Shown here: positions 1 through 64,000 of the stretch, in pieces
Layout of the letters: every line of letters starts with the position of its first letter
How positions within the stretch are numbered: the stretch's first letter is position 1
DNA from: Cyanobacteria bacterium M_surface_10_m1_298
Lineage (GTDB): Bacteria > Cyanobacteriota > Cyanobacteriia > PCC-6307 > Cyanobiaceae
Assembly: GCA_016882485.1 (NCBI GenBank)
Contig: VGPT01000001.1
Location: 1-64,000, forward strand
Direction of reading: 5' to 3'
Length of the DNA stretch: 64,000 nt
The notes under the pieces: model-generated
Told to the model about the DNA's origin: nothing
The model's database searches: none
What the model saw: only the letters and a program-made list of their open reading frames with translations
Position numbers and translations under genes: made by a program

Positions 1-482
1 TCGAGATAGTCGCGGGGGTAATAGCGAACGAGATCCCGGGCAACCCAGAGGTCGAGGGCCGCCAGCCGCTCTGCACTCTTGGGTCCGATGCCACGGATCT
101 GGGCCAGAGGGGTGTCGGGCCTGATCGCGGTAGCCGCCGCACTACCCGCCGCACGACCCGCCGCAGTGGTTGCAGAAGCGTTCTCGATCAACCTGAGCCG
201 TGGCGGGCCGACCGGGGAGGGCGGTTGAAGGGCGCGCTGCAGTTCGTGCAGGAACTGTCTGGTGCGGCGCACCAGGCCTTGTCGGCGGGAGGGCGGTTGG
301 TCGGAGTAAGTCGCGAAGCACTGCGCCAACTCCAGCAAAGCCGCACTACGCCTTGCATCCAGACCGGAGGGTGGCGCAGCGAGTTCACGAGCGAGATAGG
401 TGCTGAACTGCTCGCGCCGCCCCTGAAGATCACCGAAGCCGCGATCGGCTTCCAGCTGCAGCGCCTGCTGCAGCGGACGCAT
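1..482 (-). CDS. recG: ATP-dependent DNA helicase RecG, N-terminal part (truncated by window edge)
   Basis: Minus-strand reading gives ...IRGIGPKSAERLAALDLWVARDLVRYYPRDYL, a typical RecG N-terminal segment; adjacent to the tsf/rpsB block. ATG at 482 assumed. Confidence 0.75.
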   Translation of the reverse strand, partial: MRPLQQALQLEADRGFGDLQGRREQFSTYLARELAAPPSGLDARRSAALLELAQCFATYSDQPPSRRQGLVRRTRQFLHELQRALQPPSPVGPPRLRLIENASATTAAGRAAGSAAATAIRPDTPLAQIRGIGPKSAERLAALDLWVARDLVRYYPRDYL

Positions 483-496
483 CCACGCCTGAACCG

Positions 497-1708
497 CTAG
501 CTGCGGTCCGCCGCTGGGTTCGGGTGTGGAGAGCTGTCCTGGAACCACTGCTGCTCAGCTTCAAGGGCGCTGACCCGGCGCTGCCAGGTGCGGTAGCGCT
601 TGGCCATTGTGCGCAATGCGCGCCTCCTCTGCTCAAGGCGCTGGCGACAGGTGCGCAGCTTGGGCTGCTCAAACTCCAGATCGCTGCAGCGCAGCAACAG
701 CGTGAGCACCTCCGTTGGGGGAACCGCCTCAGGGGGAGCCGGGGACAGGCTGATCGGCAGAGCCAGACGCAGCAGGTTCGCGGGGGCGGGCAGCGCCTCG
801 ACGCGGGCTTGAAGCGCCGCATCCAACAAGCTCACGGGAAGGAGACCCTGGGCAAGGCCCAGCCGCATCATCTCCACATTCACCGCATGGGAGAGATTGC
901 GCAGGCGGAAGCGCAGGGCTCGATCGAAATGGGCCCACCAGCGCACCTGCAGCAGGGGGTCACGGGGAATCTGGGCGGCCGTGACCTCCGGCTGAAATGG
1001 AGCGCTCCAATCGCTGATCTCCTCACTCTCATCCCCATCGCCATCGGCGCTCTCGGATCCGTCGCGCTCGGCCTCCGCAGAGGGGGCATCGGCGGAGAGG
1101 CCCTGCGACGCCAGTTCAAACAGGCCTTGCATCAACGACAGCTCCGAACCTCGCCCTTCAGCCTCCGGGGTGGGGTCCGGCTCCCGCGTCGGGCGGGGAG
1201 CGCTCAGACCGGGTACTCCGTTGTCAAAAAAATCGGCGGCCAAGGGCAGATCCAGACTCAGGCTCACCGATCCCACAGGGGCCGGCGGCGCGGGCTCGGG
1301 ATCCATCGGGGCAGGTCTGTCTTCAGAGGCTTCTGCTCTTTCGATTAAGGCACTGAGAAGCTCCTGCTGCCTCTTGAGCTGCCGGCGTTGGTCGCGACGC
1401 TGCTGCTGGGCCGCCAGAGCCATCAATTGCTCGATCGTGAGCAAGGAGGAGCAGCGGCCCACCAACTGGCGCAGGCGCTGCTGAAAGGCTTGGCGCCGTT
1501 GAGCAGGGAGCTGGTTGTAACGCTCGGGAACCACCTGGGTGGCCAGATGAAAACAGGCCTGCTGCACGCTGTGCAACAGGCCGTCGCGGAGAACTTGGAG
1601 GTAAAGAGCCAGGTCGCGATAGAGAGCCGGGCTGAGCTCCTCTTGCTGCTGCAGCAACACGAGGAGCTGACGCTGGGCGTCGTCCAGGGACCGGGCGTTG
1701 GGATCCAA
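497..1708 (-). CDS. Conserved cyanobacterial hypothetical protein with Gln/Arg-rich coiled-coil regions
   Basis: 403-aa ORF between recG and tsf on the same strand; competing frames are shorter and low quality. Confidence 0.8.
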   Translation of the reverse strand: MDPNARSLDDAQRQLLVLLQQQEELSPALYRDLALYLQVLRDGLLHSVQQACFHLATQVVPERYNQLPAQRRQAFQQRLRQLVGRCSSLLTIEQLMALAAQQQRRDQRRQLKRQQELLSALIERAEASEDRPAPMDPEPAPPAPVGSVSLSLDLPLAADFFDNGVPGLSAPRPTREPDPTPEAEGRGSELSLMQGLFELASQGLSADAPSAEAERDGSESADGDGDESEEISDWSAPFQPEVTAAQIPRDPLLQVRWWAHFDRALRFRLRNLSHAVNVEMMRLGLAQGLLPVSLLDAALQARVEALPAPANLLRLALPISLSPAPPEAVPPTEVLTLLLRCSDLEFEQPKLRTCRQRLEQRRRALRTMAKRYRTWQRRVSALEAEQQWFQDSSPHPNPAADRS

Positions 1709-1722
1709 GGAGTGACTCGGAA

Positions 1723-2379
1723 TCAGGCGGCCTGCATGGCGGCGACTTCAGCAGCGAAGTCCATCTTCTCGATCTCGATGCCTTCACCCAGGTTGAAGCG
1801 CACGAAGCGACGCACCTGAATGTTCTCACCGACCTTGCCGGAGATCTGCTTCACGAGCTCGTCAACGGACATGCCGCTGTCTTTGATGTAGGGCTGATCG
1901 AGCAGCGCCATCTCCTTGAGACGCTTGCCAATACGGCCAGCCACGATCTTCTCCTTCATCTCCTCTTTCTTGCCAGCGAGGTCGTCGCGACCCATTTCGA
2001 TCTGCTTTTCGCGATCGGCGACCTCAGCAGGGATGTCTTCAACGCGCACGTAGTCGACGTTGGGGCAAGCCGCCACCTGCATCGCCACGTTGCGAACGAG
2101 ATCCTGGAAGATCTCGCCGCGGGCAACGAAGTCGGTTTCGCAGTTCACTTCCACCAGAACGCCCACGCGGGCACCGGTGTGGATGTAGCTGCCGATGGCA
2201 CCTTCAGCTGCGGCGCGGCCCGACTTCTTCTCGGCGGAGGCGATGCCCTTCTGACGCAGCCACTCCACGGCTTTGTCCTTGTCGCCACTGGTCTCAGCCA
2301 GGGCTTTCTTGCAATCCATCATGCCTGCGCCGGTCATGTCGCGCAGTTCTTTGACGAGCTTGGCGGAAATCTCAGCCAT
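1723..2379 (-). CDS. tsf: Translation elongation factor Ts
   Basis: [30 protein letters not shown] is the EF-Ts signature. Confidence 0.98.
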
Positions 2380-2483
2380 GGGAATGTGAGGGGAAACGGT
2401 GGGTTCAAAGCACAGTCGTCAGCAACACCGAAGAGCTTCCCCGCAGGAAAGCTCTCACCACTGACGGGTTGGATCAGAAACGA

Positions 2484-3203
2484 TCAGGCCTGGCCGTCGT
2501 CATAGGCGCCTTGCTCGTTGGAGCCGTGGCGACCTTCGTTGATGGCATCAGCAAGACGTCCAAGCACCAGCTGCACGGAACGAACGGCGTCGTCGTTGCA
2601 GGGGATGGGCACGTCGCACAGATCGGGATCGCAGTTGGTGTCCAGCATCGACACCAGAGGGATATCGAGCTTGCGGGCCTCGAGCACAGCGTTGGTTTCA
2701 CGGCGCTGATCCACCAGCACCACCACATCGGGCAGGCGGCGCATGTTCTTCAGACCGCCCAGATATTTCTGCAGGCGCTCCAGTTCGCGGCGCAGCACAG
2801 CTGCTTCCTTCTTGGGGCGCATCGCGATGGCACCGGAAGACTCCATGCGCTCCAGATCCTTTAGGCGATCAATCCGGGCACGCATGGTGGTCCAGTTGGT
2901 CAGCATGCCGCCCAGCCAACGCTGGTTCACGTAGGCAGCGCCGCAACGGGTGGCTTCGAGGGCAATCACCTCGGAGGCCTGCTTCTTGGTGCCGACGAAC
3001 AGGAAGCGCTTGCCGCTGCGGGCGGCACTGCGGACCCATTTGTAGGCGTTGTTCATGCAAACCGCGGTTTGCACGAGGTCAATGATGTGAACACCGTTGC
3101 GCGCGCAATAGATGTAGCGCGACATCTTGGGGTTCCAACGACGGGTTTGGTGCCCAAAGTGGGCGCCCGCCTCCATCATTTCGGCGAGGGTGACAACAGC
3201 CAT
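2484..3203 (-). CDS. rpsB: 30S ribosomal protein S2
   Basis: [32 protein letters not shown]; start set to the internal ATG at 3203 rather than the ORF-track start at 3287. Confidence 0.97.
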
Positions 3204-3248
3204 GGTTGAGTTGGGTTTCGGGTTCGCCTCCACCTGCCAGGGATCACG

Positions 3249-3316
3249 CCAGCCCGCCAGGCCGAGGGCCTGAAGTGGCTGGAGCAATCACCCGAAACAC
3301 GCAGGTGTGCGGGGTG
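3249..3316 (-). promoter_or_regulatory. Candidate structured rpsB 5' leader with two two-tier hairpins
   Basis: CCAGCC(3249-3254)/GGCTGG(3277-3282) enclosing CAGGCC-gag-GGCCTG; CACCC(3289-3293)/GGGTG(3312-3316) enclosing ACAC-gcag-GTGT. Confidence 0.5.
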
Positions 3317-3351
3317 AAAGTGCCTGCTGACACTAACAAACGGGCTGTCGC

Positions 3352-4284
3352 TCAGCGCAGGCCTGCGGCATGGGCCTCGGCGTAGAGGGCTCGCACGCCG
3401 ATGCGATTCAGCGGCAGGCGCAGCAGTTCCATCGCCAGGCCGGGCTTGCCCTGGCGAATCAGCCAGGCCAGCAGCGGTTTCAGGCTGCGCTCATTGAGGA
3501 GTCCACCCAAGGTGAGCAGCTCCCAGAGGAGGCGATGCAACAGGGTGAATTGAATGATGAACCGCACCCGGCGCGTGGGGTGTTTGCGGTAGAAAACCAA
3601 GCCCATCTTTGCCCTCTCCCCTTCCACCGCAATCAATCGGGGCACCTGGTCGAGGCTCAGGGGAGGGTGCCAGTGGTAGCCGACGGCCTCGGGGCAGCGC
3701 ACCAGAACCACGCCCATCTGACGCAGGCGCTCACCCAACTCCAGGTCCTCCCAGCCATACAAGCGAAAGCGTGTATCAAACAAACCGCTGCGTTCCAAGA
3801 CCTGGCGATCGATGGCCACATTGCCGGTGGCGAAATAGGCCCAGGAGAGATCCCTCAGCTTGTGGGGCTCACTGGTGGGGTCCTCAAAGTTGGCCGTATT
3901 GATCACCGCGCCGTAGGTGAAGCAGAGCCGATCCCCCCGTTGTCTCCAGGTCTGCTCCAACTGTTGGGCGTGACGGAGCAGAAAGTCCTCGGTAACAACG
4001 AGATCGCTATCAATGAACACGACGACATCGCCGCGGGCATGCTCCACGCCCCGATTCCGCCCCTCCGCCGGACCGCCGTGGTCTTGCTGAATCAGGCGCA
4101 CATGGGGGAACGCGGCACTCTGTCGCAGCAGCCAATTCACCGTGTCATCGGTGGAGCCGTCATCCACCACCACCACTTCGTAGTTCGTGATCGGAGCCTC
4201 GAGCCGTTGCCGCTCGAGGGCCGTGAGGCACTTCTCAAGGATCGGCAGACGGTTGTAGGTGGGGATGACGACGCTGAGGAACAT
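3352..4284 (-). CDS. Family 2 glycosyltransferase
   Basis: MFLSVVIPTYNRLPILEKCLTAL...VVVDDGSTDDT...FIDSDLV: GT-A fold signatures. Confidence 0.92.
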   Translation of the reverse strand: MFLSVVIPTYNRLPILEKCLTALERQRLEAPITNYEVVVVDDGSTDDTVNWLLRQSAAFPHVRLIQQDHGGPAEGRNRGVEHARGDVVVFIDSDLVVTEDFLLRHAQQLEQTWRQRGDRLCFTYGAVINTANFEDPTSEPHKLRDLSWAYFATGNVAIDRQVLERSGLFDTRFRLYGWEDLELGERLRQMGVVLVRCPEAVGYHWHPPLSLDQVPRLIAVEGERAKMGLVFYRKHPTRRVRFIIQFTLLHRLLWELLTLGGLLNERSLKPLLAWLIRQGKPGLAMELLRLPLNRIGVRALYAEAHAAGLR

Positions 4285-4322
4285 GGCCAGGTCGACAGGA
4301 CGACGGATCCGAAGGAATGGTC

Positions 4323-4350
4323 AAAAAAAGGGGGATCCCGAGGGATCCCC
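4323..4350 (-). terminator. Rho-independent terminator
   Basis: Minus strand: GGGGATCC-CTC-GGGATCCCCC followed by TTTTTTT. Confidence 0.85.
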
Positions 4351-4375
4351 AGAGTGATGCCTGATCAGCTGATCT

Positions 4376-4531
4376 TCAGTCGGCGGCGCCACCGTTGTTG
4401 GCGGTTCCGGTCACGCCGTTACCAGCGCCCTCACCACGGCCGTCGTTGCGGAGCTTGCGCTTCTTGAACTTGCGGGCGTAGGCGCGGTTGCGCTCTTGCT
4501 TTTCCTTCTTGAGGTTGCGGCGTTTGGCCAT
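4376..4531 (-). CDS. Small, very basic conserved protein (51 aa)
   Basis: MAKRRNLKKEKQERNRAYARKFKKRKLRNDGRGEGAGNGVTGTANNGGAAD; TAGGGT -10 candidate upstream and terminator downstream. Confidence 0.75.
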   Translation of the reverse strand: MAKRRNLKKEKQERNRAYARKFKKRKLRNDGRGEGAGNGVTGTANNGGAAD

Positions 4532-4562
4532 CGAAACGGCTGAATCTTGGGAGAGAACATCC

Positions 4563-4568
4563 ACCCTA
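4563..4568 (-). promoter_or_regulatory. Putative -10 element (TAGGGT) for the 51-aa basic protein
   Basis: TAN3T hexamer on minus strand about 32 nt upstream of the ATG. Confidence 0.4.
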
Positions 4569-4579
4569 CTGAATGGACC

Positions 4580-5290
4580 TCAGGGGGTTGCCGCAATGGT
4601 GGGGCGTTCGGCCTCCATCAGGTGCCCATCTTCCATACGCACCAGGCGATCTGCAATATCAAGGATGCGCGGGTCATGGGTGACCATCAACACCGCACAA
4701 CCCTGTTCGCGCGCCAGCCTGCGCAACAGTTCCACCACTTCACGGCCGGTCTGGGAGTCGAGCGCAGCCGTTGGTTCATCCGCCAGCAGCAAACGCGGAT
4801 GGGCCGCTAGGGCACGGGCAATCGCCACCCTCTGTTTCTGACCGCCCGAGAGGTCGTGGGGCAACTTGTGCAGTTCATCGCCCAAGCCCACAGAGCGCAG
4901 CCATTCGCGCGCCTGATCACGTCGGGCGCGATAGCTCATCCCGGGGAGCAGATCCGAGCCCATCTGCACGTTTTGCTCAGCGGTGAGGCAGCGCAGCAGG
5001 TTGTGGCCTTGAAAAATCATGCCGATCGAGCGGCGCAGGCGTTGTCGCTCGCCCCGACTGGCATCGGCCAACTGCTGGCCCAGCACCTGAACCGAACCCT
5101 GTTGCACCTGACGCAGGGCTCCCACCAGGGTCAACAGCGTGGTCTTGCCGCAGCCCGAAGGACCGGTGAGCAGCACCACCTCGCCCGCCGCCACCTGCAG
5201 GTTGACCCCCTGCAGCACCTGACGGCGCATCGAACCCACCCCATACCAGTGGGACAAGTTCTTGAGCTCAATCGCAGCAGGGGCAGCCAT
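4580..5290 (-). CDS. devA: ABC transporter ATP-binding protein, DevA/MacB/LolD type
   Basis: Walker A GPSGCGKTT, LSGGQKQR, Walker B LLLADEPT; downstream of devB and devC. Confidence 0.88.
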   Translation of the reverse strand: MAAPAAIELKNLSHWYGVGSMRRQVLQGVNLQVAAGEVVLLTGPSGCGKTTLLTLVGALRQVQQGSVQVLGQQLADASRGERQRLRRSIGMIFQGHNLLRCLTAEQNVQMGSDLLPGMSYRARRDQAREWLRSVGLGDELHKLPHDLSGGQKQRVAIARALAAHPRLLLADEPTAALDSQTGREVVELLRRLAREQGCAVLMVTHDPRILDIADRLVRMEDGHLMEAERPTIAATP

Positions 5291-5295
5291 GGTGT

Positions 5296-6483
5296 CTAGA
5301 AGATCTCCGCCGGATCCGCATCCGCCAGGCGACGCATGGCCAGAGCGGCCGAGGCCATGCACATCACCAGAATCATGCTGAACACGGTCACAGCGCGAGT
5401 GGTGTCCATAAACACTGGGAGCTGGGTGGCGCTGCGCACCAGCCAGTAGAGACCCTGACCCGCGGCATAGGCCGGGAGGTAGCCAAAGGCTGCCAGCAGC
5501 AGGCCCTCACGGGCCACGACCCCTAGCAGGCTGAGCAGCCGATAGCCCATGGCCATCAAGGTGGCGTATTCGGGCAGGTGGTCACTCACATCGGAATAGA
5601 GCACCTGGTAAACGATCACGCAGCCCACCACGAAGCCCATGGCGGCCCCCAACGTGAAGATGAAGCCGATGGAGGTGCTGGTGCGCCAGTAGTTCTGCTC
5701 GAAATCGATGAAGCCCTGCTTGGTGAGCACGGTCACATCACTGGGCAGCTGCGCCTGAAGCCGCTTGGCCACCACGGCTGGATCACTACCTGGCTTCAGG
5801 CGGATCAGACCCACTTCGATGCTGCCGGGGGGCGTGTTTGGCAGCAGCTCGAGGAAGGTTTCGGAGCTGGTGAGCAGATTGCCGTCGGCGCCGAAGGACG
5901 TGCCCAGGCCCACCAACCCAGCCACCCGCACGCGCTTGCCGGCAATCTCACTCTCCACGGTGCGGCCGGCCTTAAACCACGGGGCCACTGGGCCGAACTC
6001 GGGACGCGACTGCTCATCGAACAGCACCCGCCCCTTCTGGGTCAGCAACCGCGCCTTCGGCGCCAGGCTCGGATCGGTGAACAGCGGGTCGTTGGGCTCA
6101 AAGCCGAGGGTGAGGATCGAGCGGGTGCCGCGGGTTTCGGGGTTACGCCAGAGCAGCAGATTCCAGTGCACCGGCGTAATGCCCTCCACCTCGGGGGCCG
6201 CCATCGCCTGCACGAGGCGCCGTTTGGGGAAGCCCGCCATGCTCACCGAGCTGGTGGAGCGCGGGCTGATCAGCACCAGATCCGCATCAAAGAGCCGGTG
6301 GATGGTGACGCTGGCATCAAACAGGCCATCGCGGAACCCCAGCTGCATGAACATCAGGATTCCAGCGAAGCTGATGCCCGCGAGCGCCACCGCCAGCCGC
6401 ACCGGTTGGCGCGTCAACAGCAACAGCGCTAACGGGATGCGCCGTGTTTGCCACCAGCGCGTCAGACGCCCGTGCAGGCTCAC
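5296..6483 (-). CDS. devC: ABC transporter permease, DevC type (FtsX-like)
   Basis: 395 aa, N-terminal TM, large periplasmic domain, three C-terminal TMs; DevBCA gene order. Confidence 0.88.
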   Translation of the reverse strand: MSLHGRLTRWWQTRRIPLALLLLTRQPVRLAVALAGISFAGILMFMQLGFRDGLFDASVTIHRLFDADLVLISPRSTSSVSMAGFPKRRLVQAMAAPEVEGITPVHWNLLLWRNPETRGTRSILTLGFEPNDPLFTDPSLAPKARLLTQKGRVLFDEQSRPEFGPVAPWFKAGRTVESEIAGKRVRVAGLVGLGTSFGADGNLLTSSETFLELLPNTPPGSIEVGLIRLKPGSDPAVVAKRLQAQLPSDVTVLTKQGFIDFEQNYWRTSTSIGFIFTLGAAMGFVVGCVIVYQVLYSDVSDHLPEYATLMAMGYRLLSLLGVVAREGLLLAAFGYLPAYAAGQGLYWLVRSATQLPVFMDTTRAVTVFSMILVMCMASAALAMRRLADADPAEIF

Positions 6484-7388
6484 GGCTGGAATCGGGCAAT
6501 GATTTTGAGGCCAGTGAGGCTCGCCACCCGACGCGCATCGGCGGGATCCAGGGCCAGGCGAACTTCCACCACCCGCGCATCCGCATCGCCGGTGGGATCG
6601 GTGGAGAGCACAGCGCGCTGGCGCACCTGCGGTGAGATCCGGATCACACGGGCCTGAAGGGAACCACGGAAGCCGCCGTTCTCACTCACCAACGTGACGG
6701 CCTGACCGAGCTTCACGCGATTGATATCAGTCTCGTAGACCTCCGCCACGGCCTCGATCTGATCACCGGCACCCAACTCAAGAACACCGTCATTGCCGGG
6801 CCGTTCACCAACGCGGCTATGGATCTTGAGCACCAACCCATCGCTGGGGGCCCTCAGCTCACTGTCGTTGAGATCCACCTGCAGACCCTTGCGCTGCGCC
6901 AGGGCCTCCCGCAGTTGGCCATTCAGTTTCGCCAGGTCATCCTTTTTCTCCTCAAGCACGACCATGGCGGCGGCACCTGAACTGGCAGCGTTCTGGTAGC
7001 GCTCCACCTCACGACGCCCCAGACGGATCTGCACCTGCAGGCTGTCGATCCGGGCACTCAACGCCGCCAGATCAGCCAGGAGGCCAGGACGGTTGTCAAA
7101 GCTGGCGAGCAGCTGACCGCGGCGGACACGCTCCCCTTCCTGCACCAAGAGGCTGCTGATCCGGGGGCTACCGCCCATGGCCCCCATGGGGGCCGCCAAA
7201 CGCCGCACATCCCCTGCAGGCTGCAGATTGCCGAGGGCAGAGACCGCTTCAATCCGTGGTTGGACCACCGGAGCCACCACCTTGGGTGCTGGCTTCTGAA
7301 GGGAGCGAACCCCAGCAATCAAAGCGGCCAGCAGCACAAGAGCACCACCTGCAGTGAGCCAGGGCCTGCGCTGAAGGGCCTCCAGCAT
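6480..7388 (-). CDS. devB: Membrane fusion protein, DevB/HlyD family
   Basis: N-terminal TM, coiled coil, LRAPSDGLVLKIHSRVGERP lipoyl-like motif; start ATG 7388. Confidence 0.88.
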   Translation of the reverse strand: MLEALQRRPWLTAGGALVLLAALIAGVRSLQKPAPKVVAPVVQPRIEAVSALGNLQPAGDVRRLAAPMGAMGGSPRISSLLVQEGERVRRGQLLASFDNRPGLLADLAALSARIDSLQVQIRLGRREVERYQNAASSGAAAMVVLEEKKDDLAKLNGQLREALAQRKGLQVDLNDSELRAPSDGLVLKIHSRVGERPGNDGVLELGAGDQIEAVAEVYETDINRVKLGQAVTLVSENGGFRGSLQARVIRISPQVRQRAVLSTDPTGDADARVVEVRLALDPADARRVASLTGLKIIARFQP

Positions 7389-8119
7389 CAGCCCAACGGA
7401 AGGGGATCGTCGAAGAGCAAGTCCTCGATGTAGCGATCGGCCCACTCGGGATTGAAGGCCTTTTCGAGCACCCGCCGGGTCTTGTCGTTGCGCTTTTGTT
7501 GCTGGCAATAGGAGAGCTGACCCTGATGACGCCTCACCGTATCGGGGTGGTCGATGGGCTGAGGCTCAGCCTCACGGCAGCACTCCGCCAACACGGAGAG
7601 AAAGTCGCTCACCACGGCGATGAACGCCTGCTCCTCCTCGGCATCAGCCGGGCGCACAAAGCGCACATAGGGGGAAAAAATCGTTCCCCATTCCGGCAAC
7701 TCCCGCTCCTGGGAGAACTGGCGTTGGCTCAACGCCTCCAGGCGACGCACCACCGGCGACGGCAGCTTGCCGGTAACCGGAGAGAGATCGACAATCGCGG
7801 CAGACACCACCCCGCGGCCGGCGACGATATCGGCCCCGAACACCGGCAGGTCGAAACGGGGATCGGGGAAGAACACGCAATGCAGAATCTGCAAACCGGC
7901 ACCGAAGCGGGCGGTTTCCAGATGGAGCTTGCGCAGGCCGCGGCAGCAGCGGAGCTCGTTGCGGATGAACAGATCCTCCCCATCCAGGCTGCCGCTGATC
8001 GCTTCCAGTTCCGGATCCACCTCCAGGGGCTGGAGCTCCGGCAGCGTGGCCCACTGCTGACGAATACGGTCGGCGAGAGCATCGACAAGGGGATGGATTC
8101 CCAGCGCTGCAGAGCTCAT
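7388..8119 (-). CDS. pcyA: Phycocyanobilin:ferredoxin oxidoreductase
   Basis: Ferredoxin-dependent bilin reductase features ([40 protein letters not shown]); start taken as ATG 8119. Confidence 0.95.
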
Positions 8120-8137
8120 CGGTGACGCGGGCAAGGC

Positions 8138-9445
8138 ATGCGGTCGATCCTGCCAGCAGAATGGCGAGACAAGCGAGCTGCGAACCCGTTGCCCGGATTG
8201 ATCACTGCCTCGTTGCCGGAGCCGCAGCGAGCCCAGCTGTCCAACGGAGCCACGGTGGTGCAACTGGATCTTCCGGATGCCCCAGTGGTCTGCCTGGATT
8301 TCTGGTGCCGAGCGGGTAGTGGAGAGGAAGGCGCGGGGGAATCGGGTCTGGCCCATTTCCTGGAACACATGGTGTTCAAAGGCAGCCAACAGCTGGAGGC
8401 CGGGGAATTCGACCTCCGCATCGAGGCACTCGGGGGCAATAGCAACGCCGCCACGGGCTTCGACGATGTGCACTATCACGTGCTCGTGCCTGCGGCGGCG
8501 GCCAGTGAATCCCTGGCCCTGCTGCTGGATCTGGTGCTGCAGCCGCGCCTCGATCCCGATGACTTCAGCCTGGAGCGGCAGGTGGTGCTCGAGGAGCTGG
8601 CCCAGAGCGAAGACCAACCGGAAGAGGTGGCGTTCCAGCAGTTGCTCCAGCGGAGCTGCGGCGACCACGCCTATGGCAGGCCCATCCTCGGCAGTAGGCA
8701 AGCCCTGATGGATCACAGCCCGCAGAGCATGGGCGCCTTCCATCAGCGCAGCTACCGCTCCGATCGCTGCTGCCTCTCGATCGCGGGTCCGTTGGCAAGC
8801 CTGGCGATTCAGGAGCAGCTGGAGCACTCCCCCCTGGCGCAGCTCCGACCCGCCGAAGCCGGCGGAGAGCCTCAGCCGCTCACGTTCCAAGCCGGCGAAC
8901 ATCGGATGGAACTACCCCGCCTGGAGGCCGCCCGGCTGCTGATGGCCTGGCCACTTCCCGGCGCCGCTGATCAAAAGACAGTGCTTGGCGGTGATCTGCT
9001 TACAACTTTGTTGGCGGAGGGACGCCGCAGTCGCCTAGTGGAGCGGCTGCGGGAACAGCTGCGCCTGGTGGAAAGCATCGATCTCGACCTCAACGTGCTC
9101 GAGTCGGGCTGCCTGGTGCTGCTCGAAGCGGTCTGCGATCCAGACCAGCTGCCCGCGGTGCGGCGCGAGGTGGACAGCGTTCTGCGGGAGCTGCAAGACG
9201 TTGACCCCAGCAACGCTGAACTGGAGCGGGCGAAGCGGCTCGTGGGCAATGGCTATCGCTTCAGCCTGGAGGCTCCAGGGGGTGTGGCCGCGATGGTGGG
9301 CAACAGCACCCTTTGGGGACGGCACCACAACCTTCAGGCACCGCTCGACTGGCTCGAGGAGTGGGATGTGAAGCGCCTCGCCCGTGATCTGATCCCCGCG
9401 CTGAGCCCCGAGCGTGCCTTCTGCCTGGAGGCCGTGCCGGCGTGA
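8138..9445 (+). CDS. M16 family zinc peptidase, catalytic subunit
   Basis: HFLEH (HxxEH) inverted zinc motif in [14 protein letters not shown]. Confidence 0.93.
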
Positions 9446-10722
9446 GTCACGCAGCAGTGGAACAGCGCGAGCTCGAGGGGGGCTGTCCCCTCTGGCTGAT
9501 CCAGCGCCCGGGACCCGAGATTCTCTCCGCCAAGCTCTGGCTGCGCGGTGGCAGCAGCGCCGATCCCAGCGGCCAACGGGGAGCAGCCCAGCTCTTGGCG
9601 GGGGTTCTCAGCCGAGGGTGCGGGGCCCTCAGCGGCGATGCCCTCGCTGATCTGGTCGAAGGTCGTGGCGCCGGGCTGCGCTGCGAAGCCTCGGAAGACG
9701 GCACCCTGCTCAGCCTGAAATGCGCCAGCGAGGATGCCCCGCTGCTGCTGCCCCTGCTGCTGCAGATGGTCTCCACTCCATGGCTCGTGGAAGACCAGAT
9801 CGCTCTGGAGCGACAACTGAATCTGCAGACCCTCCAACGCCAGAAGGAAGACCCGTTTCAGGTGGCCCATGACCAGCTGCGCCATCAGCTGTACGGCGCG
9901 GGGGCCTACGGCCACGATCCCCTCGGGGTGGAGTCCGATCTCGAGCGGATCGGTGCGGAGCAACTGCAGCAGCAGGCCCACCAACTGGGCCAAATGGGCG
10001 CCGTGATGGTGCTGGCCGGCCGTATCCCGCACGCGGTCAACGGGTTGCTGCTTGAGGGGGTCGAGCAACAGCGTTGGCTCTGTTCGGCCCCGCCTCGCGC
10101 CCCAGGTCCGAAGGGCCTCAAGCAATCCTCCCTGCGCTCCAGCCGCGACGACACCGAGCAGCTGGTGATGATGCTGGGCACCACCACCACTCCCCTCGGC
10201 ACCCGCGAGGCGCTGGCCCTACGGCTGCTGCATTGCCATCTGGGGATCGGCATGTCGAGCCGGCTGTTCATCGCCCTGCGCGAAGAGCACGGTCTGGCCT
10301 ACGACGTCGGCGTGCATTACCCCGCGCGACTGGGGGATGCCCCCTTCGTGTTTCATCTCTCCAGCTCCAGTGATCGCGCGCGCGAAGCCTGCGACGAGCT
10401 GCTCAATGAATGGATGCGTCTGCTGGAGACGCCCCTCAGCGCTGACGAAATGGCACTCGCTCTGGCGAAGTTCCGTGGGCAGGAAGCCCTGGGGCGGCAG
10501 ACCGGCAGTCAACTTGCGGATCGGCACGCTCTGGTGCTCGGCCACGGCCTGCCTTTTGATTTCGCCGATCGCAGCCTGAGAGAGGCGGCAGAACTCACTC
10601 CTCACGATCTGCACGCCGCTGCCGTGAAACTGCTCTCGCAGCCGAGCTTGAGCCTCTGTGGTCCCGCTAGCGCGATCGCGGCGGCTGAAGCGGTGTGGTC
10701 TACCCACCCACTCAACCGCTGA
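9442..10722 (+). CDS. M16 family peptidase-like protein, HxxEH-less partner
   Basis: M16 fold-like sequence without HxxEH; 4-nt GTGA overlap with the upstream M16 gene. Confidence 0.9.
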   Translation: MSHAAVEQRELEGGCPLWLIQRPGPEILSAKLWLRGGSSADPSGQRGAAQLLAGVLSRGCGALSGDALADLVEGRGAGLRCEASEDGTLLSLKCASEDAPLLLPLLLQMVSTPWLVEDQIALERQLNLQTLQRQKEDPFQVAHDQLRHQLYGAGAYGHDPLGVESDLERIGAEQLQQQAHQLGQMGAVMVLAGRIPHAVNGLLLEGVEQQRWLCSAPPRAPGPKGLKQSSLRSSRDDTEQLVMMLGTTTTPLGTREALALRLLHCHLGIGMSSRLFIALREEHGLAYDVGVHYPARLGDAPFVFHLSSSSDRAREACDELLNEWMRLLETPLSADEMALALAKFRGQEALGRQTGSQLADRHALVLGHGLPFDFADRSLREAAELTPHDLHAAAVKLLSQPSLSLCGPASAIAAAEAVWSTHPLNR

Positions 10723-10727
10723 GCTCG

Positions 10728-10961
10728 TCAGTCGCTGAGCGCATCGTCTAAGGCGATCAGCTGACTGCTGTCAAAGAGGAAACTGCCGCGGCGGAAGCGA
10801 ACGGCGACCTGCTCGAGGGCCAGAAGTGCGACCACCTGCCCCACATCGGTGACATCCACCAGATCGGGCGGACGCAGCATCGACATGGCGTCAGCGGTTT
10901 TCAGGTAGGTCGGCTGGTCCTTGAGGCGCACGCGCGTTCCGACGGTGATCGCAGGGGACAT
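10728..10961 (-). CDS. sipA: SipA-like regulatory protein (DUF3148)
   Basis: VGTRVRLKDQPTYLKTADAMSMLRPPDLV...VAVRFRRGSFLFDSSQL matches the SipA pattern. Confidence 0.85.
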   Translation of the reverse strand: MSPAITVGTRVRLKDQPTYLKTADAMSMLRPPDLVDVTDVGQVVALLALEQVAVRFRRGSFLFDSSQLIALDDALSD

Positions 10962-10996
10962 GGCAGCAGAAGAAACCGACCAAACAGGGTTGCGGT

Positions 10997-11608
10997 GTGA
11001 GATCTCTCCTGCAGGATGGTCGCACTGCGAAGCGAGCCGTGCGCGCCCTAGCCAACTGGAGTGGTGCCCTTGCCGGATTGCTCCTGATGATCTGCGGCGG
11101 CCTAATCCAAGGCGGCTGGCCCTGGTTTGGCTCCGCCGGCTTTGAAACCCTGGCTCTGCCGACCCTGCAGGTGCCGGCGCTGTTGTTCACCGCTCTGGTC
11201 TGCGGTCCCCGGGCGGCGATGCTGGCCGGTGTGGCCTACATCAGCATCGGGCTGTTTCAACTGCCGGTGTTCCAGGGCGGTGGCGGACTGAGCTACTTGC
11301 TGGATCCAGGCTTCGGCTACATCGCCGGGTTCCTGCCGGCGGCGTGGCTGACCGGTCGGCTGGCGCGGCAACCGGGCATGGACGACCTGCTCAGCCTGGC
11401 GGGCAGCTGCATTCTGGGTCTACTGGTGCTGCAGGGGTGTGGGCTGGCCAACCTGCTGCTGGGGGGCCTGGTGCGTCGCTGGGGTGGAGAACTGCCGCAG
11501 CTGATCCTCAGCTACAGCCTGCTCCCCCTGCTGCCGCAACTGGTGCTCTGCTGTGGTGTGGCCGTGCTCGCCCTTCCGGCGAGACGTCTGCTGATGATCG
11601 AGCGCTGA
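10997..11608 (+). CDS. bioY: Biotin transporter BioY
   Basis: Multi-TM ECF S-component with GP(R)AAMLAGVAYISIGLFQLPVF. Confidence 0.88.
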   Translation: MRSLLQDGRTAKRAVRALANWSGALAGLLLMICGGLIQGGWPWFGSAGFETLALPTLQVPALLFTALVCGPRAAMLAGVAYISIGLFQLPVFQGGGGLSYLLDPGFGYIAGFLPAAWLTGRLARQPGMDDLLSLAGSCILGLLVLQGCGLANLLLGGLVRRWGGELPQLILSYSLLPLLPQLVLCCGVAVLALPARRLLMIER

Positions 11609-12063
11609 TGGCACCGAGTTACCTGGTGGCCATCGCCCTGGTGCTGCTGGATCAATGGAGTAAGGCCTGGGCCCTGGCCCAGCTCAGCGGATCCGGTGTC
11701 AGGCCTCTACTGCCGGGCCTGGTTCAGCTACGGCTCGTGTTCAACACCGGAGCCGCCTTCAGCCTGATGGAGGGCAACGCTCTGTTGCTGGGGCTGGTGA
11801 GCCTGGCGGTGGCTGCAGGCCTTGTGTTCTGGATTCAGACCAGCGGCCCCCTCCGGCGCCTGCAGTGGATCGGCCTGGGACTGCTCCTGGGCGGAGCCAT
11901 CGGCAATGGACTCGACCGCTGGCGACTGGGCAGCGTGGTCGACTTTCTGGAGTTCGTGCCGGTCAGCTTTCCGGTGTTCAACGTGGCGGATGTGGCGATC
12001 AACCTGGCCGTGCTCTGTCTGGCCTTCGACCTGCTACAGGAGCGGATCAGGCCATTGCGCTGA
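11608..12063 (+). CDS. lspA: Lipoprotein signal peptidase II
   Basis: LDQWSKAWA, FNTGAAFSL, GNGLDRWRLGSVVDFLEF, FPVFNVADVAI: SPase II motifs. Confidence 0.96.
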   Translation: MAPSYLVAIALVLLDQWSKAWALAQLSGSGVRPLLPGLVQLRLVFNTGAAFSLMEGNALLLGLVSLAVAAGLVFWIQTSGPLRRLQWIGLGLLLGGAIGNGLDRWRLGSVVDFLEFVPVSFPVFNVADVAINLAVLCLAFDLLQERIRPLR

Positions 12064-12117
12064 GGCTCTGCCGCGAGATCATCCAAGCAACCTGCTCTCC
12101 ACTCGCCGCCCGCTGCT

Positions 12118-13683
12118 TTGAAACCCCCTGGTCGGCTCTGGCTCTGGTTGGGCGCTGCTCTGCTGCTCCTGGTGGTGATCACCGCGGTGCTGCAGGCGAT
12201 CAACAATCTGCTGTGGCAGTTGAGCTATCTGCTGCCGAGCTGGCTGGTGGGCCCAGTGACCCTGCTGTTGTTCGGTGGCGCAGCGCTATTGCTGGCGCGT
12301 GTGGCCTGGCCCTGGCTGATGGCCTGGCGTCGCGGTGACTGGACAGGTAAGCGCCCAAGCAGCGCAACAGACTCCGAGCCTCCAGGCAACCGCCAGGAGG
12401 CTGCGCAGAAGAATCTGGAAGCCATCGATGCTCTGTTGGAGCGGATCCGCGATGACGTGCAGCGGGAGGCCTTACGTCAAGAACGGCAGAGGGTGGCTGA
12501 AGAACTGGAACGGGGGGACCTGGTGGTGGTGGTCTTCGGCACGGGCTCAGCCGGTAAGACCTCTCTGATCCGTGCCCTGTTGAAAGATGTCGTGGGTGAG
12601 GTGGGGGCAGCAATGGGATCCACCGCCACCACGACCAGCTACCGGTTGCGGCTGCGCAACCTCAACCGCGGCTTGAGACTGGTCGACACCCCAGGCATCC
12701 TCGAAGCGGGGGCCGAGGGTCAGCGCCGCGAACAACTGGCTCGCGATCAAGCGGCCAATGCCGATCTGCTGCTGCTGGTGGTTGATGGGGATCTGAGGGC
12801 AGCGGAAGCGGAGGTGTTCAACGCCCTGGCGGGCTTGGGGAAGCGCCTGCTGCTGGTGCTCAACAAGTGCGATCTGCGCGGCGAGCAGGAAGAGCGACGT
12901 CTGCTGGAGCTGCTGCGGCGCCGCAGCCAGGGTCGCATCGCTGCGGAGGATGTGCTCGCTGCCAGTGCGGCCCCTCAATCGGTACCGATGCCAGGCGGAA
13001 AACCCCTGCAGCCAGCGCCGGAAATCGATGCCCTGTTACGGCGCATCGCTCAGGTGCTCCACAGCGATGGAGAGGAGCTCATCGCCGACAACATCCTCCT
13101 GCAGAGCCGGCGTCTCAGCGACGCCGGTCGACGTCTACTCAGCGATCAGCGCCAATCCGACGCCGAAACGGTGGTGGATCGCTATAGCTGGATCAGCGCC
13201 GGAGTGCTGGTGGCCACGCCCCTGCCGGTGGTGGACCTGCTGGGAGCGGCCGCGGTCAATGCCCAGATGGTGGTGGAGATTGGACGGATCTATGGGGTCA
13301 GCCTCTCCCGTCAATCCGCCCAGGATCTGGCCGTGTCGGTGGGCCGCACGTTGGCCAGCCTCGGTGTGATCAAGGGTGGCCTAAGCGTGATCGGGGCTGC
13401 CTTGAGCCTGAATCTGCCCGCACTGCTGGTGAGTCGAGCCGTCCAGGCGATTGGAGCTGGATGGCTCACCCGCGTCGCCGGCCGCAGCTTCATCACCTAC
13501 TTCCAGCAGGATCAGGATTGGGGTGATGGCGGAATCCAGGATGTGGTTCAGCGTCAATACGACCTGAACCGTCGGGAGTCGGCCTTGAAGGAGTTCCTGG
13601 CGGCGGCCCTCAGCCGTGTGGTGGAACCGCTGAAACAGCAGCAGAAGCAGGGGCAGTTGCCGCCGCGTCCGCCGGGACGCTGA
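12118..13683 (+). CDS. Membrane-associated GTPase with C-terminal DUF697-like region
   Basis: P-loop FGTGSAGKTS, DTPG, NKCD; hydrophobic C-terminal half; TTG start. Confidence 0.88.
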   Translation: MKPPGRLWLWLGAALLLLVVITAVLQAINNLLWQLSYLLPSWLVGPVTLLLFGGAALLLARVAWPWLMAWRRGDWTGKRPSSATDSEPPGNRQEAAQKNLEAIDALLERIRDDVQREALRQERQRVAEELERGDLVVVVFGTGSAGKTSLIRALLKDVVGEVGAAMGSTATTTSYRLRLRNLNRGLRLVDTPGILEAGAEGQRREQLARDQAANADLLLLVVDGDLRAAEAEVFNALAGLGKRLLLVLNKCDLRGEQEERRLLELLRRRSQGRIAAEDVLAASAAPQSVPMPGGKPLQPAPEIDALLRRIAQVLHSDGEELIADNILLQSRRLSDAGRRLLSDQRQSDAETVVDRYSWISAGVLVATPLPVVDLLGAAAVNAQMVVEIGRIYGVSLSRQSAQDLAVSVGRTLASLGVIKGGLSVIGAALSLNLPALLVSRAVQAIGAGWLTRVAGRSFITYFQQDQDWGDGGIQDVVQRQYDLNRRESALKEFLAAALSRVVEPLKQQQKQGQLPPRPPGR

Positions 13684-13828
13684 GGCCCAGGGCTTCCGGT
13701 GGTGGGGGCTGCAAGGGTCCCCGCAGATCGAGCACGGTGATCAGAGCCAGGTAGGCCACTGCGATGGCAATGGAGATGGCTCCCGTCACGATGGCCACCC
13801 AGCGGCCGCGCACGGAGGGATCAGGCAT
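13610..13828 (-). CDS. Small single-TM hypothetical protein
   Basis: MPDPSVRGRWVAIVTGAISIAIAVAYLALITVLDL; start overlaps stop of the decarboxylase gene; overlaps the GTPase 3' end in antisense. Confidence 0.6.
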   Translation of the reverse strand: MPDPSVRGRWVAIVTGAISIAIAVAYLALITVLDLRGPLQPPPPEALGLSVPADAAATAPASAAVSAVPPHG

Positions 13829-15263
13829 CCGCGCTCTCCTCGAGGGATCGGCTCACCACCGCGGCCAGACGTTGCAGCTCGCTCAGACCGGTGTGGGGGT
13901 TGCCCATCACCGCCTTGAGGTGATGCCGGCCGCCGTAGAGGGGGCGGGAGAGCATCAGCTGACTCTCCAGGAGACGTTGGCGGGTGCGCAGTGACCAGCG
14001 CTCTGCCGCCTCTGGTGTCAAGCCCCGGGGGGTGAAGGCCAACAAATGCAAAGGTCCGGTGCGCAGGGTGAGAGATAGGGGCTCCAGCAAGCTCTGGAGA
14101 TGGCTGCGGCGCTCAATCGCTGAACTGAGCAACTGCGCGATGCCCTGCTCCCCCAGCTGGCGCAGTCCCAACCAGAGCTTGAGCACCTCGGCAGGACGGG
14201 TACCCTGCAGGCCGCATTCACCGCCGTGGGCCTCGGCCCAACTGGGCTCCATATAGGGCAATCCAGTTCCAAAACACTGCGAGAGCAGCTGGGGTTGCTT
14301 GAGCAGCAACAGGGAGGAGGTTTTGGTGATGCCCAACAGCTTCTGGGGATTCACGGTGAGCGAATCGGCTTGATCGAGATCAGGCACCAAGGCGCGGTGG
14401 GAGGCGCTGAGCGCAAACACCGCACCGATCGCCCCATCCACGTGCAGCCAGCTGCCGTGTTCTCGGCAGAGCGAAGCGATAGAAGCAATCGGATCGATGG
14501 CACCGCGCACAGTGGTCCCCGCCGTGGCGACGACCGCCATCACCGGCAGTCCAGCGGCCTTGGCCTGGGAGAACGCAACGCTGAGGGCGTCGCCATCGAG
14601 GCAGCCCGCTGCATCAACACCGATGCAGTGCAGCACATCAGCAGGAAGCCCCATCACAGCGAGGGCTTTGGCCACCGAGACGTGGGCATCGGCGCTGCAG
14701 AACACCCGCAGGTCCTGACGGCAGTCCAAGCCAGTGCTGCGGCGGGCCACCACGAGAGCCATCAGGTTGCTGAGGCTGCCACCACTGGCGGCTACACCGC
14801 CGGATCCGTCTCCAAGACCCAGGGATTCCGCCATCCAGGCGGTCAGGCTGCGTTCCAGGCGGGAGAGGCTGGGGGAGAGCTCTTCAGCCAGCAGATTGTT
14901 GTTGAGGCCAGCGCAGATCAGATCCGCCGCCACCGAGGCGGTCAGGGGAGGGGGGTCTAGATGGGCCAGTGCTCCTGGATGCACCGGGTTGTAGGCCCCA
15001 TCCATGACCAGCTGCAGGTCATCGAGGAGGGAGTGCAGCGGCAAGCCCTCGGCCAGGGGAGCCACCTGAGGCAGAACGCTCATCAGGGGCAGCGGCGAGC
15101 GCTCCGCTGAACTGCCCCACCATTGGCACAGCTGATCGACGGCCTGCTGGAGAAACGCGGCCAGCTGGGGATCGACACCAAGCGGGTCAGGGAAGCACGG
15201 CAACGCGCGCTGTGGCTCTGGCTGAGGAGCGTGAGCCAATGACCCGGGAAGAACAGCTCTCAT
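13821..15263 (-). CDS. Pyridoxal-dependent group II decarboxylase-like protein
   Basis: HVDGAIGAVFALSASHRAL and VNPQKLLGITKTSSLLL (PLP-lysine region, variant); start uncertain (15263 or 15299). Confidence 0.88.
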   Translation of the reverse strand: MRAVLPGSLAHAPQPEPQRALPCFPDPLGVDPQLAAFLQQAVDQLCQWWGSSAERSPLPLMSVLPQVAPLAEGLPLHSLLDDLQLVMDGAYNPVHPGALAHLDPPPLTASVAADLICAGLNNNLLAEELSPSLSRLERSLTAWMAESLGLGDGSGGVAASGGSLSNLMALVVARRSTGLDCRQDLRVFCSADAHVSVAKALAVMGLPADVLHCIGVDAAGCLDGDALSVAFSQAKAAGLPVMAVVATAGTTVRGAIDPIASIASLCREHGSWLHVDGAIGAVFALSASHRALVPDLDQADSLTVNPQKLLGITKTSSLLLLKQPQLLSQCFGTGLPYMEPSWAEAHGGECGLQGTRPAEVLKLWLGLRQLGEQGIAQLLSSAIERRSHLQSLLEPLSLTLRTGPLHLLAFTPRGLTPEAAERWSLRTRQRLLESQLMLSRPLYGGRHHLKAVMGNPHTGLSELQRLAAVVSRSLEESADA

Positions 15264-15292
15264 TGTCCCGCGTGGGCGTGCCCACCGGGCCA

Positions 15293-15856
15293 ATGGCATT
15301 GTTCAGTCAGCGCTGCTGCGCCCGCCTGAATCCAATGCTCTTGCTCAGCGACGATCTGCTGAACCTGTGGATGGGCCGGCTTCTGCGGCTGGCGGCAAGA
15401 GCGGGCGAGCGTGGTGAGGTGCCTGTGGCCGCAGTGGTTCTGGATGAGCAAGGTCATGCGGTGGGCTGGGGGAGCAACCAACGGCAGCGGGAGCAAAAAC
15501 CCCTGGGACATGCGGAACTGATGGCGTTGGAGCAGGCGGCTCGGCTTCGGGGTGACTGGCGCATGAACGACTGCACCCTGCTGGTGACCCTGGAACCATG
15601 CCCGATGTGCGCCGGAGCCCTGGTTCAGGCCAGGGTGGGCCGGGTGGTGTTCGGAGCATCTGACAGCAAGCGAGGCGCTCTGGGGGGCTGCCTGAATCTC
15701 GCCACAGACCCCAGCGCCCACCACCAGATGGCGGTGGTGGGTGGTGTGTTGGCAGAGGCCTGCAGCCAACAGCTGGAGCTGTGGTTCAGGCGACGGCGGC
15801 AGCAACAGCAGGCGCTGAAGAGCGGAAGGCTGGCAGCTCCTGCTCAAGAAGGTTGA
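15293..15856 (+). CDS. tadA: tRNA-specific adenosine deaminase (nucleoside deaminase family)
   Basis: HAELMALEQA and PCPMCAGALVQARVGRVVFGASD zinc deaminase motifs. Confidence 0.92.
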   Translation: MALFSQRCCARLNPMLLLSDDLLNLWMGRLLRLAARAGERGEVPVAAVVLDEQGHAVGWGSNQRQREQKPLGHAELMALEQAARLRGDWRMNDCTLLVTLEPCPMCAGALVQARVGRVVFGASDSKRGALGGCLNLATDPSAHHQMAVVGGVLAEACSQQLELWFRRRRQQQQALKSGRLAAPAQEG

Positions 15857-16976
15857 GCAGGAGATCCACGTTCTCCTCGCGGCTGTTGTAACCCATCAGG
15901 CCAATCCGCCAGACCTTTCCGGCGAGAGCGCCAAGGCCGCCGCCCACCTCGATGCCGTGTTTGTTCAACAGATGGAGGGTGAAGGCCTTGCCATCCACAC
16001 CATCAGGAATCCGCACGGTGGTGAGGGTGGGCAAGCGCAGTTCACTGGGCACGTGCAGCTCAAGGCCAAGCCGCTCAAGACCACTCCAGAGGCGCTCGGC
16101 ATTGCGGCGGTGGCGGGCCCAAACATTCTCGAGACCCTCTTCAGCGATCAAGCGCAGGGCTTCGCGCATGCCGAAATTCATGTTCACCGGGGCGGTGTGG
16201 TGATACACCCGGTCACTGCCCCAATACTGATTCAGCAGGCTCACATCGAGATACCAGTTGGGAACCTTGCCGCTGCGGGCCATCAGTTTGGCCTCGGCAC
16301 GGGGACCCATGGAGAAGGGACCAAGGCCAGGGGGGCAGCTCAATCCCTTCTGGCTGCAGCTGTAGGCCAGGTCGACCTTCCAGTCGTCAAGGAACAGGGG
16401 AACCGCGCCAAGGGAGGTGACGGTGTCGAGCAGCAAAAGGCAATCGTGCTGACGGCAGAGGTCACCGATGCCCTCCATCGGCTGACAGACGCCCGTTGAC
16501 GTTTCGGCGTGCACAATCGCAAGAACCTTGGGCTTGTGCTGCTTCAGACCCGCTTCGATTTCCTCAAGGCTGAAGGCTTCGCCCCAGGGCTTCTCAATGG
16601 TTTGAACGTTGGCGCGGTAGCGACCGGCCATGTCCTGAAGGCGCAGGCCGAAGTAGCCCTTCACCGCGACGAGAACAGTGTCACCCGGCTCCACCACGTT
16701 GGCGATGGTGGCTTCCATGGCAGCCGAGCCCGTGCCACTCATCGGCAGGGTGAGGCGGTTATCGGTCTGCCAGGTGTAGCGCAGCAGTTCCTGAACTTCA
16801 CCCATGAGGGCGACATACAGGGGATCGAGGTGCCCAATCGGCGATCGACTCAAGGCCTCGAGAACCGTGGGGTGGGCATTCGAAGGGCCCGGGCCCAAGA
16901 GCAGGCGCTCAGGCGTGTCGATCGGAGCTAGGGAGAGCCGATGGCGATCGGACACGGTCGCTGAGGAGGGAGCCAA
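15786..16976 (-). CDS. Class V aminotransferase (alanine/serine-glyoxylate aminotransferase)
   Basis: LLLGPGPSNAHPTVLEALSRSPIGHLDP, DTVTSLGAVPL, SCSQKGLSCPPGL. Confidence 0.94.
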   Translation of the reverse strand: MAPSSATVSDRHRLSLAPIDTPERLLLGPGPSNAHPTVLEALSRSPIGHLDPLYVALMGEVQELLRYTWQTDNRLTLPMSGTGSAAMEATIANVVEPGDTVLVAVKGYFGLRLQDMAGRYRANVQTIEKPWGEAFSLEEIEAGLKQHKPKVLAIVHAETSTGVCQPMEGIGDLCRQHDCLLLLDTVTSLGAVPLFLDDWKVDLAYSCSQKGLSCPPGLGPFSMGPRAEAKLMARSGKVPNWYLDVSLLNQYWGSDRVYHHTAPVNMNFGMREALRLIAEEGLENVWARHRRNAERLWSGLERLGLELHVPSELRLPTLTTVRIPDGVDGKAFTLHLLNKHGIEVGGGLGALAGKVWRIGLMGYNSREENVDLLLNLLEQELPAFRSSAPAVAAAVA

Positions 16977-17027
16977 GGCCTGGTTGGGGGCTGGGTGAAA
17001 GGAGACTACGCAGTCGCAGAAATGCGA

Positions 17028-17558
17028 TCAGCGGGCGCGCACGTTGGTGTCGGCAAGGCCGCGGCAGAGGTGATCAAAGGGCGCACGCACCACGCTGTTG
17101 ATGGCGTCGTTCGCAGCGACACCGGAGTCGAGCAGCTTTTCGCAGACCACATCGGCCATCAGAGCAATGCTGCGGACGGTGGGTCCGGTGGGCACCCCAA
17201 GGCTCTTGTAGGTGTCGTCGAGACCATTCAGGACCCGCTCATTCAGGATCGTGCTGTCACCGGCCACCAGGGCATAGCTGGCGTAGCGGAGGAAATAATC
17301 CATGTCGCGCAGGCAGGCGGCCCAGCGACGGGTGGTGTAAGCGTTGCCACCGGGCAACAACAGCTCGGGGTCCGACTGCCAAAGCCGCTGGCTGGCCTCG
17401 CGCACGATCTCGGCGGCGTCGCGGTTGATCAACTCAACGGCGCTGAGGCGCACCTGAGATTCCGAGAAATAGGTGGCAATCCGGTCGACCGCATCACGAT
17501 CGAAGTAGCGACCGAGCTGGTCGTACCGACCGATCAGACCAGTGATGGCATCGCGCAT
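17028..17558 (-). CDS. apcF: Allophycocyanin beta-18 subunit
   Basis: Phycobiliprotein beta: [27 protein letters not shown]...[32 protein letters not shown]. Confidence 0.9.
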
Positions 17559-17692
17559 GGCGTGAAGGATCGACGCACCTGTGCCGGAACGTAGCACCTG
17601 CAAACGCCCAGATCCCTTGCGATTGCATGGATCTGATCAAGTTGACAGAAACGGTTACGCAAGCGATTCAGACCTCACCAGTCGGCGTTTTG

Positions 17693-17706
17693 GTTACTAC
17701 TGATAC
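17693..17706 (+). promoter_or_regulatory. NtcA-like box upstream of glnA
   Basis: GTT-N8-TAC (GTTACTACTGATAC), one mismatch to GTA-N8-TAC; TAN3T hexamer TACGGT 23 nt downstream. Confidence 0.65.
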
Positions 17707-17729
17707 ACAGGAAGGGGCTGGCCGCTCCG

Positions 17730-17735
17730 TACGGT
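17730..17735 (+). promoter_or_regulatory. Putative -10 of the NtcA-dependent glnA promoter
   Basis: TACGGT (TAN3T), spacing fits the class II NtcA architecture. Confidence 0.6.
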
Positions 17736-17788
17736 CCCGCGAGCCCGGTTCCAGGCGGGCTTCCTCTCAGCCTCCAAGCGTTCACGTC

Positions 17789-19207
17789 ATGGCCAAAACC
17801 GCCCAGGACGTCCTCCGTCAGATCAAGGACGAGGGCATCGAACTGATTGACCTCAAGTTCGTGGATCTCCACGGCAAGTGGCAGCACCTCACTGTGTGTG
17901 AGGACCTGATCGATGAGGCCGCCTTCAGCGAAGGCGTGGCCTTTGACGGCTCCTCGATCCGCGGCTGGAAAGCGATCAACGAGTCGGACATGGCGATGGT
18001 GCCCGACCCCAACACCGCCTGGATCGACCCCTTCTACAGCCACAAAACCCTCAGCCTGATCTGCTCGATTCAGGAGCCCCGCAGCGGCAAGCCCTACGCC
18101 CGCTGCCCCCGCGCGCTCGCCCAGAAGGCTCTCGATTACCTCGGCTCCACCGGCCTGGCCGACACCGCCTACTTCGGCCCTGAGCCCGAGTTCTTCATCT
18201 TCGACGACGTTCGCTACAAGAGCGCCAACGGCTCCAGCTTCTACAGCGTGGATTCGATCGAAGCCCCCTGGAACACCGACCGGGTGGAAGAAGGCGGCAA
18301 CCTCGCCAACAAGATCCAGCTGAAGGAGGGCTATTTCCCGGTTGCCCCCAACGACACCCTGCAGGACATGCGCAGCGAAATGCTGCTGACCATGGGTGCC
18401 CTGGGCGTGCCGATCGAGAAGCAACACCACGAAGTGGCCACTGCCCAGCACGAACTCGGCATCAAGTTCGCCGAGCTGATCAGCGCGGCCGACAACGTGA
18501 TGATCTACAAGTACGTGGTGCGCAACGTTGCCAAGAAGTACGGCAAAACCGCCACGTTTATGCCCAAGCCGATCTTTGCCGACAACGGCAGCGGCATGCA
18601 CGTGCACCAGAGCCTCTGGAAAGGCGGGCAGCCCCTGTTCTGGGGTGAAGGCACCTACGCCAACCTCTCGCAGACCGCCCGCTGGTACATCGGCGGTCTG
18701 CTGAAGCACGCCCCCAGCTTCCTGGCCTTCACCAACCCCACCACCAACAGCTACAAGCGCCTGGTGCCCGGTTTCGAAGCGCCGGTGAATCTGGTGTATT
18801 CCCAGGGCAACCGCTCCGCCGCCGTGCGCATCCCGCTCACCGGCATGAACCCCAAGGCCAAGCGCCTCGAGTTCCGCTCCGGCGATGCCCTCTCCAACCC
18901 CTATCTGGGCTTCGCGGCGATGCTAATGGCCGGCATCGACGGCATTAAGAACCAGATCGATCCGGGCGACGGCACCGACGTTGACCTGTTCGAACTGTCG
19001 GCTGAAGAGCTGGCCAAGATCTCCACGGTGCCCGCCTCACTGAACGGATCCCTGGAAGCTCTCAAGGCCGACCACGAGTACCTGTTGGCCGGTGGCGTCT
19101 TCACCGAAGACTTCATCGACAACTGGATCGCCCTGAAATACGAGGAGGTGCAGCAGCTGCGTCAGCGGCCCCACCCCCACGAATTCACCATGTACTACGA
19201 CGCCTGA
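17789..19207 (+). CDS. glnA: Glutamine synthetase, type I
   Basis: [36 protein letters not shown]...[20 protein letters not shown]-track start at 17627 is too early. Confidence 0.98.
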
Positions 19208-19231
19208 TTCAGGCCCAGTGGTGTCCCTCAG

Positions 19232-19257
19232 GCCCCGGCAGATGCCGGGGCTTTTTT
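19232..19257 (+). terminator. Rho-independent terminator of glnA
   Basis: GCCCCGGCA-ga-TGCCGGGGC followed by TTTTTT. Confidence 0.9.
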
Positions 19258-19264
19258 GTGCCCA

Positions 19265-19507
19265 TCAGTGATGGCGGAGCTGTTGGATGGCACTGTCGTG
19301 CAGGCGCTGCTCATGGGCATGCCGTTCGGCCCAGACCAAGGTCTGGGAATCCACACGCTCTTCGTGGGCCAGATCAGGTTGAGCACGCCGGCGACGCAGC
19401 CAACCACTCAGGCGTCGGTCAGCCCGCTGACGATCACGCATCCAAGCGACGTAGTGGGGGTCACTGAAGCGAAGGTCTGGCCTGGCATCGGCTCTGGAAT
19501 CCGACAT
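19265..19507 (-). CDS. Small Arg-rich hypothetical protein
   Basis: 80-aa ORF preceded by AAGGAGG five nt before the ATG. Confidence 0.55.
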   Translation of the reverse strand: MSDSRADARPDLRFSDPHYVAWMRDRQRADRRLSGWLRRRRAQPDLAHEERVDSQTLVWAERHAHEQRLHDSAIQQLRHH

Positions 19508-19535
19508 CACATCCTCCTTGGTTAAACGCCACGTC

Positions 19536-19605
19536 CGAGAGGCTCTCGTGAAACCAGTCTGTAGCTGTTGCTACCGATAATCGGGTCTCTACATCACTCG
19601 TGATG
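19536..19605. repeat. Cluster of four adjacent short palindromes
   Basis: CGAGAG-g-CTCTCG (19536-19548), GTAGC-tgtt-GCTAC (19561-19574), CCGAT-a-ATCGG (19574-19584), CATCAC-tc-GTGATG (19592-19605). Confidence 0.7.
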
Positions 19606-19713
19606 CAGGTTCATCTGGATACCGAGCAGTGGGCGTGGAGCCTGACTCGCAGCGACCGATGCAATCAGCTGAAATGGGATGCCCCACGCCCATCGCCCTG
19701 CAGCCATGGCTGA
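19603..19713 (+). CDS. Candidate 36-aa upstream ORF overlapping the methyltransferase start
   Basis: MQVHLDTEQWAWSLTRSDRCNQLKWDAPRPSPCSHG*; ATGGCTGA overlap with the next start codon. Confidence 0.3.
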   Translation: MQVHLDTEQWAWSLTRSDRCNQLKWDAPRPSPCSHG

Positions 19714-20761
19714 CGCCGTCACCAAGCTCGCCTACGAGGCCCTTCAGCAGGGCAAGAGCCTGGTGGGTGTCGCCCACAAGGAAATCAGCACCCGGCTGAT
19801 GGAACTAGTGGCGCCTGCTGGAGCCCCGAAAACGCTGCCGATCCCGCCGCAGATGCTGAAGGATCTGCAGGCCTCCCACAAGGCCTTGATGGAGGTGGAT
19901 TGGCAGGAAGCCGAAGAAGGTCTGTATCCCACCGCATTGCTGTTCGATGCGCCCTGGGGAGACTGGGCGGCGCGCTACCCCTTGGTGTGGCTGGATATGC
20001 CCAGCACCTGGACGCGCCGCTCGGAGCGCAATGTGCGCGATTTGCCCAGGGATGTCGAGACCGACAACTATCCCGACTACTACCTCCAGAACTTCCACCA
20101 CCAAACCGACGGCTACCTGAGCGATCACTCGGCATCGCTCTATGACCTCCAGGTGGAGATCCTGTTCAACGGAACGGCCGATCCGATGCGGCGCCGGGTG
20201 ATCAAGCCCCTGGTGCAGGGATTGCGGGCCTTTGCCGATCGTCCCGCCAGCAGCCTGCGGGTGCTCGATGTGGCCACCGGCACAGGACGGACCCTGCATC
20301 AACTGCGCTCTGCCCTGCCCAACGCCCAGCTCGTGGGTCTGGACCTCTCCAGTGCCTACCTGCGTCAAGCCAACCGCTGGCTCTCCCAACGGCCCAGTGA
20401 GCTTCCACAATTGGTGCAGGGCAATGCCGAAGCAATGCCCTTCGCTGAAGGAAGCATGCAAGGGGTGACCTGTGTGTTCCTGATGCACGAGCTCCCGGCG
20501 GAAGCGCGCCAGGCCGTTCTGGATGATTGTTTCCGCGTGCTGGAGCCGGGGGGAGTGCTGGTGCTCGCCGATTCGGTGCAGCTGTCTGACTCGCCTCAAT
20601 TTGAGGTGGCGATGGACAACTTCCGACGGGTCTTCCATGAGCCCTATTACCGCGACTACATCGGCGATGACATCAACGGCCGTCTCAGCGCCGCCGGCTT
20701 CAGCGGAATCCGCGCCAGCTCCCATCTGATGACGCGGGTCTGGACTGCCACCAAGCCCTGA
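19706..20761 (+). CDS. SAM-dependent methyltransferase
   Basis: VLDVATGTGRTLHQLRSALPNAQLVGLDLSSAYL motif I; start reset to MADAVTKLAYEAL. Confidence 0.93.
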   Translation: MADAVTKLAYEALQQGKSLVGVAHKEISTRLMELVAPAGAPKTLPIPPQMLKDLQASHKALMEVDWQEAEEGLYPTALLFDAPWGDWAARYPLVWLDMPSTWTRRSERNVRDLPRDVETDNYPDYYLQNFHHQTDGYLSDHSASLYDLQVEILFNGTADPMRRRVIKPLVQGLRAFADRPASSLRVLDVATGTGRTLHQLRSALPNAQLVGLDLSSAYLRQANRWLSQRPSELPQLVQGNAEAMPFAEGSMQGVTCVFLMHELPAEARQAVLDDCFRVLEPGGVLVLADSVQLSDSPQFEVAMDNFRRVFHEPYYRDYIGDDINGRLSAAGFSGIRASSHLMTRVWTATKP

Positions 20762-20811
20762 CAGAACCGCTCCAACGGCCTTCATCACCCATAGGGTCGC
20801 GCAAACAGCGG

Positions 20812-21141
20812 ATGGTGATGAGCAACCCCTTCACAGTGCGTTGGCTCACGGGCTGGACCTTCCAGACCGTGTTGATGGAGGGGCAAATTCAGGTGGAAGC
20901 CCATGGCTTCGGCATCTGTTTGCGTAGTGCCGTGCGGCAGGGAGAAAGTCCGGTCGCGGCAGCCGATCGGCTCGTGTTCGCCGAAGACCAGCGACGCCGC
21001 GCTTTGCACAAGGCCTGGCTTCGCGGCGAGCGCCTCAATGAACTGCCGGAACCGGCCGCCCTGGTGGCCGCGGTCCCAGAGCCTGCTGCCGAACAGGTGC
21101 CTCCCCTGGCCAGCCTTTCACTGATCAAGGTGGCGGCCTGA
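20812..21141 (+). CDS. Conserved cyanobacterial hypothetical protein
   Basis: 109-aa ORF in a tight co-directional gap; TAGGGT hexamer 20 nt upstream. Confidence 0.75.
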   Translation: MVMSNPFTVRWLTGWTFQTVLMEGQIQVEAHGFGICLRSAVRQGESPVAAADRLVFAEDQRRRALHKAWLRGERLNELPEPAALVAAVPEPAAEQVPPLASLSLIKVAA

Positions 21142-21144
21142 ACC

Positions 21145-21699
21145 TCAGGGCCGCAACAACAACGCCGCGCAGGCCCCCACGCCGCCCCAGCGCAGGAACT
21201 GCCACAACCAACGCTCCTGGGGCTGTTGAGCACGCAGCGGAGCGGGAAGCGGGTCGAGCAAACGCTGGGCCGCAGCCATGCGCTGCCGCAAACGACGGGC
21301 GTGGAGACTGTCGTCCTGGGTGCTGAGGCGCTCAGCTCTCGACACCTGGGCCAGCAGGTTGGCCAGCTGATGCAGCCAGCGGATCGGTTGGTAGGGGGAG
21401 CGCGGTCTCTGCTGCATGGCGTCAGGATGGCGCCACGCCAAGGCATTCGTCCAGTGCAGAGTCCATCCAGCGAAGGGAGCGCCAAGCGGTGGCCCGCCGG
21501 CAGTCAGGAGCTGGCTCGAAAGCTGCATCAAGAGTTGAGCATTGGCAACCACCAGTGGCATGCACTCAAGGGTCAACCGCAGCGCCGGGCTGCCGAGCAG
21601 CTCAGTGCTGCACTCGTGCAGCTGTTGGATGAAGACAACAGCCCGGCTGCCGCTGGGACCACAACGCAACGCCTGCAGGCGCTTGCGCTGGTAGAACAT
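21145..21699 (-). CDS. Hypothetical protein with C-terminal hydrophobic tail
   Basis: Long ORF with no better alternative; start at MFYQRKRLQA chosen to avoid overlap with the HATPase gene. Confidence 0.6.
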   Translation of the reverse strand: MFYQRKRLQALRCGPSGSRAVVFIQQLHECSTELLGSPALRLTLECMPLVVANAQLLMQLSSQLLTAGGPPLGAPFAGWTLHWTNALAWRHPDAMQQRPRSPYQPIRWLHQLANLLAQVSRAERLSTQDDSLHARRLRQRMAAAQRLLDPLPAPLRAQQPQERWLWQFLRWGGVGACAALLLRP

Positions 21700-21755
21700 G
21701 CCCTCGGGTGGCTGAAAGGGGACCTGCGCGATCCGGGCTGCCCCAGCCACGGGCG

Positions 21756-22148
21756 TTAAGCAGCGCGGCGGACCGCCACCTGAACCCGATTGCCGCGGCG
21801 ACTCCAGCGCACATCCTCGAAGCACTGGTGCATCAAGAAGATGCCCCTTCCACCGACAGCATCGGGACGATCAGGCAGCACCCCGGTGCGGACCTGAATC
21901 GGCACGCCACAGCCTTCGTCTTGCACCTGAAAGACCAGCCAATGGGGGGTGAGGATGCGCCGCACCCGCAAACACTTGCTCGGATCGCCGCCATTGCCAT
22001 GGCGCACAGCATTCACGAGCACTTCCTGAAGGCCCAGTTGCAGCGCAGCGAGCTGATCCGCGCAGCTGATCGGCTCGAGCAACAACTCCAGCAGCGGAGC
22101 CAGGTGAAGAGTGGATGGGGTGATGTAGTCAGCCCAACGCAGCGCCAT
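21756..22148 (-). CDS. Anti-sigma-factor-type histidine-kinase-like ATPase (RsbW/SpoIIAB fold)
   Basis: LGLQEVLVNAVRHGNG (N box) and VQDEGCGVP...GGRGIFLMHQ (G1/G2). Confidence 0.85.
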   Translation of the reverse strand: MALRWADYITPSTLHLAPLLELLLEPISCADQLAALQLGLQEVLVNAVRHGNGGDPSKCLRVRRILTPHWLVFQVQDEGCGVPIQVRTGVLPDRPDAVGGRGIFLMHQCFEDVRWSRRGNRVQVAVRRAA

Positions 22149-22209
22149 GGAACCCCTGAGGGGGAAACAGCGGTTGGTTTGACACTACCGCCGCTGCGGC
22201 AGTCGGGCT

Positions 22210-22932
22210 TCAGCTCGCAGCGCGTTGTTGCACGCCGGGATGGGAGAGAAGGGCATCCATCAAACGAACCCCCCGCAACTGATTCACCAGGGGGAGATGC
22301 CCTTCCGGAGCCTCCAGAGACCAGGTGAAGGCCTTGGGATAGCGCGTCCAGATGCCGGCCTGCTTCCAGCCGATGCGCGGCCAGAGTCGATCCCAGCGAC
22401 CACCGAGGCTGCGCAGCAGGCGCAACTGCACGGAAAAACCGAAGCGGGCCTGGGAGAAGCACACCCAGAGGCGATCCAGCCCCTCCAGGTCGGAGGCCGC
22501 CATCGGCGGCACCTCGGAGTAATAGACGTAGCCGCGCTTGACGGCATCGGAGCCGGCCAGCTCACGCAGATGCTCACTGGTGAGGCGATCGGCCTCTTCA
22601 AAGTTCTGCTCGATCAAGGCCCGCTGCAGTGGGGCGTAGTCGAGGCCTTGGGCACTGCTAACGGCCAGCCATCCCTCTGGGTAGCGACTCCAAAAGGCTT
22701 CAGAGAGGCTGTCCGGTTGCGACACCAGGAGCTGGATCAGGGTGCCTGCGGCCCAGTCATCTCCGGTGGCATCAAAGCGATCCAGGCGATCCGCGATCAG
22801 TGGGCGCAGCTCCTGGCTGCGCTGCTGCAACTGGGGCAGCAGTGAGCGGCGCTGCCGGGCAGCCGCGGAGACGAAACGCTCCAGCAACTGATCAGCGCTG
22901 ACCGTGGTCGTGACAGGGGGTCCGGAAAGCAT
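22210..22932 (-). CDS. GUN4 domain protein
   Basis: DYAPLQRALIEQNFEEADRLT, LDRLWVCFSQARFGFSVQLRL, WKQAGIWTRYPKAFTWSLEAPEGHLP. Confidence 0.9.
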   Translation of the reverse strand: MLSGPPVTTTVSADQLLERFVSAAARQRRSLLPQLQQRSQELRPLIADRLDRFDATGDDWAAGTLIQLLVSQPDSLSEAFWSRYPEGWLAVSSAQGLDYAPLQRALIEQNFEEADRLTSEHLRELAGSDAVKRGYVYYSEVPPMAASDLEGLDRLWVCFSQARFGFSVQLRLLRSLGGRWDRLWPRIGWKQAGIWTRYPKAFTWSLEAPEGHLPLVNQLRGVRLMDALLSHPGVQQRAAS

Positions 22933-22996
22933 GGAAACGGGCTGACCTGACAGGGAGGCAGCGTTGGCCCACTATGTCAGGCATTGCAATGGGGCC

Positions 22997-24058
22997 ATGG
23001 CTGAGCGGCTGGCGATTGACCCCTTCCTGCAGAGCGAAGGGGTGCTGGTGGATGTGCGCTCACCGGCTGAGTTCGCGCAGGGGCACATCCCCGGTGCCCG
23101 AAACCTGCCGCTATTCAGCGATGAGCAGCGGGCGGAGGTGGGAACGAGCTACAAGCAGCAGGGCCGACAAGCCGCGATCCAACTCGGTCTGAGCCATGTG
23201 GGTCCGAAGCTGGCGAGCCTCGGCGAGCAACTCCGTCAGTGGAGTGAGCAGGCTCCGGCTGTCCCCCTACGGATTCACTGCTGGCGCGGAGGGATGCGCT
23301 CCGCCAGTGTGGCCTGGCTGGCGGAAACCCTGGAGCTGCCCAGCGTGCTGCTGGAGGGGGGATACAAGCACTACCGCCGCTGGGTGCTGGCGCTGATGGA
23401 GGACCCCTGGCCGCTGCGGCTGCTGGGGGGGCGCACCGGCACAGGAAAAACCGACCTCCTGCAGGCCCTTGGCAGCCGGGGAGTGGCCGTGATTGATCTC
23501 GAGGGGCTGGCGCACCACCGCGGCAGCAGCTTCGGCAGCCTGGGCATGCCCCCCCAGCCCAGCAGCGAGCACTACGAAAACAAGATCGCCGCGGAGCTGA
23601 GTCAGCTTCGGAGTGCTCCAGAGATCTGGCTGGAAGCCGAAAGTGCCCAGGTGGGGCGCTGCCGGATCCCCGCAGGCCTCTGGCGCCAGATGCAAGCAGC
23701 ACCGTTGCTGGAAATCAGCCGCCCGATTGAGCAACGCCTTGACCAGCTGGTGGCTGTCTACGGGAGTCAGGATCCAGGGGCTTTGGCGGAGGCCACCCAG
23801 CGCATCGCCCGGCGACTAGGGCCCCAGCGCACCAAGGCAGCGCTGGAGGCCATCGCCCTCGCCGACTGGCGCGGCGCTTGTGCGCAGATGCTGGATTACT
23901 ACGACCGCTGCTACGACCACGAGTTACAGCGGCAGGGCTTGTTGGGACAGGAGGAGCTGGGGCAGATGTCTGCGGCTGAGGCCGCCGATCACCTGATCAG
24001 CCGCCAGCGCTTCCTTCAGATGGCCGAAACGGGATCTCTAGGATCATCCTTTCCATGA
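22997..24058 (+). CDS. mnmH: tRNA 2-selenouridine synthase
   Basis: Rhodanese domain [40 protein letters not shown]-loop [10 protein letters not shown]. Confidence 0.94.
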
Positions 24059-24065
24059 ACGGGCG

Positions 24066-24434
24066 ATGGCCGCGATCCAGTTCTTCCCCGGTGTCGATGA
24101 GCCCGTCGTTCCCGACATCCGCATGACCCGCTCCCGCGATGGGCGCACCGGCCAGGCGATTTTCGTGTTCGATCAGCCCCAGGCCCTCTCACCCGAAAGC
24201 ATGGCGGACATCGGCGGCATGTACATGCTCGATGAAGAGGGTCAGATGGTGACCCGCGATGTGAACGCCAAATTCGTCAACGGCAAGCCGGCGGCTCTCG
24301 AGGCGACCTACACCTGGAAAACCACGGAAGACTTCGAGCGCTTCATGCGCTTTGCCGAGCGCTACGCCCAAGCCAATGGCCTCGGCTTTGAGCAAAACAA
24401 GGAAGACAACGCCGAGACTGACGCCGAAGGCTGA
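24066..24434 (+). CDS. psb28: Photosystem II assembly factor Psb28
   Basis: [35 protein letters not shown]. Confidence 0.96.
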
Positions 24435-24468
24435 ACGCCGCTAAAAAGGCCCGAGTCAGGCAACGTCA

Positions 24469-25527
24469 GTGAAATTCGGCCAGTGGCTCGGATTGATCGC
24501 CACAGCAGCAGCCCTTCTGCTGTTGTGGAACTTCCGAGATGTTCTGCTGTTGCTGTTTGCGGCGGTCGTGCTGGCCATGGCCCTGTGCACGCTCGTTGGC
24601 GTCGTGCAAACCCGCCTCGGCTGCAAGCGCCCCCTGGCGCTGGTGGCCAGCTTGATGGGTCTGCTGGGCCTGGTGGTGGTCGCCGTGGCTGTGGTGGTGC
24701 CACCCTTCATCTCCCAGTTCCAGGAGCTGCTGCGCCAGATCCCAACAGCGCTCGCGCTGGCGACCCAGATGCTGCGGCAGGGGCTGGATCAGAGCTCCCA
24801 GATGCTCTACGGCAAGGAAGCCCTGCAATGGCTGCAGCAGAGCTGGCACTCCCAAGGCACGGGCGGCCTGGATCCGACGACCGGCGTGCTTCGGCTGTTG
24901 GGCATCGCGGGAAACCTGGGCAGCGGATTGCTGGAGCTGCTGTTCGTGCTGGCGGTGAGCGTGATGATCGCGATCCAGCCGATCGCCTACCGCGAGGTGG
25001 CGGTGCTGCTGCTGCCATCGTTCTATCGCCGTCGCTTTCGGCAGGTGCTGCTGCTCTGCGGTGAGGCCTTGAGCAGCTGGATGGCCGGGGTGTTGATCAG
25101 CTCCCTGTTCGTTGGGGTCCTGGCGGGGATTGGCCTGTCTCTGCTGGGGGTGAAGCTGGTGGCCGCCAATGCGCTGCTGGCCGGTCTGCTCAATGTGATC
25201 CCGAACGTGGGTCCCACCTTGAGCACCGTGTTCCCTCTATCGGTGGCGCTTCTCGACTCTCCCTACAAAGCGCTGGGTGTCTTGGCGCTCTACGTGGTGG
25301 TTCAGCACCTCGAGAGCTACCTGATCACCCCTTCGGTGATGCATCACCAGGTCAAGTTGCTCCCGGGGCTCACCCTGATGGCGCAGTTCCTGTTCACCGT
25401 GGTATTCGGGCCGCTCGGGCTGCTGCTGGCGCTGCCCCTGGCGGTATGTCTGCAGGTGCTGGTGCGGGAAATCCTGATCCGTGATGTGCTCGACCGCTGG
25501 CGCCGCCCCAGAACTGCCCTGCCATGA
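24469..25527 (+). CDS. AI-2E family transporter
   Basis: Poly-TM, LNVIPNVGPTLSTVFPLSVALL near the C-terminus; GTG start. Confidence 0.9.
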   Translation: MKFGQWLGLIATAAALLLLWNFRDVLLLLFAAVVLAMALCTLVGVVQTRLGCKRPLALVASLMGLLGLVVVAVAVVVPPFISQFQELLRQIPTALALATQMLRQGLDQSSQMLYGKEALQWLQQSWHSQGTGGLDPTTGVLRLLGIAGNLGSGLLELLFVLAVSVMIAIQPIAYREVAVLLLPSFYRRRFRQVLLLCGEALSSWMAGVLISSLFVGVLAGIGLSLLGVKLVAANALLAGLLNVIPNVGPTLSTVFPLSVALLDSPYKALGVLALYVVVQHLESYLITPSVMHHQVKLLPGLTLMAQFLFTVVFGPLGLLLALPLAVCLQVLVREILIRDVLDRWRRPRTALP

Positions 25528-26525
25528 CCCTGCGAAGCCTTCTCGCCCTGCTCTCTCTGGTGGTGGTCGGGCTGCTGGCCTGGGAACTGCGTTGGGTGCT
25601 GCTGGTGCTCTTCGGAGCGGTGGTCTTGGCTGTGGCCCTGGATGTGCCCGTGAGCTGGCTGCGGCGGATTGTGCGTCTCAATCGCCCCATGGCGCTGCTG
25701 GTGGTCGTTCTGCTGATCGCAGTGCTCGGTTGGCAGCTGGGACAGCTCCTGTTGCCGGAACTGCTGGAGCAGCTCAACCAGCTCAGCCAGCTGATCCCTG
25801 CGGTGGTGACACGGCTGAGCGAGTTGATCGGCGGCATCGCCGGCCTGAACAACCTTGAGCGGCAACTGGCTCCGTTGCTCACCCTCGACAGGCTTCAGCC
25901 CCTGGGCAGTCAACTACTGGGGGTCGCGGGCGGTGCGGCCAGCGGCACGATCTTGCTGCTGTTGATGGCGTTGCTGGCGCTGCTGCTGGCCCTTGACCCC
26001 CGCAGTCATCAGCGCCTGCTGCTGTCGATCACCCCCGCCCATTTCCGTCCGCTGGCTCAAGAGTTGATGGGCGACTGTCGTCAGGCTCTCGGGGGCTGGT
26101 TGGCAGGAATGACCATCTCAGCCGCCTTGGTGTTTGTGCTCACCTGGGCGGGACTGGCTGCCCTGAAGGTGCCCCTGGCATTGCTGAGTGGGCTGATCTG
26201 CGGGCTGCTTACCTTTGTGCCCACAATCGGTCCCACCCTCGCGACCCTGCTACCGGTGGCGGTGGCGCTGTTGATCTCCCCGAGCCTGGCCGTGCAGGTG
26301 ATCGTGCTGCGGCTGGTGCTGCAGAACGGGGAAGCCTTCCTGCTCACGCCCCTGCTACTGAGCCGCACCGTGAACCTGCTCCCCACCGTGGCCCTGATGG
26401 CTCAATTGAGCCTTGGGGCACTCCTGGGATTGCCGGGTGTCCTGCTGGCGTTGCCGTTGGTGGTGGTGCTGCAGGTGCTTTCCCAGCGGGTGCTGGTGGA
26501 GCAGATCATGGATCGCTGGCTCTAG
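25524..26525 (+). CDS. AI-2E family transporter (second, tandem paralog)
   Basis: FVPTIGPTLATLLPVAVALLISPS; ATGA overlap with the upstream paralog. Confidence 0.9.
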   Translation: MTLRSLLALLSLVVVGLLAWELRWVLLVLFGAVVLAVALDVPVSWLRRIVRLNRPMALLVVVLLIAVLGWQLGQLLLPELLEQLNQLSQLIPAVVTRLSELIGGIAGLNNLERQLAPLLTLDRLQPLGSQLLGVAGGAASGTILLLLMALLALLLALDPRSHQRLLLSITPAHFRPLAQELMGDCRQALGGWLAGMTISAALVFVLTWAGLAALKVPLALLSGLICGLLTFVPTIGPTLATLLPVAVALLISPSLAVQVIVLRLVLQNGEAFLLTPLLLSRTVNLLPTVALMAQLSLGALLGLPGVLLALPLVVVLQVLSQRVLVEQIMDRWL

Positions 26526-26728
26526 CGCCTTAGCAGGGCTGGGGTCAGCAGCAACACCGCGACCGCCAGCGGGTGATGCAAAGGAATCATTGAGAGGCTG
26601 GTCCAGGTGAAGTGATCTGCCAGCAGTTGCAGCTCTGCGCGCAGATCCCAGAGGGCCAGGACCGCAAGCAACAGGGGCACCCCACGATCCGCAACGGCGG
26701 TGGCGCCCGTGCGGATCGGAAATCTCAT
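26522..26728 (-). CDS. Small two-TM hypothetical protein after secF
   Basis: 68-aa hydrophobic ORF overlapping the secF stop; same strand as secDF. Confidence 0.65.
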   Translation of the reverse strand: MRFPIRTGATAVADRGVPLLLAVLALWDLRAELQLLADHFTWTSLSMIPLHHPLAVAVLLLTPALLRR

Positions 26729-27693
26729 CGACGTGCCAACAGGGGCAACAAGGTTGGAGCAATGCCGATGCTCGACCAGCTGCCCACGGCAATACCCACG
26801 GTGAGGGCCACGGCGAACCAGAACAGGCTGCCGCCGCCAAACAGCAATAGGGCAAGCAACGGCAGCAGGGTGGTGAGGGAGGTGTAGAGGGAGCGGGTGA
26901 GGGTGGCATCCACGGCCACATCCACCTGATCGCTGAGGCTCATCCCCTGTAACGCGCGTTTTTGCTCACGAATCCGATCGAAGATCACCACGGTGTCATT
27001 CACCGAGTAACCGGCCACGGTGATCAGAGCAACAGCGAAGAGAGAATCCACCTCGATACCGCGCAGCAGCCCCAGCCAGGCGAACACCCCACAGGTGATC
27101 AGCACGTCGTGGGCCAGGCAGAGCAGTGCTAGGCCAGCGTAGATGCCGTCGTAGCGAAAGCTGATGTAGACAGCGATCGCCGCAAAACTCACCAGCAGTG
27201 ACACCAAGCTGCCCTTGAGCAGCTGGCTGCCGAGGGTGGGGCCGATGGTGTTGACCGAAAGCTGCTGGGGGTTGACCTTGCCGATCAGCGGTTCAAGCCC
27301 CTCGAGGAGGACCTGGGTCTGCTCAGGCTCCAGATCAGGCAGGCGCAGATCCACCGAGCGGCCGCGATCCAACACCTGGACCCCCGCATTGCCGAGGCGT
27401 GGGGCAGCCTGGCCATCACTCTCCGGCAAGGTCAGGGCGTCTAACTGCTTCTGAACCGCCTCTGCATTGAGCGCGCTGCAGGATTCTGGGGCGCAACTGC
27501 GCTCAATCTGGATCTGGGTTCCGCCGGTGAAGTCGAGACCGGGGCGCAGGGGAGCTGCGATCTGGGGATTGCTCCAGCAGAGGGCCATGCCCACAACGCT
27601 GAGCAACACCGCCAACCCGGAAATCAGCCAGCCCTGGCGGCGAATCCGGCTGATGCGGAAGCCCAGCCTCAGATCGGAAGTGGAAACAGACAT
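26725..27693 (-). CDS. secF: Protein translocase subunit SecF
   Basis: LDFTGGTQIQIE...GYSVNDTVVIFDRIRE...TRSLYTSLTTLL. Confidence 0.97.
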   Translation of the reverse strand: MSVSTSDLRLGFRISRIRRQGWLISGLAVLLSVVGMALCWSNPQIAAPLRPGLDFTGGTQIQIERSCAPESCSALNAEAVQKQLDALTLPESDGQAAPRLGNAGVQVLDRGRSVDLRLPDLEPEQTQVLLEGLEPLIGKVNPQQLSVNTIGPTLGSQLLKGSLVSLLVSFAAIAVYISFRYDGIYAGLALLCLAHDVLITCGVFAWLGLLRGIEVDSLFAVALITVAGYSVNDTVVIFDRIREQKRALQGMSLSDQVDVAVDATLTRSLYTSLTTLLPLLALLLFGGGSLFWFAVALTVGIAVGSWSSIGIAPTLLPLLARR

Positions 27694-29175
27694 TCAGGCA
27701 GCACCCCCAGGCAGTTGTGAGGCGGGCAGGAAGTAAGTGGGGCGCCGCAGGCCGGAGTAGCCCATCAACAGGCGCAGCAGGCTTCGGGTGCAGGTGAGAG
27801 CCGTGAACAGGCTCAACAGCAGACCGAGACCGAGGGTGACCGCGAATCCCTTGATCAGGCCCGTTCCCAAGGCGAACAGGGCGGCGCAGCTGATCAGGCC
27901 GGTGACATGGCCATCAAGGATGGAGGAGAAGGCCAGGGAGAAGCCCGAGTCAATCGAGCGGATCAGGGTATTGCCACCCCTGAGCTCCTCCTTGACGCGC
28001 TCAAAGATCAGCACGTTGGCATCGACGGCGATGCCGATCGAAAGAATGAAACCAGCAATGCCAGGCAGGGTCAGGGTGACCGGGATCAGGGCATAAAGCG
28101 CCAGGTTGAACAGGGAATAGAGGGCCAAAGCCACCACGGCCACCGCACCGGGAAGGCGGTAGACCACCACCATGAACACCGCCACCAGTGCAAGACCGAA
28201 CAGGGCGGCCTGAAGGCTGCGCTGCACGTTCTCGGTACCCAGCGTGGCGCCGATGGTGCGCTGCTCAATCACTTGAACCGGCAGAGGCAGGGAGCCACCA
28301 CGCAGTTGCACCTCCAGATCGCGGGCTTCTTCCGCCGTGAAATTGCCCGTGATGCTGGCGGCGCCACCACTAATCCCCGCGGGCTTGAACTCGGGGCCCA
28401 CGCTGGCTTCGCTGATGGAGCGTCCATCCAGCACGATCCCCAACAGCTGAGGGGTGCCGGCAATGCTCTTGGTCAAGGCGGCGAACTTGCGGCCGCCCTC
28501 AGTACTGAAGCTCAGGGTGACATCCCAGGCGTTGCCGGTGTCCTGTTGGCGCCGACCCGCCCCGGTGAGGTCCTTACCGGTGAGCTCAGCAGGTTCGTAG
28601 AGGGCGACGATCCTGGTGTTGACCTCGGCGAGCAGCGCCTCCAGTTGCTCGCTCTCACTGCTGCCGACCGGCACGGTGACACCGAGCTCCCGCAGCAGCT
28701 GGGCCAGTTCCTCGGCCTTCAACGAGGGCTCACCGGCCTTCTCGGTTCCAACCGCCTTCTGCCGATCGAGCACATCCTTGGCCTGCCGCTTGAGCTTCAA
28801 CAGCCCAGACATCTCACGCTCGGTGCCCGGCTTCTGGCCACGGAACTCCAGCAGCGCAGTGGTGCCGAGCACCTTGGCGGCGCGACTTGGATCCTGCTCA
28901 CCCGGTAACTGGAGCAGCAACTGGTCGTCGCCGATGGTCTGCAGGGTGGACTCACTCACCCCGAGACCATTGATGCGGCGATCGAGCACATCCTTAACGG
29001 CTTCCAGCTGTTCGCTCTGAACCCGTTTGATCGCACCGACCGGCATCACCTGCAGGGTGAGCTGGCTACCGCCGCGCAGATCAAGACCGAGCTGCAGCGG
29101 GAAGCTGGCCAGCACCGCAGCGGCGGCGAAGGCCAGGGCCAGAATCAGGGCAAGCCACCCTTGTTGACGCGCCAT
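27694..29175 (-). CDS. secD: Protein translocase subunit SecD
   Basis: LGLDLRGGSQLTLQV...SIGIAVDANVLIFERVKEELR. Confidence 0.97.
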   Translation of the reverse strand: MARQQGWLALILALAFAAAAVLASFPLQLGLDLRGGSQLTLQVMPVGAIKRVQSEQLEAVKDVLDRRINGLGVSESTLQTIGDDQLLLQLPGEQDPSRAAKVLGTTALLEFRGQKPGTEREMSGLLKLKRQAKDVLDRQKAVGTEKAGEPSLKAEELAQLLRELGVTVPVGSSESEQLEALLAEVNTRIVALYEPAELTGKDLTGAGRRQQDTGNAWDVTLSFSTEGGRKFAALTKSIAGTPQLLGIVLDGRSISEASVGPEFKPAGISGGAASITGNFTAEEARDLEVQLRGGSLPLPVQVIEQRTIGATLGTENVQRSLQAALFGLALVAVFMVVVYRLPGAVAVVALALYSLFNLALYALIPVTLTLPGIAGFILSIGIAVDANVLIFERVKEELRGGNTLIRSIDSGFSLAFSSILDGHVTGLISCAALFALGTGLIKGFAVTLGLGLLLSLFTALTCTRSLLRLLMGYSGLRRPTYFLPASQLPGGAA

Positions 29176-30158
29176 CAGACCTGGCCAGCCTTGAGAGCCT
29201 TGGCGGCCTCAACGATTTGATGGGGCTGAATGATCGTCAGGTTCTCGAGGGTGCCGTTGTAGGGCGTCGGAATGTCCTGGGAGGACAGACGCACCGGACG
29301 GCAGTCGAGATCGTCGAAACACTGCTCGGTGATCAGGGCGATCAGCTCGGCGCCGATGCCTCCGGTCTTCATGCACTCCTCCACCACCAGCACCTTGTGG
29401 GTCTTGCGGATGGAACGGGAGATCGTCTCCATATCGAAGGGCTTGAGGCTGATCAGATCGATCAACTCCACGCTCACGCCGTCTTTTTCCAGCTGCTCCA
29501 CCGCCTTGAGGCAGTGGTGGCGCATGCGCGAATAGGTCAGGATCGTGACATCGCTGCCCTCCTGCACCAGATCCGCCTGATCGAGGGCACAGGTGTAGTC
29601 GCCGCTGGGGATCTCCTCGCTGAGGTTGTAGAGCAGTACATGCTCGAAGAAGAGCACCGGGTTGTTGTCACGGATGGCGGCCTTCATCAGGCCCTTGGCA
29701 TTGGTGGGGGTGCTGACCGCCACGATCTTGATGCCGGGCACGGCGTGGAAGTAGGCCTCGAGGCGCTGGCTGTGCTCGGCGCCGAGCTGACGGCCCACAC
29801 CGCCGGGACCGCGCACCACAGCAGGGATGGTGAAGTTGCCGCCACTGGTGTAACGGAGCATCCCCATGTTGTTGGAGATCTGGTTGAAGGCCAGGAGCAG
29901 GAAGCCCATGTTCATGCCCTCGACGATCGGCCTCAGACCGGTCATCGCGGCGCCCACGGCCATGCCGGTGAAGGCGTTTTCGGCAATCGGGGTATCCAGC
30001 ACCCGCAGCTCGCCGTACTTGTCGTAGAGGTCCTTGGTGACTTTGTAGGAACCGCCGTACTGGCCAACGTCCTCACCCATCACACAGACATGGGGGTCGC
30101 GAGCCATCTCTTCGTCGATGGCCTCTCGCAGGGCGTTGAAGAGAAGGGTCTCTGCCAC
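29175..30158 (-). CDS. pdhB: Pyruvate dehydrogenase E1 component, beta subunit
   Basis: [44 protein letters not shown]. Confidence 0.97.
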
Positions 30159-30205
30159 GGTTGAAAAGCGGTTCCGGCACTGGACCGGGGTGGGGCCAAC
30201 TTATC

Positions 30206-30301
30206 TCAGCCGCCCGCAGCAAAGGTCGCCAACAACAGCACCGACAACAGCATTCCTGGCGAAAGCAGCAGCACCAGCAGCTGCAGGTCGTGGCCCGTCA
30301 T
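30206..30301 (-). CDS. Candidate 31-aa single-TM peptide
   Basis: MTGHDLQLLVLLLSPGMLLSVLLLATFAAGG*, in the gap between the DUF3082-like gene and pdhB; below the ORF-track cutoff. Confidence 0.5.
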   Translation of the reverse strand: MTGHDLQLLVLLLSPGMLLSVLLLATFAAGG

Positions 30302-30329
30302 GGCAGAGAAGTCAGCCCGTATGCGCACG

Positions 30330-30686
30330 CTAGGGGGTTTCTTCGGCCTGGTTCCAACCCGGTAAGAGGCTGCGGATAAATGTCAGAAACAGACCCAAGC
30401 CCACGAAGGCGAAGGTGAACGTGGCCAAAAAGCTCATGCCCACGATCAGGGTCTTCATGAACACGGCAATGCTCTGGGCGAAGCGGGCGTCGTAGTGGGG
30501 CGGGTGCTCGGCGTAGTAGCCGACCACACGGCTGGAGAGCTGCAGCGCCAGCCAGCCCATCCCAAAGCTGGTGAGCGAACCGCTCAAAAAGCTCAACGGC
30601 CCCTTGCGCTGCCGCACCGGTTGCCCTGTCGCCTGCTCGGTTGTTGGAGATGGGCTGGAGTTCGGCTGCGAACTGGTTTCGCTCAC
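30330..30686 (-). CDS. DUF3082-like membrane protein
   Basis: Two C-terminal TMs; GTG start at 30686 (VSETSSQPNSS) avoids overlap with ispE. Confidence 0.75.
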   Translation of the reverse strand: MSETSSQPNSSPSPTTEQATGQPVRQRKGPLSFLSGSLTSFGMGWLALQLSSRVVGYYAEHPPHYDARFAQSIAVFMKTLIVGMSFLATFTFAFVGLGLFLTFIRSLLPGWNQAEETP

Positions 30687-30705
30687 GGCGCGCTGCTGAG
30701 GGCGT

Positions 30706-31638
30706 TCAGACCAGGGTCGCACCGGAACCGGTGCAGCGGCAGACCCAGGCCTCAAAGCCAGCCTGCTGCAGCGATGAGGCCAGATCGGCGCGGGCCTGCT
30801 CCGCCAGGCTGCGATCGGGGAAGAGGGCAAACAGGCTCGGGCCCGATCCGCTCATCGCGACGGCCACGGCTCCCTGCGCCCGGCGCAGCAGCTCCAAACC
30901 GGCCCGCACGCTCTCCACCTCCGGCTCGACCACCTGCTGCAGGTCATTGCGGATGGCGGGAAGGCTGAGCTCGCCGCGCAGAGCCGCCAGCAACGGCCCC
31001 TGCCGCAGCAGCTGCCGGCGCTGTTCGAAGTCGCTCTCCTGCTCGAGGTAGAAGTCGCCCCGCTGCTCGCGGCAGCGCCCGTAGGCCCAAGGGGTCGACA
31101 CGCTGGCCTCGGGGTGCTTGATCAGCAGCACGGCCAAAGCCGGTGGCTGCTCGAGGGGCATCGGCTCCAGCTGCTCGCCCCGGCCAAAGCAAAGCTGGGT
31201 GCCTCCATCGATGCAGAAGGGCATATCGGAACCGAGCTCCGCCGCCATCGCCAACAGCTGATCACGGCTGAAGCCGCAACCCCACAGGGCATTAAGGCCC
31301 ACCAGAGCCGCTGCTCCATTGCTGGAGCCGCCCGCCAGCCCCGCACCGATGGGGATGCGCTTGCTGAGCTCCATCGCCACCCCCAGCTCCGGCAGGCCCA
31401 CCCGGGCCTTGAGGAGTTCCGCCGCCTTCACGATCAGGTTGCCGCCGTCGGTCGGCAGATCGGAGCGATCGCAGCGCAGGCTCACCGCTCCATCAGCCGT
31501 GGGCCTGAGGCGCAGCGTGTCCACCAGATCGAGGGTCTGCATGACCATCGCCAGCTCGTGGAAGCCATCGGAACGCAGGCCGAGCACCTCCAGGTGCAGG
31601 TTGATCTTGGCGGGGGCGCTGACCAGCAGCTCAGCCAT
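30706..31638 (-). CDS. ispE: 4-diphosphocytidyl-2-C-methyl-D-erythritol kinase
   Basis: [53 protein letters not shown] motif. Confidence 0.97.
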
Positions 31639-31652
31639 GGGGGAGGAATTGC

Positions 31653-32465
31653 TCAAGCGTTGAGCTGATTCAAGCCCGCCGCCAAACGCACCCAATGGGC
31701 AGGCGAGACCTCCTGCGGTCTTTGCTGCAGGGCGACCTCCGCCGCCTCGACCCAAGCCTGAAGAGCCTCTGCTGGCAACAGACCTGAGAGGGTGTTGCGC
31801 AGCATCTTGCGGCGGGCCGCAAAACAGCGGCGCAGCAGCATCTCCACCGTTCTGGCCAGGGCCGGATCCAGTCGCTGATCGGCGGGCAGGGGATCGAGGG
31901 CCACCACTTCACTCATCACCTTCGGGGGCGGCTGAAAGCAGCGGGGCGGCACCGGGCACACCGTGCTGCAGCGGGCCAACAGCTGCATCCGCACACTCAA
32001 CGCGGAAAAGGCGCTGCTGCCGGGACGGGCGCGAATGCGCTCCCCCACCTCCTGCTGCACCAGCAACACCAGGCGCCGATAGGGCCGCTCCACCGGCCGA
32101 TCCAAGCGACCCACCAGGCGCTCCAGCAGTGGCCCTGTGATGTTGTACGGGATGTTCGCCACCACCGTGCTCGCCCCCGGCAACTCCACCGCCAGCACAT
32201 CCCCCTCTGTGAGCTCAAAGCGCGAATCGGCGCCAAAGCGCTCCCGCAAACCCACCACCAGATCCCGATCCAGCTCCACCGCCCTCACCGCCGCCGCCGG
32301 GGAAGCCAACAACTGTTCAGTGAGGGCTCCACGCCCCGGCCCCACCTCCAGAACCGTGTCGTTGGCGTTGAGCTCCGCCGCCTCCAGGATCTGCCGCAAG
32401 ACAGACTGATCCGTGAGCCAGTGCTGGCCAAAGCGTTTACGAGCGCGATGGGCCGCGAAGGACAT
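31653..32465 (-). CDS. ksgA: 16S rRNA dimethyladenosine transferase
   Basis: [15 protein letters not shown]...[16 protein letters not shown]...[14 protein letters not shown]. Confidence 0.96.
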
Positions 32466-32546
32466 GAACCATGCAGGAGGGCCACCTCCCACATTGCTCC
32501 TTCAGCACGAGTCTGCTGAAAACCAGCGCCCCTATCACCAGGCCGC

Positions 32547-32909
32547 TTAAACCCAAGGGATCCAACGCACCGGAGCACGGCTCGGCGGTAAGGGCACCAG
32601 GGCGCAGACCCATTCCCAGCGGCAGTGCCCGTAAGCCGGATGCTCACTGATCCAGAGATCAAGACTGTGGGCCAGACGCTGGCGCTTGGCGCCCCGCAAA
32701 GCGGCCGCCCCCCAGCCATCGGGTCCGCGGCGGCGGCGACCCTTGACCTCCACCAGCAGCAAACGCTGGGGCTTGTGGAGAAGCAAATCAATCTCACCCC
32801 AACGGCAAGCCCAGCGCTGTTCCAGCACTTGCCAACCGGCCTGGAGCAACAGGCGCAGGGCCCGTTGTTCAGCCCACTGCCCCGCGCGCTGCTGAGGGGT
32901 TCGTCGCAT
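32547..32909 (-). CDS. YraN/UPF0102 family nuclease-like protein
   Basis: G...AEQRALRLLLQAGWQVLEQRWACRWGEIDLLL...LLLVEVKGRRR. Confidence 0.88.
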   Translation of the reverse strand: MRRTPQQRAGQWAEQRALRLLLQAGWQVLEQRWACRWGEIDLLLHKPQRLLLVEVKGRRRRGPDGWGAAALRGAKRQRLAHSLDLWISEHPAYGHCRWEWVCALVPLPPSRAPVRWIPWV

Positions 32910-32952
32910 GGCCGCAGGCCTCAATCCACCCCTTGAGGATTCCCGGCGGGGC

Positions 32953-33180
32953 TCAGCCTGGAAGTTGCCCGCGCAGGGCCCTGAGGCAGTACTTGCAGCC
33001 TCCGGTCGTGACCAGGTGGCGTTCTGGGGTGATCGAGATCAGGCGCACCGGATGTTCTTTGCAGCGGATCTTGATCGGCGTCTTGAAACTCTTGTAGAGG
33101 ATCTCGCTGTAGTCGTAGCGCTCACCAAAGCGAGCCCGGGCACGGGCCAGAAAAGTCTCGCGATCGATCGGATTCGCCAT
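32953..33180 (-). CDS. Solitary DUF723-like zinc-binding small protein
   Basis: FLARARARFGERYDYSEILYKSFKTPIKIRCKEHPVRLISITPERHLVTTGGCKYC; CxxH...CxxC-type ligands. Confidence 0.75.
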   Translation of the reverse strand: MANPIDRETFLARARARFGERYDYSEILYKSFKTPIKIRCKEHPVRLISITPERHLVTTGGCKYCLRALRGQLPG

Positions 33181-33317
33181 GACGCATGGTCGCGTTCGAC
33201 GCTGGACAACGGAGGCACGAGCTCCGCGAGGGTAAAAGACCACCCTTCTCCAGGCGGTAGCAAGGCATGCCAAGAGCAGATGCTGCCTAGGGTTACCTCA
33301 CCCCCTACGCCGCAACG

Positions 33318-33830
33318 ATGCGCCGCTCGATCTCACCCCTGGTGCGCTCCTTGAGCCGAGCCCTGTGCAGCGTGCTCGCCCTCCTGGCCCTCACGCTGCT
33401 GCTGCCGCTGCAGCCGGCCCAGGCGGCTATGGACTACGCCAAACAGGTGCTGATCGGCCATGACTTCGCTGGTGTCGACCTGCGGGGGGCCACCTTCAAT
33501 CTCACCAACCTGCGGGAAGCCGATTTCCATGGTTCTGACCTACGGGGGGCCAGCCTGTTCGGCGCCAAGCTGCAGGACGCGGATCTCTCCGGGGCCGACC
33601 TCACCGACGCCACCCTCGACTCAGCGGTGCTCGACGGCACCGACCTGCGCAATGCGGTGCTGGAGAACGCCTTCGCCTTCAACACCCGCTTCAACAATGT
33701 GCTGATTGACGGGGCTGATTTCACCAACGTGCCCTTCCGCGGTGATGTGCTCAAGGCGCTCTGCGCCAGCGCCAGTGGCACCAATCCGGTGACCGGTCGC
33801 AGCACCAAGGACACGCTGGAGTGCAGCTGA
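33318..33830 (+). CDS. Exported pentapeptide-repeat protein
   Basis: Signal peptide then A(D/N)Lxx repeats (GVDLRGATFNLTNLREADFHGSDLRGASLFGAKLQDADLSGADL). Confidence 0.93.
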   Translation: MRRSISPLVRSLSRALCSVLALLALTLLLPLQPAQAAMDYAKQVLIGHDFAGVDLRGATFNLTNLREADFHGSDLRGASLFGAKLQDADLSGADLTDATLDSAVLDGTDLRNAVLENAFAFNTRFNNVLIDGADFTNVPFRGDVLKALCASASGTNPVTGRSTKDTLECS

Positions 33831-33843
33831 GGAGAACGCCACG

Positions 33844-34284
33844 ATGAGCTTTGACGCCCGCAGCCTCGAGCGACTGCAGCAGCTGGGCCGCACCCTGCCC
33901 AAACCGCTGCCCAAACCCGAAACCCAAACGGATCCAGAGGGCCATCGAGGTGGAGCCAAACGCCACCGCGTTGAAACCGAAACGGACCCTCAGGCGCTGT
34001 TCGGCGAACTGATCAAGGCGAGTGAAGACGGCACGATCCCGCCTCACCTGCTGGATCGGCTACGCCAGGCCGAACGGGATCAGGAACGCAAGCGACAGAG
34101 CGCCCAACGCCAAGACCTGGAGACCCTGCAAACACAGGTCAATGCAGGGGCAGGCAGCAGCCCTGCACGTGCACGCCAGGAGGTGTTGCGACCGAATCAA
34201 CAGCGCCGCAAACCGAGCAACGACGAAGAGCAGGAGCTGTACGTGGCCTTTCAACAACTGCTGCTGGAAGGCGACGACGACTGA
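33844..34284 (+). CDS. Hypothetical protein, charged/low-complexity
   Basis: 146-aa ORF co-directional with neighbours. Confidence 0.7.
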   Translation: MSFDARSLERLQQLGRTLPKPLPKPETQTDPEGHRGGAKRHRVETETDPQALFGELIKASEDGTIPPHLLDRLRQAERDQERKRQSAQRQDLETLQTQVNAGAGSSPARARQEVLRPNQQRRKPSNDEEQELYVAFQQLLLEGDDD

Positions 34285-34298
34285 ACACAGGCAGGCTT

Positions 34299-34312
34299 AG
34301 TACAGATCTACT
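34299..34312 (+). promoter_or_regulatory. LexA (SOS) box candidate upstream of umuDC
   Basis: AGTACAGATCTACT matches 13 of 14 positions of the cyanobacterial LexA consensus RGTACNNNDGTWCB (as I recall it). Confidence 0.6.
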
Positions 34313-34317
34313 ACTCT
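34312..34317 (+). promoter_or_regulatory. Putative -10 of umuDC
   Basis: TACTCT (TAN3T); projected +1 coincides with the A of the umuD ATG at 34324. Confidence 0.5.
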
Positions 34318-34323
34318 GGTGGC

Positions 34324-34773
34324 ATGAACTGGCCGGCCGAGTCACGCCCTTGTCCCCTGCGCGCCCCGCGCCTCCCGCTGCCACTGCCCCTCGCCAGTGA
34401 CACGGTGGCCGCTGGCTTTCCCAGTCCGGCTGACGACTACATCGATGTGGGGATCGACCTCAATGAGGTTCTGATTCGCCACCCCAGCAGCACCTTCTTT
34501 CTTCGGGTCAGCGGAGACTCGATGACCGGAGCCGGCATTCACCACGGTGATCTGCTGGTGGTGGACCGCAGCCTCGAAGCCCGGCCCGGCCAGATCGTGG
34601 TGGCCGTGCTCGACGGCGCCTTCACCCTGAAACAACTGGTCCGCCATCAGGGCCGGCTGCGGCTGGAGGCTGCCAACAGCGCCTATCCAGCCTTAGAGCT
34701 GCATCAATGCGGTGATGTGCAGATCTGGGGTGTCGCCATTCATGTGATCCACCCGCTCGGGCGCCATGGCTGA
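34324..34773 (+). CDS. umuD: UmuD-like self-cleaving protein (S24 family)
   Basis: AGFPSPADDY cleavage site, RVSGDSMTGAGIHHGDLLVVDRS, FTLKQL catalytic Lys region; followed by umuC. Confidence 0.93.
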   Translation: MNWPAESRPCPLRAPRLPLPLPLASDTVAAGFPSPADDYIDVGIDLNEVLIRHPSSTFFLRVSGDSMTGAGIHHGDLLVVDRSLEARPGQIVVAVLDGAFTLKQLVRHQGRLRLEAANSAYPALELHQCGDVQIWGVAIHVIHPLGRHG

Positions 34774-36046
34774 GGCCCTCGCCCTGATCGATGCCAACAA
34801 CTTCTACGCCAGTTGTGAGCAGGCCCTGGATCCAGCGTTGCTGGGCAAACCCGTGGTGGTGCTCTCCAACAACGACGGCTGCGTGGTGTCGCGCAGCAGC
34901 GAAGCGCGGCAGCTGGGCATTGGCATGGGCAAGCCCTACTTCCAGATCGCCGAGCAACTGGAACGACACGGCGTGGTAGTGCGCAGTTCCAACTACGCCC
35001 TCTACGGCGACATGAGTCAACGGCTGATGAGCAGTCTCGAGCCCTTCGTCTCCGAATTGGAGGTGTATTCAATCGACGAGGCCTTCGTGCGGTTGCCGAG
35101 AACAGGCCATGGCGACCTGAGTGACTGGGCCAGCGAGCTGCGCAGCCGCATTCGCCACAACCTCGGCCTTCCGATTGCCATTGGGCTCGCCAGCAGCAAG
35201 GTGCTGGCCAAGCTGGCGAACCACACTGCGAAAGGCGATCACCGCCATGCCGGAGTCTTCGACCTGACGCGCTACAGCAACCACGATCCCTGGCTCGAAC
35301 GCACCCCCGTTGAGGAGGTGTGGGGCGTGGGTCGACGTCTGAGCCGCTGGTGCCACATGCGGGGCATCCGCAACGCACTCCAGCTGCGGGACATGGCCAG
35401 TGGAGAACTGAAAGCCAAGGCCGGGGTGGTGGGGCTGCGCCTGCAGCTGGAACTGCAGGGCGTGAGCTGCCTACCCCTCGACGACAGTCCAAGCGCCAAA
35501 CAGGAAACCTGTGTGAGCCGGAGCTTCAGCCGAGCGGTCTGCAGCGAACAGGAGCTGCGCGAGGCGGTGGCGAGCTACGTGAGCCGGGCCGCTGAAAAAC
35601 TGAGGCGGCAACGGCAACGGGCCGGACGCCTCACGGTGTTTGCCCGCACCAGTCCCTTCAGTGCGGGGTTTTACAGCCAAGCCGCCAGCAGCACCCTCAC
35701 CCTCGCCAGCAACGACACCGCCGTGTTGCTGCAGGCCGCCCTGCGGTTGGTACCGCGGATCTACCGGCCCCACAAACGCTTTGCCAAGGCCGGCGTGCTG
35801 CTGCAGGAGCTGCAGCCGGAAAACCAACTGCAGTGGCACCTGCTCAGCCAGCTCAGCAGTGAAGACCTGCAGCGCCGGGAGGCCTTGATGCAGAGCATCG
35901 ACCGCCTGAACCACCGCTATGGCCGAGGCACTGTGCAGTGGGCCGCCTGCGGGCTGCAGCCCGCATGGATGATGCGCCGCGAACAGCTCTCCCACGCAGC
36001 GACCACACGCCTGAGCGACCTTCCCCTGGTCTGGGCCAAGGGCTGA
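34766..36046 (+). CDS. umuC: DNA polymerase V catalytic subunit UmuC (Y family)
   Basis: ALIDANNFYASCEQALDPALLGKPVVVLSNNDGCVVSRSSEAR; YSIDEAFV. Confidence 0.96.
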   Translation: MAEALALIDANNFYASCEQALDPALLGKPVVVLSNNDGCVVSRSSEARQLGIGMGKPYFQIAEQLERHGVVVRSSNYALYGDMSQRLMSSLEPFVSELEVYSIDEAFVRLPRTGHGDLSDWASELRSRIRHNLGLPIAIGLASSKVLAKLANHTAKGDHRHAGVFDLTRYSNHDPWLERTPVEEVWGVGRRLSRWCHMRGIRNALQLRDMASGELKAKAGVVGLRLQLELQGVSCLPLDDSPSAKQETCVSRSFSRAVCSEQELREAVASYVSRAAEKLRRQRQRAGRLTVFARTSPFSAGFYSQAASSTLTLASNDTAVLLQAALRLVPRIYRPHKRFAKAGVLLQELQPENQLQWHLLSQLSSEDLQRREALMQSIDRLNHRYGRGTVQWAACGLQPAWMMRREQLSHAATTRLSDLPLVWAKG

Positions 36047-36073
36047 AACAGGCTGGGTGAACGCTGATGGCGC

Positions 36074-36355
36074 TCAGATCTGGCCGTATTTCTGCACGCT
36101 CTGGGCCGTGCAGAACTGCTTGGCCTGCTCAATCGAATGACGCAGGTTGATGCGATCCACCACACAACCGCAGGTGTCCTGCACCATGCCCTCCGGAGGA
36201 GTTTTATTGGCCTTCTGAAAATCAGCCTTCATCGCCTTGGCGCAGCTGCTGAAAACGATCTGATCCACCATGTTCTGGGCCTGAACCGGCCGCGGCGACG
36301 CACACAGAAATGCCGCAGGAGCGGCCATGGCTAGGGCGAAAAGGACAAGCCGCAT
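36074..36355 (-). CDS. Small secreted Cys-containing hypothetical protein
   Basis: MRLVLFALAMAAPAAFLCASPRPVQAQ signal peptide; mature part contains SSC, TCGC and FC. Confidence 0.7.
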   Translation of the reverse strand: MRLVLFALAMAAPAAFLCASPRPVQAQNMVDQIVFSSCAKAMKADFQKANKTPPEGMVQDTCGCVVDRINLRHSIEQAKQFCTAQSVQKYGQI

Positions 36356-36481
36356 CAGACGGGAAGCGAGGCAAGCCACAACGAGATGGAACCGTCCTAA
36401 CAGCGCCGGGGGGGAAGTGGGCAAAGCAACAAGTTCTGAGACATCCACGTCGCAACGGCGCAGGCAACGCTTCCTGAGGGG

Positions 36482-38572
36482 CTACGCGGAGAGACTTTCT
36501 TCGCTGAGGGTCTCCTCATAACTGGCACGGCGTTGTGAATCAAGATGCGCAATGTGCTTACGTTCGTTGTAGTAGAGGTCTTGAAAACGCAGCGCATCGC
36601 GGTTGAGATCAGCAAACATGCTGTCAATGCGACTCTCCATGTCAATTCCAGAATCCCCCGATGCCGCAGCGGCCGGGCTCTGGCTGTCATCGAGCAGGCG
36701 GGCAATGCAGCGCTCCAAGGTCTCCAGGCGCTGAGAGCTCCAGGCGTTCAACAGGTGACGGCAGCGCTTCACGCTGCGCTGACGCTCCAGGGCTGCGGTG
36801 GCGCCGCGCAACTGCAGGGAGGGATTCTGCAGGGAGAGTCGCTGCACATCACTGGGCTCCAGCAGCGGAGTCAGGCGGGCCAGGAGCTCCGAGGGAGCTT
36901 CGGAATCCACCAACAGCAGCTGGTCACTGAGCAGACGGGGTAAATCGAGATCCGCCAGATCAGAGCCGGGATCAACACCACGGTTGATCGCTTCCAGGCG
37001 ACCGACACCGAGGTTGTCCTCCTCCAGAGCACTGATGGAGGCCCAGAGCTGACGGTGATGGGAGATGGCGAAATCGTCGAGTTCCCGGCGCCGCAATTCA
37101 GCCCGGATCAAACCGCGATGGCCCGGGCAATGGAGATAGAGCCGCAGCAGTTCCGCCTCAGCTCGCTCACGAAGGCCGGCCTCTTCCGGCTGCTCCCAGC
37201 GACGGGAGCGGCCATGCCAGCGCTGCCCCTTGACCTGCTGACGCAGGTCGTCCTCGAGCTGTAGGGCCAGCCGGGCCTGTCCGCCGCTGAGACGCTCCGC
37301 CACCTGCTGCAGGTAACGGGAGCGGACCGCACTGGCCGGCAACTTGCCCAGAAGAGCCACCAGATCGGTGACCGCCTTCTGAAACTGATCGGCCTTCGAG
37401 AGATCGCAGCCCTCGAGCACCTGCTCGATCTGCCAATCGAGCCAGAGGGGTGCCTGATCAAGAAGGGAGCGGTAATCAGCGCGGCCGTGATCTTTGAGGA
37501 ATTCATCGGGATCCTTGCCACTGGGGAGGTGGAGCACCCGCAGCTCAAGCTGCCCCTGCAGGGCGAGCTGTTCCACCTCCCCAATCGCGCGCTGGGCCGC
37601 ACGGACACCGGCCCCATCGGCATCAAAATTGAGGATCAAACGCTTGCCATCGCAGCAGCGGCAGAGCTGGGTGATCTGCTGACTGCTGAGGGCCGTGCCA
37701 AGGGCCGCCACCGCATTGGTGATGCCGGCGGCGTGCAGAGCAATCACGTCGAAGTAGCCCTCCACCACCACCGCGCGATCGTCTTTGCGAATGGCGTTGG
37801 CCGCTTTGTCGAGGCCAAAGAGATGCTTGCCCTTTTCAAAGACCTCCGTTTCCGGGGAGTTGAGGTATTTGGGTTCTCCACCATCAAGACTGCGGCCACC
37901 GAAGCCGATGATCCGGCCCTGGCGATCGGCAATCGGCACCATCACCCGATGGCGAAAACGGTCGTAGAAGCCATCGCCTCCTCGGCGCGGCACCACCAGC
38001 CCGGCAGCCTCCAACAGCTCGGGGGCGAGCCCCTCCACTTGCTGCAGGTGGCTCAGTAAGCCATCCCAACGTTCCGGGGCATAGCCGAGGCCAAAGCTCT
38101 CGAGGGTGGATTCCTGCAGACCTCGACTGTCCTTGAGGTAGCGCAAGGCCGCGGATCCCTCGGGGCTTCGCAACTGGCTTCGGAACCAACCGGCCGCAAG
38201 GGCGAGGGCCTTGTGCAGCTGATCGCGGCGGGAGAGCTGCTGCCGCAGGCGCTCCTGCTGGGGACCCTCCAGGGTCTCCACGGGCAATTGATATTTCCGC
38301 GCCAGCTCCAGCACCACATCGCTGAAGCTCTGGCGCTGAAGCTCCATCAGGAACTTGATCGAATTGCCACCAGCGCCACAGGAGAAGCAGTAGTAGAACT
38401 GCTTGGCCGGAGACACCGTCATCGACGGAGACTTGTCGTCGTGGAAGGGGCAAATCCCGACGAATTCCCGACCTTTCTTCTTGAGCACCACGTGCTCACC
38501 CACCACATCGACGATGTCAGCGCGTTCCTTAACGGCCTCGATCGTGCGGGGATGGAGGCGGGGGACTGACAC
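36482..38572 (-). CDS. dnaG: DNA primase
   Basis: CHC2 zinc finger VGICPFHDDKSPSMTVSPAKQFYYCFSCGAGG; TOPRIM VVVEGYFDVIAL. Confidence 0.97.
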   Translation of the reverse strand: MSVPRLHPRTIEAVKERADIVDVVGEHVVLKKKGREFVGICPFHDDKSPSMTVSPAKQFYYCFSCGAGGNSIKFLMELQRQSFSDVVLELARKYQLPVETLEGPQQERLRQQLSRRDQLHKALALAAGWFRSQLRSPEGSAALRYLKDSRGLQESTLESFGLGYAPERWDGLLSHLQQVEGLAPELLEAAGLVVPRRGGDGFYDRFRHRVMVPIADRQGRIIGFGGRSLDGGEPKYLNSPETEVFEKGKHLFGLDKAANAIRKDDRAVVVEGYFDVIALHAAGITNAVAALGTALSSQQITQLCRCCDGKRLILNFDADGAGVRAAQRAIGEVEQLALQGQLELRVLHLPSGKDPDEFLKDHGRADYRSLLDQAPLWLDWQIEQVLEGCDLSKADQFQKAVTDLVALLGKLPASAVRSRYLQQVAERLSGGQARLALQLEDDLRQQVKGQRWHGRSRRWEQPEEAGLRERAEAELLRLYLHCPGHRGLIRAELRRRELDDFAISHHRQLWASISALEEDNLGVGRLEAINRGVDPGSDLADLDLPRLLSDQLLLVDSEAPSELLARLTPLLEPSDVQRLSLQNPSLQLRGATAALERQRSVKRCRHLLNAWSSQRLETLERCIARLLDDSQSPAAAASGDSGIDMESRIDSMFADLNRDALRFQDLYYNERKHIAHLDSQRRASYEETLSEESLSA

Positions 38573-38585
38573 GCTCCGGTCTCAG

Positions 38586-39503
38586 GTGACGCTCCAGGAT
38601 GGCAGGGCTGCCCTGTGGATGCTGTCCAGCACGCTGAGCTTCAGCCTGATGGGGGTTTGCGTCAAGGCCCTCGGCGGGCGACTGCCGGTGGCCGAAGTGG
38701 TGATGGCTCGCTCCGCGGTGAGCCTGGTGTTGAGCGTGGTGATGCTGCGGCAGGCGGGTTTGAACCCCTGGGGCACACGCAAAGGCTTACTCGTGTTGCG
38801 CGGGGTGATCGGCACGGGCGCCCTGTTCTGCGTGTTCGCCGCCCTGGCGGAGCTGCCCCTCGCGCCAGCGACCGTCTTGCAGTATTTGCAGCCCACGTTC
38901 ACCGCGGTTCTGGCCTGGCTGCTGCTGGGGGAGAAGGTGGGAGCTGCGGTCATGGGGGCCGCGGTTCTCGGATGGCTGGCGGTGGTGGTGCTCAGCAATC
39001 CCGCAGAGTTGACTGCCCTATTGGGGCCCCTCGGCAGCGCGCTCCTGGGGCAGCAGGGCAGCGCGCTGCCCTTGAGCGGTGTGCTGCTGGCCCTAGCCGG
39101 TGCCCTGCTGTCGGCCTGTGCCTATGTGAGCGTGCGAGCCCTCGGGCGCAGTGAACATCCCCTGGTGATCGTGTTCTATTTCCCCCTGGTGGGCCTGGTG
39201 CTCACGCTGCCCTTGGTGATCGCCAATCCGATCTGGCCCACGGGCTGGGAAGCCCTGGCCCTGGTGGGAGTGGGGTTGTTCACCCAGTTGGGACAGATCG
39301 GCATCACCAACGGCTTGTTGGGGATGCCGGCGGCAAGGGCCACGGCCATGAGCTATGTGCAGGTGCCCCTCGCCGCCCTGTGGGGTTGGCTGTGGTTCCA
39401 GGAGCCCCTCGATCCCGACACCGCCACCGCAGCAACCCTGGTGTTGCTGGCGACCCTGCTGAGCCTCAGACGGTCTCGCCCTTCAGCGGCAGAGGGTCAA
39501 TGA
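38586..39503 (+). CDS. EamA/DMT family transporter
   Basis: 10-TM pattern with two EamA repeats; GTG start at 38586 chosen, ORF track extends into dnaG antisense. Confidence 0.9.
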   Translation: MTLQDGRAALWMLSSTLSFSLMGVCVKALGGRLPVAEVVMARSAVSLVLSVVMLRQAGLNPWGTRKGLLVLRGVIGTGALFCVFAALAELPLAPATVLQYLQPTFTAVLAWLLLGEKVGAAVMGAAVLGWLAVVVLSNPAELTALLGPLGSALLGQQGSALPLSGVLLALAGALLSACAYVSVRALGRSEHPLVIVFYFPLVGLVLTLPLVIANPIWPTGWEALALVGVGLFTQLGQIGITNGLLGMPAARATAMSYVQVPLAALWGWLWFQEPLDPDTATAATLVLLATLLSLRRSRPSAAEGQ

Positions 39504-39942
39504 GCCAGTCCTGACTGGTGCCGTCGCCACTGCCACTGGGCCTGGCCAGACGCCAGCTCTGACCGCGTTCACCCCGCTGCAGATAGAGATCGAAGGCGCT
39601 GTCCACCCGGATCGGATCACCGGCCAGGCGCCAATCGAAACGGCCACGGAGGTGGAGCCCCTTGCTGGAGCCAATCGTCATGGCCTCCTGCGACTCCACG
39701 CGAACGCGGCTGACCTGGGGAGGGCCCGCCGCCTCCAGGGTGAGGGCATCGGCAATCGAACGCTGAGTCAGATCGATCTGGAGCGCCAGGGCTGAGAGCA
39801 GTACCTTCTGGGAGGGCTGAGCAGTACCGCAGGCACTGAGGCTGAAGGCCAGAACCACTGGAAGCAACAGGGCCAAGCCCCGCTGCACCAGCCTGAGGAG
39901 CGGTTGAACAACAACGGCCAGGGTTGTCAGACCGGGCAGCAT
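39466..39942 (-). CDS. Putative lipoprotein
   Basis: Hydrophobic N-terminus with lipobox-like FSLSAC; convergent overlap with the EamA gene. Confidence 0.7.
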   Translation of the reverse strand: MLPGLTTLAVVVQPLLRLVQRGLALLLPVVLAFSLSACGTAQPSQKVLLSALALQIDLTQRSIADALTLEAAGPPQVSRVRVESQEAMTIGSSKGLHLRGRFDWRLAGDPIRVDSAFDLYLQRGERGQSWRLARPSGSGDGTSQDWLIDPLPLKGETV

Positions 39943-39952
39943 GAGCGGCAGA

Positions 39953-39958
39953 TAGCGT
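39953..39958 (+). promoter_or_regulatory. Putative -10 of ruvA
   Basis: TAGCGT (TAN3T); projected +1 is the A of the ATG at 39965. Confidence 0.4.
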
Positions 39959-39964
39959 CTCCCC

Positions 39965-40630
39965 ATGATCGGCTGGCTGCAAGGGGAACTCAGCGATCGC
40001 TGGCAACAGAACAACCGTTGCGGCCTGCTGCTCGTGTGCGCAGGGGTGGGCTATGAGGTGCAAATCCCGCGTCGCCACTGGGATCAGCTCGGCAGCCTGG
40101 GGGAAACCACAACGTTGCATGTGCATCAGCTGATCCGTGAGGACAGCTGGACGCTCTACGGCTTTCAGGCCCGTCATGAACGGGATCTGTTCCGCGAATT
40201 GGTGGCGGTTAGCGGGGTGGGCCCGCAAATGGCCCTCGGGCTCTTGGGGCAATTGAGCGGTGAAGAGCTCGTGCGGGCCATCGTTCAGGCCGACCTGCGG
40301 CTGCTCTGCCAGGCCCCTGGCGTGGGCAAACGCACAGCAGAACGCCTGTCGGTGGAGCTGCGCACCCGCCTGCAGGAGCGATACGGCGAGAGCCTGGCCC
40401 TCCTGGCGTCTGACGACCTGAACACAGCGGAGTTGGAGTCAGCCAGCGGCCAGGCCCTCGCTCAGGGAGTGCGCGAGGAGGTGCAACTCACCCTGGCGGC
40501 CCTGGGTTACGAGGCCCTGGAAATCAACCGCGCCCTCAGGGCCGTTGCCATTCAGGGGGCAGAACTGGGGGGTGATGGGGAAGCCTGGCTGCGCGAAAGC
40601 CTGCGCTGGCTGTCGAGAGAGGTGGCGTGA
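39965..40630 (+). CDS. ruvA: Holliday junction DNA helicase subunit RuvA
   Basis: MIGWLQGEL...LVAVSGVGPQMALGLLG...APGVGKRTAERLSVELR. Confidence 0.95.
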   Translation: MIGWLQGELSDRWQQNNRCGLLLVCAGVGYEVQIPRRHWDQLGSLGETTTLHVHQLIREDSWTLYGFQARHERDLFRELVAVSGVGPQMALGLLGQLSGEELVRAIVQADLRLLCQAPGVGKRTAERLSVELRTRLQERYGESLALLASDDLNTAELESASGQALAQGVREEVQLTLAALGYEALEINRALRAVAIQGAELGGDGEAWLRESLRWLSREVA

Positions 40631-40691
40631 GGGCCCGGTGCACACGGGGCAGTAAGTTGGTTGTTTGCACCGTCAGGGCCAGACGCCGCGC

Positions 40692-40961
40692 ATGTCGCTC
40701 GACACAACCAAGAAGCAGGAATTGATCAACGCTCACCAAACCCACGGCACCGATACCGGTTCTGTGGAAGTGCAGGTGGCGATGCTGAGCGAGCGCATCA
40801 GCAAGCTGAGTGGTCACCTGCAAGGCAACATCCACGACTTCTCCTCCCGTCAGGGCCTGCTGAAAATGATCGGCCGCCGCAAGCGTCTGCTCAGCTACCT
40901 GCGCAGCAACAGCGAGAAGCGCTACACCGATCTGATCCAGAAACTCGGCATCCGCGGCTGA
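40692..40961 (+). CDS. rpsO: 30S ribosomal protein S15
   Basis: [25 protein letters not shown]...[22 protein letters not shown]. Confidence 0.98.
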
Positions 40962-40962
40962 A

Positions 40963-41394
40963 ATGGCAGGGCAGGGGAAGAAGCGCGCACGTCCGTCCGG
41001 CAGCGGCGGAGGCATTGCTCCCAGTATTCCCCCCAGCCCCGGCAAGCCCAGCGGCAGTCGTTCCAAACCTCCCAACCCTCAGGCCATTCCCCCTGCTGTG
41101 GCCAACCGCATGGCTCGCAGGGTGGCGATCGCCACGGGTATTCCCACGGTGTTGGGAATGGCCAGTTTCATTGTCAGCTATCTGGTGGTCAGCCGCGGGC
41201 TGATGGACATTCCCCCCGCCGCCACCCTGGTGACGTCAGGGGGCTTTTTTCTGTTGGGGCTCCTGGGCCTCAGCTATGGCGTGCTCTCCGCCAGCTGGGA
41301 GGAGCAACCGGGCAGCCTGCTGGGTGCTGAGCAGATCGGCGTGAACATTGGTCGACTGCGCAGCTCCTTCAAGCGGCCACCAGCTTCGAGCTGA
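40963..41394 (+). CDS. PAM68-like membrane protein (DUF3464)
   Basis: Basic N-term, [25 protein letters not shown], two TMs, SASWE motif. Confidence 0.88.
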
Positions 41395-44300
41395 GGCGGG
41401 CACGAAAAGCCTGGGATTCCAGACTGCTGAGGGCCGCATGGCTATCGCGCACGCAGAACTGATGGCCAAGGCGCACATAGCGGATCTGGCTGTTGTGGCT
41501 GACCATCGCGACCACTGGAACACGCACACCGGCCTCATCCTTCTCGGTGCGGTGCTGGTTCAGGCATTCCCGCAATTTGTGTTGCACCGCGATGTCACTG
41601 GCCTCCTGTCCATCGAGCTCCACAAGTAGAACCTGCAGCTCATCAATCACCCGGCAGTCATCCACGATCAGCTGCACCTGCTCATCGCGGCGGTCGACAG
41701 AGGCCCAGATCAACAGACGGGCATCCACCATCAAGTGATCGGCCAGGCGTGCATAGGTCTTCGAGAAGACCACCGCTTCACAGCTCCCACCGAGATCTTC
41801 CAGCTGCAGCACGGCCATGCGATCACCCTTGCGAGTCGTCACAGGGCGCAGAGCCGCCACCAGAGCGACAACGCTGACCCGAGCCTTGTCCGCCTGGTCG
41901 TCCAGACTTCCCAGACCAATCGGGGATAACAGCTGCACCGGTTTGGTCAGTTGCTTGAGGGGATGGTCAGAGAGATAAAAACCAACCAACTCCTTCTCCA
42001 ATCTGAGCTTTTCTGTTGGGGGGTAATCATTCACCGCCGCCGCCCGCGGTGCTGTGCTGAGGTCGGAGCCGGAAGCATCCGGATCGGAAGCAGCGGCCCC
42101 GGCGAGCAGATCAAACAGATTGCCCTGACCACTGGCGCGATCACGGGCACGGGAAGCGGCCCAATCGGCCACCAACTCCAAGTCAGCCATCAGCTGTGCC
42201 CGGTTGGCCTGCGGCTCAAGAGCATCGAGGGCACCGCAATGAATCAACGCCTCAATCGAGCGGCGGTTCAACGTGCTGCCGGGAATCCGATCACAGAGAT
42301 CGGCGAGGGATTGGAAGGGGCCATCACTGCTGCGGGCCTCGAGCAGCACGCGTATCGCTCCCTCACCGAGATTGCGCACCGCCGATAATCCAAAGAGAAT
42401 GCGATCGCCGACCGGCGTGAAATCAATTCCCGAGGCATTCACATCCGGAGGCATCACCTCAATGCCCATGGCGTTGCAATTGGAGATATAACGCTGCACC
42501 TTGTCGGTGCTGCCCGCGTTGACGGTGAGCAGAGCGGCCATGTAGGCCACGGGATAGTGGGCCTTGAGGTAGGCGGTTTGGTAGGTCACCGCGCCATAGG
42601 CGGTGGAATGGCTCTTGTTGAAGCAGTATTCGGCGAACAGCACCATCTGCTCAAACAGTGACTCAGCCACCTTCGGATCCACACCACGTTCCGTGGCCCC
42701 GCTGACGAAGAGGCTTTGGTGTTTTTCCATCTCACTCTTCTTCTTCTTACCCATCGCCCGCCGCAGCAGATCGGCCTCCCCAAGGGAATACCCCGCCAGA
42801 TCCTGCGCGATGCGCATGATCTGCTCCTGGTACACCATGATCCCGTAGGTCTCCTGAAGGATCGGCTCCAGTTTGGTGTGGGCGAAATCAATCGCCTCAC
42901 GCCCATGTTTGCGGTTGATGAACTTGGGAATCAATCCGGCATCGAGAGGCCCCGGCCGGTAGAGCGCCAGGATCGAAGAGATGTCTTCCAGAGAGGAGGG
43001 TTTGAGGTCACGCACGATCTGGCGCATGCCGCTGGATTCCAGCTGGAAAATGCCTTCGAGATCACCACGGGCTAGGAGGCCGTAGGTGCCTGGATCATCG
43101 AGGGGCAGGGCATCGGGATCGACCTTCTCGCCGGTGCTCTGCTCTACCAGATCGATCGTTTTGTCGATCATGGTGAGGTTTTTGAGACCCAGGAAGTCCA
43201 TCTTCAGGAGACCCATCGACTCCACATCTTCCATGAAGTATTGGGTGATCACCTGGCCGTCGTTGTTGCGCTGAAGCGGAACCACTTCATCGAGGGGATC
43301 GGCGGCAATCACAACCCCGGCGGCATGCACACCAAAGGTCTTGTTGGTGCCTTCGATCCGCATCGCCATGTCAACCCAACGCTTGACCAGCGGATCGTTC
43401 TGATATTTCTCGCGAAACTCCGGCGCTGGAGACTCGTCGCCGATCATCTCCTTGAGTTTGGCCGGCTTGCCACGCACCACGGGGATCAACTTCGCCAGAC
43501 GATCGGCATCGCCATAGGGGATGTCGAGCACACGAGCCACATCCTTCAAAACCGCCTTGGAGGTCATGCGGTTAAAGGTGATGATCTGGGCCACCTTGTC
43601 TTCGCCATAGCGTTGGGTGACGTAGTCGATCACCTCACCACGGCGCTCAATGCAGAAGTCGGTGTCGATATCAGGCATCGACTTGCGCTCGGGATTGAGG
43701 AAGCGCTCAAACAGCAATCCGTTAGTGACCGGATCGATATTGGTGATTCCAAGGGCGTAGGCCACAAGGGATCCAGCAGCCGAACCGCGACCAGGCCCCA
43801 CAGGGATACCGTTCTCACGGGCAAAGCGGATGTAATCCCACACCACCAGGAAATAGGTGGGAAAGCCCATCTGCTCCATCACCTGGAGCTCGAAGGCAAG
43901 CCGCTCTCCATAGAGCGCATCGAAGGCAGCTCCATCCGGCAAGCCGAGCCGATGACGCAATCCCTGCTCACTCACCTCCCGCAGGTAGCTGACGGGCGTG
44001 TGTCCGTCGGGAATCGGGAAGCGGGGCATCTGATAGCGCCCGAGAATGTCGTAGTCCTCAACCTTCTCCGCCACTAGGGCCGTATTGGCGACCGCCTGAG
44101 CCACCACGTCGGGCTCGAGGTGATCGGCAAACAGGGCGAGCATCTCCTGCTCGCCTTTGATGAATTCGGTGCCGGTGTAGCGGAGACGTTTCTCGTCGCT
44201 CACCAACTTGCCGGTGAGCACGCAGAGCAGGGCGTCGTGGGCCTCGGCATCGTTGCTGGTGAGGTAGTGGGCGTCATTGGTGGCCACCAGCGGGATCCCC

Positions 44301-44899
44301 AGCTCCTGGGAAATGCGCACCATCTCCACATTGACGATCCGATCTTCAGGTGACCCGTGGTCCTGAATTTCGAGATAGAAGTCATCCCCGAAGACGCCCT
44401 GATACCAGCGGGCCACATCCCTCGCCACATCAGGGCGGTTGCGCAGGATCGCCTGGGGAATCTCTCCACCCAGGCAGGCGGTGGCAATGATCAAGCCCTC
44501 GCGATGGGCCTGAAGGGTGGGTTTGTCGATACAGGCCCGTGAAAAGATGCCGCGACCGCGCATGCCGCGCAGGTGGCTGATGCTCGTGAGCTTGACCAGG
44601 TTGCGGTAGCCGACTGCGTTCTTGGCCAGCACCACCAGGTGATAACGACGCTCCTTCTTGGGTGGGTTCGGGTCATCAAGGGAGCCATTGATGACATACA
44701 TCTCGTTGCCGATGATCGGCTTGACCGAGGTGCCTTTGCAGAGCTTGAGCAGCTCAATGGCGCCATACATCACCCCGTGGTCCGTCAGGGCGATGGCAGG
44801 CATGCCGAGCTCTTCGGCCCGCTTCACCATGTCCGGCAGCTGACTGGCCCCATCCAGGAGGCTGTAGTCGCTGTGGTTATGGAGGGGAACGAAGGGCAA
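41369..44899 (-). CDS. dnaE: DNA polymerase III alpha subunit, uninterrupted
   Basis: [23 protein letters not shown] motif; [26 protein letters not shown]; 1176 aa without intein. Confidence 0.98.
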
Positions 44900-44935
44900 C
44901 GGCTGGAGCGCATCAAGCGCAGAGATGCTGCCAGG

Positions 44936-45007
44936 CTAAGCGGGAGACCCCATATTCAGGGCAACCGCAGCCTGAACCGGGGAGAACAGCACCACCAGTG
45001 GAGCCAT
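44936..45007 (-). CDS. Candidate 23-aa hydrophobic peptide upstream of dnaE
   Basis: MAPLVVLFSPVQAAVALNMGSPA*; AGGAGG three nt before the ATG; below the ORF-track cutoff. Confidence 0.35.
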   Translation of the reverse strand: MAPLVVLFSPVQAAVALNMGSPA

Positions 45008-45023
45008 CGCCCTCCTGATCCGT

Positions 45024-46484
45024 TCAGGGCACGAGAGCAGCCTGCGGCCGCGTCTCCATCACCCGTGCTGCCTGTTCGTAGTGGTACGCCACCTGCAGCA
45101 ACCGCTCCTCCTCGAGAACACCGGTGATCAGCTGAACACCGATCGGCAAGCCGGACCCATCGAAGCCGCAAGGGAGACTGATGGCCGGCAGGCCAGCCAT
45201 GTTGGCGGGAATGGTGAGCAGGTCAGCCAGATACATCGCCAACGGGTCCTCGCTGTGGGCACCAAAGCCGAAGGCGGTGGTGGGCGAGGTGGGGGTCAGC
45301 AGCACATCCACGGAGCCGAAGGCGCGATCAAAGTCGCGCCGAATCAGCGTGCGAACCTGCTGCGCTTTCTTGTAATACGCATCGACATAACCCGCGGAGA
45401 GGGCGTAGGTGCCGATCAGGATGCGGCGCTTGACCTCATCGCCAAAACCTTCGGCTCGGCTGCGGGCGGTCATCTCCGCAAGGCTGTTGGCCTCATCGGC
45501 ACGGAAGCCATATTTGACGCCGTCGTAGCGGGCAAGATTGGCGGATGCCTCCGATGGGGCAATCACGTAATAGGTGGCGATGCCGTCGTTAAAACGGGGG
45601 CAGCTGACATCCACCAGCTCACAGCCAAGGGCCTGAAGCTGATGGGCCGCTGCCATCACTGAGGCTTTCACCTCAGGCGACAACCCTTCCGCCTCAAAGC
45701 ACTCCCGCACAAGACCCACCCGCAAACCCGCCACCGGCTGAGTCAGGGCGGCGCGGTAGTCAGGAACAGGAGCCCTGAGGCAGGTGGAATCGCGGGGATC
45801 CTCTCCGGCGATCACCTGCAGCAGCTCGGCGGCATCGGCGACGCTGGTGGTGAAGGGGCCCACTTGATCCAGGGAGCTAGCAAAGGCCACCAAGCCGTAG
45901 CGGCTGACCCGTCCATAGGTGGGCTTGAGCCCAACCACTCCACAGAAGGCAGCAGGCTGCCGGATCGAACCACCTGTGTCGGAGCCGAGGGAGGCCATGC
46001 ACTCCCCAGCGGCGACAGCGGCGGCACTTCCACCGGAACTGCCTCCGGGAACCTTCTCGGTATTCCAGGGGTTGCGGCTGGGTCCGAAGGCCGAGGTTTC
46101 TGTGGAGCTGCCCATGGCGAACTCATCGAGGTTGGTCTTGCCCAGCAAGACCGCCCCCGACTGCCAGAGCCGATCGGTGACCGTGGATTCGTAGGGAGGA
46201 ACGAAATTCTCCAGCATCCGGCTGGAGCAGGTGGTGCGGATGCCCCGGGTGCAGAGGTTGTCTTTGATCGCCAGTGGCACCCCCGCCAAGGGAGGCAACG
46301 CCGCACCGGAGGCTCTCAGAGCGTCAATGCGATCGGCATCGGCACGGGCGCGCTCGACCGTGATCTCGGTGAAGGCATGAACGCCGGGTTCGACCGCCTC
46401 GATGCGACTGAGGTGATGGTCCGTGAGCTCCCGGGCGGACACGTCGCCGCTGTTGAGCTGCTCACGCCACTCGGCGATGCCCAT
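45024..46484 (-). CDS. gatA: Aspartyl/glutamyl-tRNA amidotransferase subunit A
   Basis: [46 protein letters not shown] amidase signature. Confidence 0.98.
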
Positions 46485-46539
46485 CAAACCCAGACCACTA
46501 GCAAGGCTCGACGCTATCAGTCAGACCTGGCTGGGGGCG

Positions 46540-46785
46540 TCAGGATCCAGCCGTGATCGTCAGCGGCTCGCTGCGGCGAGCCCGGAGCACGGTGTGCTGA
46601 ATCTCCGCTGCCCCCTCACTGCGTAAATCCGCGAGGAAGGGAAGCAGGGAGGCTTCGAGACTGCTGCGCCGCAGATAGGGCCCGAACCAGTAGGTCACAT
46701 CCGGTTGCCGCGTTTCAACGCGAGCCCACCAGGCCAAACCAAACCCATTGGCAATGCTGCGCAGAGGCCGGATCAGGGGGGTCAT
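46540..46785 (-). CDS. DUF1816 domain protein
   Basis: AWWARVETRQPDVTYWFGPYLRRSSLEASLLPFLADLRSEG. Confidence 0.8.
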   Translation of the reverse strand: MTPLIRPLRSIANGFGLAWWARVETRQPDVTYWFGPYLRRSSLEASLLPFLADLRSEGAAEIQHTVLRARRSEPLTITAGS

Positions 46786-46838
46786 TCGGGCTGGATGGGA
46801 TGCGCCCATTGTGGCTGCGAATGCATCGTTCGCGGCAC

Positions 46839-48422
46839 TCAGAGCTGGATGTCCGCAGAGAACGTCGTGCGGGGCTCGCTGGAAAGCCCCAGGGTGAGGG
46901 AGCTGTCTTCAGTGCTCTCCACGACGTTGTCGCTCAGCTCTGCGGCCTGCTGGGAGCCGAGCTCAGCGATCACATCGGCCACGATCTGCTCGGCCCGCTC
47001 CTGCTCATCAGCGCTAAAAGGCAGAACCGCAGCGTCGGCTGCTTCGTTCTCGAACTCGGGCAAACCGCTCTCCGCTGCCGCGTTCTCCGTGACGAGGTCA
47101 GGGGCAGGAGAGGCCTGAATCGCCGGAGGGGCGGGCATCTGAGGACGCACGATCCGCGGTGCCGGAGCCGTTCCACTGATCTGCTTCATCCAACCGCGGC
47201 GGGCCACCTCGTAGAGCACCATCGCCGTGGCCACCGAAGCATTCAGGCTCGGGGTGGCACCGCGAAGGGGAATGCGCACCAGCTGATCGCAGTGCTTGCG
47301 GGTCAGCATCGAGAGACCGGAGCCCTCCGAGCCGGTGACGATCACCAGCGGACCATCGAGATCGGCATCGCTGAGGGACACGCTGCCTTCACCGGCCAAA
47401 CCGATCACCCGATACCCCTCCTGCTTGAGGGTGTCGAGCGCCCGGTTGAGGTTGACCACCCGCGCCACGGGAAGGTGCTCCAGAGCACCAGCCGCCACCT
47501 TGGCGACGGAGCCGGTGAGACCTGCGCTGCGGCGCTGCGGCAGCACCAGACCATGGGCGCCCAGGGCCTCGGCACTGCGCACAATCGCCCCGAGGTTGTG
47601 GGGATCGGTGATGCCGTCGAGGGCCATCAGCAAGGGGGGTTCGCCCAGAGCCTTGCAACCGTCAACCAGGGTGCCGAGATCGAGGGTGTCGGCGGCAGCC
47701 GCCTGCAAGACGATGCCCTGGTGCACCGCACCATCGGTCAGTTGACCGAGCCTGGCCCAGGTGACTTCCTCGACCAAAACGCCACCAGCCTTGGCCTCGC
47801 GCAGCAACTGCAGGAAACGCGGTTGAAAGCGCATCTCCGGAGTGCACCAGATGCGGTGAATCGGACGATCACTCTCCAGGGCCGCTTGGGCGGCATGGCG
47901 ACCCCAGATCAGATCATCCGCTGGGGAGGCATTGAAACGCTCCGCCTCTCCGGCGGGAACTTCAACCGCGATGGGGCTACGACCCTGGGGGCGCTCGCGA
48001 CGCTCATCCCGGCGATCATCACGCCACTCGTCGCGGCGATCATCACGACGGTCATCGCGGCGCAGCTCACGGCCAGGGGCGCGGTAGGGACTGCGTCCGC
48101 CAGATGGGGCCTCGAAGCGACGACCCTGGGGCCGCCCCTGGGGGCGGCCGGAGCGACGTTCAGGGCCGCTGGACCCTTCTGGCCGACGCTCAAAGCGCGG
48201 ACGGCGCTCGCCTGCATCAGGACGCTCGCGCCGCTCGCGGCGCTCCTCTCCCTCCGGATTCCATTCACCGCGGGGCCTGAACGGGCGCGCACCGGATCGG
48301 GGTGCGGGCCGGCCGCCAGCGCGGCCGGCAGGCCGGTCGGAGAAACGACCACCAGAGCGCGCTGGTTGGCCGGCACCGGAGCCCTGGCGTTGGTCCTTAC
48401 GACGATCAAAACGGGGGCTCAT
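46839..48422 (-). CDS. rlmB: TrmH/RlmB-type 2'-O-methyltransferase with long Arg-rich disordered N-terminal extension
   Basis: C-terminal SPOUT motifs ITDPHNLGAIVRSAEALGAHGLVLPQRRS and GSEGSGLSMLTRKHCDQLVRIPL...SLNASVATAMVLYE. Confidence 0.93.
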   Translation of the reverse strand: MSPRFDRRKDQRQGSGAGQPARSGGRFSDRPAGRAGGRPAPRSGARPFRPRGEWNPEGEERRERRERPDAGERRPRFERRPEGSSGPERRSGRPQGRPQGRRFEAPSGGRSPYRAPGRELRRDDRRDDRRDEWRDDRRDERRERPQGRSPIAVEVPAGEAERFNASPADDLIWGRHAAQAALESDRPIHRIWCTPEMRFQPRFLQLLREAKAGGVLVEEVTWARLGQLTDGAVHQGIVLQAAAADTLDLGTLVDGCKALGEPPLLMALDGITDPHNLGAIVRSAEALGAHGLVLPQRRSAGLTGSVAKVAAGALEHLPVARVVNLNRALDTLKQEGYRVIGLAGEGSVSLSDADLDGPLVIVTGSEGSGLSMLTRKHCDQLVRIPLRGATPSLNASVATAMVLYEVARRGWMKQISGTAPAPRIVRPQMPAPPAIQASPAPDLVTENAAAESGLPEFENEAADAAVLPFSADEQERAEQIVADVIAELGSQQAAELSDNVVESTEDSSLTLGLSSEPRTTFSADIQL

Positions 48423-48442
48423 CGGTCTTCAGAAAAGGGTTA

Positions 48443-48907
48443 TCAGTCGGCGTCCTCGAGTTCTGCCAGCAGCTGGGCAAGGCGGCTGGGGTTCTGCAGA
48501 AAGAGCCAGCCCACCATTGTCTCAAATCCCGTCGCCCGCCCATACACACCAGCCTCTCCTCGGCGCGGTCCTCGGCCGGCGCGGTTGCGTCCACGCCGCA
48601 CCAGCTCCAGCTCCTCTTCCCGCAGCAGACCACGCTGCTCGAGTCGCTCAAGGGCAGCCGCCTGGGCATCGGCCCTCACATCGGCAACGACCGCACGGTG
48701 CAGGTCTGCACTGCGGCCGGGTTGCCGGCAGCGCCGCAGCCGTTGATGCAGCTCCCAGACGGCATCTCCCAGCCAGGCCAACTGGAGCGGGCCCAGCTCC
48801 CCGGGCAATCCCGGGGGCTGAAGCTGGGCCAACCAGGCCCAAGCCTCAGGCGGCGATGGATCCGAGGGCGGTGTTGAGGTCAGGCTGGAGATGGAGGAAC
48901 TCCTCAA
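48443..48907 (-). CDS. mrnC: Mini-ribonuclease III
   Basis: LQLAWLGDAVWELHQRLR...RGRNRAG...YGRATGFETMVGWLFL. Confidence 0.9.
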   Translation of the reverse strand: MRSSSISSLTSTPPSDPSPPEAWAWLAQLQPPGLPGELGPLQLAWLGDAVWELHQRLRRCRQPGRSADLHRAVVADVRADAQAAALERLEQRGLLREEELELVRRGRNRAGRGPRRGEAGVYGRATGFETMVGWLFLQNPSRLAQLLAELEDAD

Positions 48908-49193
48908 GCCTTACCAGTTTCACCGTCTGCACCACGCGGGCATTGCCCACCACCAGGAACTGGAGCTTCTGCTCGTTGCAGTGTTTGGCGAACTGCACGA
49001 GAGCCCCCAGACCGGAGGAGTCAATGAAATCGATCTTGCTGAGATCGATCACCAGAGGCTGGGGCGTACTGGTGAGGTGATCGTTGATGAAAGCGAGAAA
49101 TTGCTTCTCGGAATAGGCGTCCAGCTGGCCGGTAAAGCTGAACAGCAGACAACCGTCTTGCTGTTCGAAGCCACCGCGCAGGGAGACGGTCAA
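48846..49193 (-). CDS. STAS-domain anti-sigma factor antagonist
   Basis: LVIDLSKIDFIDSSGLGALVQFAK (IDSSG phosphorylatable Ser motif); TTG start. Confidence 0.9.
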   Translation of the reverse strand: MTVSLRGGFEQQDGCLLFSFTGQLDAYSEKQFLAFINDHLTSTPQPLVIDLSKIDFIDSSGLGALVQFAKHCNEQKLQFLVVGNARVVQTVKLVRLEEFLHLQPDLNTALGSIAA

Positions 49194-49305
49194 TCGCTGC
49201 AGATCAGTGATGGCTCCTGACCTCTGACGTCACGGGCGATCGCAGTGTAGTGACGGTTTCGGCAATGGGCAGGACCGCAACAAAGTGCGATCGATCTCCT
49301 GCAGC

Positions 49306-50463
49306 TCAGACGCGGCGCTCGGCCATCAGAGCGGCGAAACGACCGAAATGGTGATCGGCATCGTGGGGGCCAGGACTGGCTTCCGGGTGGTACTGCACAC
49401 CGAAGATCGGCCGCTGGCGATGGGCGAACGCCGCCACGGTGCGGTCATTGAGATTGAGATGCGTGACCTCCATCTGATCGGCGGGAAGCGTGGTGGCGTC
49501 GAGGGCAAAGCCATGGTTCTGGCTGGTGATCTCCACCACGCCGGTGCTGCCGCAGGGATGGTTCAGGCCGCGATGGCCGTAGCCGAGCTTGAAGGTGCTG
49601 CCCCCCAAGGCCAGGCCGAGAATCTGGTGACCGAGGCAAATGCCGAAGAGGGGCAGCTGCTCCTGATTGACCAGGCCCTTGGCCAGGGCAATCCCACTGC
49701 TGACCGCGGCTGGATCCCCGGGACCATTGGAGAGGAACACCCCCTCTGGATCGAGGGCCAGAACCTGCTCGAGCGTGGCATCGGCCGGGAGCACAGTGAC
49801 GGCACAACCGTGGGCCACAAGCCGCTCAAGGATGGCGCGCTTGATGCCGAAATCGATCGCCACGACGCGATAGGGAGCGGATGGGTTGTTCTGAAGCCTC
49901 TGGTCGAAGCCGGCAGGGCAGAGCTTGTCCCAGGTGTAGGGGGTCTCAGTGCTAACGGTCTGGGCCAGGTTGAGCCCAGCCATCGAGGGCATGGCTCGCA
50001 CCTGCTCCAGGAGCTGCTGGGGGGAGGTGCCATCGGTGCTGATCGCTCCGTTGATGGCCCCTCCGTCACGCAGGTGGCGAACCAACGAGCGGGTATCCAC
50101 CCCAGAGATCCCCACCACGTTGTGGCTCTGGAGCCACGACTCCAGTGTGGCTTCCATGCGCCAATTGCTGGCAACGGGCGCCAGCTGCCGTGCAATCACC
50201 CCGCGCACGTGGGGAGCATCGGCCTCCTGATCGGCCGCGTTGATGCCGGTGTTGCCCAGTTCCGGATAAGTGAAGGTGACCAACTGCCCCGCGTAGCTGG
50301 GATCGGTCATCACCTCCTGATAACCGGTCATGCCGGTGTTAAACACCACTTCACCCAGGGCGGTGCCCTTGGCGCCAAACGCTTCTCCCCGCAGCACAAG
50401 GCCATCGGCCAGCACCAGAACTGCGGCGGTCGGGATGGAGGCAGTCGTCATGGCCGCCATCAT
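49306..50463 (-). CDS. carA: Carbamoyl-phosphate synthase small subunit
   Basis: [51 protein letters not shown]. Confidence 0.97.
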
Positions 50464-50477
50464 CCCGTAAGGGGTGC

Positions 50478-51506
50478 CTAGGGAAGGGCCGCGCGCAGGG
50501 TCTCCAGTCGCTCCCAGGCCGCTCCCGTCTCGAGCGCCTGCAGCGCCATCGGCAGGGCACTCTCCACCGAGTCACTCAGCCCTGCCGCCCAGATCACCAA
50601 AGCGGTGTTCAAGGCCACAACATCGCGCTGAGCGGCGGTGCCGCGACCCCGCAGTACTGCTTCAAGGATGCTGGCGTTGGTCTGGAGGTCACCCCCCACC
50701 AGGGCCTCCAGCGGGGCCAACTCCAGCCCAAGGGCCGATGGCTCGAGCCGCTGGCGGCTCACCTCTCCATCGCAGATCAGGCGCAGTTCACTGGCGCCCG
50801 ACAAAGAGGCCTCATCGAGACCTCCATCCCCGAAGACCACCACCCCGCGGCGAAGACCCAGGCGACAGAGCGCCTCCCCCATGGGATCCAGCAGATCGGC
50901 CGCTCCCACCCCTAACACCTGGAAATCAGGCTGAAGCGGGTTGACCAGCGGACCCAACAAGTTGAACACCGTGCGAATCCCCAGGGACCGCCGCAGGGGC
51001 GCAAGCCCCACCAGGGCCGGATGCCAGCCCGGTGCGAAGAGAAACGTGACTCCGGTCTGCGGCAGAACACCCACCACGGCAGCAGCGGGAGCCTGCAGGT
51101 TCAACCCCACGGCCTCCAACACATCGGCGGATCCAACCTTGCCGCTGGCGCTGCGGTTGCCATGCTTCGCCACATGGGCTCCACAGGCGGCGGCGGTGAA
51201 GGCCACGGCCGTGGAGATGTTGAAGGTGTTGGCCCCATCACCTCCGGTGCCACAGGTATCCACCAGGGGCAGATCCGGCCTCGGGCAGGGCAGTGGAGCC
51301 GCAACCCGCAGCACCCCGGCCATCGCCGCCAGCTCCTCACCATTGAGTCCCTTGGCACGCAGCGCTGCCAGCAGGGCTCCGGTAAGAACGGGCTCAATCT
51401 GCTCGGAGAGCCAACCCTCCATCAGGGCTGTGGCCTGGGGGCCATCAAGGGAGTCTCCCCGCAGCAACTGCTCCAACAGGGAAGACCAGGGGGACGAGGC
51501 AGCCAT
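50478..51506 (-). CDS. trpD: Anthranilate phosphoribosyltransferase
   Basis: [50 protein letters not shown]. Confidence 0.97.
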
Positions 51507-51554
51507 GGAGAAGAAACAGTGCTGGGAAGGAACAGCTGATGGCGTAGAGGGAGA

Positions 51555-51869
51555 TCAGGGCGTGTCCTGATCGGCTGTATCGAAGCCCGAGCCCACGGCC
51601 TGATCAGCCACCTCAGCGCCGGGTCGGAAACCTGCGGACCAGATGCTGCGACAACGCTGGTTCAACTGGTCCTGGCTCAGACCCCAGAGACGCAGGGTCT
51701 TGCCTAGATCGTCCTGAAGATCCATAGCACCCGGGAAGCCCGTGTAACGCATCAACAGGCGTCCAATCTCCACCAGATCCGCGTCGGTGGGCAGCTCAGT
51801 GGCCAGAAGCCGATCCACCAGTTCCCGATCGGTGGCGTAAAGGGGATGGACCTGCTGATCCTCAGCCAT
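51555..51869 (-). CDS. DUF3288-like conserved cyanobacterial protein
   Basis: DQQVHPLYATDRELVDRLLATELPTDADLVEIGRLLMRYTGFPGAMDLQDDL. Confidence 0.8.
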   Translation of the reverse strand: MAEDQQVHPLYATDRELVDRLLATELPTDADLVEIGRLLMRYTGFPGAMDLQDDLGKTLRLWGLSQDQLNQRCRSIWSAGFRPGAEVADQAVGSGFDTADQDTP

Positions 51870-51964
51870 GGGAGCTGACATGCACTGGCAACAGGCTCCC
51901 ATCTTCAAGGCAGAAACGGGGCATCGTGACCACTGCCTAGGTTGGCGAGACCTTGCATTGATTC

Positions 51965-53725
51965 ATGGCGGCCATCCGCTTCGGCCTGATCCAGCGCTAC
52001 CTGCGTCCTTACCGCCGCACGGTGCTGCTTGGGATTGCCGCTCTGGTGGTCGTCAACCTGTTGAGCGTCACCATCCCCCTGATGGTTCGAGGGGTGATCG
52101 ATGACCTCCAGGACGGCTTCACCTATCAAGATGTGATCCGGCAGGCGGCCATCATCGTGGCCCTAGCCACGGCGATGGGAGCTGTGCGCCTGGTGTCACG
52201 GATGCTGGTCTTCGGGGTCGGCCGCCAGGTCGAGGCCAACCTCAAGCAGCAGATTTTTGACCAGATGCTCCGCCAGGAGCCTGGCTGGGTGCAGAGCACC
52301 GGCAGCGGAGAGGTGATCAGCCGAGCCACCAGCGACGTGGAGAACGTGCGAAGGCTGCTGGGATTCGCCGTCCTGAGCCTGACCAACACCGCTCTGGCCT
52401 ATGCACTCACCCTGCCGGCGATGCTGGCAATCGATCCTTTGCTGAGCCTCGCCGCCGTTGGCCTGTATCCGCTGATGCTGGTCACCGTGAGGCTGTTTGG
52501 CGGTCGGATGATGCGCCAGCAACGTCGCCAACAGGAGGCCCTGGCCCAACTGAGCGATCTGATCCAGGAGGACCTCTCCGGCATCAGCGCCATCAAGATC
52601 TACGGGCAGGAACGCACGGAGCGCACTGCGTTCGAGAGCAGAAATCGGCGTTACCGCGATGACGCCCTGCAGCTGGCGCGAACCCGCAGCACGCTGTTCC
52701 CTCTGCTGGAGGGGATCTCCTCCATCAGCCTGCTGCTGTTGCTGGCCCTTGGCAGTGGTCAGCTGGCCAACGGGCGGCTTTCCATCGGGGATCTGGTGGC
52801 CCTGATCCTCTATGTGGAGCGCCTGGTGTTCCCCACCGCCCTGCTGGGCTTCACGTTGAACACCTTTCAGACCGGTCAGGTGAGTCTGGAGAGGGTGGAA
52901 GACCTCCTGCGCCGCCAGCCTCTGATCCAGTCACCCCCGCAGCCCCAATCGGTTCCAAAGCGCCAAGGAAGCCGCGCGGCCTCTGTGGAAGCCCGCAACC
53001 TCTGCCTGCGCTATCCCGACGCTGAACGCAACACCCTGGAGGGGGTGAGCTTCCAGCTCAAGCCGGGAGAACTGGTGGCCCTAGTGGGTCCTGTCGGCTG
53101 CGGCAAGACCAGCCTGGCCCGGGCCCTGGGACGGATGGTTCCGGTGCCTGAAGGGCAACTCTTCCTCGATGGCGTTGATGTCACCAAGCTGGAACTCTCC
53201 GATCTGCGGCAGCAGGTGGCTCTGGTGCCCCAGGAGGGTTACCTCTTCACCGCAACCCTGGCTGACAACCTCCGCTACGGCGAACCGGAGGCCAGTCAGG
53301 AGCGAGTCGAGAACGCCGCTCAGCAAGCGCGGTTGGCCAGTGACGTGCGGGGATTCCCCGATGGATACAGCACCCTGGTGGGAGAGCGGGGGATCACCCT
53401 GAGCGGCGGGCAGCGCCAGCGCACAGCCCTGGGTCGAGCCCTTCTGGTGGAGGCCCCCCTGCTGGTGCTCGACGATGCCCTAGCCAGCGTGGACAACAAC
53501 ACCGCCGCCGACATCCTCCGCTCGATCCGAGGTCAGCAGGACCGCACGATTTTGATGATCAGCCACCAACTCTCCGCCGCCGCCGCCTGCGACCGGATCC
53601 TGGTGCTCGATGAGGGCCGCCTGGTGCAGCAGGGCCATCACAGTGAACTGGTGCAACAGAGCGGCACCTACCGCAGGCTCTGGGAGCGGGAACAGGCGGA
53701 GGAGCAGCTGCGGCGGGCCGCCTGA
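51965..53725 (+). CDS. ABC transporter, fused permease/ATPase (MsbA-like)
   Basis: 6-TM domain then GPVGCGKTSLARAL, LSGGQRQR, LLVLDDALASVD. Confidence 0.95.
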   Translation: MAAIRFGLIQRYLRPYRRTVLLGIAALVVVNLLSVTIPLMVRGVIDDLQDGFTYQDVIRQAAIIVALATAMGAVRLVSRMLVFGVGRQVEANLKQQIFDQMLRQEPGWVQSTGSGEVISRATSDVENVRRLLGFAVLSLTNTALAYALTLPAMLAIDPLLSLAAVGLYPLMLVTVRLFGGRMMRQQRRQQEALAQLSDLIQEDLSGISAIKIYGQERTERTAFESRNRRYRDDALQLARTRSTLFPLLEGISSISLLLLLALGSGQLANGRLSIGDLVALILYVERLVFPTALLGFTLNTFQTGQVSLERVEDLLRRQPLIQSPPQPQSVPKRQGSRAASVEARNLCLRYPDAERNTLEGVSFQLKPGELVALVGPVGCGKTSLARALGRMVPVPEGQLFLDGVDVTKLELSDLRQQVALVPQEGYLFTATLADNLRYGEPEASQERVENAAQQARLASDVRGFPDGYSTLVGERGITLSGGQRQRTALGRALLVEAPLLVLDDALASVDNNTAADILRSIRGQQDRTILMISHQLSAAAACDRILVLDEGRLVQQGHHSELVQQSGTYRRLWEREQAEEQLRRAA

Positions 53726-53802
53726 GGTCAACGTTCTGATAAGGAGCCAGACAACTCCGCCACCCGTGGCTTAGCTGACAGAACTGCTGCCCAGGGCCAC
53801 CC

Positions 53803-54066
53803 ATGCTGAACGGCACGACCTATCGCCTTCGCTGCACCCTCACCTTCGGTGACATCTATGGCCAGATCCTGATTTGGATGGCCGTGATTTTTGTCAGCCT
53901 GGCCGCAGGTCTGGCGCTGATGGGCACCAGCAAACCACTGGTGGCACTGCTGGGGGTCGGCTTGATCCTGGTGCTCTCGCTGCCGTTTTTGCTCTTCGCC
54001 TTCACCACCACCCTCCTCAATCACATTGCCCTGGATCCCTCCGCTGGACAGGGGCCCACTGCCTAG
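53803..54066 (+). CDS. Small two-TM conserved hypothetical protein
   Basis: 87-aa ORF between an ABC transporter and msrA. Confidence 0.7.
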   Translation: MLNGTTYRLRCTLTFGDIYGQILIWMAVIFVSLAAGLALMGTSKPLVALLGVGLILVLSLPFLLFAFTTTLLNHIALDPSAGQGPTA

Positions 54067-54090
54067 GCTCCAGCGAGTTAAAGGCTTCTG

Positions 54091-54849
54091 GTGTTCGGAC
54101 TGTTTCAGGGCATGACTGGCTCCAAATCCACCCTGGTGTCACCTGAGGCGGCTCTACCGGGGCGCTCCACACCGATCCGCACCGCAGAACGGCATGCGGT
54201 GCTCGGCACCGCCCTCAAAGCACCGCTGAGCACCAGCCAGCAGGAAGCTCTCTTCGGCTGCGGCTGCTTCTGGGGTGCGGAGAAAGGATTCTGGAGACTC
54301 CCCGGGGTGATCACCACCGCCGTGGGCTACGCGGGCGGATTCACCCCGAACCCCAGTTATGAGGAAGTCTGCTCCGGCCGCACCGGCCACACCGAAGTGG
54401 TGCGGGTGGTCTGGGATCGCAATGCCATCGATTTCAGCGACCTGCTGAAGCTCTTCTGGGAATGCCACAACCCCACCCAGGGCATGGCTCAAGGCAATGA
54501 CACCGGCACCCAATACCGCTCCGCGATTTACGTCAATGACGCCGACCTGCTCGAGCGCGCCATCGCCTCAAGAGATCGCTACCAAACGCTGCTGAATGCT
54601 GCAGGTGGTGGAGCCATCACCACGGAGATCGGCGATCGGCAGTCGTTCTTCTTCGCCGAGGACTACCACCAGCAATATCTGGCGCGGCCCGGGAGCCGCC
54701 CTTACTGCTCGGCACAACCCCAGGGCGTTCTGCTCGATGAGCAATGGGAAGGCTGTTCCTTCAAGCTTCCGAGCCATGTGTGGTCGCATTACGACTGGAG
54801 CATCAGCCACTGCGTGCTGCGCGGGGACAACAGTCCGATTGCCCTCTGA
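54091..54849 (+). CDS. msrA: Peptide methionine sulfoxide reductase A
   Basis: EALFGCGCFWGAEKGFWRLPGV; YAGGFTPNPSYEEVCSGRTGHTEVV. Confidence 0.96.
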   Translation: MFGLFQGMTGSKSTLVSPEAALPGRSTPIRTAERHAVLGTALKAPLSTSQQEALFGCGCFWGAEKGFWRLPGVITTAVGYAGGFTPNPSYEEVCSGRTGHTEVVRVVWDRNAIDFSDLLKLFWECHNPTQGMAQGNDTGTQYRSAIYVNDADLLERAIASRDRYQTLLNAAGGGAITTEIGDRQSFFFAEDYHQQYLARPGSRPYCSAQPQGVLLDEQWEGCSFKLPSHVWSHYDWSISHCVLRGDNSPIAL

Positions 54850-54887
54850 GGGTCGCGCTGTGAGCCGTCATCTGTGATCATCCCGTC

Positions 54888-55184
54888 GTGATCCACCTTC
54901 TTGCCCTGGTACTGGCGCAGGCGATGCAGTCACCCTGGTGGGAGGACTACGCCATCAAGGACAGATATCTCTGCAACGACAAGGGCACACTCCTGCTGGA
55001 GCGCAATCAGTCCCAGGCTTCCTTGATCACTGGTCGCTTCCGGCGCACGTTCTTCCGCCAGAACACCAGCGAGCCAGATCTTCGCTACTCCAGTGATGGC
55101 ATGGATCTGATCCTCCGGGGTGATGAGCTCACCCTGGAGCAACTGCCAATGCGGATGCAATGTCAACGGGTTGATCAGGTCTGA
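54888..55184 (+). CDS. Hypothetical protein with hydrophobic N-terminus
   Basis: 98-aa ORF; overlaps the next ORF start (TGATG). Confidence 0.7.
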   Translation: MIHLLALVLAQAMQSPWWEDYAIKDRYLCNDKGTLLLERNQSQASLITGRFRRTFFRQNTSEPDLRYSSDGMDLILRGDELTLEQLPMRMQCQRVDQV

Positions 55185-55375
55185 TGAATCCTCTTCCCGA
55201 TCGCACGGTGATCGTTGGCATCCTCGCCACCGTGGGCTTGGTCTTTGCTGTGGTGTTCTGGTTTGTGCGCCTGGCACCGTCTGTCGAGCCCCCGATGCTC
55301 TGGAAGGAGCAGCCAACCCTGGAGGCCCCTGGCAAGGCGCCAACGAGCCTCAGCAAACCTGGCTCTCTGATCTGA
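55184..55375 (+). CDS. Single-TM hypothetical protein
   Basis: MNPLPDRTVIVGILATVGLVFAVVFWFVRLAPSV; TGATG overlap with upstream ORF. Confidence 0.65.
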   Translation: MNPLPDRTVIVGILATVGLVFAVVFWFVRLAPSVEPPMLWKEQPTLEAPGKAPTSLSKPGSLI

Positions 55376-55387
55376 GGGGCAACATCG

Positions 55388-55804
55388 GTGAGGGGACCCC
55401 TTGGGAGCGAGCGCCAGGTGCGGAACAATGGCCAGGACCAGGCCGAACTCAGGAGCGCCATCGCCAACGAGGATCCCACTGAAACGCATCGCCAGCTCCA
55501 TCCGCTGCCGCGCGGGCTGGTGGAGCTCTACGGACTGCTGGCGGTGCTGTTTGTGCTGGTGCCCGAATGGATGGCCGATGGAGCGCTGGCGGGCTTCCGC
55601 TCAGGTCGCCGTGGCAGTGACTTGCCGATGACGACGATGGCCTGGCAGCGGGTCCCGGAACTGCGCCTGGCCTCGATGAATCTGCGGGAGCTTCGCTCCC
55701 TCGCGTCCGAGCTGCATCTGTGGGGATATGGCGGTCTGAACCGGGATCAACTGAGCCGCCGCCTGCTGCGCAGAATCAAGGCGAAACGGGGCAAAGCGCT
55801 GTGA
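55388..55804 (+). CDS. Membrane-associated protein with C-terminal SAP/Rho-N-like motif
   Basis: Hydrophobic LVELYGLLAVLFVLVPEW then SMNLRELRSLASELHLWGYGGLNRDQLSRRLLRRIKAKR. Confidence 0.72.
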   Translation: MRGPLGSERQVRNNGQDQAELRSAIANEDPTETHRQLHPLPRGLVELYGLLAVLFVLVPEWMADGALAGFRSGRRGSDLPMTTMAWQRVPELRLASMNLRELRSLASELHLWGYGGLNRDQLSRRLLRRIKAKRGKAL

Positions 55805-55819
55805 TAGCTTCTATCTCGC

Positions 55820-55893
55820 CGGGGCGTAGCGCAGCTTGGTAGCGCACCACTTTGGGGTAGTGGGGGTCGTGGGTTCAAATCCCGCCGCTCCGA
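55820..55893 (+). tRNA. tRNA-Pro (anticodon GGG)
   Basis: Folds as cloverleaf: acceptor CGGGGCG/CGCTCCG, anticodon arm CCACT-TTGGGGT-AGTGG, T arm GTGGG-TTCAAAT-CCCGC; aligns with bacterial tRNA-Pro. Confidence 0.95.
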
Positions 55894-55920
55894 TTTCTTG
55901 ATCCGGCATCAACCCTTCCA

Positions 55921-55943
55921 CCACCCACCCGGGTGGTTTTTTT
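55921..55943 (+). terminator. Rho-independent terminator downstream of tRNA-Pro
   Basis: CCACCC-accc-GGGTGG followed by TTTTTTT. Confidence 0.8.
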
Positions 55944-55978
55944 ATGGCTGAAGCGAAGGGCTTCTCACTCCTCTGGGT

Positions 55979-56227
55979 TCACTCCAAGCGGGTGTGCACC
56001 CGGTAGCGCTCCAACCAGCGGTTCACCCGACCTCGCAGGGATGGAGGAACTTCTTCGAGGAGCTGAGACAACTCCAGGGCCGCCAGGCGCTTGAGATCTC
56101 TAACGTCCACATGCCAGAGGGCTTCCGCCTCCCGAATCAAACGCGCCCAGGTGCGGGTGTTCTGCCAGCGCTGCACTTTGCTGGTGGCGCAGGGCCGATA
56201 CGGCCTGCCCCTCGCGTTCGGTGCCAT
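55979..56227 (-). CDS. Hypothetical protein
   Basis: 82-aa ORF RTWARLIREAEALWHVDVRDLKRLAALELSQLLEEVPPSLRGRVNRWLERY. Confidence 0.65.
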   Translation of the reverse strand: MAPNARGRPYRPCATSKVQRWQNTRTWARLIREAEALWHVDVRDLKRLAALELSQLLEEVPPSLRGRVNRWLERYRVHTRLE

Positions 56228-56315
56228 GACATGGGCCTGACGGCATCCTCACCATGGGAAAGCCGCTCAGACAATGGTGCAAATGGAAGGTTCCGCTTCC
56301 TGTTGCTGAAGCAAA

Positions 56316-57134
56316 TCAGGCGCTTCGGCGCTGGGAGCCCTCATCCACAGGAACCACAGGAAAGTCGAGCCGGTTGACCTCCCGCTCGGAGAGGCGGCGG
56401 CTCCAGGCCCCGCTGATGGGCTCATTCCAGCGGAAGCCTGCCTCCCGCGCTTTGTGGCGTTCCTCATAGGAGAGGCGGGCGCGATACAGGCGTCTGGGCT
56501 CAAGCCCTTCAACCAGCAGTTGTTCGAGATCCTCACAACGCTCGAACACCTGAGCCAGGTAGATGCAATCGGTGAGGGCACGGTGTGCAGCCCAGACCGG
56601 CACGCTGTAAGCCAGGGCCAAGTCGCGCACAGAGGGGTTGGCTCGCAGGCAACGATCCGCCGGCCAGCGGATGTCCTCCATCGTGCAGAGCCAGGGTTTG
56701 TGGATCGGAGGCAGCGGGGCAATCCCAAACCACTGGCGATCAAAGGCAGCGTTGTGAGCCACCACCAGATCCGCGCTGCTCAGCAGGGCCTCAAACCACT
56801 CCAGACCCTGCTGCCAGGGTTGGGGTTGCTGGGTGAGCGCAGGGTCGATGCCATTCACGGCCTGAGCAGGGTTCTGCTCGCAGGGGAACAGCAGAGACAG
56901 CTGGCTGAGAACCGAGCGACGCGGGAGGTCAAACAAGATGGCCCCCAGCTCGATGCAGCGATCCTGTTGGGGATCGAGGCCTGTGGTCTCCGTATCCAGG
57001 ATCAGCAGCCGTTGGGGCTGCCCACTGTTTTGCAGCGGAGCAGGCACGGCAGCCAGAGGGGCTGACGCTGGAGCCGCCATCAGACCCAGGAGGTCCGCCT
57101 GCTCCCAGGGTTGCGGAGGTTCAGCCGTGGCCAT
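56316..57134 (-). CDS. DEDDh 3'-5' exonuclease (DnaQ-like) with C-terminal accessory motif
   Basis: LLILDTETTGLDPQQDRCIELGAILFDL; VVAHNAAFDRQW; AHRALTDCIYLAQVF. Confidence 0.93.
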   Translation of the reverse strand: MATAEPPQPWEQADLLGLMAAPASAPLAAVPAPLQNSGQPQRLLILDTETTGLDPQQDRCIELGAILFDLPRRSVLSQLSLLFPCEQNPAQAVNGIDPALTQQPQPWQQGLEWFEALLSSADLVVAHNAAFDRQWFGIAPLPPIHKPWLCTMEDIRWPADRCLRANPSVRDLALAYSVPVWAAHRALTDCIYLAQVFERCEDLEQLLVEGLEPRRLYRARLSYEERHKAREAGFRWNEPISGAWSRRLSEREVNRLDFPVVPVDEGSQRRSA

Positions 57135-57179
57135 GGGGCGCTGCGGGTCGGCTTCATGATCCCAGGCCGTGCCAAGCCC

Positions 57180-57189
57180 TGCCTAGGGT
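57180..57189 (+). promoter_or_regulatory. Putative promoter (TGCCTAGGGT) of the peroxiredoxin gene
   Basis: Same decamer occurs upstream of the pentapeptide gene (33284-33293). Confidence 0.4.
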
Positions 57190-57212
57190 CTTGCCAAATT
57201 CTGCGATCAGTC

Positions 57213-57677
57213 TTGGCTCCAGCCCTCAACACCGGCGACTCCGCTCCCCTGATCGCCCTCAGCGACCAGAACGGCAACGAACGCCGCAGCGATCAACTCG
57301 CCGGCAAGGCCCTTGTGCTGTTCTTCTATCCCAAGGACGACACCCCCGGCTGCACGATGGAGGCCTGCGCCTTCCGTGACAGCTACGCCGATCTACAGGC
57401 GCTCGGCGCCGAGGTGTGGGGTGTGAGCGGCGATGACGCCTCCAGCCACCAGCGGTTCGCCCAGCGTCACAACCTGCCCTATCCATTGTTGGTGGACAAG
57501 GGGAATCAGCTGCGCAAGGCCTTCGGTGTGCCAAGCGTGCTGGGCCTGCTGCCCGGGCGAGTCACCTACGTGATCGATGGATCAGGCGTGATCCGGCACG
57601 TGTTCAACAACCTGCTCGATGGCCCGGCCCACCGCCGCGAAGCGATTGAGGCGCTGAGATCTCTGCAGAGCGCATGA
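57213..57677 (+). CDS. Peroxiredoxin, Bcp/PrxQ family
   Basis: LNTGDSAPLIALSDQNGNE...LVLFFYPKDDTPGCTMEACAFRDSY; TTG start at 57213 preferred over ATG 57156 because of the promoter-like motif. Confidence 0.88.
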   Translation: MAPALNTGDSAPLIALSDQNGNERRSDQLAGKALVLFFYPKDDTPGCTMEACAFRDSYADLQALGAEVWGVSGDDASSHQRFAQRHNLPYPLLVDKGNQLRKAFGVPSVLGLLPGRVTYVIDGSGVIRHVFNNLLDGPAHRREAIEALRSLQSA

Positions 57678-58387
57678 GCTGGCGCCAGCGGGGCAGTCTC
57701 TGGTTGCTGGATCCCCCAGGTCGTGCAATCAGGGGCGTGATTCAGTTCATCGGGGGTAGCTATCTCGCTGCGACCCCTCAACTCAGCTACCGCCGCCTGC
57801 TCGAGGCCCTGGCCCGCCAGGGCCTGGCCATCCAAGCCTGGAGTTATGTGCCGGGTTTCGATCACCAGGCCCAGGCCAATGAAGCCTGGAGGCTGTTCCG
57901 AGGTGTTCGCCCCGACAATCTGCACTGCCTGCGCCTCGGCCACAGCCTCGGCTGCAAGCTGCATCTGCTGGCCCCCGACAACGGGCGTGGCTGCAGCGGG
58001 CTAGCCGCCCTGAGCTTCAACAACTTCTCAGCGGAACGCAGCGTGCCACTGCTGGCAGAACTCGGCCCTCGTCTCGGGATCCAGAGCGAGTTCAGCCCCT
58101 CCCCCAGTGAAACCCTGCGGCTCGTGGCAGCTAATTACCGCCAACCGCGCAACCTGCTGGTGCGCTTCAACCGTGATCGCATCGACCAAAGCCGGCGTCT
58201 GGAGGCGGTGCTGCTCGCGCGTGAATCGGATCAGACCGAGCAGATCGAGCTATCAGGTGATCATCTCACCCCCGCCAGTGCCGGCCTGCGCCAGAACCTC
58301 TTGGGGGCATGGGCCGATGACCCGAGCCGTCAGCGGCAGATCGACACCCTGGCGGAGACCATCGGGCGCTGGTGGCTCAGTCCCTGA
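57674..58387 (+). CDS. DUF1350 family protein
   Basis: RGVIQFIGGSYLAATPQLSYRRLLEALARQG...LGHSLGCKLHLL. Confidence 0.88.
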   Translation: MSWRQRGSLWLLDPPGRAIRGVIQFIGGSYLAATPQLSYRRLLEALARQGLAIQAWSYVPGFDHQAQANEAWRLFRGVRPDNLHCLRLGHSLGCKLHLLAPDNGRGCSGLAALSFNNFSAERSVPLLAELGPRLGIQSEFSPSPSETLRLVAANYRQPRNLLVRFNRDRIDQSRRLEAVLLARESDQTEQIELSGDHLTPASAGLRQNLLGAWADDPSRQRQIDTLAETIGRWWLSP

Positions 58388-58396
58388 GTCGATCGG

Positions 58397-60391
<1,995 letters not shown>

Positions 60392-60405
60392 CCATTCAAG
60401 CGAGG

Positions 60406-60444
60406 AAAAAGGCCCTGCAGCAGCGCTGTAACGCGGCTGCAGGG
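60406..60444 (-). terminator. Terminator-like hairpin upstream of acs (candidate attenuator)
   Basis: Minus strand: CCCTGCAGC-N14-GCTGCAGGG-CC-TTTTT, perfect 9-bp stem. Confidence 0.6.
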
Positions 60445-60470
60445 AAGGGCCTCTAGATCAGGATGGGGAC

Positions 60471-61148
60471 ATGGTCCGCCCCGCCGCCTGCCTGTTTGAT
60501 CTCGACGGGCTCCTGCTCGATACCGAGCCTCTGCATGCGGAGGCCTGGCAACAGGCCTCCAGCCACTTCGGCCTCCGCTTGCAGAGCGATGAACTGATGG
60601 CCCTGCGCGGACGCCGGCGCCTCGACTGCGCCGATCAGGTGCGCCAGTGGATCGCGGCCGCTGGATACGACGCTCCCAGTCTCGAGGAGCTGCTGGCCGT
60701 CCGCCAGCCGATCGCTGAGGCCCTACTGGTGCAGGCCCAGCCAATGCCAGGTGCCAAGGCCCTGGTGGAACGCTGCCACGACCTTGGCGTGCCGATGGCC
60801 TTGGCCACCAGCAGCTCCCGTTCAGCGGTCGCCCTGAAAGCGGAACCCCACCCCTGGATTGCCTTGATCAAAGAGCGCGTCCATGGGGATGACCCGGATC
60901 TCAAGCGGGGTAAACCCGAGCCCGATGTGTTCGAACTGGCGGCAGAACGACTCGGGGTGCTCTGCCGAGACAGCTGGGCCTTCGAGGATTCCCCCGCAGG
61001 GGCAACGGCCGCCATCGCCGCAGGTTGCCGGGTGCTGGTGATGCCGCCGTCAGACCTCCAGCCCGCCGAGCGGATGCGGCGTTACCCCGAAGGCATCTGG
61101 CAATTCCTGAGTGACCTAACGGCGGTTCTGCCGCTCCTGGAGAAGTGA
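60471..61148 (+). CDS. HAD-superfamily hydrolase (beta-phosphoglucomutase-like)
   Basis: ACLFDLDGLLLDTEPLHAEAW; ALATSSSRSAV; KRGKPEPDVFELAAERLGV; FEDSPAGATAAIAAG. Confidence 0.94.
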   Translation: MVRPAACLFDLDGLLLDTEPLHAEAWQQASSHFGLRLQSDELMALRGRRRLDCADQVRQWIAAAGYDAPSLEELLAVRQPIAEALLVQAQPMPGAKALVERCHDLGVPMALATSSSRSAVALKAEPHPWIALIKERVHGDDPDLKRGKPEPDVFELAAERLGVLCRDSWAFEDSPAGATAAIAAGCRVLVMPPSDLQPAERMRRYPEGIWQFLSDLTAVLPLLEK

Positions 61149-61154
61149 GCGGCC

Positions 61155-62126
61155 TCAGTACAGCCGGCTCAGCACAAAGTCAGGCAGGGCCAGCAGCGCA
61201 CTGCGGCACTCCGACTGGGGGAGCCAATTGAGGGCGTCACGGGCTTCATTGGCAAAACTTTCAGCCAAGCTTCTGGAGCGCTGAATCGCCTGGCTACTGC
61301 GCACCAGATCAAGAGCCTGTTCCAGATCCCCAGCCTCACTGAACTCACGCTCGATCAGGCCGGCCAGAGCAGGACGCTCCTCCAAGGCATAAAGAGCCGG
61401 AGCGGTGAGATAGCCGCTGGCTAGATCGCTGGCAGCAGGTTTGCCGAGCTGTTGATCACTGCCGGTGAAATCGAGGATGTCATCCACCACCTGAAAAGCC
61501 AGACCCAGCTGTCGTCCAAAGCGATAAAGATCATCGAGCTGCTGTTCGGGCAGCTCACTGAGAACCCCCGCGGCGCGGGCACTGTTGGCAATCAACGAAG
61601 CCGTTTTGCAGTAGCTCTTCTCGAGGTAGGTCTCGAAGCTTTGACCTGTGTCGTAGCGGTAGAGCCCCTGCTTCACCTCTCCGTCCGCGAGATCCATGAT
61701 CACGCGGGAGAGCAGCTTCACCACCTCCAGGTTGTCGAGGTTGGCGAGGTGCCAGCTGGCCTGGGCGAACAAGAAGTCACCCGCCAGCACGGCGACGCGG
61801 TGATTGAAGCGGCTATGCACCGTGTCGACGCCTCGACGGGTCGAGGCCTCATCCACCACATCGTCATGAACCAGGGAGGCGGTGTGGATCATCTCGGTGA
61901 TCTCCGCCAGACGACGATGACGGGCGCTCAGATCTCCATCAGGCGAGAGCGCGCGGGACAACAGCAGCACAATTCCAGGCCGCAGCCGCTTGCCGCCGGC
62001 ACTGAACAAATGTTCGGCAGCAGCCTGCAGGATCGGATGACCAGCACCGATCAGGCTGCGGAGATCACTCAGCAGAGCCTCGAGATCGGTCTCGACGGGC
62101 TGAAGCAGCTCTGCAACGGTGGCCAT
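61155..62126 (-). CDS. sds: Long-chain prenyl (solanesyl) diphosphate synthase
   Basis: GGKRLRPGIVLLLSRAL, LVHDDVVDEASTRRG, FQVVDDILDFTGSDQQLGKPAASDLASG. Confidence 0.93.
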   Translation of the reverse strand: MATVAELLQPVETDLEALLSDLRSLIGAGHPILQAAAEHLFSAGGKRLRPGIVLLLSRALSPDGDLSARHRRLAEITEMIHTASLVHDDVVDEASTRRGVDTVHSRFNHRVAVLAGDFLFAQASWHLANLDNLEVVKLLSRVIMDLADGEVKQGLYRYDTGQSFETYLEKSYCKTASLIANSARAAGVLSELPEQQLDDLYRFGRQLGLAFQVVDDILDFTGSDQQLGKPAASDLASGYLTAPALYALEERPALAGLIEREFSEAGDLEQALDLVRSSQAIQRSRSLAESFANEARDALNWLPQSECRSALLALPDFVLSRLY

Positions 62127-62177
62127 GACCCCCTGCGGTGCGCCGATCCTAGAAGGCACGCGCCGCCGACCGCTGGC

Positions 62178-63011
62178 CTAAACGGGCGCGGATGCGAGGC
62201 GCAGCAGAGGCCCGGGCCGCCAGATCAGAGCTTCACTGCTGCACTGGGCTCCCACCAGCCGTGCCACCGCCCGATCAAAGGCCTCGGGATCCGCACTGGT
62301 GAAGAAGCGATGCTCGGCCACGGCCGAACTTTTCGCCAGCAGAGCCCCCTGGCGCAACACATCCGCCAGATGCTTCGCCACCGCAGGGGCGGGATCCAGC
62401 ACCGCCATCGATGGGCCGACCAGCCGCCGAATCGCCTCGATCACAAAGGGATAGTGCGTGCAGCCCAGCACGATGGTGTCGGCCCCAGCCGCCAGCATCG
62501 GCGCCAGAAAACGCTGGAGAGCAGCATCGCAATGGGGCCCCTCGAGATCCCCCTGCTCCACGAGATCGGCCAAACCGATGCACACCTGCTCCACCACTGT
62601 CACGGCACTGGCGGTGCGGCCCACGGTGGCCCGGTAAAGCTGGCCCTGAAAGGTAGCCGGTGTGGCCATCACACCCACGACTCCGCTGCGGGTCAGTTGC
62701 ACGGCAGGCTTGACCGCCGGCTCTAGGCCAAGGATCGGCAGTTGGGGAAACCGCTGCCGGAGCGGCTCAAGCGCCACCGCTGAGGCGGTGTTGCAGGCCA
62801 CCACAATCGCCTTGCACCCCTCCGAGACCAGGTGCTCAGCAATGGCGAGGCAGTACTCCTGAATCTCAACGGCGGAGCGGTTGCCGTAGGGCACATGGGC
62901 CTGATCGGCAACGTAGTGCGTGGATTCCGCAGGCAGGCAGTGGACGATCTGTCGCCAGACGCTCAAGCCACCGACGCCGGAATCGAAGATGCCGATGGGG
63001 GCCCCACTCAT
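62178..63011 (-). CDS. murI: Glutamate racemase
   Basis: IGIFDSGVGGLSVWRQI; VVACNTASAVAL; VLGCTHYPFV. Confidence 0.97.
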   Translation of the reverse strand: MSGAPIGIFDSGVGGLSVWRQIVHCLPAESTHYVADQAHVPYGNRSAVEIQEYCLAIAEHLVSEGCKAIVVACNTASAVALEPLRQRFPQLPILGLEPAVKPAVQLTRSGVVGVMATPATFQGQLYRATVGRTASAVTVVEQVCIGLADLVEQGDLEGPHCDAALQRFLAPMLAAGADTIVLGCTHYPFVIEAIRRLVGPSMAVLDPAPAVAKHLADVLRQGALLAKSSAVAEHRFFTSADPEAFDRAVARLVGAQCSSEALIWRPGPLLRLASAPV

Positions 63012-64000
63012 GGGTATGCCGCCAGGTAGTTGAGGATGCCCCCAGCGATAGCTACGGCCATCCGCCGGCGGAAACCTGGATCAGCCAGCCGCGGAGAATC
63101 CAATTGGCCGGTCACGAAGCCCATCTCCGCCAGGGCGGCAGGCATCACGGTGCGGCGGATCACAAAGAAGCGCCCTGAACGGGCGCCGCGATCGGGGCTG
63201 CCTGGTGACACCGCCAGCATCTGAGCCTGGATGGCCTCGGCGAAGGCCTTCGAGCGGCCACCCTGAAAATAGAAGGTCTCAATGCCATTCACATCCGGGC
63301 GAGACAGGCTCAAGGCATTGGCGTGAATGCTCAAGAAGAGATCAGCGCCGCTGTTGTTGGCCAGGGCGACCCGGGGCGGCAGATCCACATCCACCTCCGA
63401 GGTGCGTGTGAGCAGCACCTGAACGCCCTTGGCTTGGAGGATCTGGGCCACCTGCAGGCTCACATCGAGCACAACATCGGTTTCGCGCAACCCGTTGATC
63501 CCGACCGCGCCGGGATCGGGGCCCCCATGCCCAGGATCTAGCACGACCTTGTAGCGGCCAGCGGGGACATCCGCCAGTCCGGCAAGGTTGGGGATCGGAC
63601 CGGAGGGGATGCCCAGCGATGGCGGGGGCACGGCGCGCCAACTCGGGGTGGATGGTGCCTCGAGGCTGCCCTCACCGATGGCGGTGAGGCCGCGCACAGC
63701 AGGGCCGAACTCCATCGACCAGCGGTCCACCTGGGTCCCCACCAGGCGGATGGAACGGGGGTCCAGGCGCGTGCCCGGACGGAACTCGATCACCAGGCGG
63801 GTGGTGGTGTCGGATGGTCGGCCGACCCGCACTTCACGAATGGCCCCGCTCCCACGAATGGAGCGGGTGCGCTGGGGAGCACCGGGAAGATCGAGCCAGA
63901 TGCGAGGGCCGATGGCACCTTGGCCTTCCTCGAAGAACGCCTCGACGCGCGTGGCCGGGGGCGTGCGCAACTCCAGAACGCCATCCGAGCTGATCCGCCA
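63008..64000 (-). CDS. N-acetylmuramoyl-L-alanine amidase (Amidase_3), N-terminus beyond the window
   Basis: VVLDPGHGGPDPGAVGINGLRETDVVLDVSLQ; LFLSIHANAL; reading frame stays open to the window end (upstream of MRTPPATRV). Confidence 0.92.
   Translation of the reverse strand, partial: WRISSDGVLELRTPPATRVEAFFEEGQGAIGPRIWLDLPGAPQRTRSIRGSGAIREVRVGRPSDTTTRLVIEFRPGTRLDPRSIRLVGTQVDRWSMEFGPAVRGLTAIGEGSLEAPSTPSWRAVPPPSLGIPSGPIPNLAGLADVPAGRYKVVLDPGHGGPDPGAVGINGLRETDVVLDVSLQVAQILQAKGVQVLLTRTSEVDVDLPPRVALANNSGADLFLSIHANALSLSRPDVNGIETFYFQGGRSKAFAEAIQAQMLAVSPGSPDRGARSGRFFVIRRTVMPAALAEMGFVTGQLDSPRLADPGFRRRMAVAIAGGILNYLAAYP

Follow-up and report, generated by a model that had tools for sequence, protein, structure and literature searches.

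What are the inverted repeats that crowd the divergent intergenic region at 19508-19705 of the window, by which we mean the whole 64-kb stretch of DNA that was analysed, and do they form one structure or several unrelated ones? An earlier note claimed five of them, and each could be confirmed. Direct reading of the sequence gives CGAGAG-g-CTCTCG at 19536-19548 (repeat 1), GTAGC-tgtt-GCTAC at 19561-19574 (repeat 2), CCGAT-a-ATCGG at 19574-19584 (repeat 3) and CATCAC-tc-GTGATG at 19592-19605 (repeat 4), and a distal 9-bp inverted repeat (repeat 5) pairs TGGGCGTGG with CCACGCCCA at 19630-19638/19684-19692. Searched for perfect inverted repeats with arms no shorter than 5 and a loop no longer than 4, the 198-bp region yields repeats 1-4 and no others. 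Of 5,000 dinucleotide-shuffled versions searched in the same manner, just one had four repeats within 71 bp, i.e., the arrangement is rare. Taken alone, the cluster is only weakly surprising because the densest spot of the 64-kb window had been chosen. One other cluster with four short palindromes is found in the window, at 47691-47761, inside long ORFs.

The four-repeat cluster is unusual for its length, yet it is not one unit. Across an alignment of 11 intergenic sequences (the window and 10 close relatives), repeats 1, 3 and the distal repeat are absent from 10/10 relatives and reach full pairing in the window alone (1/11 each). Full pairing of repeat 4 is likewise confined to the window; the block around it (about CCATNAANNTTGATC...GTTCA) is conserved as an upstream element on the minus strand (19591..19613), and the sequences indicate that repeat 4 is a copy, perfected by chance, of this non-palindromic element. 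Repeat 2 is the only conserved dyad of the five, with full pairing in 9/11 aligned sequences and GTA/TAC kept in 11/11. Conservation thus supports the dyad of repeat 2 and sets aside repeats 1, 3, 4 and the distal pair; these four are for the most part chance occurrences. Repeat 2 is a GTA-N8-TAC box (GTAGCTGTTGCTAC, 19561..19574; GTAGCAACAGCTAC in minus-strand reading), and we followed it through a larger collection of 64 distinct loci, each anchored at its closest match to GTAGCAACCGCTAC. With this anchoring, which somewhat favours the box, GTA-N8-TAC is intact in 54/64 and missing from 10/64. Conservation of the box columns is mostly 75-100% (48% at loop position 9), against mostly 30-60% in the flanks of this set. 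Of the 54 box-bearing loci, 13 have lost the inner pair 4-11, with GTA/TAC near-invariant, which points to a constraint on GTA/TAC as in a protein site and not as in an RNA stem.

On the minus strand, the box precedes a small gene (19265..19510) that encodes 81 aa from a GTG or 80 aa from an ATG at 19507. A ribosome-binding site, GGAGG, can be read directly at 19513..19517 on the same strand, with GGAGG-like sequences at this place in many relatives, and in most loci 29-53 nt separate the end of the box from the chosen start codon. A putative -10 element, CAGACT (minus strand, 19556..19561; CAGAAT in most relatives), overlaps the last base of the box. The hexamer CAGA[AC]T recurs with this overlap at a fixed offset of +13 from the box start in 35/54 loci, and CAGAATGG is present also in the box-less loci L021/L041, which together single it out as the likeliest -10; against our preferred explanation, it is a weak one in the form CAGACT found in the window. 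The box position of about -18.5 is an estimate from an inferred transcription start. Further upstream, a minus-strand TGAAC (window 19609-19613) is found 39 bp from the box in 14/54 small-gene promoters and 39-40 bp from it in 7/20 promoters of glutamine-II riboswitch genes, and a second factor common to both kinds of promoter may bind there.

Two larger genes flank this promoter region and the small gene. Divergent from the small gene is a SAM-dependent methyltransferase (plus strand, 19706..20761; Methyltransf_25, E 1.5e-20), whose probable start, ATG 19706, follows 13 bp after the end of the distal repeat; the conserved motif CTGAAAT (plus strand, 19669..19675) is its probable -10 element. 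On the other side, glnA, encoding type I glutamine synthetase (plus strand, 17789..19207; TIGR00653, 656 bits), lies tail-to-tail with the small gene, so that the 3' ends of the two face each other. The glnA terminator, a hairpin followed by a T run, was read directly at 19232..19259 of the plus strand. On the minus strand it lacks such a run, and the small-gene transcript may hence continue antisense to glnA.

Which regulator would recognise such a box? GTAN8TAC is the published consensus of NtcA (PMC9430850; PMC3898017), and the genome encodes NtcA (L121, 374 bits, above the cut-off). The pattern is scarce in this 2.0-Mb genome, with 23 sites vs 276 for the reversed control pattern. One of the 23 is in the promoter of the ammonium transporter gene amt, and 7 nt separate another, GTAGTCGTTGCTAC, from the downstream aptamer of the only glutamine-II riboswitch of the genome (L132, G000:C2:64621-64695, aptamer C2:64642-64695), whose short downstream ORF starts MNTLALIRAQILKAK. 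When this riboswitch and those of relatives were examined, 20/21 had the box 1-21 nt upstream. Small-gene and riboswitch boxes can be identical: the exact sequence GTAGCAACCGCTAC occurs in 10 of 21 riboswitch promoters and is the commonest small-gene box too (20/54). Near-identical boxes, GTAGCAACCGATAC (L076) or GTAGCAACGGATAC, are found in the glnA promoters of relatives. Taken together, these likenesses suggest NtcA as the protein that binds the box. The riboswitch promoters (L221-L239) come in two layouts. In one, the box lies 1-7 nt before the aptamer, and several of these promoters have a -10 resembling CATAAT on the upstream side of the box; in the other, the box lies 17-21 nt before the aptamer, and a -10-like hexamer separates the two. 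An NtcA motif at PMM1846 is mentioned in a review (PMC6316151).

The position of the box speaks to whether NtcA would switch the small gene on or off. We searched for the activator spacing, defined as a box with at most one mismatch, N21-24 and TAN3T, and used 1,880 random stretches as the control. It was present at 36/48 glnA promoters vs 25/1880 control stretches; in the window itself, the NtcA-type site of glnA (GTTACTACTGATAC, plus strand, 17693..17706) is followed by N23 and then TACGGT at 17730-17735. At the small gene it was found at 0/54 promoters in either direction. Thus, the small gene is like canonical NtcA-activated promoters (class II; glnA, amt) in having the same GTA-N8-TAC box, and unlike them in having no TAN3T at N21-24. 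In the NtcA-repressed genes gifA and gifB the sites lie over the core promoter (PMC6316151), and in NtcA-repressed pirA they do so near the start point (PMC8092223). The missing activator spacing and these precedents make repression the likelier role of the box. Overall, we assign a probability of roughly 0.75 to the reading that the region holds a single candidate NtcA operator in the small-gene promoter, acting as an off-switch. The proposal in the earlier note of clustered operators for a dimeric regulator is thereby borne out in part: repeat 2 fits a site for an NtcA dimer, and there is one operator rather than a cluster.

Several other explanations have to be weighed against this one. The earlier note also offered a multi-hairpin sRNA or a structured 5' leader of the methyltransferase mRNA, and an RNA made of these palindromes would be consistent with four hairpins within 71 bp and with a minus strand that, in the window, folds better than its shuffles (z -2.4). 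That score is not kept among 11 relatives, which span -4.2 to +0.7, and the plus strand, on which a methyltransferase leader would lie, shows no advantage over its shuffles in folding (z +0.6 in the window). Rfam at the gathering threshold gave no match at the site, and relaxed thresholds gave weak sub-threshold matches, none above chance. Moreover, hairpins 1, 3 and 5 are missing in 10 relatives and the box varies in the way of a DNA dyad, not of a stem. Neither RNA proposal is upheld by these results, and we consider a structured RNA highly improbable, as conservation and fold scores speak against it. The idea that the box serves the divergent methyltransferase, as an activating or a repressing site, draws on its place in an intergenic region common to both genes and on the methyltransferase being the gene most constantly found beside the small gene (28/30 loci in a search with the small protein itself, glnA adjoining in 20/30). 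Yet a box within 350 nt upstream of the methyltransferase was found in 35/44 loci with an adjoining small gene vs 0/35 without one, and the methyltransferase retains its own -10-like motif, [CT]TG[AG]AAT at most 90 nt upstream, in 75/80 loci, whether the small gene is there or not. In addition, no TAN3T stands at activator spacing on the methyltransferase side, and in L177 and L187, where the methyltransferase is not nearby, the small gene has the box in front of it all the same. A methyltransferase operator is therefore quite unlikely, with the 0/35 against it; these comparisons assign the box to the small gene on the minus strand, a gene that the earlier note had left unmentioned.

Even if the box is an operator of the small gene, a CRP-family protein other than NtcA could use it, and the genome does have a second CRP-like gene (L122), which scores 83 bits to the NtcA model. 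We think this very unlikely: besides matching the published consensus, the sequence is near-identical to that found with standard NtcA spacing at glnA, and the amt promoter has a GTAN8TAC box as well. NtcA might also bind the box and yet activate the small gene from an unusual position, given that other activating positions have been reported, for example a site at -77.5 in Anabaena gifA (PMC6316151). The short distance to the start codon, 29-53 nt in most loci and often with a GGAGG-like sequence in between, would leave little room for activator spacing; beyond this, TAN3T at N21-24 is lacking in all 54 promoters and the same box precedes glutamine-II riboswitch genes, whose expression is on when nitrogen is in excess. 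Activation from such a position is unlikely on this evidence, and repression by NtcA remains the reading that we prefer.

Under repression by NtcA, the switch could work as follows. When nitrogen is short, NtcA loaded with 2-oxoglutarate, together with PipX, would bind the box at 19561-19574, where it would overlap the -10 region and block RNA polymerase, so that the small protein would not be made; at the same time, the same NtcA would activate glnA from its normally spaced activator site. When ammonium is plentiful, NtcA would leave the box and the small protein would be made. By analogy with gifA, this protein could then hold back nitrogen assimilation, with glutamine synthetase itself as a possible target, while the mRNA of the small gene might run on as an antisense transcript to glnA.

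Searches of Pfam, NCBIfam and PDB with the sequence of the small protein gave no match, nor did a fold search of its model against PDB. The predicted structure consists of two helices (mean pLDDT 77, pTM 0.33), and the overall fold is uncertain given a pTM of only 0.33. By eye, the protein seems to comprise two copies of a helical repeat around W-A-x2-H-x4-R-x-H; the homologues L088 and L098 have three copies, not two, and are strongly acidic. Net charge is +3 in the window and ranges from -14 to +11 among homologues. These were found in 24/25 genomes of the genus, the window's own, from a picocyanobacterium of the Vulcanococcus/Cyanobium type, included, and in 39/151 Cyanobiaceae-type genomes, compared with 0/106 genomes outside Cyanobiaceae in a class-wide sample. 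In one relative (L024/L031), the small gene has two in-frame stops and stands beside a decayed box (GTAGCAACCGCCAC), a natural joint loss.

The closest parallels are other small genes of nitrogen control. Like gifA (which encodes IF7) of Nostoc sp. PCC 7120 and gifA/gifB of Synechocystis, the small gene encodes a small protein and has an NtcA-type promoter site; like Nostoc gifA, whose mRNA runs on antisense to glnA, it lies tail-to-tail with glnA (PMC11288750). Unlike the products of gifA and gifB, its protein is not consistently basic and has no detectable sequence homology to IF7/IF17 (profile comparison, hhalign probability 0.5-0.6%). The distributions differ as well: IF7/IF17, the known glutamine synthetase inhibitors, match 70/106 genomes outside Cyanobiaceae and 0/151 within, whereas the small protein was found in Cyanobiaceae only. 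The IF7 query used here matched one genome at 83% identity over its whole length, which makes it a valid probe. A further likeness is to pirA (ssr0692) of Synechocystis, also a small gene with NtcA-type sites near the start point (PMC8092223); PirA differs in having 51 aa and binding PII, and this likeness is by description. With the glutamine-II riboswitch (downstream-peptide, RF01704) genes of picocyanobacteria the small gene has in common the identical GTAGCAACCGCTAC promoter box, but its leader is without the glutamine aptamer, the single one in the genome being that at C2:64642-64695. Riboswitch and small gene showed, by inspection, no pattern of complementary presence.

These parallels matter because an unnamed small protein appears to be under a gifA-like NtcA switch, and in a gifA-like layout, in a family where IF7/IF17 were not found (0/151 genomes). 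According to a 2018 review, the regulation of glutamine synthetase is unclear in marine picocyanobacteria, which apparently lack full-length inactivating factors (PMC6316151). It is conceivable, if speculative, that nitrogen assimilation in freshwater and some marine picocyanobacteria has a new regulator in the small protein, which would replace IF7/IF17 there and might inhibit glutamine synthetase, being repressed by NtcA and made in nitrogen excess from a gene tail-to-tail with glnA, perhaps with an antisense mRNA tail. We regard a part in glutamine synthetase control, suggested by analogy, as a tentative lead. The link to glutamine synthetase is weakened by the small gene being with the methyltransferase (28/30) oftener than with glnA (20/30). 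A second outcome, which concerns the promoter rather than the protein, is a candidate NtcA-repressor sequence, GTAGCAACNGCTAC, common to the small gene and the glutamine-II riboswitch genes. Finally, among the loci gathered here, L078 (CALPNT020000001.1) is titled Bifidobacterium breve and has a picocyanobacterial glnA-methyltransferase locus; it is probably a mislabelled bin.
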